Below, in pieces: positions 1 to 64,000 of a stretch of 64,000 nt of DNA. A model generated the notes under the pieces. The model did no database searches and was not told where the DNA came from. It saw only the letters and a list, made by a program, of their open reading frames with translations. The DNA comes from Taibaiella chishuiensis (GTDB taxonomy: Bacteria; Bacteroidota; Bacteroidia; Chitinophagales; Chitinophagaceae), in assembly GCF_003014535.1 (NCBI RefSeq), contig NZ_PYGD01000011.1:1-64000 (forward strand), in the 5' to 3' direction. A program made the translations under genes and the position numbers. Position 1 is the stretch's first letter. Every line of letters begins with the position of its first letter.

Positions 1-67
1 CAGCTAATCCAGAACAACTTATAACTAAAGATCTTTTTTACTGCTTGCTTCCTTTCGAAGCGGGGTG

Positions 68-99
68 CAAAGGTAGATAACCTTTTTCTTTTCACCAAA
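68..99 (-). promoter_or_regulatory. Leftward Bacteroidota promoter P1
   Basis: Read on the minus strand, a TTTG (99-96) is followed after 20 bp by TACCTTTG (75-68). This matches the Bacteroidota primary-sigma consensus (-33 TTTG, -7 TAnnTTTG). Transcription would run leftward out of the window. The same arrangement drives the tRNA-Asp gene at 61013, so a stable RNA gene (rRNA or tRNA) beyond base 1 is plausible but not visible. Confidence 0.7.
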
Positions 100-212
100 T
101 CTTTTTGAAGATTTTTTTCAAAGTCTTTCCAGCTTTTATACCGGAAAATTTTTAAACCCCAACATCTTTAAGAACTGCGCCTGGCCTGCTTCTCAGCGTT
201 TCAAGCGGGTTG

Positions 213-244
213 CAAAGGTAGATAACGTTTTTCTTTTCACCAAA
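213..244 (-). promoter_or_regulatory. Leftward Bacteroidota promoter P2 (copy of P1 region)
   Basis: The minus strand shows TTTG (244-241), a 20-bp spacer and TACCTTTG (220-213). About 70 bp around it (roughly 197-266) is a diverged copy of the P1 region (roughly 48-122), including the TTTTCACCAAA and TTCAAAG segments. It is therefore a duplicated promoter module in tandem with P1. Confidence 0.65.
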
Positions 245-376
245 ACTTTTTTCAAAGTTTTTTATCCCGTTTCTGTTGCTGTATACTATAATATAGTATC
301 ACTCCAAAACTCTCCTCTGTTAACTCCACGCTATATTTCTATGAACTTTCCCTTAAACCGTTCCGCTAAGGGAGCG

Positions 377-407
377 CAAAGATAGAAGTCCTATACCGTT
401 CCACAAA
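377..407 (-). promoter_or_regulatory. Leftward Bacteroidota promoter P3
   Basis: The minus strand shows TTTG (407-404), a 19-bp spacer and TATCTTTG (384-377). Downstream in the leftward direction is a CCCTTA/TAAGGG inverted repeat (about 350-373), and farther on a 17-bp palindrome at 283-299 (arms ATACTATA/TATAGTAT). It is the most upstream of three tandem promoters, an arrangement typical of rRNA operons. Confidence 0.6.
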
Positions 408-485
408 ATGTTTTTAACAGATCGATTGAGCTTTGTTTACCATATCTCAGTAACAGCAACACTTACAAGCCAGATATATTTTTTG

Positions 486-905
486 AATTCAAGTATTGAG
501 GGGGGAGATGTTAGGTATTAGATGTTAGATAATAGATGTAAGTAGTGAGATGGTAGATGTGAGATGTTAGATGGCAGATGGTAGATGTGAGATGGTAGAT
601 ATGGGATGTGTCATCCTGAGCGCAGCGAAGGATCTTAACGGAGGGAGCACGACTTGAAATTAGCAATAAGCATAACTATATAAAGCCAGCTAACAGAGGA
701 CAGCCTTCGTGAAGCAGGATGAGCCCCCCACTCCCTCTTAATAAAGCCGGCTAACTGATGAGATCCTTCGCGAAGCTCAGGATGACAGCGAACACTTCAA
801 CAGTTTAAAATTCAAAACTCAAAATTCAAAATTACCCAGCTGCGCTCAGGATGACAATCGTCCTCTTGATACTTGATACCTGATACCTGATACTTTAATG
901 ACTTC
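486..905. repeat. Intergenic repeat tract (gene-free)
   Basis: No gene is seen between 1 and 971. This part holds AGATGTTAGATGTGAGATGG-like short repeats (about 505-610) and copies of a core reading GAGATCCTTCGCTGCGCTCA plus GGATGACA: inverted at 609-635, direct at 760-788, with partial copies near 700-724 and 841-856. It also holds the TGATACTTGATACCTGATAC string (about 868-894). The same elements recur at 14984-15130, 16708-17183 and 21998-22370. Confidence 0.8.
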
Positions 906-949
906 ATATTATAAAAGGAGCGCCCGGGTGGACGCTCCTTTTATAATAT
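906..949 (-). terminator. Terminator of the RND efflux operon
   Basis: This is a perfect 17-bp inverted repeat: arms 906-922 and 933-949 with a 10-base loop. It begins 22 bp beyond the stop of the RND gene at 972. The AT-rich outer part gives a T-rich tract on the minus strand, and the stem is symmetrical, so it could work in both directions. Confidence 0.8.
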
Positions 950-971
950 GATAATCGCTTCTATAGTTTTA

Positions 972-3900
972 TCAGAACCAGCTTCCGATAAAGGCTTCGT
1001 TTACATTATCACCCTTACGGAGCCGCTGCCTGCGACGACGCACATCGCGCCTGTGCCTGATGGCGGTGATGATCATAAGCGGGATGAACAACAGGGTAAG
1101 CGGCGGAATACCCATAAAGGAAATCCACTTGCCGCCATAATGCCTGCGCATAGGACGCTTAAGCCGCTCATAGATCAGGTACATACTCGGCACCATAATA
1201 AGGGTCATAAAGAAGGCGAACGCCAGACCAAAGATGATGGTCCAGGAAAGCGGCTTCCAGAACATAACGTTATCGCCGCCAAAGAAGATGCGGGGATTAA
1301 GCTCGGAGAACAGGGTAATGAAGTTGATATTGAAACCCACAGCCAGCGGTATCAGCGCCAGGATTGCCGCCAGCGCGGTAAGCAGTACCGGGATGATACG
1401 GGTTTTACCGGCCTGGATCACGGCTTCCCTGGTTTTCAATCCCCTACCCCTGAGCTCATCGGCAAATTCAATGACCAGGATACCATTTTTGATTACAATG
1501 CCCGCCAGGCCAAGGATACCCACACCGGTCATTACTACCGATACTTCCATGCCGGTAATGGAGAAACCAAGCAGCACACCAATTACACTGAATATGATCT
1601 CGGTAAGGATAATGACAGATTTACCCACAGAGTTAAACTGTAATACCAGTGTAAACAGGATCAGCATCAGGGCTATACCCAGGGCTTTACCCAGGAATGC
1701 ACCGGTTTCGGCCTGCTGCTCCCCTTCCCCGGTCTGGGCAATGGTAACGCCTTCGGCTTTTCCTTTAAATGCTTTGATCTCCTTGGCCAGCTGCACATTG
1801 ACAGCTGTAGGCGTATAACCCTGCAGCACATTGGAACGCAGGGTGATTACCCGCTTCTGGTTTTTACGTTTTACACTACCCAGGGTATTACTGTAGTCGA
1901 TCTTAACGAGCGAACTGATAGGAATGCTTTTAACAGCGCCACCCGCAGCCATATCCTGGAAGGTTACATTCATATTAAGCAGGTCGACGAGGTTTTTACG
2001 CTGTGTAAATTCATTACGCAGCTGGATCTTATACTCATCCTCACCCTCTTTTACCTTGGACACTTCTTTACCGAACAATGCAGTCCTGATCTGTGCGCCG
2101 ATCTGCGCCGAAGATACCCCTTCCATCAGGGCCCGCTCCCGGTCTACCGTGAGGGCGATCTCGGGATTGCTGAGGTCGATATCCATTTTCAGCTCTTCCA
2201 CACCGGGCACCTGCAGGTTATCCAGGTAGTTTTTCAGGGCAACGGCCGTCTTGATCATCTGGTCGAGATCTTCGCTGGCTACCTCGATATTGACCGGCGG
2301 GTCGGTAGGCGGACCATTCTGTTCTTTATCCACAGAGAGCTCCGCGCCCGGTATACCTTTTACGATCTTGCGGATAGAATCGAGGTAAGGAGCAGTTTGC
2401 CTGCCATGCCTTTTTTCATATTCCACGAAAGAGACCTGGATCCTGCCCAGCTCGGGACGCGTACTGCGATCACCGCTCGACGGATCGGATGCGCCGATGG
2501 CCACGTTGGCGATCACACTTTCCACGATGGGGTTCTTTCCTCCCTTATCCATACCCAGTACTTTGTTGACCTTGGTCTCCAGGGTGCGGGTAATGGAATC
2601 GGTGTATTCAACAGCCGTACCGGCCGGCAGTTTCAGGTATACATAAATCTGGTTGGGTTGTCCTCCCGGGAAGAATACCACCGGAACCTTACGTACCCCA
2701 AAAAACATAATGGAGAAGAAGAACAGGCCTACAGCACCCAACAACAGTTTTACCGGCCGCCAGCCCGCCAGTGCCCATACCAGCAGGGTCTCGTAATGGC
2801 CCATGATCCAGGGCAGCACTTTATTCTGGAAGCTGTGGATCCAGCCATCCAACACATATTTATTGAATACGATCAGCAGGGCTACGAACAGCAACAGGTT
2901 GCCCAGGAAGAAATAAGGCGCCTGCGGTATAGGCGGTTCGCCCAGCAACTCGTCCATCTTAACCGGAACAGCCGTGGCCTTAACGATAAAACCGATGATG
3001 AGCAGCAACAAACCACTGCATAAGGGTATCAGGAAGGAAGGCTTGCGGAATACGGCCGATTTCTTCGGTTTTTCATGATGCTCCTCAGGGTGGTTCATAA
3101 AGTCTACGGCAAATACCGGGTTCATGATAAAGGCCACGATGAGGGAAGCCACCAGGGTAAATATGAGCATGGTAGGCAGGTACACCATGAACTTACCAAT
3201 AATACCCGGCCAGAACAGCAAGGGGAAGAAGGGTGCCAGTGTAGTGACCGTACCCGCGAGCACCGGCACGAATACTTCGCCCGCGGCCATCATGGCCGAC
3301 TTCTGCGCATTGACCTCGCCCTTTCCTTCGGTAAATATCCTGTGGGTATTTTCGATAACCACGATCGCATCGTCCACGATAATACCCAGGCCAAACAACA
3401 GGGCAAACAATACCATAAAGTTGAGCGTGACATGCGCCCCGACGATAAGATCGGCCGCCGGCAGGAACATAAAGGCCACAAACATACTGAGCGGCACGGA
3501 AAGCGCCACGAAGAAGGCATTGGTAACCCCCATAAAGAACATGAGGATCAGCAATACCAGTACGAAACCGATAACGATGGAGTTAACCAGGTCGTTAAAA
3601 GAGGTACGGGTCGACTTACTCATATCGCCGGTGATCACCAGCTTAAGATTGGGCGGGAAGGTGGAGGCCTTCATTTCGGCTACGGTCTTCTTAACCAGGT
3701 CGGAGGTCTCGATCAGGTTTTCTCCCGAACGCTTAATGATATTGAGGGTGATTACATTCTTGCCGTTCAAACGGGCAAAACTTTCATGCTCCTTGATGGT
3801 GTCTTTGATCTCGGCAATGTCTTTGAGGTAGATGGCTGCGCCCTTGGTATTGCGCAATACCACTTTCTCGATATCTTCGGCAGTTTTGATCTGGCCTTTC

Positions 3901-4631
3901 AGCTGTAGGGTACGTTTCATATTCCCTACTTCCAGCAAACCACCAGATATATCCATATTCTCACGGGCTACGGCACTCTCGATATTATCGAAGGTAATGC
4001 CGGCAGCCTGCATCCGCATATTATCCACATTGATCTGGAACTCGCGCTCCGGGGCGCCTACAAGGTCTACACGGTTGATCTGCGATAAGGATTCCAATTG
4101 ATCCTGCAGGTCTTCGGCATATTTTTTAAGTCGCACCATATCGAAGTCGCCGCTCACGTTTACATACATGATCGGCTGGTCCGAAAAACTGACCTCCTGT
4201 ACCGTAGGCTCTTTAGTAAGATCGGTAGGCAGGTCCTGCTTGGCCTTATCCACCGCGTCTTTTACCTTCTGTAGGGCTACGTCTACCTTTACGCTGGCAT
4301 CGAATTCCACCATAATCGCGGAGAAGTCCTGCACGGATGTACTCGTGGTCTTGGTGATCTTGGCGCCGGTAATACCTTTGATCTGTTTTTCGATCGGCTG
4401 GGTTACCAGGTTCTCCATATCCTTGGGAGAGTTGCCCACATTGATCGTCTGTACATAAATAGTAGGAATAACGATATCGGGAAACTGTTCTTTAGGCAGG
4501 GTCATGAACTGGACCACACCCACGATCGTGATGATGACCATCAACAGGTATATCGAGCTCCTGTTCTTCACCGACCAACTGGTCAGCTTAAACTCTTTAA
4601 ATTTATCTGTAAAGTTTTCTAAGGCACTCAT
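972..4631 (-). CDS. RND-family efflux transporter permease (AcrB/HAE1-like)
   Basis: This is the inner-membrane pump of a tripartite export system, using proton flow to expel drugs or other hydrophobic compounds. The 1219-aa protein has a first membrane segment at about 27-47, a periplasmic porter domain to about 345, then a membrane block. That block carries the proton-relay Asp-Asp pair in GIIVDDAIVVIEN near residue 418. A second porter half and membrane block follow. It is longer than typical AcrB (about 1040 aa). The extra length lies in a mid-protein insert with additional hydrophobic stretches (about 530-640) and a basic C-terminal tail. It is the last gene of an operon with the regulator, TolC-like protein and adaptor upstream. 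Substrate cannot be told from sequence. Confidence 0.95.
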   Translation of the reverse strand: MSALENFTDKFKEFKLTSWSVKNRSSIYLLMVIITIVGVVQFMTLPKEQFPDIVIPTIYVQTINVGNSPKDMENLVTQPIEKQIKGITGAKITKTTSTSVQDFSAIMVEFDASVKVDVALQKVKDAVDKAKQDLPTDLTKEPTVQEVSFSDQPIMYVNVSGDFDMVRLKKYAEDLQDQLESLSQINRVDLVGAPEREFQINVDNMRMQAAGITFDNIESAVARENMDISGGLLEVGNMKRTLQLKGQIKTAEDIEKVVLRNTKGAAIYLKDIAEIKDTIKEHESFARLNGKNVITLNIIKRSGENLIETSDLVKKTVAEMKASTFPPNLKLVITGDMSKSTRTSFNDLVNSIVIGFVLVLLILMFFMGVTNAFFVALSVPLSMFVAFMFLPAADLIVGAHVTLNFMVLFALLFGLGIIVDDAIVVIENTHRIFTEGKGEVNAQKSAMMAAGEVFVPVLAGTVTTLAPFFPLLFWPGIIGKFMVYLPTMLIFTLVASLIVAFIMNPVFAVDFMNHPEEHHEKPKKSAVFRKPSFLIPLCSGLLLLIIGFIVKATAVPVKMDELLGEPPIPQAPYFFLGNLLLFVALLIVFNKYVLDGWIHSFQNKVLPWIMGHYETLLVWALAGWRPVKLLLGAVGLFFFSIMFFGVRKVPVVFFPGGQPNQIYVYLKLPAGTAVEYTDSITRTLETKVNKVLGMDKGGKNPIVESVIANVAIGASDPSSGDRSTRPELGRIQVSFVEYEKRHGRQTAPYLDSIRKIVKGIPGAELSVDKEQNGPPTDPPVNIEVASEDLDQMIKTAVALKNYLDNLQVPGVEELKMDIDLSNPEIALTVDRERALMEGVSSAQIGAQIRTALFGKEVSKVKEGEDEYKIQLRNEFTQRKNLVDLLNMNVTFQDMAAGGAVKSIPISSLVKIDYSNTLGSVKRKNQKRVITLRSNVLQGYTPTAVNVQLAKEIKAFKGKAEGVTIAQTGEGEQQAETGAFLGKALGIALMLILFTLVLQFNSVGKSVIILTEIIFSVIGVLLGFSITGMEVSVVMTGVGILGLAGIVIKNGILVIEFADELRGRGLKTREAVIQAGKTRIIPVLLTALAAILALIPLAVGFNINFITLFSELNPRIFFGGDNVMFWKPLSWTIIFGLAFAFFMTLIMVPSMYLIYERLKRPMRRHYGGKWISFMGIPPLTLLFIPLMIITAIRHRRDVRRRRQRLRKGDNVNEAFIGSWF

Positions 4632-4715
4632 AAGTTTTTAGTTTAGCTGTATTGCCCGCCCGGCATGCAAGCCGCGGGTAATTACAGGAGTAGAGGAAAT
4701 GATACCTGCCTGTTG

Positions 4716-5933
4716 TTATGGATTGGCAAGCGTTACACGCTGACCGTCATATAAGCTCTGGAAGCCTTCTGTAATGATGTTTTCCCCGGCGGAGAGGCCG
4801 TTTTTCACTTCCAGCTGATCGCCATACAATTCACCGATCTCAACCGGCCTTTTACGGGCTATCAGTTTTCCTTTTTCTTCTACTGCTACCAATACAAACT
4901 TGCCTTTATCATCAGTCTGCAGGGTATTTACCGGTATAGTTATCGCATCTGGCACGGCATAATCCTCGATGCGTACCATGGCCATCTGGTTAGCCCGGAT
5001 ATCTTTGTCCACCGGTATTTTTCCTTCTACATAAAAGGAACGGGTAATGGGATCGATGAGCTTACCAGCCACGTTCACCTTTGTCGATATGGTTTTGTTG
5101 TTCGATTCGGGCAGGGTAACCATAAGCGTGCTGCCCATTTTTACACGGTCGATGTAATTTTCGGGAACATTTACGGTCACTTTAAGATCGTTGTTGTTTA
5201 CAACCTGGATCTGTTGAGCGCCGTTAAAGAACTCGCCTACTTTAACGTTTACGGCATTAACCACGCCACTGATCTCGGAAATAACATTGGTGGTATTGAC
5301 CTGCTCCTGGGCCAGGCTGATATTTGCCTTGGCTGCGTTGTACTGGCTCTGCAGCGCCTCCATATTGGTTTTGGCGTTAAGCACCTGGATTTCGGTACCG
5401 ATGTTTTGCTTCCAGAGGTTTTGCTGGCGCTGGTAAATGCTCTGTGCCTGGTCGAGCTGGGCTTTTACGCCACTCAGCTGCTGCTGCGCCGCTGTAAGGC
5501 TCTGGCGCAGTACGGCATCGTCGAGTTTGAGCAATACCTCTCCTTTTTTAACCTGGTCGCCCTGTTTTACATATACCGCTTTTACAAAGCCGCCCTGTCC
5601 GCGCGGGGCCACGTTAGCCACGTTGTAGGCATCTATTTTACCCCTGAGGTCGATAAAATGGTTAAACGCGCCGGGGCCGATGGGCTTAATGGTAACCAGT
5701 TTAGCATTGGCGTTGGCCGATGTGGGATCCAGTTTATCGATCTCGTCCTGCAAAGTGCCCACTTTTTCGGCCAGGGTTTTCTGTTCGGCTTTGAGCTTTT
5801 CGAGCTCCGCCTTTTTTTCGGTGAGCGGATCTTTTTTAGCCTTACCACCGCAAGCGGCCATGAGCAGGACCAGCGAAGACAATACGGTTACTGTGAGGAC
5901 GCGGTTTCGCATGTTATGTATGTTTAATTTCAT
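4716..5933 (-). CDS. Efflux RND periplasmic adaptor subunit (lipoprotein)
   Basis: This 405-aa membrane-fusion protein links the RND pump to the outer-membrane channel. A signal peptide ends in the lipobox LMAAC (Cys28), so it should be a lipoprotein anchored by acylation. A Lys/Glu-rich coiled-coil stretch (about 36-68) precedes the usual barrel-sandwich domain. The long alpha-helical hairpin spans about 150-220 (Q-rich, LTAAQQQLSGVKAQLDQAQ). The C-terminal beta-barrel and membrane-proximal parts follow. The extra N-terminal coiled coil before the lipoyl-like half is common in Bacteroidota homologues. It lies 84 bp upstream of the pump gene and 19 bp downstream of the TolC-like gene. Confidence 0.93.
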   Translation of the reverse strand: MKLNIHNMRNRVLTVTVLSSLVLLMAACGGKAKKDPLTEKKAELEKLKAEQKTLAEKVGTLQDEIDKLDPTSANANAKLVTIKPIGPGAFNHFIDLRGKIDAYNVANVAPRGQGGFVKAVYVKQGDQVKKGEVLLKLDDAVLRQSLTAAQQQLSGVKAQLDQAQSIYQRQQNLWKQNIGTEIQVLNAKTNMEALQSQYNAAKANISLAQEQVNTTNVISEISGVVNAVNVKVGEFFNGAQQIQVVNNNDLKVTVNVPENYIDRVKMGSTLMVTLPESNNKTISTKVNVAGKLIDPITRSFYVEGKIPVDKDIRANQMAMVRIEDYAVPDAITIPVNTLQTDDKGKFVLVAVEEKGKLIARKRPVEIGELYGDQLEVKNGLSAGENIITEGFQSLYDGQRVTLANP

Positions 5934-5952
5934 TGTTTACGATTTTGAAGGG

Positions 5953-7299
5953 TTACAGTTTGCCGGTGGCTTTGAGGAAATCCACTTTAGCAATAATGGC
6001 GTCGTACAACGCATTGATATAATTAGACTGTGCTGTTTTCAGATCGGTCTGCGCGGTATTGATCTCGGTCTGCGAGCCGGTTCCTATTTCAAATTTCTTC
6101 TTGGTCTGACCATATACCGTTTCGGCCAGTTTCATATTTTTCTTCTGGTAATCCATTACGGCTACTGCCGATTTGAAACTGTTCTTGGCTGTTTCTATTT
6201 CGTTGTCGATACTGAGCTTCAGGTTATCGACCTGGTTGTTGTTCTGTAGCACAGCCAGCCGGGCCTGGTTGATCTTGGCATTGGTAGCAAAACCCCGGAA
6301 GATGGGCCAGGAAACCCGTAGCGCGATATAGGAAGCTGTAAACCAGTCGCCGCCGAAATTGAGCTCGTTACGCTGTATCTGTTTGTTATAGTTGGCAGCC
6401 AGCGAGAAGGAGGGTAATTTGCTGTACTGGTAGCGCTTCACATTATATTCGTTAAGCCGCTTCGACAATTGCAGGTACTGGAAGTCGCGGCGGTCTTCGT
6501 ACTGGAAGTCGGCGGTTTGCAATACACCGGCTTTGATCTGCTCGTCGTTAAGCGTATCGGTCAGCACCAGTTCGTCGCGCACCGGGATACCCAACAGGAT
6601 CTTCAGGCCATTGTAGCCGGTAGTTACCGACAGCAATACCTTTTCCTTTTCCGTTTCGAGGTTGGTGAGCTGCACATCGCTTTTATCCACGTCCAGTTTT
6701 TCGGCAAAACCATTGTCGTACATAACCTGGGCGTCGTGTTTCAGCTTTTTCAACAGGTCTATGTTCGCATCCAGCAGGGCTATTTGTGTGCGGCTCAGCA
6801 CTAACTGATAATAGACTTTATAAACATTGGTACGGATCATCTCTTCGGTGATCTCGGCGTTTTTGGCTTTCCAGGCCAGCGATGTTCTGCGTGCCTGCAG
6901 CCCCACCAATACCTGGCCGTCGAATACGACCTGGCTCAGGTCGACACTGCCGCTGGTGATGTACTTGGTACCGAAAGTTACCGGTACAAAGGTACCCGGG
7001 GGCTGCCCCAGAAATTCGCCGGGCAACAGGGTGGTCTGCAGTTTCAGGTTGTCCGTGATGCTGCCGCTCGCTGTTATAGACGGATAAGCCGCCGCAGCTA
7101 CTTCGCGGTTGGCCTCCTTTTGTATGCGGATATCCAGCAGGGCATTTTTGACCTGTGCATTGTTCTTGCCCGCATAGGCCAGCGCCTCCTGCAAAGAGAA
7201 ACTATGCCGTACAGGTGCGGACGGCTGCTGCGCTGCTGCGCCGTAAGCGCCGGCAACAAGACCTGCAACTACGAGTAAAGAGTGTAAGGTTGCTTTCAT
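5953..7299 (-). CDS. TolC family outer-membrane protein
   Basis: This is the outer-membrane channel component of the tripartite exporter. An ATG start at 7299 gives a clean signal peptide (MKATLHSLLVVAGLVAGAYG, cleavage near AAAQ). A TTG start at 7314 would overlap the end of the marR-like gene by 4 bp and cannot be ruled out. The mature part has the duplicated long alpha-helical pattern of the outer-membrane efflux family, with heptad-rich segments around 170-240 and 370-450. The C-terminal end is ANYINALYDAIIAKVDFLKATGKL-like, as in TolC homologues. Translational coupling to the regulator is likely. Confidence 0.92.
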   Translation of the reverse strand: MKATLHSLLVVAGLVAGAYGAAAQQPSAPVRHSFSLQEALAYAGKNNAQVKNALLDIRIQKEANREVAAAAYPSITASGSITDNLKLQTTLLPGEFLGQPPGTFVPVTFGTKYITSGSVDLSQVVFDGQVLVGLQARRTSLAWKAKNAEITEEMIRTNVYKVYYQLVLSRTQIALLDANIDLLKKLKHDAQVMYDNGFAEKLDVDKSDVQLTNLETEKEKVLLSVTTGYNGLKILLGIPVRDELVLTDTLNDEQIKAGVLQTADFQYEDRRDFQYLQLSKRLNEYNVKRYQYSKLPSFSLAANYNKQIQRNELNFGGDWFTASYIALRVSWPIFRGFATNAKINQARLAVLQNNNQVDNLKLSIDNEIETAKNSFKSAVAVMDYQKKNMKLAETVYGQTKKKFEIGTGSQTEINTAQTDLKTAQSNYINALYDAIIAKVDFLKATGKL

Positions 7300-7310
7300 T
7301 ATTAAGTGTT

Positions 7311-7844
7311 TCAAGAAGTAATTTCGGGAACAGTGAGCCTGGGGCCGGCATGCTGGGGCCTTAAGGATTCCAGTTTGTCGGCAGTGGCCTTGATGGTATT
7401 TATGGTTTGTAAACGGTCTTCGGAACTGAAGGCGGTAAAGATCTCTTCTTCGATCTTTTTCATAATATTCTTGATCTGCTGGGCAATGAAGGAGCCCGTA
7501 TCGGTGGTTTGCAGGATATTTTTCCGCTTGTCGGTCTCGTCGCCGGAGATGCGTACCAGGCCTTTTTTCTGCAATGCCGTAATCGTACGCTGTATCGACG
7601 ATTTGTCGCGGCTGGTTATATCGGCCACTTCCTGTTGCGATACTTTACCGGTATTGTAAACGGTCATCAACACAGGCAATTGTTCGATCTTAACCGGTAC
7701 CGCGGCTTCGTGGATCAGGGTATTGGCTACGCGGAACATTACACTATGTACGCGATGCATCTGGAACAAGAGGGTGTCTCTCATATCCGGGTAACAATTA
7801 CTCCAGGGCAACATATCCGGTTCGTTGCGCTTTTTCTTACGCAT
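7311..7844 (-). CDS. MarR-family transcriptional regulator
   Basis: This 177-aa winged-helix regulator is the first gene of the efflux operon and probably represses it in the absence of a ligand. The MarR core is seen at about 45-120: a dimer helix, then KVSQQEVADITSRDKSSIQR as the recognition helix region, and the wing with the D.TDKRKN motif typical of the family. Its stop overlaps the possible TTG start of the TolC-like gene. An inverted repeat CGATAAA/TTTATCG at 8074-8096 upstream is a candidate operator, but that is a guess. Confidence 0.9.
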   Translation of the reverse strand: MRKKKRNEPDMLPWSNCYPDMRDTLLFQMHRVHSVMFRVANTLIHEAAVPVKIEQLPVLMTVYNTGKVSQQEVADITSRDKSSIQRTITALQKKGLVRISGDETDKRKNILQTTDTGSFIAQQIKNIMKKIEEEIFTAFSSEDRLQTINTIKATADKLESLRPQHAGPRLTVPEITS

Positions 7845-8821
7845 AAGTATCAGGGTTAACAGGTTTTCGGCAAAACCGATAGCTATTTTTTAGCCGCTAT
7901 CGCTATCGCCGGTCAGGATATCGGATCAAAGAACGCGTTAAATATATTAAAAATTCAATAAGTTGATCTGTCCACTAATGAAACATGAAAGATTTTCATT
8001 TTATTTAACGAACCAAAAGTAAGCATGCCTTATAGCCGGGAAAATATTTTTTATACCAACCAACGGATACCTTCGATAAACCGACGATATTTATCGGTAA
8101 ACGGTTTGGCCGCGATACCACCACTTAATTCCCCGGGCAGGTACCCGGTAAAAGCGTAAAAATTACGATACCGGTGTCTACTTTATATTTAGACTCTACC
8201 GCACAAATGCCTTTCAACCCATGACCTGTCTCCTGTTACCGATCGCGGTACAAACCTACAGCGACCGGGGCGATATAAGGTGGTGTAAATACGGCAATTT
8301 AGGGGGCCGGCTGCGCCATATGGAGCAACATAAGGATGCAACAGCGATAACAGGCTGCAGGTAAGAAGCAAAAACAGACAAAAACAGGGAGAAGGACGGG
8401 GTGTAAAGGCCGGGATGAAGGCATACTTGTTGTCCGGGCTACATGACCCTGTTGGCCATGCAGCACCGGGAACGAGATAACGGCCTGTAGAAAATACAGC
8501 ACTGGTCCAATAAAAAAGACCTGGTTGCGTTAGTTTCGGAAAAATGCCGATGGCTGCAAACAGTATCAGCTAAATAGTTTTCAGGAATGGGATAGTTCCG
8601 ATAGGATTCAAATATAGGATGCGGCTATAGCTTCGGGATATTATTTGTATCAACCGCCCTTTTACGGGGACTAACCTGTTTATGCCCGGTACGAGCCTAA
8701 ACTTGCACCGGATGACTTGATCTCTAAACAAAAAAAATCCTGATTTTTTTAATGATCAGGCAACCTGCAGTATTTTTCCTGCATTTATAATACCAAGACC
8801 AAAACTATACGAACCGACCCT
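7845..8821. other. 977-bp gene-free divergent intergenic region
   Basis: This lies between the marR-like gene (leftward) and the sigma-factor gene (rightward). No open frame here has convincing codon use or recognisable protein. A possible leftward -7 box TACTTTTG lies at about 8012-8019 on the minus strand. An inverted repeat CGATAAA (8074-8080)/TTTATCG (8090-8096) may be an operator. A CCTGAT (8739-8744)/ATCAGG (8755-8760) stem-loop with a T-rich loop lies about 60 bp before the sigma-factor gene. Confidence 0.6.
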
Positions 8822-9364
8822 ATGACCGAGACCGTGTTAATTGAAGCCTGCAAAAGACGGGAGTCTTTTGCGCAGAGGTTGCTATATGACCGGTTCGTAG
8901 ATAAAATGTATGTGCTTTGCCTGAGGTATATCGTCAGCCCGACCGATGCAGAAGAGGTACTCTCCGATGGTTTTTTTAAGTTTTTCCGCAATATCGATCA
9001 GTTCACTTATATCGGCGAAGGCAGTGTGCAGGCCTGGCTGAGTAAGATCGTCGTCAACGAATGCCTGATGTTCCTGCGCAAAAAAAAGCAACTGGTACTG
9101 ACTATAGACGATCATGTTACCCACAGCAACCTGGCCGAAAACGATACCGCATTGCAACAGATGGCCACCAAAGATATACTGCGCTATATACAGGAGATGC
9201 CTGCCGGCTACCGTACCGTACTTAACCTTTATGTATTCGAAGACCGCAGCCACAAAGAGATTGCCTCCCTGCTGCAGATATCGGAGAGCACCTCTAAATC
9301 GCAGCTGTTTAAAGCCAGGGCTATGCTCCGGCAGCGCATAGCCGGGGTCGGGTACAACAATTAA
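8822..9364 (+). CDS. RNA polymerase sigma factor, ECF/sigma-70 family
   Basis: This 180-aa sigma factor has only regions 2 and 4. Region 2 spans about 10-80 (FAQRLLYDRFVDKMYVLCLR, then the DAEEVLSDGFFKFFRN segment). Region 4 spans about 115-175, with PAGYRTVLNLYVFEDRSHKEI and the LLQISESTSKSQLFKAR helix-turn-helix. It directs polymerase to a small set of promoters. The next gene, 29 bp downstream, encodes a single-span membrane protein that could be its anti-sigma factor, and a third gene encodes an exported protein. The trigger is unknown. Confidence 0.92.
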   Translation: MTETVLIEACKRRESFAQRLLYDRFVDKMYVLCLRYIVSPTDAEEVLSDGFFKFFRNIDQFTYIGEGSVQAWLSKIVVNECLMFLRKKKQLVLTIDDHVTHSNLAENDTALQQMATKDILRYIQEMPAGYRTVLNLYVFEDRSHKEIASLLQISESTSKSQLFKARAMLRQRIAGVGYNN

Positions 9365-9393
9365 TATTTACTGATGCTATTAAATACAGTGAG

Positions 9394-10089
9394 ATGAGCA
9401 GTTCATTTGAACAACAGTTGAAAGAGCGACTGGAGCAAAGCAGCCCGGAAGACCTGGGATACCGGCCTGACCGGGAGCAGCTCTGGAACAAGATAGCGAC
9501 ACAGCAAAAGTCCAGGAAGATCCCGCTCCGTCTTTGGGTATCGCATGCCGCCGCCATTGCCGCAGGTTTGCTGATCGGCGTTTTTTTCCTGGCCACATAT
9601 AAAGACCGCGAAGGCGATAGCGGTCTGAAGCCGTACTCTGCGCCACAGGTAACAGCTGTAGCGCCACAGCAGGAGGCCGCCCCACCCGCCACTACAGGCA
9701 ATACACCCGGAGCTCCTACAGCCGCTACGCAACAGGCAGCCGTACTGCCCCAACAAAGCTTGCCGGTGCAACGCCGGCAAGTGGCCTCACCACCGCAGGG
9801 TACAGCGGTTGCCACCAAAACGCCGGCAACAGGGCCCAATGCACCACCAGCACAGGACCTGCCGGCTGTACAGGAAAAAGAACAAACCCCTGTTGTGGCC
9901 CAGGCCGAACGCCGTAAACCCAAAGTACTGCACTTGATGGATATCGACAATGAGAACACCCGCGTCATGCGCAGTCCGCAGCAACAGAATATGGCCTGGG
10001 CCTGGCTGGTACCGCCCAACCAAGCCACTTCAGCAGGCACCAGCTTCTCTGCACAGTTAAAGCAGGACATTCTTAAATTTAAAAACTAA
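9394..10089 (+). CDS. Single-pass membrane protein, possible anti-sigma factor
   Basis: This 231-aa protein has a soluble N-terminus (about 1-48), one membrane segment (about 49-68, SHAAAIAAGLLIGVFFLATY), and a long extracytoplasmic part rich in Ala, Pro, Gln and Thr (about 75-170), ending in a more structured tail. N-terminus inside and linker outside is the usual layout of anti-sigma proteins that pair with ECF factors. No zinc-binding HxxxCxxC motif is present, so the assignment rests on position directly after the sigma gene and on topology. Confidence 0.6.
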   Translation: MSSSFEQQLKERLEQSSPEDLGYRPDREQLWNKIATQQKSRKIPLRLWVSHAAAIAAGLLIGVFFLATYKDREGDSGLKPYSAPQVTAVAPQQEAAPPATTGNTPGAPTAATQQAAVLPQQSLPVQRRQVASPPQGTAVATKTPATGPNAPPAQDLPAVQEKEQTPVVAQAERRKPKVLHLMDIDNENTRVMRSPQQQNMAWAWLVPPNQATSAGTSFSAQLKQDILKFKN

Positions 10090-10109
10090 CAGCAGCCCTT
10101 ACCTTATTT

Positions 10110-11264
10110 ATGCGATCCGGACTTTATTTTTTGTTATGCCTTGTGCTTGCCTGCACCTGCTCCTATGCTCAAAACAGGACACCCCTTTCGACTGACGAAG
10201 ACCGCCCGGCTCCGGCACCACAACTCTTTAACCTGAATCCCCTGCAGGAAAACCATCACTTCCACATCAAACTTCCCAACGATGGCCTGCTCGATATCGA
10301 TTTCCAACGGTTGAGCGACTGGGGCGATCAAAACCGGCTGCTGGATATGGCAACAATAGCCAATACCCAGGTACAACAACTAAAGGACTCCTTCCGCCAG
10401 GGATATACAGCCAAACTAATAGCCATTAATATCCCCATCCGGGAAGACATTATCTCAGTCAGCTATGGCGAAGACGTGTCGAAGAAAAACCAGCTGGCCT
10501 ATCGCAATGGCAATTATTACGAGCTGAAAACAGACTTCGATACCGTACGGATTATCCGCAACGTGGGTATACGGCAGAAACCGGGTATCGATTCGGGCCT
10601 GGTACAGATCCGGTATAATTTTGTGCTGAAAGACCTGGACGATCTCGACAAACTGGTGCATAATGCGGCGCTGTTCGACCATATAGGCCGGGAGATCGAC
10701 CGTGCAATCGCAGATAAAAGAAAAGCCTGGCGCCGGCCCGACGCCAGCTACTACCAACTGCTGCTCGATTACGACCCGGACAAGCCCGAGCCCATGGAGG
10801 TTGTAAGCGACCGTAAGATATGGTCTCCTTTTATACAAAAGAAGATAGGCCTATACCTGAGCCTTGGCGCCGTTTTGTACCAGAGTACCGTTTCGCCTTA
10901 TTTCGATTATACCCTGGCCTATTTATTGCCTTCCCATGGCAGGTCGCAGCGGTTTGTAGGACTCAACTTCACCTCCTTTGCACGTTTTAACAGCGATATG
11001 TCGTTAAGACGGAATTATACCGCACTGAACGTAGAATTTGGTGTGTTCAGCGCGGGCCGGGGTGGAACCGGGTTACTGGGACAGAAAACCGCGCTGGCCT
11101 ATGGTATTATGTTCGATGCCCAGCATAGCGACAAGCTGATGTTCAATATGTCGCTCAGCTTCGGCCTCACCTCTTACATGTCTTTTGGTTTTGGCGCGGC
11201 ATCGAACTTTACCAAAGACCCGGAAAGCAGCCTGCTAATGATGAACCTCAAATTTAATTTATAA
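10110..11264 (+). CDS. Exported protein with putative C-terminal beta-barrel, unknown function
   Basis: The 384-aa protein starts with a signal peptide (MRSGLYFLLCLVLACTCSYA, then QNR). The central part (about 30-245) is soluble-looking with many charged residues. The last roughly 130 residues alternate hydrophobic and polar positions and end in KFNL, as expected for outer-membrane strands (IGLYLSLGAVLYQ, FVGLNFTSFARF, NMSLSFGLTSYMSFGFG). It lies 20 bp after the putative anti-sigma gene, so the three genes probably form one envelope-linked unit. I do not recognise a named family. Confidence 0.6.
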   Translation: MRSGLYFLLCLVLACTCSYAQNRTPLSTDEDRPAPAPQLFNLNPLQENHHFHIKLPNDGLLDIDFQRLSDWGDQNRLLDMATIANTQVQQLKDSFRQGYTAKLIAINIPIREDIISVSYGEDVSKKNQLAYRNGNYYELKTDFDTVRIIRNVGIRQKPGIDSGLVQIRYNFVLKDLDDLDKLVHNAALFDHIGREIDRAIADKRKAWRRPDASYYQLLLDYDPDKPEPMEVVSDRKIWSPFIQKKIGLYLSLGAVLYQSTVSPYFDYTLAYLLPSHGRSQRFVGLNFTSFARFNSDMSLRRNYTALNVEFGVFSAGRGGTGLLGQKTALAYGIMFDAQHSDKLMFNMSLSFGLTSYMSFGFGAASNFTKDPESSLLMMNLKFNL

Positions 11265-11299
11265 CAAACGCCGGTGCAAAAGGCTGCGATCGGCGATAC

Positions 11300-11914
11300 T
11301 TAAAGGCGGTCATGCTCCCGGCGCAGGTTAAGGCGGGCCTGTGTTTCAAACCGGTCGGAGAAATGCTCCGTTTTGAAGATACGGGGCATAGCCAGGAAGC
11401 GCGCCAGTACTGCTTTGCGCCCTGGCAGGTATAAGGCGTCGGGAAATACGGCATACTCGCTGCGTACCTGCAGGCTGTACCGGTCATAGGCTGCTTCGTC
11501 GCGCCCGAGTATGGCCAGGTCGGCATCGGTAAACAGGTCGGTATCTTTATCGTTTGTTGCCCGGTGATGCGCGGTAGCCAGTATAAGCTGCCTGCATTGG
11601 GCAACCCTTCCGGCCGGCACACCGATGCGCTGCATCATGTCGCCGGCCTGCACCGCGCTCTGGGCCTCGTTGTCATCCGCCCTTACCTCGTAAACGATAT
11701 CATGATAATACAGGCTGAACCATACGGCATCCGGGTCATGGAACTGGTGCTGCACCTCGCCCAGGTCAGCCAGCAACTGCGACAGGTGATTAAGGGTATG
11801 ATAGTGCCGGCCACCGGCGCTATAGGCTGCTTCGAGTTGTTGCCAGCCGGCCGATACCAGTTCGCGGTCTTGTGTATAACGGCCCAGTAATGAGGCATAG
11901 GTTTCCTGGAGCAT
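11300..11914 (-). CDS. HD-superfamily predicted metal-dependent phosphohydrolase
   Basis: This 204-aa protein matches the COG4339-type family of small HD-domain proteins. Metal-binding positions are visible: His in YHTLNHL (about 39), the HD pair in YYHDIVYE (about 70), His in ATAHHR (about 117) and Asp in FTDADLAILG (about 130). Family length is near 200 aa, so it is complete. The substrate is not known for this family. It is transcribed divergently from the RiPP precursor at 12006, sharing the 91-bp intergenic region, but nothing shows that the two are functionally linked. Confidence 0.85.
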   Translation of the reverse strand: MLQETYASLLGRYTQDRELVSAGWQQLEAAYSAGGRHYHTLNHLSQLLADLGEVQHQFHDPDAVWFSLYYHDIVYEVRADDNEAQSAVQAGDMMQRIGVPAGRVAQCRQLILATAHHRATNDKDTDLFTDADLAILGRDEAAYDRYSLQVRSEYAVFPDALYLPGRKAVLARFLAMPRIFKTEHFSDRFETQARLNLRREHDRL

Positions 11915-11946
11915 AGGTTTTATTTAGACCAAATATACGTTAATAC

Positions 11947-11984
11947 CCGGGGGCATAAAATGCCCCCGGCAGTATACAACTTTG
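11947..11984 (+). promoter_or_regulatory. Hairpin plus -7-like box upstream of RiPP precursor
   Basis: A perfect 10-bp inverted repeat (11947-11956/11960-11969, loop AAA) is followed 7 bp later by CAACTTTG (11977-11984), one base off the -7 consensus TAnnTTTG. The expected -33 position falls inside the hairpin. No gene ends here (the flanking genes are divergent), so the hairpin is not an ordinary terminator. The same order of hairpin, CTTTG, three bases and TTCACCAAA occurs at 12781-12827 before the secreted-protein gene. Confidence 0.5.
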
Positions 11985-12005
11985 TAATTCACCAAAACAC
12001 ATCCT

Positions 12006-12242
12006 ATGAAGAAGCAAAAGGTAATGCTCAAAAAACTATCTATCCATAAAGGCACGATTGCCGCACTGACCGATAACCTGCAGGAAGGTGCAAAAGGCGG
12101 TGCATCGGGCACCGGCTGGGGTTGTAAAGGTCCCAGTTACTGCGAGTGGAGTAAGCCGCCCGAGTGCACACAACCTACACAGCTTTGCCCCGTTACCGTA
12201 AACCTCTGCGGTCCTTCGGTAGATATCATCTGTATACCATAA
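12006..12242 (+). CDS. GG-type RiPP (class I lanthipeptide-like) precursor peptide A1
   Basis: This 78-aa peptide has a leader of the Bacteroidota natural-product-precursor type (MKKQKVMLKKLSIHKGTIAAL, about 1-22), ending in a Gly-Gly at AKGG (about 31-32). The core is ASGTGWGCKG... with six Cys and many Ser/Thr, the substrates for dehydration and thioether rings in lanthipeptides. Leader resemblance to 12468, 34411 and 34945 is strong. No modifying enzyme, protease or transporter is encoded nearby, so maturation would have to be done in trans. The chemistry (lanthionine, disulfide or other) is inferred, not seen. Confidence 0.75.
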   Translation: MKKQKVMLKKLSIHKGTIAALTDNLQEGAKGGASGTGWGCKGPSYCEWSKPPECTQPTQLCPVTVNLCGPSVDIICIP

Positions 12243-12467
12243 GCCGGCTATTGCCCGGCGCAAAGGAGCTGCAGTATCGCGGCTCCCTTACTATGCTATC
12301 CTGCCCCCGTCTTAGCCGCCAATCAGGTTTGCAACAACAAGCCCTGTAAGCTGTTTCCAACCGGCAACGCATCGTTGATCCTGCGAATAACGGGGTTGGT
12401 ACCAAAAACTGGTCGTGTGCTGTAATAAGGGGTAATTTTATTTTAAATATTTAAAGCCTGTTCTTGT

Positions 12468-12668
12468 ATGAAAAAGAAAAAAGTAGCGCTGAAAAGCCTT
12501 AAGCTTGATAAAGCTCACCTGTTAAACCTTAATGCTATTGAAGGCGGCAAGGGTGTTGAAGGAAAAACAATCATCAAAATCACAACTGATGATCCAAACA
12601 ACCCTACCAATGCCACCTGGTGTTTCTTCTGTCCTCCTAACCAAAGCCTGGACAGGCTCTGCCTCTGA
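12468..12668 (+). CDS. GG-type RiPP (lanthipeptide-like) precursor peptide A2
   Basis: This 66-aa peptide begins MKKKKVALKSLKLDKAHLL, the same leader style as its neighbour at 12006. The double Gly is at IEGGKG (about 26-27). The core is shorter and less Cys-rich, with three Cys near the end (TWCFFCPP and RLCL) and a run of Thr/Asn/Asp before them. It is more diverged than the other three precursors. A strong terminator follows at 12691-12719. A TTGGTACCAA palindrome lies upstream at 12396-12405. Confidence 0.68.
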   Translation: MKKKKVALKSLKLDKAHLLNLNAIEGGKGVEGKTIIKITTDDPNNPTNATWCFFCPPNQSLDRLCL

Positions 12669-12690
12669 TTCTAAAGAGCAGTGGCAACAA

Positions 12691-12719
12691 AAGCCCGGCA
12701 GCCTTGGCTTGCCGGGCTT
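12691..12719 (+). terminator. Rho-independent terminator after precursor A2
   Basis: AAGCCCGGCA (12691-12700) pairs with TGCCGGGCTT (12710-12719) around a 9-base loop and is followed by TTTGTT. It lies 22 bp after the stop of the precursor gene. Confidence 0.85.
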
Positions 12720-12780
12720 TTGTTATGCCCCAACCCGGCCGGTGTACAGCCGCACGAGCCGGTAACAAGCCCTGCAAACA

Positions 12781-12815
12781 GGGGCATTTTTTGCCCCCAT
12801 GACGCCGGATCTTTG
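12781..12815 (+). promoter_or_regulatory. Hairpin plus -7-like box upstream of secreted protein gene
   Basis: GGGGCA (12781-12786) pairs with TGCCCC (12792-12797). GATCTTTG (12808-12815) is one base off TAnnTTTG, and TTCACCAAA follows at 12819-12827. A separate terminator already lies upstream at 12691-12719, so this hairpin is probably regulatory. It copies the arrangement before the RiPP precursor at 12006. Confidence 0.5.
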
Positions 12816-12841
12816 TTCTTCACCAAACAAAATCCGGCCTT

Positions 12842-13267
12842 ATGAAAAAAACGATCCTCTTCCTGTGCTGCTGCCTGCTGGCTACAGCCGGGCTGCGCGC
12901 CAATCAGCTCACCATTGTCAATACCCTGCTCTGCGACTTCGACTTCTATTTTATGATGGGCTCTCCCGACATCCATTCCAACAACGTCTTTATTCCTGCC
13001 AATTTCAATACCGTATATCCCGATGGCACCGCCGTACCCACGATCTGGAGCATGCCCCTTACCCCGGCACAACTGGCAGCCGCCAATTTCACCTCGGTTA
13101 TGTTTCACCCGATCGATCCTACACCCGGCAGCAGCGGTTATGGTTTCCTGAGCCCGACCAATACGACCTACAGCAGCACGCCGTATGCACCCGCCTGTAA
13201 TAGCAGCACCGCATACAACGCGACCTGGATACCAGCACCGCCCAATGTAATTGTATTGCTTTATTAG
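12842..13267 (+). CDS. Small secreted protein of unknown function in RiPP locus
   Basis: The 141-aa product has a clear signal peptide (MKKTILFLCCCLLATAGLRA, cleavage before NQL). The mature part is about 120 aa, rich in Pro, Asn, Ser, Thr and aromatic residues, with only two Cys (one near CDFDFYF, one at APACNS). It ends in the hydrophobic PPNVIVLLY. I recognise no family. Its upstream region has the same hairpin/CTTTG/TTCACCAAA arrangement as the RiPP precursor at 12006, which suggests co-regulation with that peptide. Confidence 0.6.
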   Translation: MKKTILFLCCCLLATAGLRANQLTIVNTLLCDFDFYFMMGSPDIHSNNVFIPANFNTVYPDGTAVPTIWSMPLTPAQLAAANFTSVMFHPIDPTPGSSGYGFLSPTNTTYSSTPYAPACNSSTAYNATWIPAPPNVIVLLY

Positions 13268-13354
13268 GCAAACACGACCCGGACCGGGCCTGCAGCATTT
13301 GAAATATTTTACACTATTTCGGCTTACTTAACAGTAACTATCCTGCACCGCAGG

Positions 13355-13445
13355 TACATTTGCCTCACCTTATAGATTTTGCTTAGGAATTAAGGTTTTT
13401 TATCTCATGAGCGAAGGGCGCCCCCTACAGGCGCCCTTTGTATTT
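13355..13445 (+). ncRNA. Candidate small RNA with promoter and terminator
   Basis: A perfect -7 motif TACATTTG (13355-13362) is followed about 50 bp later by a strong stem-loop, AAGGGCGCC (13414-13422)/GGCGCCCTT (13430-13438), with a T-rich tail (TTTGTATTTTT). A transcript of about 75-80 nt from near 13369 would be non-coding. No TTTG lies at the right distance for a -33 box, and the stem-loop may simply be the distal terminator of the gene ending at 13267. Confidence 0.35.
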
Positions 13446-13446
13446 T
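13414..13446 (+). terminator. Rho-independent terminator
   Basis: A 9-bp GC-rich stem (13414-13422/13430-13438) with a 7-base loop is followed by a T-rich stretch. It lies 147 bp after the secreted-protein gene and ends either that transcript or the candidate small RNA. The rest of 13268-13637 shows no gene. Confidence 0.8.
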
Positions 13447-13637
13447 TCCAGGGGCGACCGCTATTTCGCTCCCAGCCATCGGTCCTTTCTTTTATTTGCC
13501 GCGCTCCGCAGCCCGATTTAACGGCGCTTTTCGCGGGCAAGTTGTAAAAGAATGCTTAACTTTCAGCTCCTGGAATAGCCGCCGATAGCGGTTGTTGATC
13601 CCCCCGATCCTACAGGAAAAAATTGCAAGACACCGGC

Positions 13638-14993
13638 ATGGACAGTACAGAAAGTATACAGAAATTAAACGAGCGACAAACAACAGCCCCATCATTTTCA
13701 GAAGCGTTACGGTTTTGGTTTATTTTAGGCTGGATCAGCTTCGGCGGCACCACCGGCCATATCACCATCATGCACGACTTCCTGGTCCTTAAGAAACGAT
13801 GGATCAGCAACCGCAAATTTTATCATGCCCTGAATGCCTGTATGATCCTGCCCGGACCCGAAGCCCACCAGTTATCGATATTCCTGGGTTGGAAACTGCA
13901 TGGCGTCAAAGGCGGTATTGTCTCCGGCATTTTCTTCATACTGCCCTCTATAGCCATCCTTACCGGGTTAAGTATTATTTATGCCATTTATGGCAATACC
14001 CCACTGTTGGGATCTATCTTCAATGGGTTAAAGCCGGCGGTACTCGGCATTATCATTTATGCCACCTGGAAGGTAGGCCGCCAGGCACTGACTTCCCCTG
14101 CGCATTACTGCGCAGCGATTGCAGCCTTCGTGCTCTCTTATTTCGCAGGCGTACCCATGCCCTGGATTATTTTAGGCACGATTGTTTTCGGCATCTTACT
14201 AAGTTTTGTTCCGGTAAAATATAGCGGGCTAAAAAACAGCAAACGTAAAACAGCAGAAAGTGCGGAGCCGGAAGACCTCTATTACATCAACAGTGATCAG
14301 CCCCTGCAAAAACAGCCATCCCGAACCCTGGTAAAATATGCCGTGGTATTCCTGTTGCTCTGGCTGGTTCCTTTTGTCATATTAATCTGCTGCTCGGCCG
14401 ATGCCGCTTTTTGGCAAAAAACATCATTGCTGTTTACCCGGGCGGCCTTCCTGACCATCGGTGGTTCCTATACCGTGATCCCCTATGTAGCCGGCCTGGT
14501 AACTACCAAACTGATGTGGCTCAGTAAAACACAAATGATCGACGGCTTCGCGCTCGCCGAAACAACGCCCGGCCCATTGGTCGTTGTACTCTCTTATGTA
14601 GGATTCATGGCGGCTTTCAATCATTTCCACGGCTCGCTGTTAATGGGCACACTGGGCTTACTGGTCGCCAGCTATTTTACGTTTCTGCCCAATTTTATCC
14701 TGATTTTTATGGGAGCAGGTTTTATCGAAAAGACCCAGGACTATCCCGTTATACAAACTGTTTTATCCTTAATTACCGCTACTGTTGTAGGCGTTATCGT
14801 CAACCTGGCCTGTTACCTGGGCGGAGCCATCCTGTTCGGGCAGCAGGGCGCCGGGCTTTTTGCAATCGATTGGGTATCCCTGGCCTGGGTGGTATTTTCG
14901 TTTATCCTGCTGGCCCGCTACCGGATCAATATGCTTTACCTGATCCTGCTCAGCATCCTGTTCGGGTTACTGCGCTTTGGTATTGAGATGTGA
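13638..14993 (+). CDS. chrA: Chromate transporter, CHR family (ChrA-like)
   Basis: The protein has about 451 aa with two homologous membrane halves, the long-chain CHR form. The family exports chromate from the cytoplasm, often with sulfate antagonism. The N-terminal half starts FSEALRFWFILGWISFGG and contains the ILPGPEAHQL motif. The C-terminal half has FTRAAFLTIGGSYTVIPYV and the ETTPGPLVVVLSYVGFMAA motif. The start is taken at ATG 13638; a TTG at 13623 has a better-spaced AGGA and adds five residues. The last codons and stop are already part of the downstream GAGATGTGA repeat tract. Substrate is assigned by family only. Confidence 0.9.
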   Translation: MDSTESIQKLNERQTTAPSFSEALRFWFILGWISFGGTTGHITIMHDFLVLKKRWISNRKFYHALNACMILPGPEAHQLSIFLGWKLHGVKGGIVSGIFFILPSIAILTGLSIIYAIYGNTPLLGSIFNGLKPAVLGIIIYATWKVGRQALTSPAHYCAAIAAFVLSYFAGVPMPWIILGTIVFGILLSFVPVKYSGLKNSKRKTAESAEPEDLYYINSDQPLQKQPSRTLVKYAVVFLLLWLVPFVILICCSADAAFWQKTSLLFTRAAFLTIGGSYTVIPYVAGLVTTKLMWLSKTQMIDGFALAETTPGPLVVVLSYVGFMAAFNHFHGSLLMGTLGLLVASYFTFLPNFILIFMGAGFIEKTQDYPVIQTVLSLITATVVGVIVNLACYLGGAILFGQQGAGLFAIDWVSLAWVVFSFILLARYRINMLYLILLSILFGLLRFGIEM

Positions 14994-15130
14994 GATGTGA
15001 GATGTGAGATGTGAGATGTTAGATGTGAGATGTTAGATGTGAGATGTTAGATGTGAGATGTGAGATGTGAGATGTGAGATGTGAGATGTGAGAATTGAGA
15101 ATTGAGAATTGAGAATTGAGATGTGAGGTG
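14984..15130. repeat. Short tandem repeat tract overlapping end of chrA
   Basis: About 145 bp of near-tandem GAGATGTGA and GATGTTAGA units switch to GAGAATT heptamers at about 15090-15120. It starts inside the last codons of chrA (Glu-Met-stop is read from the repeat). No spacers of constant unique sequence occur, so it is not CRISPR. Confidence 0.85.
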
Positions 15131-15799
15131 GGAGATTTCAGATGTCAGATATGAGTAGTGGGGTGCGCACAATGGTGTTGTTCCGGATCAGGCGGAATTT
15201 CTGGGGGAGTGAAGATCGAGTCTGCAGATCTGTCCGTATGTTATTTATTTAAGGAAATTAATAGGGAGCGCTTTAGTTATTCAGGATAGATAAATACACT
15301 GCAATACCAGTTCCTTGCCGGCGAATGTGATGCTGTGCATTTCATTTTTTCTCGCAGCGATACGGCGACGCAGCGAACGGGTGCATATTGGTCGTAACAT
15401 CTGGTCACTAACCGCGTAGAAATGCTTTGCCCAACGCCCATTACATGCACTGCCGGGACGTCAAGCCAGGAAACAACCAAACATACCGACCTTTAGAAAA
15501 AGGGCGTTAATAAAATGCCGCAGGACGCCGTATAGAAAGAAATACAGCTCCCACAGTCTGGCCCTGTACTTTAGTTCGTTTGTCATTCCTTCGTCCATTT
15601 TTTTACTACTGCCCGGACTTATTTCTTTTAGGCGTACAAGGCATTTTTAGCACTTTTTCTACAGTCTTGATTTTTGCTTCTTTGTATTAAGACAAAGAAG
15701 AATAAAAAATTAGGGTAAGTACACCGGAGTACCCCAACTTTTCCGCTTGATCCTCAATAAACGGACCTTAGGTTAAGGTAGCCGATGAAAAAGTGAAAA
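15131..15799. other. Gene-free region between chrA repeat and tRNA-Arg
   Basis: No coding region is convincing here. The only clear structure is an inverted repeat CTTCTTTGT (15677-15685)/ACAAAGAAG (15692-15700) with a 6-base loop, followed by an A/T-rich run. It looks like a terminator or a dispersed hairpin. Confidence 0.6.
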
Positions 15800-15828
15800 G
15801 AAAAAAGCAGCCCGTGTGGACTGCTTTT
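15800..15828 (-). terminator. Terminator of tRNA-Arg copy 1
   Basis: On the minus strand GCAGTCC pairs with GGGCTGC (one G-U pair) around a short ACAC loop and is followed by a run of T. It lies directly after the 3' end of the tRNA at 15830. Confidence 0.75.
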
Positions 15829-15829
15829 G

Positions 15830-15903
15830 TGACCCTGTCAGGATTCAAACCTGAAACCTTCTCATCCGTAGTGAGATGCTCTATTCAATTGAGCTACAGA
15901 GCC
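15830..15903 (-). tRNA. tRNA-Arg (anticodon ACG), copy 1
   Basis: The 74-nt tRNA on the minus strand begins GGCTCTGTAGCTCAATTG. The anticodon arm TCTCA-CTACGGA-TGAGA has the loop CTACGGA, giving anticodon ACG (read as ICG after deamination). The T arm is CAGGTTTGAATCCTG. The acceptor stem GGCTCTG/CAGGGTC closes with wobble pairs, and the discriminator is A. CCA is not encoded. It is identical to the copy at 16077-16150. Confidence 0.93.
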
Positions 15904-16046
15904 GGAGTAGGCTGCGAAGGTAAGCATATTTCCCCGAAATCGCCAACAAAATTTTCGAAACACGGCCCGGTCTCCTCCATCTTATAATCCCGCGAAATGC
16001 TTACCCATGGCGGGCCGGCATTACCAGCCACCCTGTATTTAAAAGG

Positions 16047-16075
16047 AAAAAAGCAGCCCATGTGGACTGCTTTTT
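16047..16075 (-). terminator. Terminator of tRNA-Arg copy 2
   Basis: On the minus strand GCAGTCC/GGGCTGC closes around an ACAT loop and is followed by a T run. It is a near copy of the terminator at 15800-15828, showing that the terminator was duplicated along with the tRNA. Confidence 0.75.
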
Positions 16076-16076
16076 G

Positions 16077-16150
16077 TGACCCTGTCAGGATTCAAACCTG
16101 AAACCTTCTCATCCGTAGTGAGATGCTCTATTCAATTGAGCTACAGAGCC
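16077..16150 (-). tRNA. tRNA-Arg (anticodon ACG), copy 2
   Basis: This is a 74-nt minus-strand tRNA identical to copy 1, with the same CTACGGA anticodon loop and no encoded CCA. It is the upstream copy in transcription order, with its own promoter at 16169-16199 and its own terminator. The 247-bp offset between the copies indicates a recent tandem duplication. Confidence 0.93.
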
Positions 16151-16168
16151 ATCGTTTTGATTGGATTG

Positions 16169-16199
16169 CAAAGGTAAAAACATTTTTTTAATTACCAAA
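16169..16199 (-). promoter_or_regulatory. Promoter of tRNA-Arg copy 2
   Basis: On the minus strand TTTG (16199-16196), a 19-bp spacer and TACCTTTG (16176-16169) fit the Bacteroidota primary-sigma consensus exactly. It lies 19 bp before the tRNA 5' end. Copy 1 has a weaker version upstream (TACCTTCG near 15920). Confidence 0.8.
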
Positions 16200-16233
16200 A
16201 AAAACTTTCTTTGCATCAAAATCAAAAGCGAAA

Positions 16234-16707
16234 ATGAATATCGAGATCTGGTCATTAGGTAAAGCCAACGAGGATTTTATTGCGTCCGGGCTTCAATATT
16301 ATTTTCAGAAAACAAAACCCTGGAACCCTGTAGAGCTGGTCATTCTTCAGCTCCCGAAAAAGGCGCTGACCAGCGATGTGGCCCGCACAAAACTACAGGA
16401 GGAAGAATTGATCCTGAAAAAACTTCAGTCCCATCATTACCTGGTATTGCTCGACGAGCGGGGCAAGGCCTTGAATTCGGTGCAGTGGTCGCAACAGTTC
16501 CAGCAATGCATGAACCAGGGGGTAAAAACGCTGGTGATCCTGATCGGCGGCGCATTTGGTGTTACCGATGCCATCCGGAATCATGCCCGGCAATGCTGGT
16601 CGCTATCCAATCTCGTATTTCCCCATCAAATGGTACGCCTGATCGTGGCCGAACAGGTCTACCGCGCCTTCAGTATCCTGAACAATTCGCCTTATCATCA
16701 TGAGTGA
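16234..16707 (+). CDS. rlmH: 23S rRNA (pseudouridine1915-N3)-methyltransferase RlmH
   Basis: This 157-aa SPOUT-class methyltransferase adds a methyl group to pseudouridine 1915 in helix 69 of 23S rRNA on the 70S ribosome. The family signatures are present: N-terminal MNIEIWSLGK, LLDERGKALNS (about 72-82), the SAM-binding knot LVILIGGAFGV (about 99-109), the late FPHQMVRLIVAEQVYRAF segment, and C-terminal PYHHE. Length equals the family norm (155-160 aa). It is transcribed divergently from the tRNA-Arg genes and followed at once by a repeat tract. Confidence 0.97.
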   Translation: MNIEIWSLGKANEDFIASGLQYYFQKTKPWNPVELVILQLPKKALTSDVARTKLQEEELILKKLQSHHYLVLLDERGKALNSVQWSQQFQQCMNQGVKTLVILIGGAFGVTDAIRNHARQCWSLSNLVFPHQMVRLIVAEQVYRAFSILNNSPYHHE

Positions 16708-17183
16708 TATTAGATATCAGATATTAGATATCAGATATTAGATATTAGATATCAGATATTAGATATTAGATATTAGATATTAGATGTGAGATATTAGATG
16801 TGAGATGTGAGATGTGAGATGTTGGATATTAGATATTAGATGTGAGATGTTGGATATTAGATGAGGAAGGACCATTGTTATATGGCTACTCCCGATGTTA
16901 TCCTGATACTTGATACCTGATACGCTAATAAAGCCGGCTTATGGGCGAGATCCTTCGCTGCGCTCAGGATGACAATCGTTCTCTTGGTAATTGATGTTTG
17001 CCCTTCTAATACGGCCAGCTAACCGATGAGATGCTTCGCTGCGCTCAGGATGACAGGCATCTTCCTGATACCTGATACTTGATACGCTAATACGGCCGGC
17101 TTACCGGTGAGATCCTTCGCTGCGCTCAGGATGACAGGCTTCCTCTTGATACTTGATACTTGATACCTGATACCTGATACTAA
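16708..17183. repeat. Composite repeat tract between rlmH and DUF58 gene
   Basis: This stretch has no gene. It opens with tandem ATATTAGATATCAG-type repeats (16712-16800), then TGTGAGATG units. Three copies of the composite unit follow, with GAGATCCTTCGCTGCGCTCA-type cores at about 16947-16974, 17028-17057 and 17109-17138. Each is preceded by an AATAAAGCCGGCTTA-like string and followed by TTGATACCTGATAC-like strings. Confidence 0.85.
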
Positions 17184-18521
17184 TTATACCATCTGCCGGC
17201 TTTTCAGCTCGAGGTATTTGTTTACCACATCAACGGTCAGGTCCTGGGGGGTAGTGAGTACCGAAATGATCCCATAACGGCGCAGTTCTTTTACGATCTG
17301 CTTTTTCTCAAAATCAAAACGGTCCGCGATCGTTTTGATATAGATGCCCTCCAGGGTATCGGCATGTCCCTCGCGGATCTCTTTCAGCAAGGTATTCTGG
17401 AAGAACACTACGCATAACAGGTGACGGGAAGCCAGTTTGCGCAGGTAATGCAGCTGTCTTTCGAGCGAAGCCATAGTCTCGAAATTGGTAAAGAGCAGCA
17501 GGAAGCTGCGATGCGAGAGTTTATGCAATACCGTAGCCGTAAGCGCTTCGTAACTGCTGTCGCTATAGTCGGTTGTTTGCCGGTAAAGTGTTTCGTTGAG
17601 TTTATGTAATTGGGTGGAGTTGCGTTCGGCAGCGACCAACTCGTTAATTTTGGATGAGAAGGTAATCAATCCTGCGCGATCCTGTTTGAGCAGGGCAACA
17701 TTTAAAAATACGAGTGCGGCATTGATCGAGTAGTCCAGCAGGCTGAGCCCGTCGAACGGCATTTTCATGCCCCGGCCTTTATCGATCACACAATAGATCT
17801 GCTGGCTGCGGGCATCGATAAAGTTATTGACCATAAGTCCGCCCCGCCTGGCAGTCGCTTTCCAGTTGATACTGCGCACATCGTCGCCCTGCACATAATC
17901 CTTTATTTGTTCGAACTCCATACTATGCCCCACCCTGCGTATCTTTTTACTGCCGGCAAACTGCATATTGTCGCTCAGGGCCAGCAATTGGTATTTGCGC
18001 AGGTACCGGGTAGAGGGATATACTTTTACCAGTTGCTCGGCCTCGATACGGATACGGCGCTGCAACAGGCATAAAGGGCTGCTTACATAACAGAGTATGC
18101 GTCCGAAGCGGTATTCGCCACGGGATAAGGGTCTTAAGGTATAGGGTAATGTGGTTTTGTGCCCGGCAGGAATGGTAAGGGCACGTTTAAAGTTACGCTC
18201 CTGGAACTGGACCGGCAATTCGTCGAGCACTTCGGCATGCACCGGGAAGGGAAAGAGGTTAAGCAGGCTGATACCGATCTCGTTTTCATCGCCGAGATTC
18301 AGTCGCTCGCCGGTAATACGCCGGGCCTGCAAGCCGCGGTTACCGGCAAACAGCAGGAGGTATTCGAGCAGGGTTAATCCGCCGAAAACAAGCAGTACTA
18401 CCATAGCCACGCTCCAAAGCCAGGGTATAAAAAAAGCGAAAAGAAAAAGGAAGGCCGTAATGCTGATCCCGATATACCAGCGGGTATGAATAAAAAGGTC
18501 TTTGATGAAATGCTTCTTCAT
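17184..18521 (-). CDS. DUF58 domain-containing protein
   Basis: The protein has 445 aa from ATG 18521 (a TTG at 18539 would add six residues). Two membrane segments at about 15-55 are followed by a cytoplasmic von Willebrand A-like DUF58 domain with the signature GDDVRSINWKATARRGGLMVN (about 205-225). DUF58 proteins often accompany MoxR-type AAA ATPases and act in envelope or metal-cofactor functions. No moxR gene is adjacent here, so the role is open. It lies downstream of the EGF-like lipoprotein gene but is separated from it by a terminator. Confidence 0.85.
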   Translation of the reverse strand: MKKHFIKDLFIHTRWYIGISITAFLFLFAFFIPWLWSVAMVVLLVFGGLTLLEYLLLFAGNRGLQARRITGERLNLGDENEIGISLLNLFPFPVHAEVLDELPVQFQERNFKRALTIPAGHKTTLPYTLRPLSRGEYRFGRILCYVSSPLCLLQRRIRIEAEQLVKVYPSTRYLRKYQLLALSDNMQFAGSKKIRRVGHSMEFEQIKDYVQGDDVRSINWKATARRGGLMVNNFIDARSQQIYCVIDKGRGMKMPFDGLSLLDYSINAALVFLNVALLKQDRAGLITFSSKINELVAAERNSTQLHKLNETLYRQTTDYSDSSYEALTATVLHKLSHRSFLLLFTNFETMASLERQLHYLRKLASRHLLCVVFFQNTLLKEIREGHADTLEGIYIKTIADRFDFEKKQIVKELRRYGIISVLTTPQDLTVDVVNKYLELKSRQMV

Positions 18522-18544
18522 GAGCGGCCTGTATATCAAATAAT

Positions 18545-18571
18545 AAAGCCCTTAAAAAAATTAAGGGCTTT
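18545..18571 (-). terminator. Terminator after EGF-like lipoprotein gene
   Basis: AAAGCCCTTAA (18545-18555) and TTAAGGGCTTT (18561-18571) form an 11-bp stem. In the minus direction a short A/T-rich tract follows. It lies 40 bp after the stop at 18612 and close to the start of the DUF58 gene. Confidence 0.75.
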
Positions 18572-18611
18572 ACAAACATAAGCATTTTATTTTACCGGGA
18601 ATCGCAATTTA

Positions 18612-19166
18612 TTATTTAACCCAGATAGAAGAATTGGTACCACCGCCGAAGCCATAGTCGTTAACACTGCCATCGCCTGACACTACCCTGTAGTTCACTA
18701 CCAGCTTGCCATGCAGGCCATAGAAAGCCTCGGGCACCACATAACCTTTACCTTCGATCGTTTTGGTATCTTCGCCCACTTCGATCGTGGTCAGAGGAAT
18801 ATGGATGGTATCGCCTTTTACTTTGGCAATTACTTCTTTATTAAACAGGTTGTTGAAATTACGGATCTTCACTTCATCGATCGAGCCACCATCCTCAACA
18901 GATACGGCATATTGTGCAGGGCTGCTCGCAGTACCATCTTCAGTTACGCTCCAGGTACCTTTAAATTTGCTGCGGGTAACGGTTTCGCAACGCTCTCCTT
19001 CATAACCTGTAGGACAGGTGCAGGATCCATCATCATTACATACACCACCATAAGCACATACGGTCGTTTTGCATTTATCTTCAGAACAAGAGGTGATGGT
19101 TAAAGTGGAGAAAAGAGCGAACACTCCCATTGCTGTAAGTAAAAATGTCTTCATTTGATTGCGCAT
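18612..19166 (-). CDS. Lipoprotein with EGF-like domain, unknown function
   Basis: The product has 184 aa from the ATG at 19166; the ATG at 19154 is an alternative. The signal peptide ends in a lipobox TITSC, so it is a predicted lipoprotein. Directly after it is a six-Cys EGF-like module (CKTTVCAYGGVCNDDGS then CTCPTGYEGERC), spaced as in EGF repeats. The remaining 120 residues form a beta-rich domain (FKGTWSVTEDG..., DTIHIPLTTIEVGED) like those in other Bacteroidota surface lipoproteins. No enzymatic motif is seen. Confidence 0.75.
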   Translation of the reverse strand: MRNQMKTFLLTAMGVFALFSTLTITSCSEDKCKTTVCAYGGVCNDDGSCTCPTGYEGERCETVTRSKFKGTWSVTEDGTASSPAQYAVSVEDGGSIDEVKIRNFNNLFNKEVIAKVKGDTIHIPLTTIEVGEDTKTIEGKGYVVPEAFYGLHGKLVVNYRVVSGDGSVNDYGFGGGTNSSIWVK

Positions 19167-19384
19167 GTTTTTATTAGATTTTAAGAATGCTGCGAAATAC
19201 CGCCGGACGGGCATAGTTTCATATCCTGTATTTCGAGGCTTAAAAATAGATAAAGAAATTGAAAAAGCAAATTTTCACCTAAAAATACCTTCGAAAACAA
19301 AAAGGGTCAGCCCTCCCAGCTTAAAGACGCTCCTGCAGGCCTCCACGTTGGCTATATGCCCCGTTCTTTTTTAAATATCCGGCA

Positions 19385-20272
19385 TTAACGGGTCAGCTCC
19401 ATAAACCTTGCTTCCAGGCTTTTTTGTTTCAGGCTCAGGTGGCTGAGCACGATACCCTGTTCGAAACAGTAGCGGTTCAGGTCGCCTGCCGTAAGCGGTT
19501 CGTCCAGCACCAGGCTCAGCACTTTACCCTTATGTGTCAGTGCCTGTACGCCTTTAAGTCCCTGCAATACCTGCTGCAGCCTTGCCAGGTCGGCAGCACC
19601 TACTTCCAGCATATCGCCATCGCGGAATATTTCGGCGACATCGCCCGAGAGCAATAAGGCGCCCTCTTTCAATATGGCGGCATGGGTGCATACTTTTTCC
19701 ACTTCGTCGAGCAGGTGGCTCGCCATGATCACGGTAATCCCTTCGGCGTTCAACGTACGGATCAGCTCGCGGATCTCGGCAATACCTTCGGGATCGAGTC
19801 CGTTGGTAGGCTCGTCGAGCAGCAATACCCTGGGCCTGCCCAGTAGCGCATTGGCAATGGCCAGTCTTTGTTTCATACCCAGAGAGTAGGTACTGAACTT
19901 TGAATCTTTACGATGGCTGAGCTTTACGATATCGAGCACGCGACCTATATCATCCTGGCCGCGCCCTTTGATGGCTGCGTTGATCTCGAGGTTACGTACT
20001 GCGCTCAGGTAATGATAAAAATTAGGCGTTTCGAGCAGGGAGCCGATCTGGCGCCGTGCCGCCTGGTGATCGATACCGCCAAACCAGGCGAAGCTACCGC
20101 CATCGGCCTGCAGCACATCGAGCAGGATACCCAGCAGGGTGGTCTTACCGCTGCCATTGGGCCCCAGCACGCCAAACACACTGCCTTCCGGCACATCGAA
20201 AGAGATACCTTTTAAAGCCTGTACGGGGCCATAAGCTTTTGCAATCTGCCGGATAGAGAGTATCGGAGCCAT
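19385..20272 (-). CDS. ABC transporter ATP-binding protein
   Basis: This is a 295-aa ATPase from ATG 20272. Walker A is GVLGPNGSGKTT, the signature is YSLGMKQRLAIA, Walker B is VLLLDEPTNGLDPEG, and the switch His is in MASHLLDEVEKV. The C-terminal roughly 80 residues form the extension found in BcrA/NatA-type exporter ATPases. No permease gene is next to it, so the membrane partner must be elsewhere. It is divergent from the flippase gene. Substrate unknown. Confidence 0.9.
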   Translation of the reverse strand: MAPILSIRQIAKAYGPVQALKGISFDVPEGSVFGVLGPNGSGKTTLLGILLDVLQADGGSFAWFGGIDHQAARRQIGSLLETPNFYHYLSAVRNLEINAAIKGRGQDDIGRVLDIVKLSHRKDSKFSTYSLGMKQRLAIANALLGRPRVLLLDEPTNGLDPEGIAEIRELIRTLNAEGITVIMASHLLDEVEKVCTHAAILKEGALLLSGDVAEIFRDGDMLEVGAADLARLQQVLQGLKGVQALTHKGKVLSLVLDEPLTAGDLNRYCFEQGIVLSHLSLKQKSLEARFMELTR

Positions 20273-20464
20273 AGGGTTGTGTTTCAGGGAGGGGTTACAT
20301 ACCCGCAAACAAAGATAACCAGGATTCATAAAGCAGGGTTCTTTTTTTGCAGCGCCACGGCATCGTGTCGCTGCAGGCCTTACCTTTATACCTCTTGTTC
20401 CCTTTTTTAAAAAATCGAATGTACAACCGTTATACGTAGTTTTGCATTCAAATTATTCAATCTA

Positions 20465-21997
20465 TTGGCAGCGATCAAACAATTGGCCGGACAAACCCTG
20501 TGGTACGGCGTCAGTAATATTGGAGCGAAGTTTCTGAACTACCTGCTTACCCCTTTAATTACCTATTTGCTGAAAGACAGTTCGGGCGTAAAGGAATACG
20601 GCGATTACAGCTTGATGTATGTGTGGATAGCGGTACTCAATATCATTTTCACTTATGGATTCGAAACGGGCTATTTCCGGTTTTCCAACCGCGAAAACAT
20701 AGATCGCAAGAGCCTGTTCCAGACCACCTTCGGATCGATGGTGATCAGCACAGTGGGCCTTGTGTTCCTGTTTTCCCTGTTCCGGGTACCTATTAATAAT
20801 TTCCTGGGCCTCGAAGGCCATCCTGAATATATAGTCTGGGCCCTGTGCCTGATCGGTTTCGACGCGCTCTCCGCCATTCCCTTTGCCAAGCTGCGCCAGG
20901 AGAACCGGCCGAAGAAATATGCCTTTATCAAGATCGCCGGCATCCTGGTCAATATCGTGGCCGTGGTCTTCTTCCTGGTATACCTGCCGCAGATGGCGCT
21001 TAAATCGCCGGGCAGCTGGCTGGCCAACTGGCATGCGGGCAACAACCGGGTAGGCTTCCTGCTGATGGCCAACCTGCTGCAGACGATCTTCGTATTCCTG
21101 ATGCTGTTTCCCGAATGGAAGATATTCCGTTTCCGGATGGACCTGGACCTCTGGAAAAAGATATTTGCCTATAGCGCGCCGATGATCATTATCGGTCTGG
21201 CGGGTATGATCAACGAGGTGATGGACCGCCAGATGCTGGCTAAGTTCCTGCCCATGGCGCCCGACGAAGCCAAGCGGCTGGTCGGTATTTACTCTGCGAA
21301 TTATAAACTGGCCATTTTTATTACCCTGTTTATCCAGGCTTTTAAGATGGCGGCCGAGCCCTTTTTCTTTAACCAGGCCAACGACAAGAATGCGCCGCAG
21401 ACCTATGCCCGCGTTATGAAATGGTTTGTAATCGTACTGGCGCTGGCCTTTCTTTCCACGGCGCTATACCTCGACATCCTTAAGTACTGGATCAGCCAGG
21501 CCTACCACAGCGGCCTGGGCGTGGTGCCCATATTGCTGTTTGCCAATATCTGCCTGGGCATGTATTACAACCTTTCGGTATGGTATAAACTTACCGACCG
21601 TATGAATATGGGTCTGTATATTACCCTGGCGGGCGCCATCATTACCCTGGTGGGTAATTACTATTTCATACCCGTATACGGCATATACGCCTCTGCCTGG
21701 TCTACGCTGATCTGCTACCTGTGTATGACAGTGCTGGCTTACTTCCTGGGTCAAAAATACTTCCCGGTGCCCTACCCGGTAAAAAAGATACTGGCCTACC
21801 TCACGGTGATGCTGGTGTTTTTCTTTATCAAAAAAGGCGTGGACTTCGCTACTGCTTCGCTGAATACCTTGCCGATGCTGGCGATAAGGGTGGTTGCGGC
21901 TACGGTATTAATGCTGTTGTACCTGCGCCTGATCCTGAAAGCAGAAGGTAAAGAACTGAAATCGATGCCGTTTGTAGGCCGGTTTGTGAAAGGGTAA
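20465..21997 (+). CDS. Polysaccharide/oligosaccharide flippase (MATE/Wzx-like)
   Basis: The 510-aa protein is predicted to span the membrane about 12-14 times. Its family moves lipid-linked sugars or similar substrates across the inner membrane. The N-terminus (LAGQTLWYGVSNIGAKFLNY, then LLTPLITYLL) and the DYSLMYVWIAVLNIIFTYGFETGYFRF stretch match Bacteroidota polysaccharide biosynthesis proteins. The only reasonable start is TTG at 20465. A -7-like TAGTTTTG lies about 20 bp upstream. No glycosyltransferase genes are near, so it is a stand-alone gene. Confidence 0.87.
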   Translation: MAAIKQLAGQTLWYGVSNIGAKFLNYLLTPLITYLLKDSSGVKEYGDYSLMYVWIAVLNIIFTYGFETGYFRFSNRENIDRKSLFQTTFGSMVISTVGLVFLFSLFRVPINNFLGLEGHPEYIVWALCLIGFDALSAIPFAKLRQENRPKKYAFIKIAGILVNIVAVVFFLVYLPQMALKSPGSWLANWHAGNNRVGFLLMANLLQTIFVFLMLFPEWKIFRFRMDLDLWKKIFAYSAPMIIIGLAGMINEVMDRQMLAKFLPMAPDEAKRLVGIYSANYKLAIFITLFIQAFKMAAEPFFFNQANDKNAPQTYARVMKWFVIVLALAFLSTALYLDILKYWISQAYHSGLGVVPILLFANICLGMYYNLSVWYKLTDRMNMGLYITLAGAIITLVGNYYFIPVYGIYASAWSTLICYLCMTVLAYFLGQKYFPVPYPVKKILAYLTVMLVFFFIKKGVDFATASLNTLPMLAIRVVAATVLMLLYLRLILKAEGKELKSMPFVGRFVKG

Positions 21998-22370
21998 GGT
22001 GGCTGGTTGTTACAGCCAGCTAACCGGTGAGATCCTTCGCGATGCTCAGGATGACAACACTCCCCTTGGTGCTTGATGCTTTGCACGCTAATAAAGCCTG
22101 CTAATGGGTGAGATCCTTCGCTGCGCTCAGGATGACAGGCGTCCTCCTGGTGTATGCCCCTTTAATACGGCCAGCTAATGGATGAGATCCTTCGCTGCGC
22201 TCAGGATGACAATCGCACACGTGATACTTGCTACTTGATACCTGATACTAATAAAAATGAGATCCTTCGCCGCGCTCCCGATGACAGGCTCACCCTTATT
22301 ATCTAACATCTCATATCTAACATCTCATATCTAACATCTCATATCTAACATCTCAATACTAAATACTCAA
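21998..22370. repeat. Composite repeat tract between flippase and AraC gene
   Basis: This gene-free stretch holds four copies of the GAGATCCTTCGCTGCGCTCA/GGATGACA core (about 22029-22056, 22110-22140, 22184-22211, 22259-22287; the last is diverged). They are separated by AATAAAGCCTGCTAA-like and TTGATACCTGATAC-like strings. It ends in ATCTAACATCTCAT repeats (22300-22360), the reverse of the AGATGTTAGATG type seen elsewhere. Confidence 0.85.
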
Positions 22371-23255
22371 CTAACCCAACAATTCGCAGGGCTTCATGCC
22401 TGCAATTTTCTTAAAGGAAGTGCTGAAGTGCGAGGCGCTGCCAAAGCCCATTTTAAAGGCCACTTCATTGATGGAGAGATTGCCCTGCAATAACAATTCC
22501 TTGGAACGCTCGATGCGCTGGAACTGCTGGAACTCGTGAATGGTTTTCCCGAACATGGCCTTAAAACCTTTCTTCAGGTAACATTCGTTCATCCCTACTT
22601 CGCGGGAAAGCTCTTTGATGGTTAAAGGCCGGTCGAGATGATCGAGGATAATACGCTGGGCATCGAGCACCTTATCGCGTTCGCCGGAATGGCTCAGGAA
22701 GCTACAAGCCGGCAGGCGGTTGGCTTCATCAGGTACCAGGAAGGCTTCGAGCGCATGACGCAGCAAGGCTATTGCAGCCTCCTGGCGGCGCAGGGCATGG
22801 ATAAAATCGTCTGTTTCGGCGCAGGGTTTGAGCAACAACTCAAGCGATTCGCGGCTTTGCGCATTCAGGGCAAAGGCCTGTTCGGTGCTCCTGTCAAACC
22901 GGAAAGGCTGTTTTTTACAGATCAGTCCATTGGACCACTGGCAGAAGAATGCCGGGTTAAACACCATCTGGACAACACGGTAGCTATCGTCGGCCGATTT
23001 GACGCCACGCTCGGGCAGGAAAGAAAGCTGGAGGTAATAGTTGCCTTCATCAACCGGGTAAAAATTCAGGAAAGCGACTTCCTCCGGCTGATCCTGGGCG
23101 GGAGAAATCATCACATCGGCATAGTGCAATTGCACCCCCGTACTGATAATCTCCTTATGAGTTTCTACGGCCACCACATCCTCACCAAAAAACCGCTGAA
23201 GAAATTCAGCTTTAGGACGGATGATCTCGGTAACTGGCGCCATAGTCATTTTCAT
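22371..23255 (-). CDS. AraC-family transcriptional regulator
   Basis: This 294-aa regulator is started at ATG 23255; an upstream in-frame start at 23330 would add 25 residues of poor quality. The C-terminal about 95 residues carry the double helix-turn-helix: LTIKELSREVGMNECYLKKGFK and INEVAFKMGFGSASHFSTSFKK, with the AraC-type end GMKPCELL. The N-terminal 190 residues form an unassigned ligand or dimer domain. It is followed by the repeat tract and lies upstream of no obvious target operon. Confidence 0.9.
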   Translation of the reverse strand: MKMTMAPVTEIIRPKAEFLQRFFGEDVVAVETHKEIISTGVQLHYADVMISPAQDQPEEVAFLNFYPVDEGNYYLQLSFLPERGVKSADDSYRVVQMVFNPAFFCQWSNGLICKKQPFRFDRSTEQAFALNAQSRESLELLLKPCAETDDFIHALRRQEAAIALLRHALEAFLVPDEANRLPACSFLSHSGERDKVLDAQRIILDHLDRPLTIKELSREVGMNECYLKKGFKAMFGKTIHEFQQFQRIERSKELLLQGNLSINEVAFKMGFGSASHFSTSFKKIAGMKPCELLG

Positions 23256-23339
23256 AGCTCGCAAAGATAAATCAAAAAGTGGATCGGGCAGTCGATATTC
23301 TCTATAGGCGCATTTCCTGACCGATGTCAACCTGCTGGT

Positions 23340-24038
23340 TTAACGGCGTACGAACACCCGCGTTCCCGGCCATACGAACCGGTAAAAATCGTTGATATCT
23401 TCGGGTTTCATGGCTACACAGCCATCGGTCCAGCCCATACCCCAGTCTACCATTTTTACCCCGCTGGTAAAGGTGCCGTGTATGCCTACCGAATTGCCGA
23501 TAGAAGCGCCCGAAGGGATAAGACCATCCTGTTTTCTTTTATTGAATTTGGCATAGGACTCCTCGTTGGGGTAGTCGATCAGGATAAATTTCTGCCAGTT
23601 GCTGTGCTCTTTTTTACTCACGATTTTAAACCAGCCTTCGGGCGTATTACGGTCGCCGGCCATCATCTTGTCGACGAGCGGCGTAGGCCCGAATACGGCC
23701 CGGTATTGCCTGATCCGTTTTCTTTTATACACGATCGCTACCAGGTAATTGCTCTTTTCGACCAATACCAGCACCGAATCCCGGTTCAGGGTATCGGGAT
23801 CGACTTTAGGACGCTCCTTGATACCCGGGAAGGGGGGCATAATGATCTCCTGGGTGATTTTAACATTGCCCTCGTAGTACTGCACCTTGCGTATGGTATT
23901 CCCATGCCGGTCCTTCACTTCACTCACAACTTTAAAATCTCTTTTTTCTTTTTCCTTCTGGGCATGGGCAAGCGGGCCGGTTACGACAAGCGCTACACCC
24001 AGAAGCCAAAAAGCAAAGGGCAACACGTTAAACTTCAT
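23340..24038 (-). CDS. L,D-transpeptidase (YkuD family), exported
   Basis: This 232-aa exported enzyme has a signal peptide ending at about LAHAQ. The YkuD catalytic domain is at about 100-232: VGIHGT with the first active-site His, then the motif TDGCVAM with the nucleophile Cys (about 208), and a C-terminal WPGTRVFVRR. Such enzymes make 3-3 crosslinks in peptidoglycan or attach proteins to it. The Ser/Thr before Asp-Gly-Cys is Thr here, in place of the common Ser-His-Gly-Cys. A minus-strand TATCTTCG about 40 bp upstream is a weak -7 box. Confidence 0.88.
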   Translation of the reverse strand: MKFNVLPFAFWLLGVALVVTGPLAHAQKEKEKRDFKVVSEVKDRHGNTIRKVQYYEGNVKITQEIIMPPFPGIKERPKVDPDTLNRDSVLVLVEKSNYLVAIVYKRKRIRQYRAVFGPTPLVDKMMAGDRNTPEGWFKIVSKKEHSNWQKFILIDYPNEESYAKFNKRKQDGLIPSGASIGNSVGIHGTFTSGVKMVDWGMGWTDGCVAMKPEDINDFYRFVWPGTRVFVRR

Positions 24039-24547
24039 TACAGAGAAAATATTTGGATTTTATGCAAGAGACGAAGATAAAGTTTTTAGCCGAAAAGTAA
24101 AAGGTAGCCATAGCTGCATCCTTCGGGCCCGCTTTGCCCGCAACTGGTCCGGCAGGGAACCGGGAAGCCTCCTTTGCAGGCCAGGCTGCATTCTCCATAC
24201 ACATAGCCTCTAAATTACTGGTTATCAAACTACTGACAAAACCCTGAAGCCAGGGAGGATTTTACCACAACATGCCTTAGTTTGATTTCCAATACATATA
24301 TTTACTGAAAATCACTACAAAACAAATAAAAAACCAAATCCATACCCAAGCATAAAGACCGGGTACCGACACACAACCGCACACAAAGTCAAATCCTCCA
24401 GACAGGCAATACCAGGGTAATCATCGCCGATTTTACAAGATAATTAAGGGATTCGCATTTGTTGGCCCAACAGACAACAAACAAAAACGACGGCAACAGG
24501 CTTGCCGCCACTGACCGCTTTATTCTTTAACCATTAAATTTTCTTTC
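24039..24547. other. 509-bp divergent intergenic region without gene
   Basis: This lies between the L,D-transpeptidase gene (leftward) and the lipoprotein gene (rightward). The sequence is AT-rich around 24270-24370. I see no reading frame with coding character, no RNA gene and no strong hairpin. Confidence 0.6.
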
Positions 24548-25744
24548 ATGAGAAAAGTGTCCCTTTCCTTAATTACTTTGCTCGCCCTGGCCTCCTGCCA
24601 GAAACAACAGCCCGACAGCCGGCCCGCAACCGACCAGAAAATGGTTGCCATGAACGGCGACGGCAACGGCGATGTGTTTACCCCTTCGATGCCGGTTGAA
24701 GTAGACCATGGCATGTATGTTTTTGCCGATTACAATGATTACGGAAAATTCCTGTCCGAAATACAGGACGCCACGCCGCAAGCCGTGCAACAATGGGAAG
24801 ATGCGGCGGGCGTACGCACCATACGGACCCGGTTTAACATGATTGCCAAAGCCGAGGCCGACTACGACGCCTACCTGGAAACCCTGCCCGATGCCGAGCA
24901 GCAAACCCTGAGAAACGGCCCCGAGCAGCATACCACCGAATATACCCAGGGCATGGACGACGGCATTATCGTTGCCCACGACGACCCGCAAGCCGCCGCC
25001 TGGGACTATGCTGTTTGCCAACCGGGCGATGCCGGTGCGCTGAACGAAGGCGGTTTTGTAAAAGTGGGCACCCGCATTTACCAATATACGACTACCGCCA
25101 CTAAAATTATCCTGGACGGCGATTTCAATAAAATACCCGAACTCAGCAGCCACAACCAGGACTTTTACCAGCAGGGCAACCCTATTACCGTAGACGTATT
25201 TACCGCGGCTAAAAAGACGGCAAGCCTGTACACCTCTTTCTCCAGCTCCGTACCCGACTGGCATTACGACGGCAACCGCAAACGCAGTAAAATGTGGATC
25301 AGCGGCTATTCCTACCCCTGGGCCATTTTCGGCACAGGTGGTCTCAGCAGCGACTGTACCCAGTTCCTGGGTTGCGTGTTCGAGATCCGTACCGAGGCTC
25401 AGAACAAAAACTTCTGGGGCAAATGGGTGTTCAACAGCTATTGGCCTTCGCTGATCATACAAAACGGCAACTGGAGCTATTATTACCGCCGGTATAACGG
25501 TGGCGGCTGCGGGCTCTCCACCTTTACTTCGGGCAATAACCTGGTGTATTCTTCCAGCCCGCATCCCTGGTACCCCGTTATTACCAACCGTAATGTAGGC
25601 GGCACCAACAAAGGCTTTTTCCGTTGCGTGCCCCATGGCGTATGGTCGGCCAGCTTTAACCCCGGTTATTTCGCCAGCGGCTTTGATGTCCATTACAATT
25701 TCAACTTTAGCTACGGCGGCAAAAACTATAACTATACCTTCTAA
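24548..25744 (+). CDS. Predicted lipoprotein of unknown function, Trp/Tyr-rich C-terminus
   Basis: The 398-aa protein begins with a lipoprotein signal (lipobox LASC at about 14-17). The N-terminal part (about 45-160) is acidic and helical (FADYNDYGKFLSEIQDA, DYDAYLETLPDAEQQTL). The C-terminal 190 residues are rich in Trp, Tyr, Gly and Asn (KMWISGYSYPWAIFGTGG, NGNWSYYYRRYNGGG, SSSPHPWYPVITNRN). That is a beta-rich extracellular-looking domain, possibly glycan- or surface-binding. Four Cys lie in the C-terminal half. I do not recognise the family. Confidence 0.65.
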   Translation: MRKVSLSLITLLALASCQKQQPDSRPATDQKMVAMNGDGNGDVFTPSMPVEVDHGMYVFADYNDYGKFLSEIQDATPQAVQQWEDAAGVRTIRTRFNMIAKAEADYDAYLETLPDAEQQTLRNGPEQHTTEYTQGMDDGIIVAHDDPQAAAWDYAVCQPGDAGALNEGGFVKVGTRIYQYTTTATKIILDGDFNKIPELSSHNQDFYQQGNPITVDVFTAAKKTASLYTSFSSSVPDWHYDGNRKRSKMWISGYSYPWAIFGTGGLSSDCTQFLGCVFEIRTEAQNKNFWGKWVFNSYWPSLIIQNGNWSYYYRRYNGGGCGLSTFTSGNNLVYSSSPHPWYPVITNRNVGGTNKGFFRCVPHGVWSASFNPGYFASGFDVHYNFNFSYGGKNYNYTF

Positions 25745-25777
25745 ATACCCCAACCTTCACGCATCACGAAAACAAAA

Positions 25778-25801
25778 AAAGGCTGCCCTCGGGCAGCCTT
25801 T
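25778..25801. terminator. Bidirectional terminator between convergent genes
   Basis: AAAGGCTGCCC (25778-25788) and GGGCAGCCTTT (25791-25801) form an 11-bp stem with a 2-base gap. A runs and T runs flank it on both sides, serving the lipoprotein gene (plus) and the Bax inhibitor-like gene (minus). Confidence 0.9.
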
Positions 25802-25820
25802 CCTATGATCACGAATCCGG

Positions 25821-26537
25821 TTATCTCCGGCTACCGAAAAGGCGCAGCAGGTAAATAAACAGGTTGATAAAGTCGAGGTACAGGGCCAGGGCGCCCAGGA
25901 TAGCGCCTTTTTTACGGTCTTCTTCGCTTTCCAGCAGCGCATAAGCTTTGATCTTCTGGGTATCGTAAGCGATAAGGCCAACGAAAACAGCCACACCTAC
26001 ATAGGAAATGATCCAGTAAAGGGTAGTGCTATGCGCAAAAATATTTACCACGGAAGCTATGATAACACCTACCAGCCCCATAAACATAAGCTTACCGAAA
26101 GAAGTAAGGTCCTGCTTGGTGAAATAACCTACAGCCGCCATGATCGCAAAAGTACCCGCTGTAATACCAAATACAAAGATCAGCGAACTCATCTTAAACA
26201 TTGCAAAGAGGAGTGCAAATGTGAGACCATTTAATGCTGCATATCCTAAAAAGACGGCAGTAGCCGTCATAGAGCTCATTTTATGAACCCGAAGTGCCAA
26301 AAAGCCAACCATTACAAGTTGCCCGATGAAAAAGAGCATTCTGAAGTTATATATAGAAACAAGCAATTGCGGCGTTGAAGCGATTAATATTCCGACTGCC
26401 CCGGTAATTAAAAGGCCTAAAAACATCCAGCCATATACTTTGGCCATGTATTGGGCAATATAAGAGCTGTTGATCTGGGCCGGGTTACTGTTGTACTGGT
26501 TGTAAGAGGAATGTCCTGAAATCTGATTAGGGTCCAT
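25821..26537 (-). CDS. Bax inhibitor-1/YccA family membrane protein
   Basis: This 238-aa membrane protein is read from ATG 26537 (a TTG at 26543 would add two residues). Seven hydrophobic segments are visible from about residue 36 onward, starting MAKVYGWMFLGLLITGAVGIL and ending in FVGLIAYDTQKIKAYALLE and LYLDFINLFIYLLRLFG. The last two are the typical UPF0005/BI-1 family motifs. Family members act as pH-sensitive ion leak channels or in protease regulation; the role in this organism is unknown. A minus-strand TATCTTTG 30 bp upstream is a good -7 box. Confidence 0.93.
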   Translation of the reverse strand: MDPNQISGHSSYNQYNSNPAQINSSYIAQYMAKVYGWMFLGLLITGAVGILIASTPQLLVSIYNFRMLFFIGQLVMVGFLALRVHKMSSMTATAVFLGYAALNGLTFALLFAMFKMSSLIFVFGITAGTFAIMAAVGYFTKQDLTSFGKLMFMGLVGVIIASVVNIFAHSTTLYWIISYVGVAVFVGLIAYDTQKIKAYALLESEEDRKKGAILGALALYLDFINLFIYLLRLFGSRR

Positions 26538-26877
26538 ATTCAATTTTTATTTTTTGTTGTACCAAAGATACGGAATTTTCGGATGCCCACCCGGGGCCGG
26601 GGGAACCGGACACCCTGGTTCTGCGCAGATTAACCAGTATTTAGGAAAGCCGGCGCCATGCAGAACAAAGCAGCCGGCGCCGCGCCGACCGGGCATTTCC
26701 GGGGGCCGCCGGGGCGGCGGCACCGGAGCCCGCAGGCCGGCATGCGACCCTGTTTATGCCTATTTCCGGGCGGGGCAGGTATTTTCTAAATAAAAAACTA
26801 TTTTCGCCTACCTTTTCAAATCAATTACCTTTGCACACCGGTTGGCGCCTCCGGGTATAGAACCAGAATACATTTTA
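26538..26877. other. 340-bp divergent region with GC-rich block
   Basis: There is no gene here. A minus-strand -7 box TATCTTTG (about 26567-26574) serves the Bax inhibitor-like gene, and a plus-strand TACCTTTG (26826-26833) serves pssA. Between them, 26649-26745 is very GC-rich with direct repeats of AGCCGGCGCC at about 26649 and 26673. Confidence 0.6.
26826..26833 (+). promoter_or_regulatory. -7 box of pssA promoter
   Basis: TACCTTTG matches TAnnTTTG exactly and lies 44 bp before the ATG of pssA. A TTTTC about 20 bp upstream is a partial -33 match. Confidence 0.6.
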
Positions 26878-27666
26878 ATGAAACACCTTCCCAATATCTG
26901 CACGCTGGCCAATCTCTTTTTCGGTTGTACGGCGATCACCTTTATCCTGAACGCTCCGGCATTTTTAAATACGATTACCGGCGAAGACTACTTCCCGGTG
27001 ATGGGCATGGAGCAGATGTACTATGGAAGTGTGTTTATTGCGCTGGCGGCACTGATGGATGTGCTCGACGGTTTTGCAGCCCGCTCGCTTAAGGTGCATT
27101 CGCTGATCGGCAAGGACCTGGACTCGCTGGCCGATGTGGTTTCGTTTGGTGTAGCCCCCTCCATGATCCTGTTCAAATTCCTTTGGTTTGCCTATATGTC
27201 GGAGCCCGGTGCACTGGATGCGCCTATGCTGGCCACTACGCCTGCCTTCCTGGTTGCCTGCTTCGGGGCCCTGCGCCTGGCTACGTTCAACCAGACCAGC
27301 GGTCAGCAGCAAAACCATTTTGTGGGTATGCCTATACCGGCTGTTGGCCTTATTGTGGCCTCCCTGCCGCTCCTGGTATGGTTCCCCTCGCCTATCGACA
27401 TCAAGCCTTTCCTGTACAATAAATGGTCGCTTTATATCCTGATCGCCCTGTTGTGCTTTTTTATGGTGAGCAAGATCCGTTTCCTGAAATGGAAAGCATC
27501 CGGCAAAGGCATCGGCGCCTGGTGGCCCCAGATCCTGATGCTGGTGGTACTTGCCGCGGGCGCGCCATTTCTTAAATTTGCCGTGGTACCGCTAGTGTTT
27601 ATCGTATATGTCCTTTGCTCGATCGTATACCGTTATCCACAGGCGCAAGAGCAGGTTAAGGCCTGA
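26878..27666 (+). CDS. pssA: CDP-diacylglycerol--serine O-phosphatidyltransferase
   Basis: This 262-aa enzyme makes phosphatidylserine from CDP-diacylglycerol and serine, the first step to phosphatidylethanolamine. The CDP-alcohol phosphotransferase motif DG-x2-AR-x8-G-x3-D-x3-D is complete: DGFAARSLKVHSLIGKD, then LDSLAD. Seven or eight membrane spans surround it. The ATG at 26878 gives the family-typical start MKHLPNICTLANLFFGC; a longer in-frame start at 26842 adds non-conserved residues. It is followed closely by purS and rsmI in the same direction. Confidence 0.93.
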   Translation: MKHLPNICTLANLFFGCTAITFILNAPAFLNTITGEDYFPVMGMEQMYYGSVFIALAALMDVLDGFAARSLKVHSLIGKDLDSLADVVSFGVAPSMILFKFLWFAYMSEPGALDAPMLATTPAFLVACFGALRLATFNQTSGQQQNHFVGMPIPAVGLIVASLPLLVWFPSPIDIKPFLYNKWSLYILIALLCFFMVSKIRFLKWKASGKGIGAWWPQILMLVVLAAGAPFLKFAVVPLVFIVYVLCSIVYRYPQAQEQVKA

Positions 27667-27717
27667 AGCTCCCTTGAAAAACTGTAATTTTTTATTTTAA
27701 ATATTCAAATAGCAACG

Positions 27718-27972
27718 ATGAAATTCACTGCACACGTAAATGTAATGCCTCTTAAAGAATTGCTGGATCCGCAAGGTAAAGCGGTAACAGAAAGCCTGCA
27801 TAACCTCGGCCTTACCCAGATCGATAATGTGCGTATCGGCAAACACATTACCCTGCTGATCGAAGCGGCATCTGAAGAAGAAGCAAAAGCCAAAACCGAA
27901 GAAGCCTGCAAAAAACTGCTGGCCAACCAGGTGATGGAATCTTTCGACTTTACGTTAACAGCCAACGCCTAA
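27718..27972 (+). CDS. purS: Phosphoribosylformylglycinamidine synthase subunit PurS
   Basis: This 84-aa subunit of the three-part FGAM synthase (PurS, PurQ, PurL) acts in step 4 of purine synthesis and helps pass ammonia from PurQ to PurL. The sequence MKFTAHVNVMPLKELLDPQG, then KAVTESLHNLGL...VRIGKHI shows the family pattern. The length is normal. purQ and purL are not in this window, which is unusual for Gram-positive clusters but common in Bacteroidota. It lies 51 bp after pssA and 10 bp before rsmI. Confidence 0.93.
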   Translation: MKFTAHVNVMPLKELLDPQGKAVTESLHNLGLTQIDNVRIGKHITLLIEAASEEEAKAKTEEACKKLLANQVMESFDFTLTANA

Positions 27973-27982
27973 GCGTATATCC

Positions 27983-28699
27983 ATGAAATTGTATCTGGTG
28001 CCCACACCCATCGGCAACCTTACCGACATTACCCTGCGTGCGCTCGACGTGCTGAAGCAGGCCGATGCCGTGTTGTGCGAAGATACCCGTACGAGTGGCT
28101 TTTTGCTGAAACATTACGACATCAAAAAGCCACTCTACGCTTACCACCAGCACAATGAACACAAAGTGCTGGAACAGCTGATCAGCCAGCTGCAATCGGG
28201 TAAGACCCTGGCCTTGCTTACCGATGCGGGCACCCCGGGCATATCCGACCCTGGTTACCTGTTGCTGCGCGAATGCCTGAAACACGACATTCCCGTAGAA
28301 TGCCTTCCCGGCGCAACAGCCTTTGTACCCGCCCTGGTACAAAGCGGATTACCCACCAACAGTTTCGTATTCGAAGGTTTCCTGCCACTTAAAAAGGGCC
28401 GTAAGACCAAACTGGAGCAACTGGCCACAGAGCCCAGGACCATTATCCTCTATGAATCGCCGCATCGACTGGCCAAAACACTGGAAGAAATGAAGGCTTT
28501 TTTCGGCGCCACACGCCAGGCAACGGTAAGCCGCGAACTGACGAAAATGTTTGAAGAGACCCGCCGCGACAGCCTGGAAAACCTGGCCGCACACTATGCC
28601 CAGCATGCCCCAAAAGGCGAGATCGTGATGGTGATCGAAGGCTACCAACCGCCATCAAAAAAGGCAGCTTACAAAAGGGACGACGAAGACGAAGATTAA
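27983..28699 (+). CDS. rsmI: 16S rRNA (cytidine1402-2'-O)-methyltransferase RsmI
   Basis: This 238-aa SAM-dependent enzyme 2'-O-methylates C1402 of 16S rRNA in the decoding centre. Motifs: LYLVPTPIGNLTDITLRALD at the N-terminus, the LCEDTRTSGFLLKHY segment (about 34-48), LLTDAGTPGISDPGY (about 80-94), and PGATAFVPALVQSGLPTN (about 111-128). It is shorter than the E. coli protein (286 aa) because the extra C-terminal domain is absent, as usual in Bacteroidota. The C-terminal tail is charged (KRDDEDED). Confidence 0.95.
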   Translation: MKLYLVPTPIGNLTDITLRALDVLKQADAVLCEDTRTSGFLLKHYDIKKPLYAYHQHNEHKVLEQLISQLQSGKTLALLTDAGTPGISDPGYLLLRECLKHDIPVECLPGATAFVPALVQSGLPTNSFVFEGFLPLKKGRKTKLEQLATEPRTIILYESPHRLAKTLEEMKAFFGATRQATVSRELTKMFEETRRDSLENLAAHYAQHAPKGEIVMVIEGYQPPSKKAAYKRDDEDED

Positions 28700-28807
28700 C
28701 CTGCAGCCGCTTCGCAACCCCGGCGCCAGCCTCCCGGAGCCGGTAAAAAATGACAGTACTATTACAATAGCCTATAGCGCTATCCGGCTTTTCCTTGCCG
28801 ACTTTGC

Positions 28808-28815
28808 TATCTTTG
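28808..28815 (+). promoter_or_regulatory. -7 box upstream of response regulator gene
   Basis: TATCTTTG matches the -7 consensus exactly and lies 49 bp before the ATG at 28865. No good -33 TTTG stands 19-20 bp upstream. Confidence 0.5.
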
Positions 28816-28864
28816 CAATCCGGTTTTCCGGGGGAATAATCCTGCGATTTAATCTTAGAAAACA

Positions 28865-29575
28865 ATGTCAAAAAACGAATCCAAAGCATCGCTGCTGGTA
28901 GTGGAAGACGAGGAAAGCTTAAGGGAAGCGATAAAGCTGAACCTTGAACTGGAAGGTTACGAAGTAACTACGGTAGACAACGGCGCCTCGGTGCTGAAGG
29001 CCGTGAAGCACGAATATTTCGACCTGATCATACTGGACATTATGCTGCCCGAAATGGATGGCATTACCGTATGCGAAAACATCAGGATGCAGAATAACGA
29101 AGTGCCTATCCTTTTCCTGTCGGCCCGTAACAGCGGCGCCGACCGCATCGAAGGACTGAAAAAAGGCGGCGACGACTATATGACCAAACCCTTTAACCTT
29201 GAAGAGCTATTGCTCCGCGTGGAAAAGCTGGTGGTCAAGAACAAAAAACTGAAAGAAAGGAATGCAGCGCCTGATGTGTATGCGTTTGGCCGTTGCAAGA
29301 TCGACTTCTCGGCACAATCGGGCAAAGACAAGGACGGCAAAACCCTGGAACTCAGCAAAAAAGAAATGGCCCTGCTGAAACTGCTGATCGAGCACAAGAA
29401 CGAGGTCGTATCGCGCGAGCATATCCTGCAGGTGGTTTGGGGCTATAATGTATACCCAACCACACGTACGATCGATAATTTCATCCTGAATTTCCGGAAA
29501 TATTTCGAGAAAGATACCCGCAATCCCCGGCACTTTCATTCTGTAAGGGGCGTGGGTTATAAGTTTACCGAATAA
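28865..29575 (+). CDS. OmpR-family response regulator transcription factor
   Basis: This 236-aa two-component regulator has a receiver domain (about 8-125) with acidic pocket VVEDEES, phospho-acceptor Asp in LIILDIMLPEMDG (about 57) and Lys in MTKPFNLEELLLRV. The winged-helix DNA-binding domain (about 140-233) includes LELSKKEMALLKLLIEHKNE and the end HFHSVRGVGYKFTE. No histidine kinase is next to it, so its partner is encoded elsewhere. Confidence 0.94.
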   Translation: MSKNESKASLLVVEDEESLREAIKLNLELEGYEVTTVDNGASVLKAVKHEYFDLIILDIMLPEMDGITVCENIRMQNNEVPILFLSARNSGADRIEGLKKGGDDYMTKPFNLEELLLRVEKLVVKNKKLKERNAAPDVYAFGRCKIDFSAQSGKDKDGKTLELSKKEMALLKLLIEHKNEVVSREHILQVVWGYNVYPTTRTIDNFILNFRKYFEKDTRNPRHFHSVRGVGYKFTE

Positions 29576-29631
29576 TTTTTTTGATTTTCTGAATGGATTG
29601 TATATTTTTAACCATTCAATTTTTACAATCC

Positions 29632-29949
29632 ATGATGAAAAAATACGCTTTGCTGTTTGCCGGTACCATCCTGTTGTCTGCCTTCGTGGCCTGCAATAAA
29701 GATAAAGACATGGTAGATGCCACCATTGTAGATACCGGCGATATCACCAACGAAGGCTGCGGATACCTGCTCCAGCTGGAAGACAAAGCCGTAGTACAGC
29801 CCAGCTACCTGCCCTCGGCTTACCAGCACGGCGGTCTGAAGGTAAGGGTAAAGTACAACCACACCGGTATTAAAGACACCTGCAAATTCGGCAGTGTGAT
29901 CTATGACCTGGTCTCTATCCAGGAAATAAAAAGGAATAACGATAATTAA
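29632..29949 (+). CDS. Small lipoprotein of unknown function
   Basis: The 105-aa product starts MMKKYALLFAGTILLSAFVAC, with the lipobox FVAC. The mature part is about 85 aa: an acidic segment, a beta-rich middle (CGYLLQLEDKAVVQPSYLP), and a C-terminal KFGSVIYDLVSIQEIKR. Two Cys in the mature part (GCGYL and DTCKFG) could form a disulfide. No family is recognised. It follows the response regulator gene by 56 bp and is convergent with the gene at 29961. Confidence 0.7.
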   Translation: MMKKYALLFAGTILLSAFVACNKDKDMVDATIVDTGDITNEGCGYLLQLEDKAVVQPSYLPSAYQHGGLKVRVKYNHTGIKDTCKFGSVIYDLVSIQEIKRNNDN

Positions 29950-29960
29950 TCCAAGGCCGG

Positions 29961-30281
29961 TTACCAGGCCAGGTCGTCATCGGGCCGGGTACTCCTGAAT
30001 TGATTTCTCGATATAATTTTCTCCAGTTGCCGTTCGTATATCAGAACGGCAATTTTTTTTGTCACTTCGTGATCCAGCGCCATGGCCGCCTTGATACGGG
30101 CTTCCGAGATATCGAGCCGGTACAGCATCGAGAACAGCTGGTCGGGGTTGCCGGCTATAAGCTCTTCCACGCGTAGGGTAAGCGCTTCGATAATCTTCTC
30201 TTCCGATACCAGGTCGCTAATGGCCAGGCCAAAGCTCTGGGCCAGGGTATCTCTTAATACATCTGTTGGGTTGGGCGCCAT
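29961..30281 (-). CDS. Conserved hypothetical protein, 106 aa
   Basis: A soluble, mostly helical 106-aa protein (LAQSFGLAISDLVSEEKIIEA, LFSMLYRLDISEARIKAAM). It has no signal peptide, membrane segment or metal motif. A basic region near the C-terminus (YERQLEKIISRNQFRSTRP) ends in an acidic tail DDDLAW. Good codon use and a clean start support it as a real gene. Function unknown. Confidence 0.65.
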   Translation of the reverse strand: MAPNPTDVLRDTLAQSFGLAISDLVSEEKIIEALTLRVEELIAGNPDQLFSMLYRLDISEARIKAAMALDHEVTKKIAVLIYERQLEKIISRNQFRSTRPDDDLAW

Positions 30282-30294
30282 ATGCTAAGCATTA

Positions 30295-30326
30295 GCGTTG
30301 CACCGGGAAGTATCCCGGTGCAACGC
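30295..30326. terminator. Perfect 14-bp inverted repeat, probable terminator
   Basis: GCGTTGCACCGGGA (30295-30308) and TCCCGGTGCAACGC (30313-30326) have a 4-base loop. It lies 8 bp after the end of the minus-strand NHL-protein gene. A T-rich run follows on the plus side (30327-30341) but not on the minus side, so as a minus-strand terminator it would act without a good U tract. Confidence 0.65.
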
Positions 30327-30333
30327 CTTATTT

Positions 30334-31893
30334 TTATTTTTTCACAAACCTGTAGGTACTGCCGTCGGCGAGCTTCAGGAAGTAGATACCCGAAGCCCAG
30401 CTGCGCACTTCTATTCCGGCCACAGCCGTGACGGTAAAATGCGTAACCTGCCTGCCCTGCAGATCGGTTACATAAGCCGTAGTACCCAACAGCGCCTCGT
30501 CGGCTACGAGCAGGTTAAGCTGTGCCGTGGCCGGGTTGGGGCTGAGGCTTACCGAACCGCCGGTAGACCGTATCACCTGCCGTACCGGGCTGTACACATC
30601 ATTGCCACCGGCATAGCGCATCTTTAAGCGGTAAAAGGAACGGCCGGTCAGCGGGCTAAGATCGGCATGTTGGTAAGCCGCCGGATCAGCATTAACGGCA
30701 GCTACCGTTGCCAGGCGGTTAAAACTGCGACTGTCTGTACTCCGCTCCACGTCAAAACCGGTGAGCGCCTGATCCGAAGTTACCGTCCATTGCAACAGGG
30801 TCTTGGCCGGCTGAGCGGTGGCGGTAAACTGCAACAGTTCCAGGGCCAGGCCTACCGCGGTATTGGTTATTTTACGCACACGCCGGTTCTTTTCATCCGC
30901 CACATACAGGTCGGTTCCTTTAATATAAAGATCCGAGGGCAGGTTGAGTGCCGCGCCGATAGCCAGGCCGTTGTCGCCGCCAAAAGCACCGGTGGCGTTA
31001 CCGCCGGCAATAGTACTGTGTGTACCTGCCGTTATTTTACGGATGGCGTTACCTGCAGCACCGGTAGTTACAAAGATATTGCCGGCATCGTCGACCGCTA
31101 CGCCGGTAGCGGCGCCGATACCGGTACCGGTAATAGCCGTAGTGCCATCGCCGGCAACCGTAGTAATGGTTTGCGTGGCCAGGTCGATACTGCGGATGCG
31201 CCTGTTCTTACAATCGGCCACATACAGTTTATTGCTGCTGACGTACAGGTCGGCGGGCAGGTTAAGCGTGGCCGCAGCAGCGGCATTGTTATCGCCCGAG
31301 AAACCGGCAACGCCCGTACCGGCGAAAGTAGTCGTTACGCCGGCAGGCGTTATTTTACGGATCATATTGCGCGCACCGGTGGCGGCGTAAATATTGCCCG
31401 CCGTATCGACGGCTATAGCATTGGCCGCGCCGATACCGTTGCCTGTAATGCCTGCCGTTCCATCGCCGGCAACCGTGGTTACTGTATTGGTCGCCAGGTC
31501 GATCTTACGGATCCGGCGATTGCCGGCATCGGCTATATACAGGTTGTTGCGGCTGATGTAGAGATCCTGTATATTTTTAAATGTAGCGGAGGCCGCAGTA
31601 TTGTTATCGCCCGAGAAACCGGCGACTCCGGTACCGGCAAAGGTAGTGACCACGTTGGCAGGTGTTATTTTGCGAATGGTGTTTAAGCCGCCGGTAGCCA
31701 CATAGATATTACCGGCCGTATCGACGGCTACGCTATTACTGCCCCCAATACCTGCTGCCCCGATCGCGGCACTGCCATCGCCGGCCACCGTACTGATGGT
31801 TTGCTGGGCAGCGCTATGCCAGGCGCCGACAGTAAGCAGCAGCCCGGAGAACAAGCAACCTAACCTGCGATAATGTATAAACTTGTGTTTCAT
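30334..31893 (-). CDS. NHL-repeat beta-propeller protein with T9SS type A sorting domain
   Basis: The 519-aa secreted protein starts with a signal peptide (to about WHSAAQ, residue 30). Three near-identical units of about 104 residues follow (about 31-345). Each has TVAGDG, VAVDTAGNIY, IRKITPA, TTFAGTGVAGFSGDN and LYVAD..NRRIRKI; each unit probably gives two propeller blades, six in all. A linker with LLQFTATAQ and an FDVERS..SRSF region comes next. The last roughly 80 residues are a type A sorting domain (LSPNPATAQLNLLV, YVTDLQGRQV, ASGIYFLKLADGS, then KFVKK-like end). It is co-transcribed with the tail-collar gene 17 bp upstream. Confidence 0.88.
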   Translation of the reverse strand: MKHKFIHYRRLGCLFSGLLLTVGAWHSAAQQTISTVAGDGSAAIGAAGIGGSNSVAVDTAGNIYVATGGLNTIRKITPANVVTTFAGTGVAGFSGDNNTAASATFKNIQDLYISRNNLYIADAGNRRIRKIDLATNTVTTVAGDGTAGITGNGIGAANAIAVDTAGNIYAATGARNMIRKITPAGVTTTFAGTGVAGFSGDNNAAAAATLNLPADLYVSSNKLYVADCKNRRIRSIDLATQTITTVAGDGTTAITGTGIGAATGVAVDDAGNIFVTTGAAGNAIRKITAGTHSTIAGGNATGAFGGDNGLAIGAALNLPSDLYIKGTDLYVADEKNRRVRKITNTAVGLALELLQFTATAQPAKTLLQWTVTSDQALTGFDVERSTDSRSFNRLATVAAVNADPAAYQHADLSPLTGRSFYRLKMRYAGGNDVYSPVRQVIRSTGGSVSLSPNPATAQLNLLVADEALLGTTAYVTDLQGRQVTHFTVTAVAGIEVRSWASGIYFLKLADGSTYRFVKK

Positions 31894-31910
31894 ATCGTAC
31901 AGATTAAAGG

Positions 31911-32516
31911 TTATGGAGTAGGGAATATGCCTTGCAGCGAAATGATAAAGGTTACCGAAAGACTGGGTTGCTTAATAGGCACCGGTATACCGCTACCGGT
32001 GGCCGAAACAGTAGCGGCATTTAAGGTAGTATTAGGCGCTGTAGTACCGAAGGCATTGGCGCGCGACAAGTCGGCGTTTTGCACCAGGGACAGGTATGAC
32101 GTACTGCCGGACAGCGAATCGAGGGTACCGGAACCGTTGTAAATATTGATCAGGTGATTGTGTGGTGGCAGGTTGGCGGTAACCAGGGTAACCTGTTCGG
32201 AACCTTGCTGCATGCCGGGTATAGTAGGCGTAAGCCCGGGGCCATTGCCCGTACCCATCGGCACCCGTCCGCGCATATCGGGCAAGGCAAAGGTATTAAT
32301 ACCATCGCCGCCATAGGTAGTACCCAGCAGCGCAAACAGGGGGGTATACTGGGCGATAGACAACAACTGACCTTCACACTTCATCCATCCCTGGGGCGCA
32401 AAGGTACCGGCAAACATCTTGATCTCGCCCACATACTGGTTTTGGGCAAAACTGCGGGACAAAGGTGCAGCAAAAAGGGCCAGCAGCAGGGCCAGGAGTA
32501 AACATGTCTTTTTCAT
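31911..32516 (-). CDS. Exported phage tail-collar domain protein
   Basis: The 201-aa product has a signal peptide (MKKTCLLLALLLALFAAPLS..SFAQ) and then a tail-collar/MdpB-like domain. Its marks are YVGEIKMFAGTFAPQGWMKC, EGQLLSIAQYTPLFALLGTTYGGDG, TFALPDMRGRVPMGTG and NLPPHNHLI. In phages this domain sits on tail fibres. Stand-alone exported forms occur in Bacteroidota and proteobacteria with no assigned function. No other phage gene is near. It is upstream of, and probably in one transcript with, the NHL-propeller gene. Confidence 0.87.
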   Translation of the reverse strand: MKKTCLLLALLLALFAAPLSRSFAQNQYVGEIKMFAGTFAPQGWMKCEGQLLSIAQYTPLFALLGTTYGGDGINTFALPDMRGRVPMGTGNGPGLTPTIPGMQQGSEQVTLVTANLPPHNHLINIYNGSGTLDSLSGSTSYLSLVQNADLSRANAFGTTAPNTTLNAATVSATGSGIPVPIKQPSLSVTFIISLQGIFPTP

Positions 32517-32618
32517 AATGCTATCTTTTAGCGGAAAAAAAATTCACTACAAAGCTACGCGCCATTCCCCTGAATTTCCTTCTTTTTAACACGAAAAATA
32601 ACGGGCAACCCCATAAAA

Positions 32619-32643
32619 AAAAGCCCGAAAAACCCGGGCTTTT
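32619..32643 (-). terminator. Terminator of glyQS
   Basis: AAAAGCCCG (32619-32627) and CGGGCTTTT (32635-32643) make a 9-bp stem with a 7-base loop. On the minus strand a T run follows (about 32612-32620). It lies 21 bp beyond the glyQS stop codon. Confidence 0.85.
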
Positions 32644-32663
32644 ACACAGTATAATCATCCTGG

Positions 32664-34112
32664 TTAAGCGTTGATCGCCTTCATCACGATATTTTTCACT
32701 TCACTCATCGGCACCCTTTCCTGCTCCATAGAGTCACGATGACGGATGGTAACCATCTGATCTTCCTTGGTCTGGTGGTCGATGGTTACGCAGAACGGCG
32801 TACCGATGGCATCCATACGGCGGTAGCGCCTGCCGATCGTATCTTTCTCTTCGTAGAAACATTTGAAATGCTGCCTGCACTCTTTCATCAACTCTTCGGC
32901 CAACTCAGGTAAACCGTCCTTTTTCGTCAGCGGCAAAATGGCCAGTTTGATCGGGGCCAGTTTGGGTATAAACTTCAGCACCACGCGGCTGTCCTGTTTT
33001 TCTTCGGTGCTCAGGTCTTCCTCTACATATGCCTCGCTCAGGATCATGAGTACCGTACGGTCCAGGCCGATCGAGGTTTCGATTACATAAGGAATATAGT
33101 TGCCGTATGCCTTACCGTTCTCGTCGAGGTCGGCATCGAAGTACTGCATTTTTTTCTTGCTATAGGTCTGGTGCTGGGTCAGGTCGAAATCGGTGCGGCT
33201 GTGTATACCTTCTAGCTCTTTAAAGCCCATCGGGAAGTCGTATTCAATATCGCAGGCAGCATCGGCATAGTGCGCCAGTTTTACGTGGTCGTGGAAGCGG
33301 TATTTGCTTTCGGGTATACCGAGGGTGCGGTGCCATTCCATACGTTGCTCCTTCCAGTATTCGTACCACTGTTTTTGTGTGCCGGGGCGCACGAAGAACT
33401 GCATTTCCATCTGCTCGAATTCGCGCATACGGAAAATAAAACCTCGGGCCACGATCTCGTTACGGAAAGCCTTACCTACCTGGGCGATACCAAAGGGGAT
33501 CTTCATCCGGCCGGTTTTCTGTACGTTCAGAAAGTTGACGAAAATACCCTGGGCTGTTTCGGGACGCAGGAAGATCTCGTTAGACTCTTCGGCTACAGAA
33601 CCCACCTGGGTAGAGAACATAAGGTTGAACTGGCGGATATCGGTCCAGTTTACCGTACCGCTCACACCGCATTTGATCTTATTATTTTCGATCAGGGTTT
33701 TCAGGCCGGCAAAGTCGTCGGCTGCCAGCAATTGCTCCATCTGCTCCAGCAGGGCTTTCCCGTCTGCTTCGGGCAGGGTCTCTGCAAAACCTTCGATCAG
33801 GTGATCTACGCGGTAGCGCTTTTTGCTGTCTTTATTATCGATCATGGGATCGCTGAAATTATCCACGTGACCGCTTGCCTTCCAGGTAGTCGGATGCATA
33901 AAGATAGCGGCATCGATACCCACGATGTTCTGTTCGTTCATCTGGGTCATCCAACGCCACCAGTAATCGCGGATATTGCGTTTCAGCTCCACACCCCATT
34001 GCCCGTAATCGTATACCGCACCTAAACCATCATATATTTCGCTCGAAGGAAATACAAAACCATATTCCTTTGCATGGCCGATAATGGCCTGTAATTTGTT
34101 TTCGTTTGCCAT
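32664..34112 (-). CDS. glyQS: Glycine--tRNA ligase, single-chain type
   Basis: This 482-aa class II synthetase charges tRNA-Gly. It is the alpha2 type found in eukaryotes, archaea and Bacteroidota rather than the alpha2beta2 bacterial type. Features: the N-terminal KEYGFVFPSSEIYDGLGAVYDYGQWGVELKRN, FMHPTTWKASGHVDNFSDP, motif 2 region FRPETAQGIFVNF, then AFRNEIVARGFIFRMREFEQ, motif 3 with ETSIGLDRTVLMIL, and a C-terminal anticodon-binding domain (about 385-482). Its promoter has a minus-strand TATATTTG (34207-34200). Confidence 0.96.
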   Translation of the reverse strand: MANENKLQAIIGHAKEYGFVFPSSEIYDGLGAVYDYGQWGVELKRNIRDYWWRWMTQMNEQNIVGIDAAIFMHPTTWKASGHVDNFSDPMIDNKDSKKRYRVDHLIEGFAETLPEADGKALLEQMEQLLAADDFAGLKTLIENNKIKCGVSGTVNWTDIRQFNLMFSTQVGSVAEESNEIFLRPETAQGIFVNFLNVQKTGRMKIPFGIAQVGKAFRNEIVARGFIFRMREFEQMEMQFFVRPGTQKQWYEYWKEQRMEWHRTLGIPESKYRFHDHVKLAHYADAACDIEYDFPMGFKELEGIHSRTDFDLTQHQTYSKKKMQYFDADLDENGKAYGNYIPYVIETSIGLDRTVLMILSEAYVEEDLSTEEKQDSRVVLKFIPKLAPIKLAILPLTKKDGLPELAEELMKECRQHFKCFYEEKDTIGRRYRRMDAIGTPFCVTIDHQTKEDQMVTIRHRDSMEQERVPMSEVKNIVMKAINA

Positions 34113-34199
34113 AATAAGATATGCCGGTTTTACGGAATCCTGCTGTTTGCACAGCGGTGGGCTGAGGCCTTAACCGGTCGGCCTTTTTTAGATCGGTGG

Positions 34200-34207
34200 C
34201 AAATATA
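34200..34207 (-). promoter_or_regulatory. -7 box of glyQS promoter
   Basis: On the minus strand TATATTTG matches TAnnTTTG; TTTT stands 19-20 bp upstream in place of the -33 TTTG. It lies 88 bp before the glyQS ATG. The rest of 34113-34410 holds no gene. Confidence 0.55.
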
Positions 34208-34410
34208 CAGCTAATTAGAAGTGCTGAAAAATCATCTTTAAGAAAAACACATTTTCCTGCCGGGTGTATCCTGTGGTAGGTACCACCGCCCTGCAAGTGC
34301 AATTACTCGATCAGCCTGCACGGCTACCAGGCATCGTTCAGCGGCTAAGCAATCCTGCTTTATCCTTGCCGATAAGACCGATAACTTCAAGGAACAAAAA
34401 TGTATGTTTT

Positions 34411-34695
34411 ATGAAAAAGAAAGTAGTTGTTTTGAAAAAACTAAGCCTGGATAAGCAAGTAATTGCCGCACTTGACCAGGTGCAACAAGACCAGGCTCGC
34501 GGCGGCGCTAACAGTATATGGGAAGCCTGTGCCTACACCAGGGCCCTCTCCTGCGGAGCCGGTTGCGTTACCGTAGCAGGACTCACCTGCACCCCTGACA
34601 ACCTCTGCAAGGGCACCCTTAATGCCCAAAGCTGTATTTCCTGCCGCGGCGATTCCGGCTGCCCTTCCCAGGCGCCTTATTGCATTTCGCAATAG
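34411..34695 (+). CDS. GG-type RiPP (lanthipeptide-like) precursor peptide B1
   Basis: This 94-aa peptide is read from ATG 34411; a longer in-frame start at 34264 gives residues that do not fit the family. The leader MKKKVVVLKKLSLDKQVIAA ends in a Gly-Gly at QARGG (about 31-32). The core of about 62 residues has nine Cys and many Ser/Thr, ending SCISCRGDSGCP, then SQAPYC. Eight or nine Cys line up with those in the neighbour at 34945. The pair are tandem paralogues with their own spacers. No maturation or export genes are near. Confidence 0.78.
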   Translation: MKKKVVVLKKLSLDKQVIAALDQVQQDQARGGANSIWEACAYTRALSCGAGCVTVAGLTCTPDNLCKGTLNAQSCISCRGDSGCPSQAPYCISQ

Positions 34696-34720
34696 ACTGC
34701 AGGCTCTACCTGCTTTCCAA

Positions 34721-34754
34721 AAGCGATGCTCAAGCGGGAATGCGCTTTTTTAAC
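34721..34754 (+). terminator. Possible terminator after precursor B1
   Basis: AAAAGCG (about 34721) can pair with CGCTTTT (about 34743-34749), and TTTTTT follows. The stem is short and the loop long (about 17 bases), so this is a moderate call. Confidence 0.4.
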
Positions 34755-34944
34755 CGGTAGTAAATACGAGTGAAAGAAAAACAATAATATGACGATGCAT
34801 ACCGGCAAACTTTCGTACGGTCTTCCGGTGTGCAGTTAAATGCAGTTATCACTCAATTGTATAATCGCCCGTATCACCAGCTAAGTTGCAGGCTGCCAGG
34901 CGCTTGTTTCCCGGTATCTTTAAGGAAATCAAATTACAGGATAC

Positions 34945-35232
34945 ATGAAAAAGAAAAAAATTGCCCTCAAAAAACTCAGCCTGAACAAGGAAGTGATTGC
35001 AGCCCTGGACGGCGTACAGCAACAGCGCGCCCTGGGCGGCGGCGACAGCGTAATCAAGTGGGAAATGTGCAACTACAGCCAGCAACCTTCCTGCAACGAC
35101 AACTGTGTTACGGTAAAAGGACAGACCTGCGAACAGCTCGCGTTCTGTATCGGCACCAATAACAGCTGCATTTCCTGTGCAGGCGGTACGGGTTGCCCTA
35201 CCCGTCCGCCTTATTGCCAGATCGGCAACTAA
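34945..35232 (+). CDS. GG-type RiPP (lanthipeptide-like) precursor peptide B2
   Basis: The 95-aa peptide has leader MKKKKIALKKLSLNKEVIAA and then a Gly-Gly-Gly at ALGGGD (about 31-33). The roughly 62-residue core has nine Cys. The spacing is close to that in the peptide at 34411, including the shared segment ending SCISCAGGTGCP, then TRPPYC. The upstream region has a TATCTTTA box (about 34914) near the -7 consensus, and a strong terminator follows at 35258-35277. Ring chemistry and bioactivity are inferred only from leader type and composition. Confidence 0.78.
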   Translation: MKKKKIALKKLSLNKEVIAALDGVQQQRALGGGDSVIKWEMCNYSQQPSCNDNCVTVKGQTCEQLAFCIGTNNSCISCAGGTGCPTRPPYCQIGN

Positions 35233-35257
35233 GCCCTGATTTTCCTTTATTCCAAAG

Positions 35258-35285
35258 CCATCCCGCAACCGGGATGGTTTTTTTT
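35258..35285 (+). terminator. Rho-independent terminator after precursor B2
   Basis: CCATCCCG (35258-35265) pairs with CGGGATGG (35270-35277) around a CAAC loop and is followed by eight T. It lies 25 bp after the stop codon. Confidence 0.92.
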
Positions 35286-35474
35286 GTGCTACCCGTCATT
35301 ACGATAGGCCACAAGAGCCTGATCATGCCCACCGTAAAGCCTGGTTCATTTTTTCTTTTCTTTGACAAATGGCCTTCGCTTAAAAGCCTACCTTTAAAGG
35401 GCTTGCGGCCGCGCCGGGCTCCCTTTTTGTTCGTTTGTTTATTAAAACTTAACATTGGGGAGCAAAAAGAAAAA

Positions 35475-35482
35475 TATTTTTG
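35475..35482 (+). promoter_or_regulatory. -7 box of ppk1 promoter
   Basis: TATTTTTG fits TAnnTTTG and lies 23 bp before the ppk1 ATG. An ATTG 17 bp upstream is a weak -33 candidate. Confidence 0.5.
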
Positions 35483-35505
35483 CGCTGCCATAACACACAT
35501 TATTT

Positions 35506-37584
35506 ATGAAAAAAACAAAAAATACGTCTATAATCCGGGATATGAGCTGGCTGGCCTTTAACGACAGGGTGATGCAGGAAGCCAAAGATGACACCAACCA
35601 TATCTACGACAGGCTACGTTTTTTGGGCATTTTTTCCAATAACCAGGATGAATTTTTCAGGGTGCGGGTAGCGGCATTATCGCGTATGTTGAAACTGGGT
35701 AAAGCTGCCAAGATGCACCTGGAGCAGAACCCGGAGAAAATACTGCAGGCGATCCAGGACCGTGTAAAGGAACAGCAACGCGACTTCGACGCCACTTATG
35801 CGGGTATTATCCGTGAACTGGGCAAGAACAATATTTTTATCAAGAACGAAAAACAGCTCAGCAGCAAACAGCAATCGTTCATAAAAGCCTATTTCGAAGA
35901 AAAAGCACGTACACAGATCGTGCCGTTGATGATCGAAAGTATCCCGCAGCTGCCGCTGCTGCACGACAAATCCATATACCTGGCCTGTGTGCTGGGCAGT
36001 AACGAGAACCCGATGATGCAGCGTTATGCGCTGATCGAGATACCGACCCGCAACCTGCCGCGCTTCGTGCTGCTGCCTTCGGAAAAAGATACCCGCGATA
36101 TCATCCTGCTGGAAGATATTATCCGCTGGAACCTTCCTAACCTCTTTGCGCCATTCGGCTTTAACCGTTTTCTCGGTTATATCATTAAAGTAACACGCGA
36201 TGCGGAGTTCGACCTGGATTACGATGTAAACAAGAACCTTGTAGATGAACTGGAAAAAGGGGTTAAGAATCGTAAAAAGGGCAAGGCCACCCGTTTTGTT
36301 TACGACCGGCATATCGATCCGGGTCTGCTCGATTACCTGACCAAAAGGCTGAGCCTTACCAAAAAAGACAACCTGATCGCAGGCGGGCGTATCCATAATT
36401 TTAAGGATTTTATGGACTTCCCCTCCACGATCTTCCACGACCTGGTACCGCGCCAGAAGCCGCTGGTGCACCCCTTGCTGATACAGCCCTGCCGCATTAT
36501 GGAAGTGCTGAACCGCAAAGATGTAATGCTGCATATGCCTTATCACTCGTTCGATTCCATTATCGACCTGTTGCGCGAGGCTGCGATCGATCCTTTTGTA
36601 CAAAGCATCAAGATAACCTGTTACCGGCTGGCCAAAGATTCCAAGATCGTAAACGCCCTGATCAATGCCGTGCGTAACGGTAAAAGCGTGACGGCCGTAC
36701 TGGAACTGCGCGCCCGCTTCGACGAGGAAGCCAATATGCTGTGGAAAACCCAACTGGAAGATGAGGGTGTGAACGTGATCCTGGGTCTGCCGGATATGAA
36801 GATCCACGCCAAAATCTGCGTGATCAAAAAACGCGAATTCGAACATACCAAAGAATACGGCTTTATCAGTACCGGTAACTTTAACGAGAATACGGCCCAG
36901 TTTTATGGCGACCATTGCCTGCTGACTTCCGATCGCAGGATCATGGCCGATATCAACCGGGTATTTAACTACCTCGAATTCCCGGTGCAGAAAGCCGCAC
37001 AGCTTAAGGCCTGCAAAACACTGCCTACTTCGCCGCTAACGATGCGCAGTGCTTTCGTAAACCTGATCGACAAGGAGATAAAAGCCGCCAAAAACGGCAA
37101 GGAAGCCGGTATCATCGTAAAGCTGAACAGCCTGGTCGACACCGTACTGATCGATAAATTATACGACGCGGCCAATGCGGGTGTAAAAGTGAGCCTGATT
37201 ATCCGCGGTATCTGCTGTGTACTTACCAAGCAAAAGACCTTTAAACAGCCGATAAAAGCCATCAGCATTATCGATGAATACCTCGAGCATGCCCGTGTTT
37301 TTGTATTCCACAACGACGGCGATCCGAAAGTATACCTCTCCTCGGCCGACTGGATGGTACGTAACCTCGACCACCGCGTAGAGGTAGCCACCCCGATATT
37401 CGACAAGGAAATTGCCCAGGAACTGATCGATATCCTGAACATACAGCTGTCGGAAAACGTTAAAGGAAGGATACTGGACAACAACCAGCGCAACGAATAT
37501 GTACCCGTAGAGGAGGATGCTCCCGAAATTCGTTCCCAGGTAGCGATCTACGATTTCCTGCTGAACAAGACCATTGCTATATAA
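35506..37584 (+). CDS. ppk1: Polyphosphate kinase 1
   Basis: This 692-aa enzyme reversibly transfers the terminal phosphate of ATP to polyphosphate. Domains: N (about 5-105, RDMSWLAFNDRVMQEA and NNQDEFFRVRVAAL), head (about 110-315), then C1 and C2 phospholipase D-like domains. In C1 the MKIHAKICVIKK motif has the candidate phospho-His (about 440), followed by YGFISTGNFNENTAQ. In C2 the LSSADWMVRNLDHRVEV motif has the second conserved His. Length is normal. A Ppx/GppA gene follows, giving a synthesis and breakdown pair. Confidence 0.96.
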   Translation: MKKTKNTSIIRDMSWLAFNDRVMQEAKDDTNHIYDRLRFLGIFSNNQDEFFRVRVAALSRMLKLGKAAKMHLEQNPEKILQAIQDRVKEQQRDFDATYAGIIRELGKNNIFIKNEKQLSSKQQSFIKAYFEEKARTQIVPLMIESIPQLPLLHDKSIYLACVLGSNENPMMQRYALIEIPTRNLPRFVLLPSEKDTRDIILLEDIIRWNLPNLFAPFGFNRFLGYIIKVTRDAEFDLDYDVNKNLVDELEKGVKNRKKGKATRFVYDRHIDPGLLDYLTKRLSLTKKDNLIAGGRIHNFKDFMDFPSTIFHDLVPRQKPLVHPLLIQPCRIMEVLNRKDVMLHMPYHSFDSIIDLLREAAIDPFVQSIKITCYRLAKDSKIVNALINAVRNGKSVTAVLELRARFDEEANMLWKTQLEDEGVNVILGLPDMKIHAKICVIKKREFEHTKEYGFISTGNFNENTAQFYGDHCLLTSDRRIMADINRVFNYLEFPVQKAAQLKACKTLPTSPLTMRSAFVNLIDKEIKAAKNGKEAGIIVKLNSLVDTVLIDKLYDAANAGVKVSLIIRGICCVLTKQKTFKQPIKAISIIDEYLEHARVFVFHNDGDPKVYLSSADWMVRNLDHRVEVATPIFDKEIAQELIDILNIQLSENVKGRILDNNQRNEYVPVEEDAPEIRSQVAIYDFLLNKTIAI

Positions 37585-37597
37585 AAACTTAAACTGT

Positions 37598-37628
37598 TTT
37601 GACAGGTTTCGGTAATGATTTAAGTTTG
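37598..37628 (+). promoter_or_regulatory. Promoter of the ppx-like gene
   Basis: TTTG (37598-37601), a 19-bp spacer and TAAGTTTG (37621-37628) match the consensus exactly. It lies in the 75-bp gap after ppk1, so the exopolyphosphatase gene can be transcribed on its own as well as by read-through. Confidence 0.7.
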
Positions 37629-37659
37629 CCTGAATTTTCCCTCTAAAAAAATTACGCTA

Positions 37660-38550
37660 TTGATTTTAGCCGCGATAGACATAGGATCCAATGCTGCACG
37701 CCTGCTGATTACAGAAGTAAAGAACTATAAGGACGGGACGGTCGATTATACCAAGCTCAACCTGCTGCGTATACCTTTGCGCCTGGGTTTCGACGTATTC
37801 CAGACCGGCACTATTCCACCCGCCAAGGTAAAAAAGCTGGTCGACACCATGAAAGCCTATAAGCTATTGCTGGAGATTTATAACGTGGAAGCCATAAAAG
37901 CCTGCGCCACATCGGCCATGCGCGATGCCAGCAACGGCCCGGATATTGTACGCGAAGTGAAAGAGACCACGGGTATCGAGATCAATATCATCAGCGGCAG
38001 CGAAGAGGCTAATATCATTTACGAAACCCATATTGCCGAGAATATGAACAGCGGCCAGTCCTACCTCTATATCGACGTAGGCGGCGGCAGCACCGAGCTT
38101 ACCATGTTCTCCGACAACCATATCGTGTTTAAGGAATCGTTCAATATCGGTACGGTGCGTATGCTCAGCAATAAAGTATCGGATACCCAATGGGAGCATA
38201 TGAAATGGGTTGTGAAGAACTATACCAAGGATATGAACAATATCAAAGCCATCGGCTCCGGGGGTAATATCAACAAGGTGTTTTCAATATCGAAACGCAA
38301 AGAGGGCCGCCCGCTTAACCTCGACCTGCTGAAGGACTATTATAAAGAACTGAGCAGCTCGACCGTGGAGGAACGCATGCACCTGTACAACCTGCGCGAG
38401 GACCGCGCCGACGTAATCGTACCGGCCTTGCAGATCTATACTACCGTAATGCGCTGGGCCAATGCCGACGAGATCTTCGTACCCAAGATCGGGCTGGCCG
38501 ACGGACTGATCAAAGTACTCTATGCCGAACGGACGGCAACAGCAGGATAA
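37660..38550 (+). CDS. ppx: Exopolyphosphatase, Ppx/GppA family
   Basis: This 296-aa member of the ASKHA fold hydrolyses polyphosphate and/or the pppGpp gamma phosphate. Motifs: phosphate 1 AAIDIGSNAARLLITEV (about 4-20), ATSAMRDASNGPDIV, the adenosine/phosphate loop YIDVGGGSTELTMF (about 139-152), and EVITSGSEEAN-like IISGSEEANIIYE. It is the short form (about 300 aa) without the C-terminal HD-like domain. The start is TTG at 37660; no ATG upstream is in frame. It is next to ppk1, which favours exopolyphosphatase over GppA. Confidence 0.9.
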   Translation: MILAAIDIGSNAARLLITEVKNYKDGTVDYTKLNLLRIPLRLGFDVFQTGTIPPAKVKKLVDTMKAYKLLLEIYNVEAIKACATSAMRDASNGPDIVREVKETTGIEINIISGSEEANIIYETHIAENMNSGQSYLYIDVGGGSTELTMFSDNHIVFKESFNIGTVRMLSNKVSDTQWEHMKWVVKNYTKDMNNIKAIGSGGNINKVFSISKRKEGRPLNLDLLKDYYKELSSSTVEERMHLYNLREDRADVIVPALQIYTTVMRWANADEIFVPKIGLADGLIKVLYAERTATAG

Positions 38551-38557
38551 AATATGG

Positions 38558-38581
38558 AAACGCAGCCAGGAGGCTGCGTTT
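38558..38581. terminator. Terminator after the ppx-like gene
   Basis: AAACGCAGCC (38558-38567) and GGCTGCGTTT (38572-38581) form a 10-bp stem with an AGGA loop and a short T run. It lies 7 bp after the stop. Confidence 0.85.
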
Positions 38582-38639
38582 TGCGTTCGGGGCCAATGCC
38601 CGGACTTTAGCCCTTGTTCGTGGCGAGACGCTACGACCT

Positions 38640-39887
38640 TTACCCCAACGCTTGTTGTTCCAATATGCTCTGCGCCGCGATATAACCGGTGGTCCAGGCA
38701 TTCTGGAAGTTAAAGCCGCCGGTAATGCCATCTACGTTCAGCAACTCCCCGGCAAAGTAAAGACCGGGTATTTTTTTGCTCATCAGGGTATGACTGTCCA
38801 CTTCGTTTAACTCGATACCACCCGCGGTCACGAACTCTTCCTTGAAAGTTGTTTTCCCCTTTACCTCCAGCTCATAAGCGCACAGGTATTTTACCAGGCG
38901 GTTCTGTTCTTTGGCGGGCAGTTCGGCCCAGCGGCAATCTTCGGGCACACCGGCCTCCTGCAGCAGGAACTCCCATAAGCGGGCAGGCAGGCCGAAAGCA
39001 TTGCGGTTAGCAACCTTTTGCGTGGCCTGGGCAAAACGCAGGCGTTGCATTTCTTCTTTAAGGGTTTCTTCGTTATACGCCGGCGCCCAGTTTACCTGCA
39101 CCGGGAAGTGCCAGTTTTTATCCGACAGCTCGCGTGCGCCCCAGGCGCTCAAACGCAGTATGGCCGGGCCACTCAGCCCCCAGTGGGTAATCAGCACCGG
39201 GCCGGTTTCTTTTAACCTGGTACCATTTATTCTTACAGCCGCGGTCTCCAAGCTGATGCCCATCAGCCGGGTAAGACCATGCGCCGGTATATTAAAAGTA
39301 AATAAGGAAGGCACGGGCGCTTCGATGGTATGCCCCAGGTTGCGCATCCAATCAAACATACTTGCCTTGGGATACCCGCCGCTGGCCATGCATACATAAT
39401 CGGCTTCAAGTGTTTGGCCATTGGCCAGTTGCAGTTTAAAACGATCCTCCTTATGCTCCAGGCTTTCTACACCGGCGCGCATGCGGATTTCCACATGATG
39501 CCGCGCCGCCTCCTGCAACAGGCAGTCGATAATGGTCTGCGAGCTATCGGTTACGGGAAACATACGGCCATCGGCTTCGGCCTTCAGTTCCACACCCCGT
39601 TGGGCAAACCAGTCGATGGTGTCCTGGGTAAAGAAACGATGAAAGGTTTTCTTCACGAAATTACCGCCCCTCGGGTATTTTTTCGCCATTTCGCTGATAC
39701 TGAAGCAGGCATGGGTCACGTTACAACGCCCGCCGCCGCTGATCTTTACCTTACTGAGCAGCTTATCGGATTTTTCCAGTACAATAACCCGCAAACGCCC
39801 GCCTGCTGCGGCGTTTACCGCACAGAAAAAGCCGGCAGCACCGCCGCCGATCACCACCAGGGTGGGTACACCTCTTTGTTTACTCAT
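38640..39887 (-). CDS. NAD(P)/FAD-dependent oxidoreductase, BaiN/HI0933 family
   Basis: The 415-aa flavoprotein has an N-terminal dinucleotide-binding site VVIGGGAAGFFCAVNAA (about 11-27) and the family mark KVKISGGGRCNVTH (about 47-60). The C-terminal FAD contact is in TAGGIELNEVDSHTLMSKKIPGLYFAGELL, followed by GGFNFQNAWTTGYIAA. Substrates of this family are poorly known (reductase or aminoacetone-oxidase-like annotations exist). Its start codon lies 8 bp inside the end of the serine hydrolase gene, so the two are translationally coupled. Confidence 0.92.
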   Translation of the reverse strand: MSKQRGVPTLVVIGGGAAGFFCAVNAAAGGRLRVIVLEKSDKLLSKVKISGGGRCNVTHACFSISEMAKKYPRGGNFVKKTFHRFFTQDTIDWFAQRGVELKAEADGRMFPVTDSSQTIIDCLLQEAARHHVEIRMRAGVESLEHKEDRFKLQLANGQTLEADYVCMASGGYPKASMFDWMRNLGHTIEAPVPSLFTFNIPAHGLTRLMGISLETAAVRINGTRLKETGPVLITHWGLSGPAILRLSAWGARELSDKNWHFPVQVNWAPAYNEETLKEEMQRLRFAQATQKVANRNAFGLPARLWEFLLQEAGVPEDCRWAELPAKEQNRLVKYLCAYELEVKGKTTFKEEFVTAGGIELNEVDSHTLMSKKIPGLYFAGELLNVDGITGGFNFQNAWTTGYIAAQSILEQQALG

Positions 39888-41325
39888 AACCTAATGCCTC
39901 GTAGATATAACTCTGGGCCTTGACGCGCACCTTAAGACTGTTGATCAGCTGGTTGTCGGCCGAAGGATTGATCCTGTTGGAAAGAAAAATAAAAATGATA
40001 CCGGTCTCGGGGTCTGCCCAGGCACAGGTGCCGGTAAAACCCTGGTGGCCGAATGTGGTTTTGGTACAATCATCGGAAGCCGGGCCGCCGTCTCCGCGGG
40101 CCTTCTCCGGCTTGTCGAAGCCATAAGCACGGCGGCTTATGGTAGAGCGGTAGCCGGTAAAGAGCTGTACGGTTTCTTTTTGCAGGTAACGCTGTCCTTT
40201 ATACACACCGCCGTTCAACAGCATCTGCATGATAACGGAAAGGTCCCTGACATTGGAAAAGATACCGGCATGTCCGGCCACACCACCAAGCATGGAGGTA
40301 CCCGGATCGTGCACATAACCCTGGATGTGCTGGAAGCGGAAATATTTATCGTTCTCCGTAGGCACACACTGGCGGGTCAGGTTCCGTTTCCAGGGATTGT
40401 ACATCGTGTACTTCAGGTTAAGCGGTTTGTAAAAGTTGGTTTGCACATAAGGTTCCAGCGTAGTGCCGGATACTGCCTCCGCTACCTTTTGCAGGAAGTA
40501 GAAGTCCAGGTCGCTGTATACATAACGTCCACGGTCCATCGGGCTGGTCAGGATATCTTCCCAGATCGAATCTTCGTAGTCGTTACGCATATAAAAATTG
40601 GCGGCAACCGGTACGGAGAAGGTCTTATCGGGATAGGTATGAAAGAGATCGGTACGCGGGCTGCCGGTAAGCGGGTCTATCGTTTTTTTGTAAAAGGGGA
40701 TAAAGGCCTTGAGCCCGGCCTGGTGCAGCAGCAGGTCTTTAATGGTAATATACTCCTTGCTGGTACCTTTTACGAAGGGCAGGTAATTGCGCAGGTAAGC
40801 GTCTATATTGATCTTGTCCTCTTCGTACAGTTTCATAATGGCCAGCGTGGTAGCGGCTACCTTCGTTACCGATGCAATGTCGAAAAGCGAACTATCGGTA
40901 ACCGGCTGCATACGGTCGTAAGAGAAATAACCGAAATTTTTCTGGTAAATGATCTCGCCGTCTTTAGCGGCAAACACCTGGCAACCGGGGAAGGCGCCCT
41001 GGCTGATACAACTGCGGATAAAATTATCGAGGTTGACCAGGGCCTGCGGGTTCTTTACCAGTGCCGAAGTACCCGAACGGTCGCCATGGATCACCGATAC
41101 TTTATCGAAAGCGCCTACACCACTTGCGGGCGGCTCATAAGAACGGGCCGGTGCTGCGGTCTTTTTCGAAGCTTTCCCTTTTTTCTTTGCGGCTTTCGCG
41201 CTTTTCGCTTTATGAGCTCCGGCACTCCGGCCTGCTTTCCCTTTTGCTTTGCGCGACTGGGCATGGGCGGGATCTACCGCAAACAGCAGCGCTAAGGCTG
41301 CCAGGCAAAAGAAGACTTTCCGCAT
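39880..41325 (-). CDS. Secreted serine hydrolase, beta-lactamase class C-like
   Basis: The 481-aa protein has a signal peptide (to about AHAQ, residue 23), then a very Lys/Ala-rich linker (about 24-62), then a penicillin-binding/AmpC-like domain (about 90-475). The nucleophile motif SVTK is at about 152 (SxxK) and the second motif is YSD in YVYSDLDFYFLQ. The third-motif region contains GHQGFTGTCAW, where HxG replaces KTG. In many Bacteroidota this domain is fused C-terminally to a GH3 domain in one long protein. Here it has its own signal peptide and follows a separate GH3 gene 81 bp upstream. Confidence 0.9.
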   Translation of the reverse strand: MRKVFFCLAALALLFAVDPAHAQSRKAKGKAGRSAGAHKAKSAKAAKKKGKASKKTAAPARSYEPPASGVGAFDKVSVIHGDRSGTSALVKNPQALVNLDNFIRSCISQGAFPGCQVFAAKDGEIIYQKNFGYFSYDRMQPVTDSSLFDIASVTKVAATTLAIMKLYEEDKINIDAYLRNYLPFVKGTSKEYITIKDLLLHQAGLKAFIPFYKKTIDPLTGSPRTDLFHTYPDKTFSVPVAANFYMRNDYEDSIWEDILTSPMDRGRYVYSDLDFYFLQKVAEAVSGTTLEPYVQTNFYKPLNLKYTMYNPWKRNLTRQCVPTENDKYFRFQHIQGYVHDPGTSMLGGVAGHAGIFSNVRDLSVIMQMLLNGGVYKGQRYLQKETVQLFTGYRSTISRRAYGFDKPEKARGDGGPASDDCTKTTFGHQGFTGTCAWADPETGIIFIFLSNRINPSADNQLINSLKVRVKAQSYIYEALGYE

Positions 41326-41342
41326 AGCGATATAAATTAAAA

Positions 41343-41368
41343 GGCCGGCGAAGCTAAGCTTCCCGGCC
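41343..41368 (-). terminator. Terminator-like hairpin between GH3 and serine hydrolase genes
   Basis: GGCCGG-GAAGCT and AGCTTC-CCGGCC arms (41343-41355/41357-41368, one unpaired C) fold tightly, and TTTTAATT follows in the minus direction. It lies 38 bp after the GH3 stop and only about 17 bp before the ATG of the hydrolase. It may reduce read-through into that gene. Confidence 0.65.
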
Positions 41369-41406
41369 CTGTGTTTTTTTCCGGGTGAATAATTAAAGAT
41401 CCTGCT

Positions 41407-43065
41407 TTATTTGCAGGGCTTTACAGGCAGCCTGCCCCCGGGGGTCAGAGTCCCCGTAAGCACGTCAAATACAGCCTGTTCGGCAAACTTATCGTCTTCG
41501 TAAGTTACGATGGCCGCCTTAGCTGTGCAAATATATTTAACCAGGTAAGCATTGCCAAATACGGCAAAAATTACCTGTTTCTTTTTGGACAGTTCTTTCA
41601 ACCCGTTTACCTGTTGGGTATCGAGCCCGTAGGTACCGGTTTTGCCTGGGTACCAGGCCAGGTCGTGTATGCCCACGATCACGGCATCATACTTATCTGC
41701 ACTGCTCACCACTTGCTTAACGGTAGCGGCAGTAACCTTGGCCGGCAGCCGCATCACCTGTATGTCGGCAAATTTCTTTTTAAGCGCGGCCTTCAAATGG
41801 GTACTGTCTGTACCGTTTATATTGATATAGGCCAGTTTGCTGCCGGCCTTTATTTTAGGGATCAGCTTCTGCTGGTCCCGCACCAGCGTAATGCCGGCGC
41901 GTGTTGTTTTTTCACGGATCAGGTCGATGTCTTTATTCAGATCGGCCGTAGCATTGGCCGCTTTTAATGATTGGAAGTGATAAAGACCTGCATCGTATTT
42001 AGCGTTCAATACCTTTTTCACACTAGCTTCCAGCATCTCCGGCGCAATCTTGCCGGTCTTCAGCGCCCAGGCAATCTTCTCGATCGCCAGCGGTACGTTC
42101 TGTGAAAACAACAGTACATCGTTACCGGCCATAAATGCACGCAGGTCGGCTTCGCCCGCCGGGTAATACTTGGTCAGCCCGCTCATGTTCAGCGCATCGG
42201 TAAATACGAGCCCGTTGAAACCCATTTCTTTTTTCAGGAGATCGGTCACCACTTTTTTGGACAGGGTAGTCGGCTGGTTTTTGGTATCGTCCAGCGCCGG
42301 CACGCTCAGGTGCGCGATCATAGCGCCCTGTACGCCACCTTCGATCAGTTTACGGAAGGGATAAAACTCGGTTTCTTCCAACTGGGCGCGGGTCTTATTG
42401 ATCACCGGCATATCCAGGTGCGAATCTACCGACACATCGCCATGCCCCGGAAAGTGTTTGGCACAGGCCATTACGTCATGATCCTGCAGGCCGCGCATAT
42501 AAGCCAGGCCCAGGTTGGCCACCCAGGTTTTGTCTTCGCCGAAGGAGCGGAAGTTGATCACGGGGTTTTTAGGATTGTTGTTAACATCGACGTCCGGTGC
42601 AAAGTCGACATGCACCCCCAATCGCCTGCACTGTGCTGCCACGGCCGTTCCCATTTCGTACATCAATGCCGTATCGCGCGTAGCGCCGATCATCATTTGC
42701 CGCGGAAAGTTTTTAACGCCGGTCAGCCGCATACCCAGCCCCCACTCGGCATCCATACCAATCAATAAATGCACCTGGGCATTCTTCTGGTATCGGTTGG
42801 TCAGTCTTACCTGCTCTTCGGGCGTGCCCTGCATAAAAATCACACCACCGATCTGGCGATCGGCAATCAGCTTATCGATCAGGTCCTGGTTAAAGTTCTT
42901 GCCCCCGCTGTAAGCGGCCACCATAAACAGCTGCCCTATACGCTCCTGGTCGTTGAGCGCGTTATACACGCTGTCCACCCAACGCCGTTTAAAAGGCTGG
43001 GCCTGGCTTTGCAAGGTCATAAAACAGGAAAGGATCAATACAAGAAAGCGTAGTGTTTTGCTCAT
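41407..43065 (-). CDS. Glycoside hydrolase family 3 protein (NagZ/beta-N-acetylhexosaminidase-like), exported
   Basis: The 552-aa enzyme begins with a signal peptide (to about SQAQ, residue 22). The GH3 TIM barrel is at about 30-385: the family motif KHFPGHGDVSVDSH (about 208-221) with the His/Asp of NagZ enzymes, and the nucleophile Asp in LVFTDALNMSGL (about 285). The remaining about 160 residues form the C-terminal alpha/beta domain. It probably removes N-acetylglucosamine or similar residues from cell-wall fragments outside the cytoplasm. The serine hydrolase fused to this domain in related bacteria is here a separate downstream gene. Confidence 0.92.
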   Translation of the reverse strand: MSKTLRFLVLILSCFMTLQSQAQPFKRRWVDSVYNALNDQERIGQLFMVAAYSGGKNFNQDLIDKLIADRQIGGVIFMQGTPEEQVRLTNRYQKNAQVHLLIGMDAEWGLGMRLTGVKNFPRQMMIGATRDTALMYEMGTAVAAQCRRLGVHVDFAPDVDVNNNPKNPVINFRSFGEDKTWVANLGLAYMRGLQDHDVMACAKHFPGHGDVSVDSHLDMPVINKTRAQLEETEFYPFRKLIEGGVQGAMIAHLSVPALDDTKNQPTTLSKKVVTDLLKKEMGFNGLVFTDALNMSGLTKYYPAGEADLRAFMAGNDVLLFSQNVPLAIEKIAWALKTGKIAPEMLEASVKKVLNAKYDAGLYHFQSLKAANATADLNKDIDLIREKTTRAGITLVRDQQKLIPKIKAGSKLAYININGTDSTHLKAALKKKFADIQVMRLPAKVTAATVKQVVSSADKYDAVIVGIHDLAWYPGKTGTYGLDTQQVNGLKELSKKKQVIFAVFGNAYLVKYICTAKAAIVTYEDDKFAEQAVFDVLTGTLTPGGRLPVKPCK

Positions 43066-43126
43066 ATGCGTACAATAAATGATTTACAAAGTTCGGACAA
43101 TAGCCGCAAAAGCAGCTTAACAGGCC

Positions 43127-45148
43127 TTACAGCCCTTCCAATGTCTTTTGCAGGCCAAACATCTTATCACGCAGCCTTGCTGCTTCCATAAAGTCCAGGT
43201 CTTTGGCGGCCTTTTCCATTTCTTTCTTGGTCTGGGCAATCGCTTTTTCCAGTTGCGGTTTGCTCAGGTACTCCACATCCTCCTCGGCGGCTACCTGCAC
43301 CAGCTCCGGCGCTGCCAGGTCGCTGTCTTCGTCATAACCTTTAATATCCAGCACCGAGGTCTGTTTCAGGATCTGGTCTACCGACTTACGCACGGTAGTC
43401 GGGTTGATGCCATGTTCTTTATTGTAGGCCACCTGCTTTTCGCGGCGCCTGCCGGTCTCGTCCATCGTGCGCTGCATGCTTTCCGTGATCTTATCGGCAT
43501 AGAAAATAACAAGCCCGTCGACATTACGCGCCGCACGGCCTGCCATCTGCGTCAGGGAGCGTTCGTCGCGCAGGAAACCTTCCTTATCGGCGTCCAGTAT
43601 CGCCACCAGCGATACTTCGGGCAGATCGAGCCCTTCCCTCAGGAGGTTAACGCCCACCAATACGTCGATATTGCCCAGCCTCAGGTTACGCAGGATCTCC
43701 ACCCGTTCCAGGGTATCTACTTCGGAGTGGATATAGCGGGAGTTGATATTGATGCGCTGCAGGTATTTATCCAGCTCTTCCGACATGCGTTTGGTGAGCG
43801 TGGTTACCAGTATGCGGTCGCCCATTTTGATGCGTTTGTCGATCTCTTCCAGCAGGTCGTCGATCTGGTTTACCGAAGGCCTGATCTCGATGGGCGGATC
43901 GAGCAGCCCCGTGGGCCGTACCACCTGCTCTACCACCACACCTTCGGACTGGTCCAGTTCGTAAGCTGCCGGTGTGGCGCTTACAAACACAGTTTGATTG
44001 AGCATGGTTTCGAATTCGTAAAAGTTAAGCGGCCTGTTGTCCAGCGCCGAAGGCAGCCGGAAGCCGAAGTCTACCAGGTTTAGCTTACGCGACCGGTCGC
44101 CACCATACATACCGCTGATCTGGGGTATGGTAGCATGGCTCTCATCCACGAACAGCAGGAAGTCTTTGGGAAAATAATCGATCAGGCAGAAGGGACGTGT
44201 ACCGGGCGTACGACGGTCGAGGAAACGCGAATAGTTCTCGATGCCGCTGCAGTAGCCCAGTTCCTGGATCATTTCGATGTCATAACTTACCCGCTCCTTA
44301 ATTCTTTGCGCTTCGATATGTTTGCCGATGCCTTTAAAATATTCGACCTGGGCCGTCATTTCATCCTGGATATCGCGGATGATCTGCGCCATCTGGTCTT
44401 TGGGCGCCATATACAGGTTGGCCGGGAAGATAGCGGCATTGGTCATTTTACCGATACGCTTACCCGACTCCACTTCGAAGCTTTCGATCTCCTCGATCTC
44501 GTCGCCGAAGAAGGTAACCCGGTAACCATAATCCACATAAGGCAGGTTAATGTCCACGGTATCGCCTTTTACCCGGAAGGTGCCCCGCGTAAAGTCGCCC
44601 TGGCTGCGGTTATACAGGGAGTTGACCAGACTATGGAGGAAAGCGTTGCGCGGTACATTGTCGCCGGTATTGATCCGGATAATCCCGTTTTCGTATTCGG
44701 TAGGGTTACCCATACCGTAGATGCAGGACACCGAAGCGACCACCAGGATATCGCGCCTGCCGCTCAGCAGGTTGGTAGTGGTACGCAGGCGCAGCTTCTC
44801 CAGCTCTTCGTTAATGGCCAGGTCTTTTTCGATATAGGTATCGCTTACCGGCATATAAGCCTCGGGCTGGTAGTAGTCGTAGTAAGACACGAAATACTCC
44901 ACGGCGTTATCGGGAAAGAACTGCCGGAACTCGCCATAGAGCTGCGCTACCAGCGTTTTGTTATGGGTAAGCACCAGGGTGGGCTTCTGTACCTCCTGGA
45001 TGATATTGGCCATGGTAAAGGTCTTACCCGAGCCGGTTACGCCCAGCAGGGTCTGGAACTTTTCTCCGTTAATAATACCTTCGCTCAGTTCTTTTATCGC
45101 CGAAGGCTGATCGCCGGCGGGCTGGTAGGGTCGTTCTATCTTAAACAT
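43127..45148 (-). CDS. uvrB: Excinuclease ABC subunit B
   Basis: The 673-aa helicase-like subunit of nucleotide excision repair verifies damage delivered by UvrA and recruits UvrC. Walker A is LLGVTGSGKTFTMAN (about 35-49); the beta-hairpin region is YYDYYQPEAYMP (about 91-102); helicase motifs include LFVDESHATIPQ and DADKEGFLRDERSLTQMAGRAARN. The C-terminal UVR motif (about 635-670, KKEMEKAAKDLDFMEAARLRD) binds UvrC. Full family length. It is divergent from the BrkB-like gene. Confidence 0.98.
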   Translation of the reverse strand: MFKIERPYQPAGDQPSAIKELSEGIINGEKFQTLLGVTGSGKTFTMANIIQEVQKPTLVLTHNKTLVAQLYGEFRQFFPDNAVEYFVSYYDYYQPEAYMPVSDTYIEKDLAINEELEKLRLRTTTNLLSGRRDILVVASVSCIYGMGNPTEYENGIIRINTGDNVPRNAFLHSLVNSLYNRSQGDFTRGTFRVKGDTVDINLPYVDYGYRVTFFGDEIEEIESFEVESGKRIGKMTNAAIFPANLYMAPKDQMAQIIRDIQDEMTAQVEYFKGIGKHIEAQRIKERVSYDIEMIQELGYCSGIENYSRFLDRRTPGTRPFCLIDYFPKDFLLFVDESHATIPQISGMYGGDRSRKLNLVDFGFRLPSALDNRPLNFYEFETMLNQTVFVSATPAAYELDQSEGVVVEQVVRPTGLLDPPIEIRPSVNQIDDLLEEIDKRIKMGDRILVTTLTKRMSEELDKYLQRININSRYIHSEVDTLERVEILRNLRLGNIDVLVGVNLLREGLDLPEVSLVAILDADKEGFLRDERSLTQMAGRAARNVDGLVIFYADKITESMQRTMDETGRRREKQVAYNKEHGINPTTVRKSVDQILKQTSVLDIKGYDEDSDLAAPELVQVAAEEDVEYLSKPQLEKAIAQTKKEMEKAAKDLDFMEAARLRDKMFGLQKTLEGL

Positions 45149-45353
45149 AACAGAACGAAGTTAAGTGTTTCAATGCATAGCCCTTATACCGCCTCTTCCA
45201 ATTTTTCGCCAGGGTTTAATTTTTAGAACAATCCTAACAATCCGGCCTACAGAGCGCTGCTGCACCTCCCGTACCCGGGCATACCGGTAACCGGACATAA
45301 AGCGGGGCATGACCGGGGAAACAATTTGTGGTCCCGGCTTGTTGAGTAACAAT

Positions 45354-45385
45354 AAAGCCGGCCGTACCGGCTTTGTTTCACCAAA
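45354..45385 (+). promoter_or_regulatory. Hairpin and CTTTG/TTCACCAAA leader before brkB-like gene
   Basis: AAAGCCGG (45354-45361) and CCGGCTTT (45367-45374) form a stem, and TTCACCAAA follows at 45377-45385, 10 bp before the ATG. The flanking genes are divergent, so no gene ends here. It resembles the leaders at 11947-11996 and 12781-12827, but the hairpin overlaps the CTTTG box. Confidence 0.4.
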
Positions 45386-45395
45386 ACAGGATCGT

Positions 45396-46388
45396 ATGCA
45401 GCAAACTGGTTTCAAAACTAAATTAACGAACATAGCAAAGGTTGCCGGCGGCACATTCACTGCCTTTATGAATGACAAGGGACTTAAACTAAGCGCCTCC
45501 TTGTCCTATTACACCGTGTTCTCGCTGGGCCCGCTGCTGCTGCTGCTCATTTCGCTGGTCAGTATCTTTTTCGGGAAAGATGCGGTACAGGGTAAATTAT
45601 TTTCGGATATCAACGGGCTTATCGGTAGCAATGCCGCATTGCAGGTACAGGATATGATCAAAAATATCGAGCTTTCGGGCAAGTCTACCCTATCGCTGGT
45701 CATCGCCGTGGTCACGCTTATCGTAGGCGCCACATCGGTATTCGGCGAGATCCAGGATTCGATCAATATGATCTGGAAAGTAAAAGCAAAACCCAAACGC
45801 GGTTGGGTAAAGCTGCTTAAAGACCGGCTCCTCTCCTCTTCGCTCATTATCAGCATCGGGTTCCTGCTGGTGGTCTCCCTGGTGGTGAACGGCTTTATCC
45901 TCGCGCTGAGCGCTTATTTCACCCGGCTGTTTCCCGGCATGGCCCTTATCCTGGTCAATTTGCTGAATATGGCGCTGAGCTTCCTGTTCACGACCATACT
46001 GTTCGGCATCATCTTTAAAGTGCTGCCCGATGTGAAGATCGGCTGGAAAGACGTACGGGCCGGGGCTTTCTTTACCGCCCTGCTCTTCCTGATCGGCCGC
46101 TTCCTGATCGGTTTTTATATCGAGACCACCGCCACCGGCTCGGCCTTCGGCGCTGCGGGGTCGGTTATCGTGATCCTGGTATGGGTGTATTATACGGCCG
46201 CCATCCTGTATATGGGCGCAGAGTTTACCCAGACCTATGCCGAATTTAAAGGTTCGCGTATACGCCCCGCCGACTATGCCGTACATGTAGAACAGACCGA
46301 AACCCTGAGCGACGTACCGGTACTGCCCCCGCAGCACGATTTTGACGGGGAGGGCAAAACAGGAACGGGCAAAAGTGATAATACCTAA
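45396..46388 (+). CDS. YihY/virulence factor BrkB family membrane protein
   Basis: The 330-aa inner-membrane protein has six membrane segments. It is started at ATG 45396 (MQQTGFKTKLTNIAKVAGG), because the longer frame from 45309 runs through the hairpin leader. Family motifs: LKLSASLSYYTVFSLGPLLLLL, the GATSVFGEIQDSINMIWKVK segment, and VIVILVWVYYTAAILYMGAEFTQ. The tail is hydrophilic. The molecular role of the family is unsettled; it is not an RNase BN despite old annotations. Confidence 0.9.
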   Translation: MQQTGFKTKLTNIAKVAGGTFTAFMNDKGLKLSASLSYYTVFSLGPLLLLLISLVSIFFGKDAVQGKLFSDINGLIGSNAALQVQDMIKNIELSGKSTLSLVIAVVTLIVGATSVFGEIQDSINMIWKVKAKPKRGWVKLLKDRLLSSSLIISIGFLLVVSLVVNGFILALSAYFTRLFPGMALILVNLLNMALSFLFTTILFGIIFKVLPDVKIGWKDVRAGAFFTALLFLIGRFLIGFYIETTATGSAFGAAGSVIVILVWVYYTAAILYMGAEFTQTYAEFKGSRIRPADYAVHVEQTETLSDVPVLPPQHDFDGEGKTGTGKSDNT

Positions 46389-46429
46389 TTTAATTAGGCA
46401 TTATTATAAAGAGAGCGGTTTCTGCTTTT

Positions 46430-46657
46430 TTATAGTTTGTCTATAGCCTTGGCCAGCTCCCGGTCTTTATCGGTAACGATATCGCCGGCATCGTGGGTAT
46501 TGAGCCATATCTCGACTTTGTTATACGTATTGGTCCAGGTGGGATGATGGTCCTGCGCATCGGCCAGCGCGGCCACACGGGTCATAAAGGCAAAGGCTTC
46601 TTTAAAATCGCCGAAGGTAAAGGCGCGGTAGAGCTTGTTTTCTTTTTCTGTCCACAT
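46430..46657 (-). CDS. 4a-hydroxytetrahydrobiopterin dehydratase (PCD/DCoH family)
   Basis: This 75-aa enzyme removes water from 4a-hydroxypterin made by aromatic amino-acid hydroxylases, recycling the pterin cofactor. The active-site motif [23 protein letters not shown] holds the three conserved His. It is started at ATG 46657 ([18 protein letters not shown]). The in-frame extension to 46714 adds a hydrophobic, non-conserved stretch. Slightly shorter than the usual 95-110 aa but it covers the whole core fold. No phenylalanine hydroxylase gene is in the window. Confidence 0.88.
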
Positions 46658-46786
46658 AAAAATCAAGGGTAAGATGCGTGATAAAATTGCGGCTTTTTGC
46701 CGGGAGGATAACAATAAAAAAACGATTGGGTTGTATTAAGCCTTATTTTTGTCCGGACGGGTTATATTGTCCCCGGTTTCCTGCAT

Positions 46787-47566
46787 ATGAAGTTTATTCT
46801 TGTTGCCGTGCTTTTGCTGGCCATTTTTGGTTTTTTCCGGAAAAAGAAAAAAAAGGAGGAAGAAGCGCCCGGTATCGTGCCCGATCATATGCACGACCTG
46901 CTGGCGCAACATGTAGACTTCTACGCTAAACTGGCGCCGGAAGCACAGGCGCAATTCCGCGCAAGGGTGCAGCATTTCCTGGCGACTACGCGGATCAGCC
47001 CGGTAGATGGTGTCGAGATCACCGAGCTGGACCGGCTGTATGTGGGCGCCAGCGCTATTATCCCTATTTTCTCCTTTAGCGACTGGGCGTATAACAACCT
47101 CGACGAAGTGCTGCTCTACCCCGGCACCTTTACCAAAGACTTCGATACGGAACACGCCGACAAGAATGTATTGGGTATGGTGGGCGACGGCGCCATGCAC
47201 CGTATGATGATCCTTTCGCAACCTGCACTGCGGGCCGGCTTCGAGCAACATGGCGCAGGCAATACCGGTATCCACGAGTTTGTACACCTGCTCGACAAAG
47301 CCGACGGCGCTACCGACGGCGTACCGGAATATATGCTGCCTGCCGACCTGGCCACACCCTGGATCAAATATATGCACCAGGAAATACGGCAGATCAGGGA
47401 ACATCATTCCGACCTGAATCCCTATGCCGGCACCAATGAGGCCGAGTTTTTCGCAGTGCTGTCGGAATACTTTTTCCAGAAGCCGCAACTGCTCAAGGAT
47501 CATCATCCCGAACTGTTCCGGATACTGGAAGCTACCTACAAACAACAGCCGCTCGGCGAGGACTAA
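46787..47566 (+). CDS. Zinc-dependent peptidase, M90/MtfA family
   Basis: The 259-aa protein has an N-terminal membrane anchor (MKFILVAVLLLAIFGFF), a Lys/Glu-rich stretch, and a metallopeptidase domain with HEFVHLLDKADG (HExxH, about 165-169). A downstream Glu in NEAEFFAVLSEYFF (about 217-230) serves as third ligand. E. coli MtfA acts as a peptidase controlled by the repressor Mlc; here the membrane anchor and absence of Mlc suggest another role. It overlaps by 4 bp at its stop with the convergent SRPBCC gene. Confidence 0.88.
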   Translation: MKFILVAVLLLAIFGFFRKKKKKEEEAPGIVPDHMHDLLAQHVDFYAKLAPEAQAQFRARVQHFLATTRISPVDGVEITELDRLYVGASAIIPIFSFSDWAYNNLDEVLLYPGTFTKDFDTEHADKNVLGMVGDGAMHRMMILSQPALRAGFEQHGAGNTGIHEFVHLLDKADGATDGVPEYMLPADLATPWIKYMHQEIRQIREHHSDLNPYAGTNEAEFFAVLSEYFFQKPQLLKDHHPELFRILEATYKQQPLGED

Positions 47567-48030
47567 GCCTGTGTTTTAAACAAATCCCTGATCCGTGTTT
47601 CGCGGTATTCGAAAAGCGCCTGCAACTGCCGGCGTACAAACAGGCCATGCGCGAACCGGCCAAGCGGGCCCATCGGCAATGCATAATGAATCTTATCGTT
47701 CATAAGGGTACCCTGCGGCGCATCGCTAAAGGTATGGGTATGCTCCCAAAGCGCATAAGGCCCACTGCGCTGGGTATCCATAAACCGGTTTCCCGGGTCC
47801 ACATCCTTAATCTCCGTTACCCATTTTAAAGGCATATTTAATACCGGGCTTACCCGGTATTCGATCAGCATGCCGGTAAAGATCTCCGGCACATCGGGAC
47901 AGGATAGGATACGAAAATTCATATAGGCCGGTGTGATCTTTAATAAGTTACCGGGACTGGAAAAGAAAGCCCATACTTCGTCTTTGGGGGCATGTACCAG
48001 GATCTCCTTTTCGAACGTGTATACCTTCAT
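47563..48030 (-). CDS. SRPBCC-family (START-like) protein
   Basis: This is a 155-aa single-domain helix-grip protein. It starts MKVYTFEKEILVHAPKDEVWAFFSSPGNL. The KWVTEIKDVDPGNRFMDTQRSGPY and WEHTHTF..GTLMNDKIHYALPMGPLGR segments are typical of the COG4276-like SRPBCC proteins. It probably binds a small hydrophobic ligand. No partner enzyme is adjacent. Confidence 0.85.
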   Translation of the reverse strand: MKVYTFEKEILVHAPKDEVWAFFSSPGNLLKITPAYMNFRILSCPDVPEIFTGMLIEYRVSPVLNMPLKWVTEIKDVDPGNRFMDTQRSGPYALWEHTHTFSDAPQGTLMNDKIHYALPMGPLGRFAHGLFVRRQLQALFEYRETRIRDLFKTQA

Positions 48031-48114
48031 GGTTCGTTTTTTTAAAGCATGGTCCAGGATAAAAGGACAAGGCTGTAATTATCAACAGGAACACAAACGC
48101 GTCTCCTCTGTTTA

Positions 48115-48822
48115 TTAAATGCTGTTATCGTCGTCTTTGTTCATCGCGAGTTTCCTTTGTTGTATCAACCATTGCTGCAATTCTTCCGGTTTTTCCGGGC
48201 ACGCATCGGCTCTGTCATAATAAACGATGGCTTTATCAAAGTCGCCGACCCTGCGATACAAGTCACCCACGAGATAATTGATTTCAGCGTCTCTGGGTAC
48301 GCTGTAGGCCTTATTGTCCAGTGCTTTAATAAAATAGGACGCGCAGGCCAATTGCAACGCCTTCCGTTTGGCTGTTTGCTGTGTATCTGTTTTTAAAAGA
48401 TAAGAGGCGACCAGGTACAGGTTGGCGATATCATCATCGCTCCTTTTAAAATATTTATGCATCCCGATAGCGATCTCCAGTTCTTTAAGCGGCGTCATCT
48501 TTTGCCTGCGGTACGGGATCAATAACTTTAAAAGATCCCGTTTTGCAATTGCTGGGAGCACCGTATCCATATCGCCTCTGGATCCGGAGTAATGACACCT
48601 CGGGCAGGCATGAACATAAAGTTCATACATATATCCCGTCCCGCCTACCTTCTGAAAATCGGCAAGGGTACCAAAGACCGTATAACTTACCGTCTCTTCT
48701 ATTTCGAAATGGTAGCCGTCGACAGGGCATTTTACGGAGTCAACTATAGCCACATGACTATATGACAAAAGGGGGATCAACAGTCCGGCTGTCAGTAAAA
48801 AAGTCCGCAGGATATTTTTCAT
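48115..48822 (-). CDS. Exported DUF2225-like protein with Cys-pair zinc site and TPR-like region
   Basis: The 235-aa protein starts with a signal peptide (to about LLSYSH). Two Cys pairs follow: VKCPVDG (about 32) and ACPRCHYSG (about 75), which could hold zinc as in DUF2225. The rest is helical, with TPR-like pairs (AEINYLVGDLYRRVGDFDKAIVYYDRA, about 180-207). The tail is acidic (NKDDDNSI). Cytoplasmic DUF2225 proteins are known in Firmicutes; this one is exported. Function unknown. Confidence 0.7.
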   Translation of the reverse strand: MKNILRTFLLTAGLLIPLLSYSHVAIVDSVKCPVDGYHFEIEETVSYTVFGTLADFQKVGGTGYMYELYVHACPRCHYSGSRGDMDTVLPAIAKRDLLKLLIPYRRQKMTPLKELEIAIGMHKYFKRSDDDIANLYLVASYLLKTDTQQTAKRKALQLACASYFIKALDNKAYSVPRDAEINYLVGDLYRRVGDFDKAIVYYDRADACPEKPEELQQWLIQQRKLAMNKDDDNSI

Positions 48823-49070
48823 CGCTTTATTTTTTTACACGTTGCAATTTATAATTATTCAACCGAAAACCTGTATTATCAATAGTCTTAACAACAGTTC
48901 CACGAATGCTTCCGCATCTATTTCGGTAACATTTCTGTAAAAACCGGAGCCGCAGGCCTGTCTTTCGGGCAAATACCAGATTTTTTCTCTTATTTTGGCA
49001 CGTGAATTGTTGATCTCCATAGCACGGCCCGTCCGCAACTGCCACGTTTTAAATAAGAACACCCCAACCA

Positions 49071-49700
49071 ATGCCCCAGAAGAAAATCAAACATGTAGCC
49101 ATTGCCGGAAACATCGGTGCCGGGAAAACCACGCTGACCCAGATGCTTGCCCGGCATTATAAATGGGAGGCGCAGTTCGAATCTACGGAAGACAATCCCT
49201 ACCTGAGCGACTTCTATAATGATATGCACCGCTGGTCGTTTAACCTGCAGGTATACTTCCTCAACAGCCGCCTGCGCCAACTGCTCGATATACAAAACGG
49301 GAAACATACGGTCATACAGGACCGCACCATTTACGAGGACGCGCATATCTTTGCGCCCAACCTGCATGAAATGGGATTAATGTCGCGCCGCGACTTTGAA
49401 AACTATGCCCAGTTTTTCCAGACCCTGAAGAAAATGGTGCAACCACCCGATCTGCTGATCTACCTGAAAGCCTCGATACCCACGCTGGTAGACCGCATAC
49501 AGAAAAGGGGCCGGGATTATGAAGAGAATATACGCCTCGACTACCTGAAACGATTGAACGAGCACTATAATAACTGGATCGACAAATACGACGATGGCCC
49601 GCTGCTGGTTATCGAAAGCGATACGATACAGTTCGACAACGAAGACGACTTTGCGCTGATCATCGGCAAGATCGATGCACAGATCAATGGCTTGTTTTAA
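49071..49700 (+). CDS. Deoxynucleoside kinase
   Basis: This 209-aa nucleoside salvage kinase phosphorylates deoxynucleosides using ATP. The P-loop is AIAGNIGAGKTT (about 10-21). The substrate-site ESTEDNPYLSDFYND (about 38-52) and the catalytic DRT motif in VIQDRTIYEDAHIF (about 86-99) mark the dNK/deoxyguanosine kinase type. The lid RGRDYEENIRLDYL (about 146-159) is also seen. Start ATG is directly after a 4-bp gap to CAACC. Convergent with the TPR gene; they share a terminator. Confidence 0.93.
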   Translation: MPQKKIKHVAIAGNIGAGKTTLTQMLARHYKWEAQFESTEDNPYLSDFYNDMHRWSFNLQVYFLNSRLRQLLDIQNGKHTVIQDRTIYEDAHIFAPNLHEMGLMSRRDFENYAQFFQTLKKMVQPPDLLIYLKASIPTLVDRIQKRGRDYEENIRLDYLKRLNEHYNNWIDKYDDGPLLVIESDTIQFDNEDDFALIIGKIDAQINGLF

Positions 49701-49715
49701 GCGATTGCCTCCGAT

Positions 49716-51236
49716 TTAAGATTTTCCTCCAAGCCGGTTAATACCGGCTTTTGCTTTTTGGTCCAGCGACGATTTGTAGTCGTGGTTCTTCATGCTGATG
49801 CATTGCCGGTAGCTGGCAATGGCCTTGTCGTTTTGTCCCTCCTGTTCATAAATCTGGCCCAGTTCGAGTGCCGACCGTGCCGCATAATGCTCCTGGCGCG
49901 TGCTGCCGGTCCTGATCGTGGCTTCGTAAAAAGGGATAGCCCGCTCGGGCTGCCCCATCAGGGTATAAATACGGGCGTAGCGGTAATTGAATTCCAGTTT
50001 GTCTGCGATATCCGGGAAGTCGCCGGCCCGCTTGCCTTTCAGCACGCCCAGCGCCTGGCTGAAATAGCCGCCGTCGCAGAGCAGCCTGGCCTTAAGCAGG
50101 AAAGGATTGGGCATGGGCACGTTTTCGGCAAAACGCTGGGCCTGTTTATCCGCATCGGTCTGCGCGGTGCCGCTTTGCAGGATCTTGTTCTTGTAAACGA
50201 TGCCCTGTGGCAGGTTGCCTACCGAAAGGCAATAATAGGCCATTTTCTGGTAGGCGTCTTTCACGAAGAGGTTGCCTTTATATTTATTCAGGAAGCGTTG
50301 AAAATAGCCCAGACAGTCCTCATCGGTCTTCTGCATGAGGGCCACCCCCATCTGGTAATCGAAGATGGGCGCCTGCAGGTAACCGGCCACCTGGCTGCGC
50401 CCGCTCAGCACCTGTTCGGCCACTGCGGCTTTGTTGTCGTTAAGCGCCAGGTTGGCCTTCAGGAAAACATACAGGTGATTGTTCCGCATATCCAGGTCGC
50501 TTTCGTCCAGGTATTTCCATACGGCCTTCTGGTCGGAAAGCAGGAAAAACTTAAGATAGCAATAGTAGAATATGGCTTCTTCCCTTAATACCGAAGCGCT
50601 GCCATCGCGGTGATTGAGGAAGTCGGCGATCTGCCCCACGCCTCTTTTCACATCGCCCCGCATGCCCAGGATATTGGTAATCCATTTGTAACTGTCGGGT
50701 ATGGTGCCGACCACGGTTTCTTCTACGCCCAGCAGTACCTGGTTATAGCGGAAATCGGGAAATTTCTTGCGGTTGTCCTTAAGGGTAAGGAAGGATTTGC
50801 GGAAAGCCGTACCGGCCGAGAAGTTTTCGTTGAAACGGATATAAACGGCGGCCCATTGAAAATAAAGACTGCCGATGCAATAGTTATACCATGGGGAAAG
50901 CTGATCGCCTTTTTCGAGCATATCGAGCCGTTTCGAAAAGTTAGCCTTACGGGCCTTGTATTCGGCCGCGTTGCCATTAAACAAAAGTGTAAGGCAATCG
51001 TCGTAGTTGGCCAGCATCACGGGGATCAGGTTTTCCGGGTTGTCGCGCTGCTCGTCCTGCAATAAGCGGTTGGCATCCGCTATACGCAGCGCAATCATAG
51101 CCTGGTAGGCCTGCCTGCAGCGGTTGTTGAAGTCGAAAGTATATTTCAGCTCGCCATTTTTGGGCAGGGCCGCCACCGGCAGGGACAGGAGTAATCCCAA
51201 CACAAGAACAAGCGCAACACGAAGACTTTTTGGCAT
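49716..51236 (-). CDS. Exported TPR-repeat protein, unknown function
   Basis: The 506-aa protein is started at ATG 51236, giving a signal peptide (MPKSLRVALVLVLGLLLSLP, cleaved near VAALP). An in-frame extension to 51350 would add 38 residues before the signal peptide and is unlikely. It is made of helix pairs; clear TPR units occur at about 410-500 (ARIYTLMGQPERAIPFYEATI, ARSALELGQIYEQEGQNDKAIASYRQC). Its promoter has a minus-strand TATCTTTG (about 51254-51247). The C-terminal codons carry half of the shared terminator. Confidence 0.78.
   Translation of the reverse strand: MPKSLRVALVLVLGLLLSLPVAALPKNGELKYTFDFNNRCRQAYQAMIALRIADANRLLQDEQRDNPENLIPVMLANYDDCLTLLFNGNAAEYKARKANFSKRLDMLEKGDQLSPWYNYCIGSLYFQWAAVYIRFNENFSAGTAFRKSFLTLKDNRKKFPDFRYNQVLLGVEETVVGTIPDSYKWITNILGMRGDVKRGVGQIADFLNHRDGSASVLREEAIFYYCYLKFFLLSDQKAVWKYLDESDLDMRNNHLYVFLKANLALNDNKAAVAEQVLSGRSQVAGYLQAPIFDYQMGVALMQKTDEDCLGYFQRFLNKYKGNLFVKDAYQKMAYYCLSVGNLPQGIVYKNKILQSGTAQTDADKQAQRFAENVPMPNPFLLKARLLCDGGYFSQALGVLKGKRAGDFPDIADKLEFNYRYARIYTLMGQPERAIPFYEATIRTGSTRQEHYAARSALELGQIYEQEGQNDKAIASYRQCISMKNHDYKSSLDQKAKAGINRLGGKS
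49731..49758 (+). terminator. Shared terminator of deoxynucleoside kinase gene
   Basis: AAGCCGG (49731-49737) and CCGGCTT (49744-49750) form a stem with a T-rich tail. It lies inside the last codons of the convergent TPR gene (end at 49716), so the transcripts of the two genes overlap there. Confidence 0.7.
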
Positions 51237-51401
51237 AACGGCGACAAAGATAAAGTAAAAATTCAGGCGCCGCTTTTGGAGCAGGCGGGCGTAAGCGATG
51301 CTGTGATCCGTATATTTGCAGCCGGCACACCACAACAGTAAGACGACCATTGTGCTTTATTCCCCCATCCGGGAGGCGCCCGGTTTCCTATAACGGATCT
51401 T

Positions 51402-51800
51402 ATGAAACAAATATTTTTCTTCTTTACCGCAAACAAAAACCGGGCCATTCTTTTTGCCGTTTTATGGACCCTGCTCATCCTGGTGGCCTGTTTTATACCG
51501 GGCCGCGAGGTACCGGATGTCCGTATTCCTTTTATCGACAAATGGGTACATTTCGTACTCTTCGGCGGTTTTAGCTTCCTGTGGTTGTGCACCCGCAAAC
51601 GGGCTGTACCCTGCACCGGGCTGGTGGTTTTCCTGGCATCTGTTGCTTTGGGCTACGGTGTGGAGCTGATCCAGGGCAGCGGCATCACTTCGGGCCGCTC
51701 CTACGATATGTACGATGTATATGCCGATTCGGTAGGCGGCCTGTTGGGCGTACTGCTTTTCTTCCTGTGGCGCCGTACCATTCCGGGCGAAATCCGGTAG
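51402..51800 (+). CDS. VanZ-like family membrane protein
   Basis: The 132-aa membrane protein has four hydrophobic segments: about 17-35, 54-70, 75-92 and 110-125. Family motifs: IPFIDKWVHFVLFGGFSFLW and GYGVELIQGSGITSGRSYDMYDVYADSVGGLLG. VanZ homologues are linked to glycopeptide tolerance in Gram-positives, but most are uncharacterised. No resistance genes are near. Confidence 0.9.
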   Translation: MKQIFFFFTANKNRAILFAVLWTLLILVACFIPGREVPDVRIPFIDKWVHFVLFGGFSFLWLCTRKRAVPCTGLVVFLASVALGYGVELIQGSGITSGRSYDMYDVYADSVGGLLGVLLFFLWRRTIPGEIR

Positions 51801-51966
51801 GTTCCTGTTTCCTTCCTGCTTCTCCTATGCATTACCCGCCTCAAAACCGCGGGGAGCCTTGCTTTTGCCTAAAATTTTAACCTTGTTAAAGTCGCCTGTT
51901 GCGGGATCAAGTGGTTATTTCCTCGTTATCTTGCCCCGGTAATTTCTTCAAACCAAAAACGCAATT

Positions 51967-54306
51967 ATGAAAAAAAACACTACACACCTTCGTGTTGTGG
52001 GTAGGGGATTTTGTACCCTGCTCGCAATCATTGCCCTCGGCGTCAACCTGCATGCCCAGACTTCACTCGTTAAATGGGAAGACTTTTTTTTCGGTCCACC
52101 TGTATCGGCCACCAGTTACCTGCCTATGAATAATGGCAAGCAACTAACCGCTGTAGGCCAGAGCAGTGTGGTCATAACCGATGCCGGCACCTCCACCGGG
52201 CAAATCCTGCTGGCCAACGGCTGGAGCATGGGCAACTACTTCCAGATCAATTTCTCATCCGTCAACTATGGCAGCCTTAACGTGAGCTTCCTGCTGGGCG
52301 CCTTTTCGCTGGGACAACAAAATTTCAAAACCCAGTATGCCACGGCAGCAGCTGGTCCTTTCAACGATTTCGGATCGGCTATCAACCTCGGCGGCACACA
52401 GTCAGTATACAACATTAGCCTGCCAACGGCCTGTAACAACCAGGCGAATGTGTATATCCGCTTTGTGGCCAGCACCGCTCCTTCGGGCACCGGCGGCAGC
52501 TATATCGACAATATCAATGTTACGGGTACCGCTCAATCTGCGGCTACCATTACTACGCAGCCCAGTTCGCATGCCGTTTGCGAAAACGCGGCCAACACCA
52601 CCTTCTCCGTAGTGGCCAATAATGCGATCAGCTACCAGTGGCAATACCGCAGCTCGTCAGCGGGCGTTTATGCCAATGTACCAAGCAACAGCACCTACGA
52701 TAATGAAACTACCGCTACGCTTACCATCAACAACCCGACCACTGCCTTAAACGGCTACCAGTACCGCTGTGTGGTAACCGGCGGCATTGCCCCCAACGCT
52801 ACGAGCAACGACGCTACCCTTACCGTAAATGCCTATGGCACCTGGAACGGCTCGACCAACAGCGACTGGAACAACGCCAACAACTGGAACTGCGGCCAGG
52901 TACCCTCAGCGACCACCAATGTGACCATTAACAGTGGTGGTAACCAGCCGGTAGTTAATATCAACAGTGCCACCTGCAACAACCTGACCATCAACAGCGG
53001 CGCCACCCTGTCCTTTACCGGCACCACCAATGTACTGGATATAAAAGGTACGATTTCGGGTAGCGGCACGCTGAACGGTTCGGCCGGCAAAATCATCCTT
53101 TCGGGCGCAGCAGCGCAAACCCTGCCCTCCGGCACCTATAAAGACCTCCAGATGAACAGCGCCGCCGGCAAGACCCTGGCCGGTAATACCAGTATCACCG
53201 GAGTATTGACCCTGACCAGTGGGGTACTTTCCCTGAATGGTAATAGCCTGACCCTGGCCAATACCGGTACCACGACCGGCGCCAATGCCACATCCTTTGT
53301 CGCCACTACGAATAACGGCGCTATGACGATCCAGAATATAGGCACCGGTGGCAGAACCGGCAATGTTACCTTCCCCCTGGGCAGCTCCGCCACTTCGTAT
53401 ACCCCGCTGATCATTGCCAACAGCGGCACTGCCGATAACTTTACGGCGATCGTAAAAGACAATGCCTACGGCAGTTACAGCGGCAACAATGGCAGCGGCT
53501 CGCCCATTGCCCTGAATGTTGTTAATAAAACCTGGTTCCTGTCCGAAGCCGTGGCCGGTGGCTCGGTGGTGAATATGCAGCTGAGTTGGAATGAGAACAA
53601 CGAATCTGGCGGGTTTGACCGGAATAACTGTGCCATTTCCCATTTTACCGGCGGCCTGTGGCAAACCGTTACACCCGGCGCCGCGCTGGGCGGCAACCCT
53701 TATTTTATTTCCCGCTCGGGCATTACCAGCTTCTCGCCCTTTGGTGTAGGCAGCACGGGTAGCCCGCTGCCGCTCGACCTGCTTTCTTTTAAAGGCAGCG
53801 CAACCGCAGCCGGCAACCAGCTGAACTGGGTTACGGCCAACGAGCAGCGCATAAGCCGTTTCGAGATCGAGCGTTCGGAAGATGGCAGCACCTTTAAACC
53901 GGCCGGCGCCGTTGTTACCGGCAACCGGGGCGATGAGCAGGCCTACAGCTACCTCGACGCCGCGCCCACACAAAGCCCTGTTTTATTTTACCGTTTAAAA
54001 ATCAACGAGACCAACGGGCGGTTTACCTATTCCCGCACACTGCGTATCGATGGCGCAAGCAGGAACAACATCAGCCTGTCGCCAAACCCGGTACGTAATG
54101 GCCGGCTGCGCATCGATGCCGGTATAAACATTGCTGCCGGTTCCAGGATCGTCGTTACCGACCTGATGGGCCGTAAGGTGATCGACCAGCCGCTGCCCGC
54201 CGGTATCGACGCCGGCAATGAGTATACCCTGCCTGTAAACAGCCTGGCGGCCGGCACCTATATCCTGCAGCTGAACAGCACCCGCATCCAGTTTGTAAAA
54301 GAATAA
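51967..54306 (+). CDS. Large secreted protein with Ig-like and beta-rich domains, T9SS type A sorting domain
   Basis: The 779-aa protein has a signal peptide (to about NLHAQ, residue 30). The first about 165 residues form an extracellular beta domain. An Ig-like module follows (about 190-290, TTQPSSHAVCENAANTTFSV... YQYRCVVTGG). Then comes a WNGSTNSDWNNANNW module with parallel-beta-like strings (about 290-400, TINSGATLSFTGTTNVLDIKG). Later: FPLGSSATSYTPLIIAN, a linker LDLLSFKGSATAAGNQLNW, and the final about 80 residues as type A sorting signal (LSPNPVRNGRLRI, AAGTYILQLNSTR, FVKE). It is exported by T9SS and attached to or released from the cell surface. Ligand unknown. Confidence 0.88.
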   Translation: MKKNTTHLRVVGRGFCTLLAIIALGVNLHAQTSLVKWEDFFFGPPVSATSYLPMNNGKQLTAVGQSSVVITDAGTSTGQILLANGWSMGNYFQINFSSVNYGSLNVSFLLGAFSLGQQNFKTQYATAAAGPFNDFGSAINLGGTQSVYNISLPTACNNQANVYIRFVASTAPSGTGGSYIDNINVTGTAQSAATITTQPSSHAVCENAANTTFSVVANNAISYQWQYRSSSAGVYANVPSNSTYDNETTATLTINNPTTALNGYQYRCVVTGGIAPNATSNDATLTVNAYGTWNGSTNSDWNNANNWNCGQVPSATTNVTINSGGNQPVVNINSATCNNLTINSGATLSFTGTTNVLDIKGTISGSGTLNGSAGKIILSGAAAQTLPSGTYKDLQMNSAAGKTLAGNTSITGVLTLTSGVLSLNGNSLTLANTGTTTGANATSFVATTNNGAMTIQNIGTGGRTGNVTFPLGSSATSYTPLIIANSGTADNFTAIVKDNAYGSYSGNNGSGSPIALNVVNKTWFLSEAVAGGSVVNMQLSWNENNESGGFDRNNCAISHFTGGLWQTVTPGAALGGNPYFISRSGITSFSPFGVGSTGSPLPLDLLSFKGSATAAGNQLNWVTANEQRISRFEIERSEDGSTFKPAGAVVTGNRGDEQAYSYLDAAPTQSPVLFYRLKINETNGRFTYSRTLRIDGASRNNISLSPNPVRNGRLRIDAGINIAAGSRIVVTDLMGRKVIDQPLPAGIDAGNEYTLPVNSLAAGTYILQLNSTRIQFVKE

Positions 54307-54333
54307 ACAGGACCTGTTATCCTGCACAAAAAA

Positions 54334-54364
54334 CGGCCTGCACCAAGTGTGCAGGCCGTTTCGT
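54334..54364. terminator. Terminator after large T9SS type A protein gene
   Basis: CGGCCTGCAC (54334-54343) pairs with GTGCAGGCCG (54349-54358) around a 5-base loop, with A and T runs outside. It lies between convergent genes and probably serves both. Confidence 0.88.
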
Positions 54365-54387
54365 TATGATCGTGTATTGTATATGCG

Positions 54388-56016
54388 TTATACCTGGAAT
54401 ACACCGCCTTTCCATTCCTGCACGATCGGTGCATGGTTGGCGGCAGCGATACCTTCGGAGATCACTTTACGGGTATCGGCCGGATCGATGATCTCGTCTA
54501 CCCAAAGCCGGGCAGCGGCATAATACGCCGAAGTCTGTTCGTTATAGCGATCGGTGATCTTCTGCAACAGTTCTTTTTCTTTTTCCGGCTCTATGGTTTC
54601 GCCTTTGGATTTCAGGGCTGCAACCTGGATCTGCAGCAATGTTTTGGCGGCCTGTTCACCACCCATTACCGCGATCTTGGCATTGGGCCAGGCGTAGATA
54701 AAGCGCGGATCATAGGCCTTGCCACACATAGCATAGTTACCGGCGCCGTAGCTGTTACCGATTACGATGGTAATTTTGGGCACAACGGAGTTGGACACAG
54801 CGTTAACCAGTTTGGCGCCGTCTTTGATAATGCCGGACTGTTCGCTGCGGGTACCGACCATAAAGCCGGTTACATCCTGCAGGAACACCAGGGGTATCCT
54901 TTTCTGGTTGCAGTTCTGGATAAAACGGGCGGCCTTGTCGGCGCTGTCGTTGTAAATTACGCCACCCAGCTGCATTTCCTTTTTACCACTCTTCACGATG
55001 GTACGCTGGTTGGCCACAATACCGACCGCCCAGCCTTCGATACGGGCATAACCGCATACGATGGTCTTGCCATAGTCCTGTTTAAACTGGTCGAACTCCG
55101 AATTGTCGACCAGGCGCTCGATCACTTCTACGATATCATAAGGTTTAGCATTATCGACCGATACGATGCCGTAGATCTCTTTGGTATCTTTTTGGGGCGC
55201 TGCGGGAGCTACGCGGTCGAAACCGGCGCGGGGCTGCTCACCCAGCTTGTCCATAATACGGCGTACTTGGTCGAGGCATTCCTGTTCGGTTTCAAATTTA
55301 TAGTCGGCGATACCGCTTACTTCGGTATGCATTTTAGCGCCGCCCAGCGATTCGGCATCCGCATCTTCGCCGATAGCCGCCTTAACCAGGTAAGGGCCGG
55401 CCAGGAAGATAGATCCGTTGCCTTCCACCATCAGGGTTTCGTCGCTCATAATGGGCAGGTAAGCCCCACCGGCAACACAGCTGCCCATTACGGCGGCGAT
55501 CTGGGTAATACCCATAGCGCTCATCTGCGCATTGTTGCGGAAAATACGGCCGAAGTGTTCTTTATCCGGGAAAATTTCGTCCTGCATGGGCAGGTATACC
55601 CCGGCGCTGTCTACGATATAGATTACCGGCAGGCGGTTTTCCATAGCGATCTCCTGCAGGCGCAGGTTCTTTTTGCCGGTAATGGGGAACCAGGCCCCGG
55701 CTTTTACGGTATTGTCGTTGGCCACAATAATGCACTGGCGGCCACTTACATAACCCACACCGGCTACGGTACCACCGGCCGGGCATCCGCCTTCTTCTTT
55801 ATACATATCGTAGCCTGCAAAGGCGCCGATCTCTACAAACCTGCTATCTTTATCGATCAGATACTGGATACGCTCACGCGGGGCCATTTTATTTTTGGCA
55901 CGGGCCTTTTCCATGGCCTTCTTGCCTCCACCCTCTTCAATTTTTGCAAAACGTTGTTTCATCTGACTGATAGCTAAACGCATAGCATCGTCATTCTTAT
56001 TAAATTCTAAGTTCAT
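54388..56016 (-). CDS. Acyl-CoA carboxylase subunit beta (carboxyltransferase)
   Basis: The 542-aa biotin-dependent carboxyltransferase transfers CO2 from carboxybiotin to an acyl-CoA (propionyl-, methylcrotonyl- or similar). Both crotonase-like halves are seen: the N-terminal half with IVANDNTVKAGAWFPITGKK and IYIVDSAGVYLPMQDEIF, then MGSCVAGGAYLPIMSDET; the C-terminal half with IPLVFLQDVTGFMVGTRSEQSGIIKDGAKL and ITIVIGNSYGAGNYAMCGKAYDPRF. VDSAGVYLP and the FPDKEHFGRIFRN segment resemble methylcrotonyl-CoA carboxylase beta. The biotin carboxylase/alpha subunit is not in the window. Confidence 0.93.
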   Translation of the reverse strand: MNLEFNKNDDAMRLAISQMKQRFAKIEEGGGKKAMEKARAKNKMAPRERIQYLIDKDSRFVEIGAFAGYDMYKEEGGCPAGGTVAGVGYVSGRQCIIVANDNTVKAGAWFPITGKKNLRLQEIAMENRLPVIYIVDSAGVYLPMQDEIFPDKEHFGRIFRNNAQMSAMGITQIAAVMGSCVAGGAYLPIMSDETLMVEGNGSIFLAGPYLVKAAIGEDADAESLGGAKMHTEVSGIADYKFETEQECLDQVRRIMDKLGEQPRAGFDRVAPAAPQKDTKEIYGIVSVDNAKPYDIVEVIERLVDNSEFDQFKQDYGKTIVCGYARIEGWAVGIVANQRTIVKSGKKEMQLGGVIYNDSADKAARFIQNCNQKRIPLVFLQDVTGFMVGTRSEQSGIIKDGAKLVNAVSNSVVPKITIVIGNSYGAGNYAMCGKAYDPRFIYAWPNAKIAVMGGEQAAKTLLQIQVAALKSKGETIEPEKEKELLQKITDRYNEQTSAYYAAARLWVDEIIDPADTRKVISEGIAAANHAPIVQEWKGGVFQV

Positions 56017-56373
56017 GCTCCGTTTTAAGTTTGAGGCCGTAAAAATAAAAGAATTCTCCCTGGTTTTCAGCTACAATTAACAGGCTGGTACTTATTTTCT
56101 GCAAATTAACGTGAACAGGGCCCTCTGCAAGGCCCGGTCGCCGGTACAAAACAGGGCAGTAAAAGTAATCGCATACAGATCAACACCTTAAAAATCCAGG
56201 CTTTCCCTTGTTGGAACAAATTGCAAAAAAGTCTAAATTTCGCTAACTTTAAGCCCAACCCATTCTGTAAAAGCATGAGTCTTTGAGGATATAGCACAGG
56301 CACCAGGTCCGGTAGCACATGAGTTTGTTTTTTTGTTTTCACCATCCACTAACCAGCAAAAACCAAATACCGC
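56017..56373. other. 357-bp divergent intergenic region without gene
   Basis: This lies between the carboxylase gene (leftward) and the T9SS type B protein gene (rightward). TAACTTTA near 56241 is close to a plus-strand -7 box. I see no RNA gene or strong hairpin. Confidence 0.6.
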
Positions 56374-58653
56374 ATGAGCAAACGTCTATTTTCCCTTCTC
56401 GTTTTTTTTGTTTTGTTACGATTGCCCGGGTTACACGCCCAATTATTACCTCCTAACCAACCCGAACAGGATGCCTGTAATGCCCTTGTTCTTTGCGGTA
56501 ATACCTTTACCTCTCCTTATGGTTACCAGGGCATTGGCCTGGTAAGCGACCTGCCCAATACACCCTGCTTCGGCGGCGAAGGCAATGTAATGTGGCTGCG
56601 GCTCAAGATCAATACCGCCGGCTCTATCGTATTCGTGATCTCGCCTACCACGGTAACAGACGACTACGATTTCGCCATCGTCGATATGACCAACCACGAC
56701 TGCAGCGACCTGAGCACTGCACCGGTTATCCGTTGTAACTTCAACAATAATACCGTGCCGGGCAGTAATGTAAACGGGCAGATCGGCCTCAACAGCACGT
56801 CCACCATCCCGTTTACCACCTCGGGGGCCACCGGCGGCTCTTACCTGCAGCAGATCAATGCCAATGCCGGCGATGTATACCTGATTATGATCAACAACTT
56901 CGGCACGGGCTTCAGCGGCCCGGTATCGGGGTTCACCATCGACTTTACGGGTAGTACGGCTACCTTTAACCAACCGCCGCCGCCCGCCTTCCAGGAAATA
57001 CTGCCTTATTGCGACCTTTCGCACGAGGTTACCCTCAAGCTCAGCGACAATGTTTATTGTAACTCTATCGCAGCCGATGCCAGCGACTTTTACCTGACCC
57101 CTTCCGGAACAATACAGAGCGTATCGGGCATTAACTGCAGCAGCCCTTCGGGATACACCAATAAGATCAAGATCACCTTTAACGGTATCCTGCCCAACGG
57201 CGACTATACCCTGCATGCCAGGACCGGCACTGACGGCAATACCCTGCTGGGACTTTGCAACTCGCCCCTGGCCCTGCCCGATTCGCTTAACTTCCATGTG
57301 GGTATCGATCCTATCGTGATGGCTTCTGTAGACTCGCCGGCCTGCCAGGTGCTGTCGGTAAACCTGAACACCCCGGCTGCCTGTAATTCAATAGCAGCCA
57401 ATGGTTCCGACTTTACCATTACCGGCCCCTCGGCCGTTTATGTCGCCTCTGCCACAGGCCAGGGTTGTGTGCCCGGCGGTTTTACGCAGAAGGTAAAAAT
57501 AACCCTGAGCGCTCCCATTGCCGTAGACGGGTTGTACAAAATAATATCGGCTATCGGCACCGACGGCAATTCCCTGATCGACAGCTGCGGCCGCATACTG
57601 CTGCCCGGCAGCTATATCGACTTTAAAGTAAACTCTTTCAACGGCCTGTTAAAAGCCTTGCCCGATACAACCATCTGTACCCAGGGTGGCGCCGTAAACC
57701 TCTACGGCATCAACAATGCGCCGCCACCGGCAGGTGGCTTCAGCTATCAATGGACCGGCAGCGGTGTGCAAAACCCCGGCAACCTGAATACACAAGCCAA
57801 TATGCCTGCCGCCATCAATTATTACGTGCTCGCCACGGTCGATGCTAATGGCTGTTATATCCGCGACTCGGCTACGATCAAGGTGGTACCTTTCCACGGC
57901 GGCCTGCAGCCCCTGCAGGGCGAGACCTGCCTGCACGACCCGCTGCAGCTGACCGCCTCGGCCGGCAGCACCTATAACTGGTACGACAATCCTTCGCTGA
58001 CCGGCGTACCCGCTACGCTCAGCTGCCATACCTGTCCCAACCCGCAGGCCCTGCCGCCATTGGGTACTACGACCTATTATGTGGTCGTTACCAATAGCGA
58101 CGGCTGTAAAGACACCCTGCAGACCGACATTACCGTAAACCCGCTGCCGGTGATCGAGGCCTTCCCGGCAGATACCACCGTACGTTACGGCGACCAGGCT
58201 TACCTTTCGGCAACCGGTGGTACGGCCTATTCCTGGTCTCCTTCGGGTACGCTCAACGATGCCTTTTCGGTGCACCCTGTAGCTACGCCAAAGAACCATA
58301 CAGCCTATGTGGTAACCGGCGCCAACAGTTACGGCTGCCTGGCTACCGATACCGCCTGGGTACATGTCGACTTCCGGAACCCCATACTGGTACCCAATGC
58401 CTTTTCGCCCAACGGCGACGGGCTTAACGACATCTTCCGGATCGAGCACCTGAAATTCGAGAAACTGCTGGCCTTCCAGGTATTCGACCGCTGGGGCAAA
58501 CTGGTATTCGAAACCTCAGACCCGGCGCGGGGCTGGGACGGGACCGTAAGCGGCAAACCCGCCAATGCCGATGTATACTACTACTTCATCCACCTTGGGT
58601 ATCCCGACAATTATGAGCAAACGATCAAAGGCGATCTGACCCTGATCCGCTAA
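56374..58653 (+). CDS. Large secreted protein with gliding-motility-type C-terminal domain (T9SS type B)
   Basis: The 759-aa protein has a signal peptide (to about GLHAQ, residue 22). The first about 190 residues form a beta domain with paired Cys (DACNALVLCGNTF, TPCFGGEGNVMW). Two homologous modules of about 100 residues follow (LKLSDNVYCNSIAADASDF and LNTPAACNSIAANGSDF), then two Ig/PKD-like modules (about 425-660). The final about 90 residues match the CHU_C/gliding-motility-associated domain: ILVPNAFSPNGDGLNDIF, FQVFDRWGKLVFE, GWDGTVSGKPANADVYYY. This is a type B T9SS sorting signal. Likely a surface adhesin or structural protein. Confidence 0.9.
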   Translation: MSKRLFSLLVFFVLLRLPGLHAQLLPPNQPEQDACNALVLCGNTFTSPYGYQGIGLVSDLPNTPCFGGEGNVMWLRLKINTAGSIVFVISPTTVTDDYDFAIVDMTNHDCSDLSTAPVIRCNFNNNTVPGSNVNGQIGLNSTSTIPFTTSGATGGSYLQQINANAGDVYLIMINNFGTGFSGPVSGFTIDFTGSTATFNQPPPPAFQEILPYCDLSHEVTLKLSDNVYCNSIAADASDFYLTPSGTIQSVSGINCSSPSGYTNKIKITFNGILPNGDYTLHARTGTDGNTLLGLCNSPLALPDSLNFHVGIDPIVMASVDSPACQVLSVNLNTPAACNSIAANGSDFTITGPSAVYVASATGQGCVPGGFTQKVKITLSAPIAVDGLYKIISAIGTDGNSLIDSCGRILLPGSYIDFKVNSFNGLLKALPDTTICTQGGAVNLYGINNAPPPAGGFSYQWTGSGVQNPGNLNTQANMPAAINYYVLATVDANGCYIRDSATIKVVPFHGGLQPLQGETCLHDPLQLTASAGSTYNWYDNPSLTGVPATLSCHTCPNPQALPPLGTTTYYVVVTNSDGCKDTLQTDITVNPLPVIEAFPADTTVRYGDQAYLSATGGTAYSWSPSGTLNDAFSVHPVATPKNHTAYVVTGANSYGCLATDTAWVHVDFRNPILVPNAFSPNGDGLNDIFRIEHLKFEKLLAFQVFDRWGKLVFETSDPARGWDGTVSGKPANADVYYYFIHLGYPDNYEQTIKGDLTLIR

Positions 58654-58678
58654 CCGTTTTTGCGCGGGAGCTATTAAA

Positions 58679-58714
58679 AAAAACCTTGCCACGGAATACG
58701 GCAAGGTTTTTTTA
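58679..58714. terminator. Terminator after T9SS type B protein gene
   Basis: AAAAACCTTGCC (58679-58690) and GGCAAGGTTTTT (58700-58711) form a 12-bp stem with a 9-base loop and more T after it. It lies 25 bp after the stop. Confidence 0.92.
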
Positions 58715-58736
58715 CGTCTTTTTCCTTCAATAACAT

Positions 58737-58744
58737 TATTTTTG
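58737..58744 (+). promoter_or_regulatory. -7 box of enoyl-CoA hydratase gene
   Basis: TATTTTTG fits TAnnTTTG and lies 57 bp before the ATG at 58802. No clear -33 box is seen. Confidence 0.45.
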
Positions 58745-58801
58745 GCTTCGTTAAAAAGGTGCAACCACCTTCCTGAAAATAATTATAAAGCAATTTCAAC
58801 A

Positions 58802-59581
58802 ATGTATCAAACGATTAAAACCGACTTAAGCGAAGGTATATACACCATTACCATCAACCGTCCCGATAAACTGAACGCGCTCAATAAAGATGTGATCGCC
58901 GAGCTGGGCCAGGCCCTGGAAGAAGTGTACAACAACCCCGAGATCCGTTCTGCAATCCTCACGGGCGAAGGCGCGAAATCGTTTGTTGCCGGCGCCGACA
59001 TTACCGAGTTCACCGACCTCGATGCCCAGGGCGGCGCAGCACTGGCACAGGTAGGCCAGGATAAAGTGTTCAGTAAAATTGAAAATGCACCTAAGCCTAT
59101 TATTGCTGCCGTAAACGGCTTCTCCCTGGGTGGAGGCTGCGAACTGGCTATGGCCTGTCATTTCCGTACGGCAAGCGAAAATGCCAAGTTCGGACAACCC
59201 GAAGTAAACCTGGGCCTGATACCAGGTTACGGTGGCACCCAGCGCCTGGTACAACTGATCGGCAAAGGCAAAGCCATGGAACTGCTGATGACCGCAGACA
59301 TGATCAAAGCCGACGAAGCCAAGACCCTGGGCCTGGTTAATCACGTATTTACCGCCGAAGAACTGCTGCCCAAAACACGCGAGATCCTGCTTAAGATCCA
59401 GGGCAAAGCGCCCCTGGCTGTAGGCAAGATCATTGCCCTCGTTAACGAAGCGGCCACCGCCAGCAAAACCGGCCTGAGCAACGAAGTAAAAGCTTTCGGC
59501 GACAGCTTCGGTACTGAAGATAAAAAAGAAGGCACCGCTGCTTTCCTCGAAAAAAGAGCGGCTGTTTTCACCGGGAAATAA
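58802..59581 (+). CDS. Enoyl-CoA hydratase/isomerase family protein
   Basis: The 259-aa crotonase-fold enzyme hydrates trans-2-enoyl-CoA in fatty-acid or amino-acid breakdown. It is read from ATG 58802 (MYQTIKTDLSEGIYTITINR); the upstream part of the frame to 58742 overlaps the promoter box. Oxyanion-hole motifs: KSFVAGADITEF (about 59-70) and GFSLGGGCELAMACHFR (about 104-120). The two catalytic Glu are expected in CELAMA and FGQPEVNLGLIPGYGGTQRL (about 130-149). Closest in character to crotonase/3-hydroxybutyryl-CoA dehydratase. Confidence 0.93.
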   Translation: MYQTIKTDLSEGIYTITINRPDKLNALNKDVIAELGQALEEVYNNPEIRSAILTGEGAKSFVAGADITEFTDLDAQGGAALAQVGQDKVFSKIENAPKPIIAAVNGFSLGGGCELAMACHFRTASENAKFGQPEVNLGLIPGYGGTQRLVQLIGKGKAMELLMTADMIKADEAKTLGLVNHVFTAEELLPKTREILLKIQGKAPLAVGKIIALVNEAATASKTGLSNEVKAFGDSFGTEDKKEGTAAFLEKRAAVFTGK

Positions 59582-59605
59582 AGATCATTTCCCCATACAA
59601 AACAG

Positions 59606-59641
59606 GAAGATGCTGCTATCACCGTAGCAGCATCTTCGTTT
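59606..59641 (+). terminator. Terminator after enoyl-CoA hydratase gene
   Basis: GAAGATGCTGCTA (59606-59618) and TAGCAGCATCTTC (59625-59637) form a 13-bp perfect stem with a 6-base loop, followed by GTTTT. Confidence 0.92.
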
Positions 59642-59760
59642 TAGGGCAACAGGCAAGCCTTTTAGAAGGATGGGCGCTTACCCAACTGAAATTTTATTTT
59701 TAGCTGTCTTTGCTTTGAGATTTAAACATTTTTTTATAATCTTGAGAAAAATTTAGGTAC

Positions 59761-60801
59761 ATGCAGAAAGGATTTCTACCTTCCGTCTTATTAGCGTCTT
59801 TAATTTCATTGACAGCACTCCAGGGCTGTAAAAAAGAAAGTGCATTAGGCATTGATAATGACAAGGTGGTTAAAACACCCTACAGTTTCTACGCCGCAAA
59901 CAGCGAAGGCTGGCTGATCAATACCAATGACGGGGAAACATTTTCCAGTATTTTCCCACCGGACGGGTATGCAACGAGCGCAATTCTTACTGCCGGCAAG
60001 AACCTGCTTTTCCTGAAGCAGAACCTGCATGTAAGCACCAACAACGGTAAAAATTTCAATCCGGCTTATACCAATGTAAAAAAATTCCCCTGGCAGAGTT
60101 CGGTATACTACTGCCTGGGCCAGGATCGCGTATACACCACCAGCAATGCCGGTAAAGGTATCGCGATAAGCAGCGACAAGGGCATGTCCTTCCAGGACGA
60201 TATCAACTGGGATGCCGGTATCCCACCGGTGTTCGAGGTATCCAGCTTTGCAGCGCTGGGCGACAATATCATGTTTGCCTATTCGAACCTGAACAATGTA
60301 ACCTTCCGCAAAGACAATGCCGGCGCCAACTGGAGGCCGGTTACGGCAGAAGGCCTCTTCCCGGTTGACGGGCCAAGCTATTACCTCAGCTCCAACAGCA
60401 ATACCCTCTTCCTGACCGACTATGCGGGTCTGGGTGGCGTATGGTATACCGAAGACCAGGGTGTACACTGGTTCCGTTTCGGACAAGGCGAACTGCCCTT
60501 TAACCGTCACTGGAACTGTGCCGCTTCACCTACAGGCGGACAGAGCTTCCTGGTCGGCACCGATTCGTCTGGTGTGTTCCGGGTACAGAACGGCACTTTC
60601 GTAGCCTCTAACGTAGGCCTCGAAAAAAACATGAGCATCTACAGCATGGCTGTAAAAAAGAATGTTTATAAAAACGACGTAACGCGTGTTTATGTGTTCA
60701 TCGGTACCAATAAAGGCATCTACCGCAGCGAAGACTTCGGCGTAACCTGGGATAAGATGACCTCCGGCTCTTTCGACGGTAAATATACCGCGGCTTACTA
60801 A
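59761..60801 (+). CDS. Lipoprotein with BNR/sialidase-like propeller repeats, unknown function
   Basis: The 346-aa protein begins with a lipoprotein signal (lipobox LQGC at about 20-23). The mature part has repeated blades with Asp-box-like motifs: STNNGKNF, ISSDKGMSF, RKDNAGANW, TEDQGVHW, SEDFGVTWDKM. These are typical of BNR-type and photosystem-stability-like propellers in Bacteroidota surface lipoproteins. No catalytic residues of sialidases are evident. Preceded and followed by terminators, so it is monocistronic. Confidence 0.8.
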   Translation: MQKGFLPSVLLASLISLTALQGCKKESALGIDNDKVVKTPYSFYAANSEGWLINTNDGETFSSIFPPDGYATSAILTAGKNLLFLKQNLHVSTNNGKNFNPAYTNVKKFPWQSSVYYCLGQDRVYTTSNAGKGIAISSDKGMSFQDDINWDAGIPPVFEVSSFAALGDNIMFAYSNLNNVTFRKDNAGANWRPVTAEGLFPVDGPSYYLSSNSNTLFLTDYAGLGGVWYTEDQGVHWFRFGQGELPFNRHWNCAASPTGGQSFLVGTDSSGVFRVQNGTFVASNVGLEKNMSIYSMAVKKNVYKNDVTRVYVFIGTNKGIYRSEDFGVTWDKMTSGSFDGKYTAAY

Positions 60802-60825
60802 GCGCCCGGGTTTCCTAAGCTATTC

Positions 60826-60860
60826 AATGCCCTGCAATCTTTTGCAGGGCATTTCTTTTA
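60826..60860 (+). terminator. Terminator after propeller lipoprotein gene
   Basis: AATGCCCTGCAA (60826-60837) and TTGCAGGGCATT (60842-60853) form a 12-bp stem with a 4-base loop and a T-rich tail. Confidence 0.92.
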
Positions 60861-60928
60861 CCTGTAAATGCGCGTGGGTATGGAATTTCTGAGGGTAGGC
60901 TCTGCATTGCGATAATTGCAAAAAAAGA

Positions 60929-60960
60929 TTTGGCGAATTAAAACTGCCCCCTTATCTTTG
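60929..60960 (+). promoter_or_regulatory. Promoter of tRNA-Asp
   Basis: TTTG (60929-60932), a 20-bp spacer and TATCTTTG (60953-60960) match the Bacteroidota consensus exactly. The sequence after it (GCACTCCTTTCGAAAGCG) is much like the region after promoter P1 at the window's left edge, supporting a stable-RNA gene there too. Confidence 0.85.
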
Positions 60961-61012
60961 CACTCCTTTCGAAAGCGAAAGCAACGTTTAAAGCGTTGAA
61001 ATATAAAAGTTT

Positions 61013-61086
61013 GGATTGGTAGTTCAGTTGGTTAGAATGCCGCCCTGTCACGGCGGAGGTCGCGGGTTCGAGTCCCGTCCAGTCCG
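61013..61086 (+). tRNA. tRNA-Asp (anticodon GTC)
   Basis: The 74-nt gene reads GGATTGGTAGTTCAGTTGG at its 5' end. The anticodon stem GCCGC..GCGGC encloses CTGTCAC, giving anticodon GTC. The T arm is GCGGGTTCGAGTCCCGT. The acceptor stem GGATTGG/CCAGTCC pairs fully (one G-U), and the discriminator is G. CCA is not encoded. Promoter at 60929-60960, terminator at 61090-61113. Confidence 0.97.
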
Positions 61087-61326
61087 CAAAAGCCTCACAG
61101 ATGTGAGGCTTTTTTGTGTTTATTACAACTTACATTCAGGCCCTCCTTTGTTGTTGGTGACAACACCAACAACGGCGTTAAATTAGTGGAAGGGTGTTTC
61201 TCCCTTATGCGAAGTGGTAAACATATTCTCTCCGCGAAGGCCTCACAGATGTGAGGCTTTTTTGTGTTTATTACAACTTACATTCAGGCCCTCCTTTGTT
61301 GTTGGTGACAACACCGACAACGGCGG
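61083..61326. repeat. Direct repeat of the tRNA-Asp 3' flank
   Basis: About 96 bp at 61083-61178 recurs at 61231-61326 with few changes. Each copy starts at the last bases of the tRNA (TCCG) and contains the terminator. A perfect stem-loop GTTGTTGGTG/CACCAACAAC (61150-61173, loop ACAA) is kept in the second copy except for one base. The region 61087-61451 holds no gene. Confidence 0.85.
61090..61114 (+). terminator. Terminator of tRNA-Asp
   Basis: AAGCCTCACA and TGTGAGGCTT (about 61090-61109) close around a GA loop and are followed by TTTTG. A second copy of the same terminator lies at 61238-61264. Confidence 0.88.
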
Positions 61327-61451
61327 TAAAAATTCCTACCCGGATCATTTTATCCCTAAAAATCTCCTTTTATCCCAAAATCAGTCTTTTTCAAAAGTAC
61401 TTTTTTTATATTCGTGCTGTTTCTTTATAGAAACATTAACTTTTACGGGCT

Positions 61452-63173
61452 GTGCAACCAAAATATGCGTTATTAATAGGGTCGTTGATGGGAGTACATG
61501 CGTTGTTCGCCCAGCGGTTGTCCATACAGCAACAGGTAGCCAGGATCGACAGCCTGATTTTATATAGAAATTTTGAAGCAGGCGAAAAGCAACTGGATCA
61601 TTTGTACGATTCGATCATCCAAAGCGGTTCCAGGCACGAGCTCAGGGAAAGCGAGCTCAGGTTACTGCTCAACAAGGCTTATTTATATAAGGAAAATAAA
61701 AAAGAGAGCAACGCACTTAAAGCCGCACTCGACGTTATTGAAGCGGCGGAAAAACTCCACTTTTTCGAAATCGAATATGAGGCCTGCCTGATGGCTGCAC
61801 TTGTTTATGAACTTTCAAACGAGTTTGATTTGTGCAAAACCTACCTGGGCCGGGCGCACCGCCTTTATAAGCAACAGCACCTGGAAAGCTTATACAGTCA
61901 TTATTGTATCCGGGTATCGTCCTATTATCGTTTCGTAAAACAAAAAGATACGGCCTTATATTTTGCCACCCAGGGATTTAACTATGCCCGGGTATATAAG
62001 AATAAACGGGACTACCTGGATGGCTGCCTGTTGCTGGGTATATTATTACCAAAGCATGATCTGGAAGGGGCGGTAAAATATGCTTCGCTTGCAGCATATG
62101 GTTTCCTGGAACTGAATGATTATTACCGTGCGTCCAGTATGTACAATAATATTGCGCATAAATACCTGCTGCGCGGCGATAACGACAAAGCGCGCCAATA
62201 CAATGATTCTGCTTTATGGATTTTCAACAACAACGCCCTGCCCGCAAATTTTCAATCTTTTAAAATAAGATATTTATTATTTGACACCTTAGGAAAGGTC
62301 GATTCTGCCTACTACTATTTTCGTAAATATCATGATGCCTACGTAGCAGCCAACGATAGTATAAAGGCAGCGAATATAAAGAAGGTAACGGAGCAGTATG
62401 AAAACGACAAGAAACAGGCCATTATAAAAAGTAAGGACCGCCAACTTGCCTTTATCATCCTCTTACTCCTGGTCATAGCAACCGCCTCTTTTTTGCTGAT
62501 CAGGAAGAACAGGAAGATCAATATCCAGAATAAGGTCATCCGCAAACAGGTTGAAGAGCTGATGAAAATGCTGGAGCAAAAGCAGGTACTGTTGTCCGAA
62601 TTACAGCACCGGGTAAAGAACAACCTGCAGCATGTCATCAGCATACTGGAACTGCAGAAGGAATCGGTCAACTTCAACAATATAGACGAGCTGATCAGGG
62701 GCAACCAGAACCGCATTCACTCCATGGCATTGCTGCATAAAAAGCTGAATGTTTCGGAGCATGTGAATGAAGTGGATCTAGAAAAGTATATCCTTGATCT
62801 TTCTGAATTGGTGAAAGACTCTTACGACACCCCACGCAAGAAAATAAGCATGGATGTTACCTGCACCATAGCGCAGATGTCAATCGAGAAGGCATTACCG
62901 GTAGGGCTCATTATCGTAGAGTTGGTGAGTAACAGTATGAAACACGCATTTGTGAAACGGCACACCGGCACGATCCATATTACGCTCGGCCAGGATATAG
63001 CAACAGGAAAAAACATCCTGTACTATGCAGATAATGGACGCGGTTTTGATTTTAATAAGCATAGCGAAAAAGGACTCGGCATGGAGATCATTAAAGGGCT
63101 GATAGGGCAACTGGACGCTACCGCTAAAAGCAGCCCCGGCAATGGCTTTGAGCTTACCCTCCATTTTAAATGA
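61452..63173 (+). CDS. TPR-domain sensor histidine kinase (HisKA_2 type)
   Basis: The 573-aa kinase starts at GTG 61452, giving a signal peptide (to about ALFAQ). The extracytoplasmic part (about 22-330) is made of TPR-like helix pairs (ALKAALDVIEAAEKLHFFEIEYE, AYGFLELNDYYRASSMYNN). One membrane segment follows (about 333-353, LAFIILLLLVIATASFLLI). The cytoplasmic part has the HisKA_2 phospho-His motif LSELQHRVKNNLQHVISILE (about 388-407) and an ATPase domain with NSMKHAF and DNGRGFDFNKHSEKGLGMEI. It overlaps its response regulator by 4 bp (ATGA), so the two act as a two-component system. Confidence 0.93.
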   Translation: MQPKYALLIGSLMGVHALFAQRLSIQQQVARIDSLILYRNFEAGEKQLDHLYDSIIQSGSRHELRESELRLLLNKAYLYKENKKESNALKAALDVIEAAEKLHFFEIEYEACLMAALVYELSNEFDLCKTYLGRAHRLYKQQHLESLYSHYCIRVSSYYRFVKQKDTALYFATQGFNYARVYKNKRDYLDGCLLLGILLPKHDLEGAVKYASLAAYGFLELNDYYRASSMYNNIAHKYLLRGDNDKARQYNDSALWIFNNNALPANFQSFKIRYLLFDTLGKVDSAYYYFRKYHDAYVAANDSIKAANIKKVTEQYENDKKQAIIKSKDRQLAFIILLLLVIATASFLLIRKNRKINIQNKVIRKQVEELMKMLEQKQVLLSELQHRVKNNLQHVISILELQKESVNFNNIDELIRGNQNRIHSMALLHKKLNVSEHVNEVDLEKYILDLSELVKDSYDTPRKKISMDVTCTIAQMSIEKALPVGLIIVELVSNSMKHAFVKRHTGTIHITLGQDIATGKNILYYADNGRGFDFNKHSEKGLGMEIIKGLIGQLDATAKSSPGNGFELTLHFK

Positions 63174-63880
63174 TGACAATCATGGAAACAAAAACAATAT
63201 TACTCGTAGAAGATGATTTTTTAAACAGGAGGCTTTCCAAAAAAATTCTTGCTGAAACCGGCTACCAGGTCCTGGAAGCGAAAAATGCCAGGGAGGCATT
63301 TGAAATATTGAAAAAGGAAAAGGTAACGCTTGCTATCCTGGACATCAACCTGGGAGAACAGGAACAGGATGGCATAAGCATAGGCGAACAACTGCAAAAA
63401 ATCTACTGCATACCTTTCTTGTACCTGACGGCTTACGATGTAAATGAAATCGTGACTAAAGCAATAGCCACCGTTCCCCAGGCCTATCTTACCAAACCCT
63501 TTAAAAATATCGACCTGCTTACCACAGTACAATTAGTCATTCAAAAGTTCGCCAAGCAGGAAACAAACAGGCCTTCGATGCGCGTAAAAGACGGCGCCTA
63601 TTATGTAGAGCTTTTCGTAGATGAAATTGACTATATCGAAGCAGAGGGCAATTACCTGCTGTCCCGCGCTCATAATAAGGTGTATAAAAGCCGGTCTTCG
63701 ATCAAGCAAATACTGGAAGCGCTACCCCCTTCCCTATTTGTCCAAACCCACAGGGCATTTATCGTCAACAAGACCAAGATCGATAAATTCAATATAAAGA
63801 GCCTCGTTGTTAAAGGAGAAGTCATTCCTGTATCAAGGAACTACATAGAGCACATCGATATGATTTGCCGTATAGGATAA
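63170..63880 (+). CDS. LytTR-family response regulator
   Basis: The 236-aa protein has a receiver domain (about 8-125) with VEDDFLN, phospho-Asp in LAILDINLGEQEQDG (about 57) and Lys in LTKPFKNIDLLT. The LytTR DNA-binding domain (about 138-233) follows: FVDEIDYIEAEGNYLLSRA, SIKQILEALPPSLFVQTHRAFIVN, VIPVSRNYIEHI. The ATG overlaps the stop of the histidine kinase gene. Such Bacteroidota LytTR pairs often act on a few nearby genes, none of which is visible before the window ends at 64000. Confidence 0.93.
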   Translation: MMTIMETKTILLVEDDFLNRRLSKKILAETGYQVLEAKNAREAFEILKKEKVTLAILDINLGEQEQDGISIGEQLQKIYCIPFLYLTAYDVNEIVTKAIATVPQAYLTKPFKNIDLLTTVQLVIQKFAKQETNRPSMRVKDGAYYVELFVDEIDYIEAEGNYLLSRAHNKVYKSRSSIKQILEALPPSLFVQTHRAFIVNKTKIDKFNIKSLVVKGEVIPVSRNYIEHIDMICRIG

Positions 63881-64000
63881 AGAACGGGCGAACTGCCTAA
63901 TCACATTTTTTTACCCTACCGTTATCCGTACCTGTTGTAAGACAGGTGCGCCTTATTGCATCCTGTACATTGGGGTAACGCAAGTATCGGGGCAGGTACA

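Follow-up and report, generated by a model that had tools for sequence, protein, structure and literature searches.

Prochlorosins and synechococsins (ProcM, SyncM) derive from tens of scattered precursors that join a conserved leader to diverse cores and are served by few enzymes: ProcM has 29 substrates, and two Synechococcus strains carry 79 and 83 precursors (PMC10783134). In PMC11251773, the cyanobacterial scattered set is tied to CCC-type synthetases. For Bacteroidetes class I lanthipeptides, PMC7268733 describes precursor leaders with an L-x-L-x-K-x5-L signature and GG. That survey was confined to seven genes from LanC; for this reason, according to the same paper, scattered prochlorosin precursors went unidentified. 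The paper also describes the nisin-type leader as FxLD-type. Nisin-type class I lantibiotics would have LanB and LanC chemistry in common with the peptides discussed below. Pinensins and Pedobacter PedA15 are mentioned as relatives from the phylum. Two other papers state that no LanB was detected in the Bacteroidales that were screened (PMC10352776) and that Taibaiella ranks second in biosynthetic cluster load within the phylum (PMC9248904). In the open-access literature listings searched, we found no report of a scattered class I lanthipeptide set, and nothing on Taibaiella lanthipeptides or on orphan lanthipeptide precursors with LanB.

We analysed a window of 64,000 nucleotides of Taibaiella chishuiensis (contig NZ_PYGD01000011.1, positions 1 to 64,000) that holds two tandem precursor genes. 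Precursor 1 (34411..34695, plus strand) is an ORF of 94 aa and precursor 2 (34945..35232, plus strand) an ORF of 95 aa. Both start with ATG and encode a leader of residues 1-32 ending in GG, followed by a core of 62 and 63 aa, respectively, with nine Cys each. A first-pass annotation had proposed two nine-Cys peptides here; both ORFs were found where it placed them, with 9/9 Cys aligned and the pattern S-C-I-S-C-x-G-x-x-G-C-P-x-x-x-P-Y-C at both C-termini. Its view of the genes as a duplicated pair agrees with their tandem arrangement and an identity of 59%; its description of the leaders as near-identical was overstated, since a count by eye gives 23/32 shared residues (72%). When the cores are aligned, all 9/9 Cys positions agree, Ser/Thr is kept as Ser/Thr at 10/12, and other residues are identical at 15/41. 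Cys is conserved while other residues differ, as the annotation had said (Cys versus other residues, Fisher p = 0.0005). Both leaders matched NF038153 (lant_leader_L1a, NCBIfam, class I lanthipeptide) with 35.8 bits for precursor 1 and 32.9 bits for precursor 2 (cut-off 22). It was the only NCBIfam model matched by the pair at E <= 10, and a Pfam search of both peptides at the same threshold matched no family. The signature L-x-L-x-K-x5-L is present as LSLNKEVIAAL and LSLDKQVIAAL, with GG at 31-32.

The annotation had read the Cys pattern as a conserved ring topology and advised that Cys conservation be checked among relatives. The pattern holds within the pair. Four relatives from the same-genus genome G001 were picked by eye from 27 loci and aligned with the pair, loosely in the middle; across these six sequences, 5/9 Cys columns, one Thr column and one Ser column were invariant. 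Further relatives among the 27 loci depart from the pair's Cys pattern, so Cys positions drift in part. Judged from these alignments, the Cys positions of the pair are constrained, yet not frozen. The pair had also been called diversifying. The core has indeed changed faster than the leader (dN/dS 0.53 and 0.18, respectively); the core value nevertheless lies below 1 and gives no sign of positive diversifying selection. These values were obtained by NG86, a crude method, and synonymous sites are near saturation in paralogue comparisons. Over 15 independent paralogue pairs, the window pair included, pooled dN/dS was 0.24 for the core and 0.23 for the leader.

The pair lies in a glyS-ppk intergenic region of 1393 bp (34113..35505). 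Nothing unusual surrounds it: besides glyS and ppk there are genes for a Ppx/GppA phosphatase and an HI0933-like flavoprotein. glyS and ppk are adjacent in same-genus genomes G003 and G001, with gaps of 599 and 647 bp, and neither carries a precursor at this site. The pair was therefore either gained in the window genome or lost in the relatives. In the third same-genus genome, G002, ppk was found and no glyS match lay within 14 kb around it. A hairpin of 12 pairs followed by a T run (35254..35281, plus strand), just 3' of precursor 2, resembles an intrinsic terminator and may act as one; three hairpin sites were found against 2.1 expected in shuffles, and this stem was the longest (12 pairs versus 5 and 5). 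A further precursor of the same scattered set, above the NF038153 cut-off, lies at 12006..12212 on the plus strand (match coordinates; the ORF continues to a stop), and a weaker, possible one at 12468..12578 on the same strand (match coordinates; 14.3 bits, below the cut-off). No LanB (PF04738) or LanC (PF05147) profile match was found in the window; all matches of the genome lie outside it, and about 168 kb separate the pair from the nearest LanC match on its contig. The pair is thus not clustered with LanB/LanC; clustering is usual, not chemically required. On the minus strand, the window at 30334-32516 encodes two proteins, one with NHL repeats and a Por secretion tail and the other with a tail-collar domain; neither was matched in the syntenic regions of two same-genus genomes.

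The window genome (G000, 5.84 Mb) gave 79 NF038153 matches at E <= 1, of which 63 were above the cut-off, whereas 0/14 control genomes had a match over the cut-off. At E <= 0.01, the three same-genus genomes gave 98 (G001), 60 (G003) and 0 (G002) matches. G002 also lacks LanB and LanC matches (0 each) and retains a C39 transporter; the producers are G000, G001 and G003. For the window genome, 78 of the 79 matches were extracted, the one left out lying in a 3614-aa frame with 13.6 bits; for the relatives, 93 of 98 (G001) and 57 of 60 (G003) were listed and one G003 locus was left out. Two peptides had no usable core: one from G003 without a GG site and one from G000 with nothing after GG. The resulting 78, 93 and 56 precursors fall into 49, 75 and 46 loci, counted as separate when more than 2 kb lay between them, and 13/78, 7/93 and 6/56 lie within 10 kb of a LanB/LanC match (window genome, G001 and G003, respectively). 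The Bacteroidetes survey, by its design, took in clustered precursors (PMC7268733), whereas 65/78 in the window genome have no LanB/LanC match inside 10 kb. The annotation, made from the sequence alone, could not show that the pair has dozens of counterparts spread over the genome with no enzymes close by. The high cluster load of Taibaiella may partly reflect this set. The motif TTG-N17..23-TAnnTTTG was present upstream of 10/227 precursors, where mononucleotide shuffles gave 1.6 on average; a looser form of it was absent before either pair gene. A shared promoter was dropped from the reading. Nine precursors of the window genome, one below the cut-off, are gathered on both strands of 4.6 kb (G000 C3:258924-263479; L078:8925-13480), with similar small secreted-type proteins, judged by eye, in and around them.

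Among 147 genomes, the window genome included, the leader occurred in 9, LanB in 16 and LanC in 18. All 9 leader genomes carry both enzymes (hypergeometric p = 2e-10 for LanB and 7e-10 for LanC, phylogeny ignored), and 7/16 LanB-bearing genomes have no L1a leader. This co-occurrence and the leader family support the annotation's assignment of the peptides to RiPP precursors. Sampled relatives outside the genus had at most seven leader matches per genome. In a phylum sample of 395, eight genomes besides the window's own carried the leader, with at least 1 to at least 19 matches each; the largest sets were at least 19 at one locus (G343) and at least 7 in two regions (G303). The G343 locus (C1:2257066-2260358; L266), from a more distant member of Bacteroidota, packs its at least 19 matches into 3.3 kb, an extreme clustered array. 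A pattern search of a named genome collection gave at least one relative, the T. helva F-4 locus, among the 585 stretches listed.

The window genome has 3 LanB and 6 LanC genes. Genes for a LanB, a C39-peptidase ABC transporter and an HlyD adaptor occur together in all three producers, a conserved enzyme neighbourhood that we call the hub; between the genomes, the LanB proteins are 56-89% identical, the transporters 84-96% and the adaptors 68-88%. In G001 and G003 the three genes directly follow one another, with no LanC alongside. In the window genome they share a strand and a stretch of about 10 kb, interspersed with a LanC, a precursor and other ORFs, and a second LanC follows. All other LanC genes lie elsewhere; every one of the 14 LanC matches across the three genomes is accompanied by one or more precursors no more than a few kb away. 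Of the three LanB of the window genome, the hub enzyme and one other are full-length, and the third is shorter, at 939 aa. The zinc ligands C...CH are kept in 14/14 LanC examined, and all 6 LanC matches of the window genome lie in open frames of 403-464 aa, too short for LanM. In G003, a second LanB is split into two ORFs (C33:61813-64914; L255:8814-11915, plus strand): the ORF of 726 aa resembles the N-terminal part of other LanB, and that of 302 aa matches TIGR03891, the C-terminal domain.

The cores average 13.2% Cys, 12.1% Thr and 7.1% Ser, and both Cys and Ser/Thr are present in 225/225. We examined spacing in cores with at least two Cys, 137 of them non-redundant (no two matching at BLAST E <= 1e-3), and took the expectation from shuffles of the non-Cys residues within each core. 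Ser/Thr occupied position Cys-5 in 263/698 cases (0.377 versus 0.225 expected, z 9.9) and was not enriched at Cys+5 (z -2.2). The Cys-5 peak was present in each of the three genomes (z 10.1, 8.2 and 5.1), for Ser alone (z 10.0) and for Thr alone (z 4.9); none of 11 other residues tested at Cys-5 peaked, and 286 control ORFs gave no peak (z 0.8). Nisin rings span other distances, namely Cys-3, -4 and -6. An artefact of the first Cys was dismissed, z being 9.8 after its removal, and dependence on a Cys at -7 was rejected: it does not cause the peak, since Ser/Thr stood at Cys-5 in 46/91 cases with it and in 204/575 without it. The peak was found both in 24 cores near LanB/LanC (43/94, z 5.7) and in 120 orphan cores (z 9.6), as predicted for processing by like enzymes. 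Linked and orphan cores differ elsewhere. Ser/Thr at Cys+1 is avoided by orphan cores (64/644, z -8.0) and not by linked ones (28/93, z 1.9); Ser/Thr at Cys+2 is favoured by orphan cores (180/595, z 5.2) and not by linked ones (17/98, z -1.2), and control ORFs also show a mild excess there (z 3.6). Further peaks were seen for Pro at Cys+1 (z 7.1), for Asn at Cys-1 (z 5.4) and for Ser/Thr at Cys+2 (z 4.7 in the 137 cores). The Cys-5 signal covers a minority of Cys and leaves most unexplained. In contrast to the genus, 35 clustered L1a cores from other genomes, picked by pattern from 13 fetched stretches and including redundant tandem copies, lacked the Cys-5 peak (0.18, z -2.6). A Cys-5 rule for the whole NF038153 leader family was therefore abandoned.

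In the pair, Ser/Thr precedes Cys at this distance for 5/9 Cys of precursor 1 and only 3/9 of precursor 2. The candidate ring pairs (core numbering) are S3-C8, T11-C16, S15-C20, T29-C34 and S54-C59 in precursor 1, and S13-C18, S17-C22 and T54-C59 in precursor 2; the latter three are the counterparts of T11-C16, S15-C20 and S54-C59 in precursor 1.

Of 36 reciprocal G001-G003 pairs, the 33 with E <= 1e-10 were used to count residue conservation. Their dN/dS was 0.08 for the core and 0.14 for the leader, and 194/201 core Cys were kept. Core Ser/Thr were identical at 240/277 positions versus 696/968 for other residues (p = 2e-7, residues taken as independent). Leader Ser/Thr were less kept (80/118 versus 720/928 for others), and 69 control ORF pairs from the same genomes gave 1778/2707 for Ser/Thr versus 16363/21826 for others, with the same direction in each of five identity bands; the control ORFs were six-frame ORFs of at least 200 aa from the fetched stretches, some of which may not be genes. 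When orthologues of the window genome were compared with those of the two relatives, 40/44 Ser/Thr at Cys-5 were kept versus 80/117 other Ser/Thr (p = 0.004; 19 pairs, some genes occurring twice). Against G001 alone the counts were 26/29 versus 50/75 (p = 0.025), and between G001 and G003 they were 61/63 and 196/214. Ser/Thr conservation and Cys-5 spacing point, at the level of sequence, to (methyl)lanthionine.

We propose that the pair are probably class I lanthipeptide precursors belonging to a genome-wide scattered substrate library that is processed in trans. The conserved L1a leader would be recognised in trans by the central dehydratase LanB, whose gene shares one neighbourhood with the C39-peptidase ABC transporter and the HlyD adaptor, and this LanB would dehydrate core Ser/Thr. 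One or more of 4-6 stand-alone LanC would then join Cys to the dehydrated residues, preferably in Ser/Thr-x4-Cys rings, and the C39 transporter would cleave after Gly-Gly and export the product. Three rings are predicted in both pair members: S/T11/13-C16/18, S15/17-C20/22 and S/T54-C59. The genes, leaders, gene distribution, enzyme neighbourhood, residue conservation and spacing statistics were observed directly; the action of LanB, LanC and the transporter on the pair peptides, the ring pairs and export are inferred. To name a particular LanB or LanC for the orphan precursors would be a guess. The likeliest role would be an extracellular repertoire of antagonistic or signalling peptides.

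The peptides could instead be secreted Cys-rich peptides with disulfides only, the leader serving as a mere C39 export signal and LanB/LanC acting on the few linked precursors alone. Such peptides would agree with the high Cys content, the small number of precursors near a LanB/LanC match, the C39 transporter kept by G002 without LanB or LanC, and the difference between orphan and linked cores at Cys+1 and Cys+2. They would not lead one to expect the Ser/Thr conservation or the Cys-5 spacing, whose peak appears in orphan and linked cores; moreover, G002, which lacks LanB/LanC, has no leader match despite its C39 transporter. The annotation had argued against disulfides from the odd Cys number of the pair. 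Alone, this is weak: 107 of 225 cores have an odd number (p = 0.51), although the same count speaks against disulfides in that even numbers are not preferred. Its preference for thioethers over plain disulfides is favoured by the Ser/Thr conservation and the Ser/Thr at Cys-5. We consider the disulfide-only explanation unlikely.

Other RiPP chemistry on Cys of the orphan members, such as radical-SAM thioethers to alpha carbons or MNIO-type oxidation, appears very unlikely: the orphans have their leader in common with LanB/LanC-linked precursors, and both Ser and Thr are specifically placed and conserved, even though the cores are very Cys-rich, and one LanC locus holds a graspetide-type ATP-grasp gene and another a ThiF-like gene, so that mixed chemistry may exist in the window genome. 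A decaying gene family without product would account for the pair's absence from the syntenic site of two relatives and for high turnover, since 12/77 window-genome cores have a reciprocal best core in two relatives (E <= 1e-6) and 15/19 such reciprocal pairs have no alike flank (blastn E <= 1e-20). It is hardly compatible with the core dN/dS of the 33 G001-G003 orthologue pairs, 28/33 of which have at least one conserved flank, or with the window pair, whose core dN/dS is 0.53 with 9/9 Cys kept; we regard decay as extremely improbable.

The preferred reading, class I processing in trans, invites comparison with the known systems. The set of the window genome has in common with Bacteroidetes class I lanthipeptides the leader signature, the GG site, and LanB, LanC and a C39 transporter in the genome, as these are described in PMC7268733. 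With the prochlorosin type it shares many scattered precursors and few enzymes. It differs in class: prochlorosins are class II, with one LanM and a Nif11-type leader, whereas the set of the window genome has separate LanB and LanC, another leader family and CCH-type LanC. Judged from the frame lengths of the six LanC matches of the window genome, a LanM synthetase appears to be absent, and the NCBIfam and Pfam searches of the pair at E <= 10 returned no Nif11-type leader. We see an evenly balanced case for the genus as a class I equivalent of the prochlorosins, with one LanB-C39 hub, several free-standing LanC and about 55-98 scattered precursors per genome, in which Ser/Thr-x4-Cys would encode the preferred ring and ring topology would thereby be readable from sequence. 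If true, natural combinatorial lanthipeptide biosynthesis would not be special to cyanobacterial LanM enzymes, and dozens of scattered substrates would likewise be handled by a LanB/LanC pathway whose enzymes are separate. A search confined to the vicinity of LanC would then overlook most such precursors, the Ser/Thr-x4-Cys rule would give testable ring predictions for more than 200 cores, and the enzymes would be candidate tolerant class I tools.

Several LanC or LanB loci carry additional genes. At G000 C1:1014997-1016604 (L072:1-1605, minus strand) lies an MvdC/MvdD-kind ATP-grasp peptide ligase gene (TIGR04185, 374.7 bits, cut-off 425). A similar ORF, judged by eye, stands beside it, and LanB, LanC and two L1a precursors adjoin; this is possibly a mixed lanthipeptide-graspetide locus. 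Two L1a precursors, a ThiF/E1-like protein and a LanC are encoded at G000 C4:254091-257189 (L075:6092-9190, plus strand), with no LanB match nearby. Histidine-kinase/response-regulator-like pairs stand beside LanC or LanB loci at L074:7380-9142, L071:17634-19443 and L076:5315-7062; the gene at L074:8096-9142 is a His_kinase by Pfam, and the other kinase- and regulator-like genes were recognised by similarity to it or to each other.
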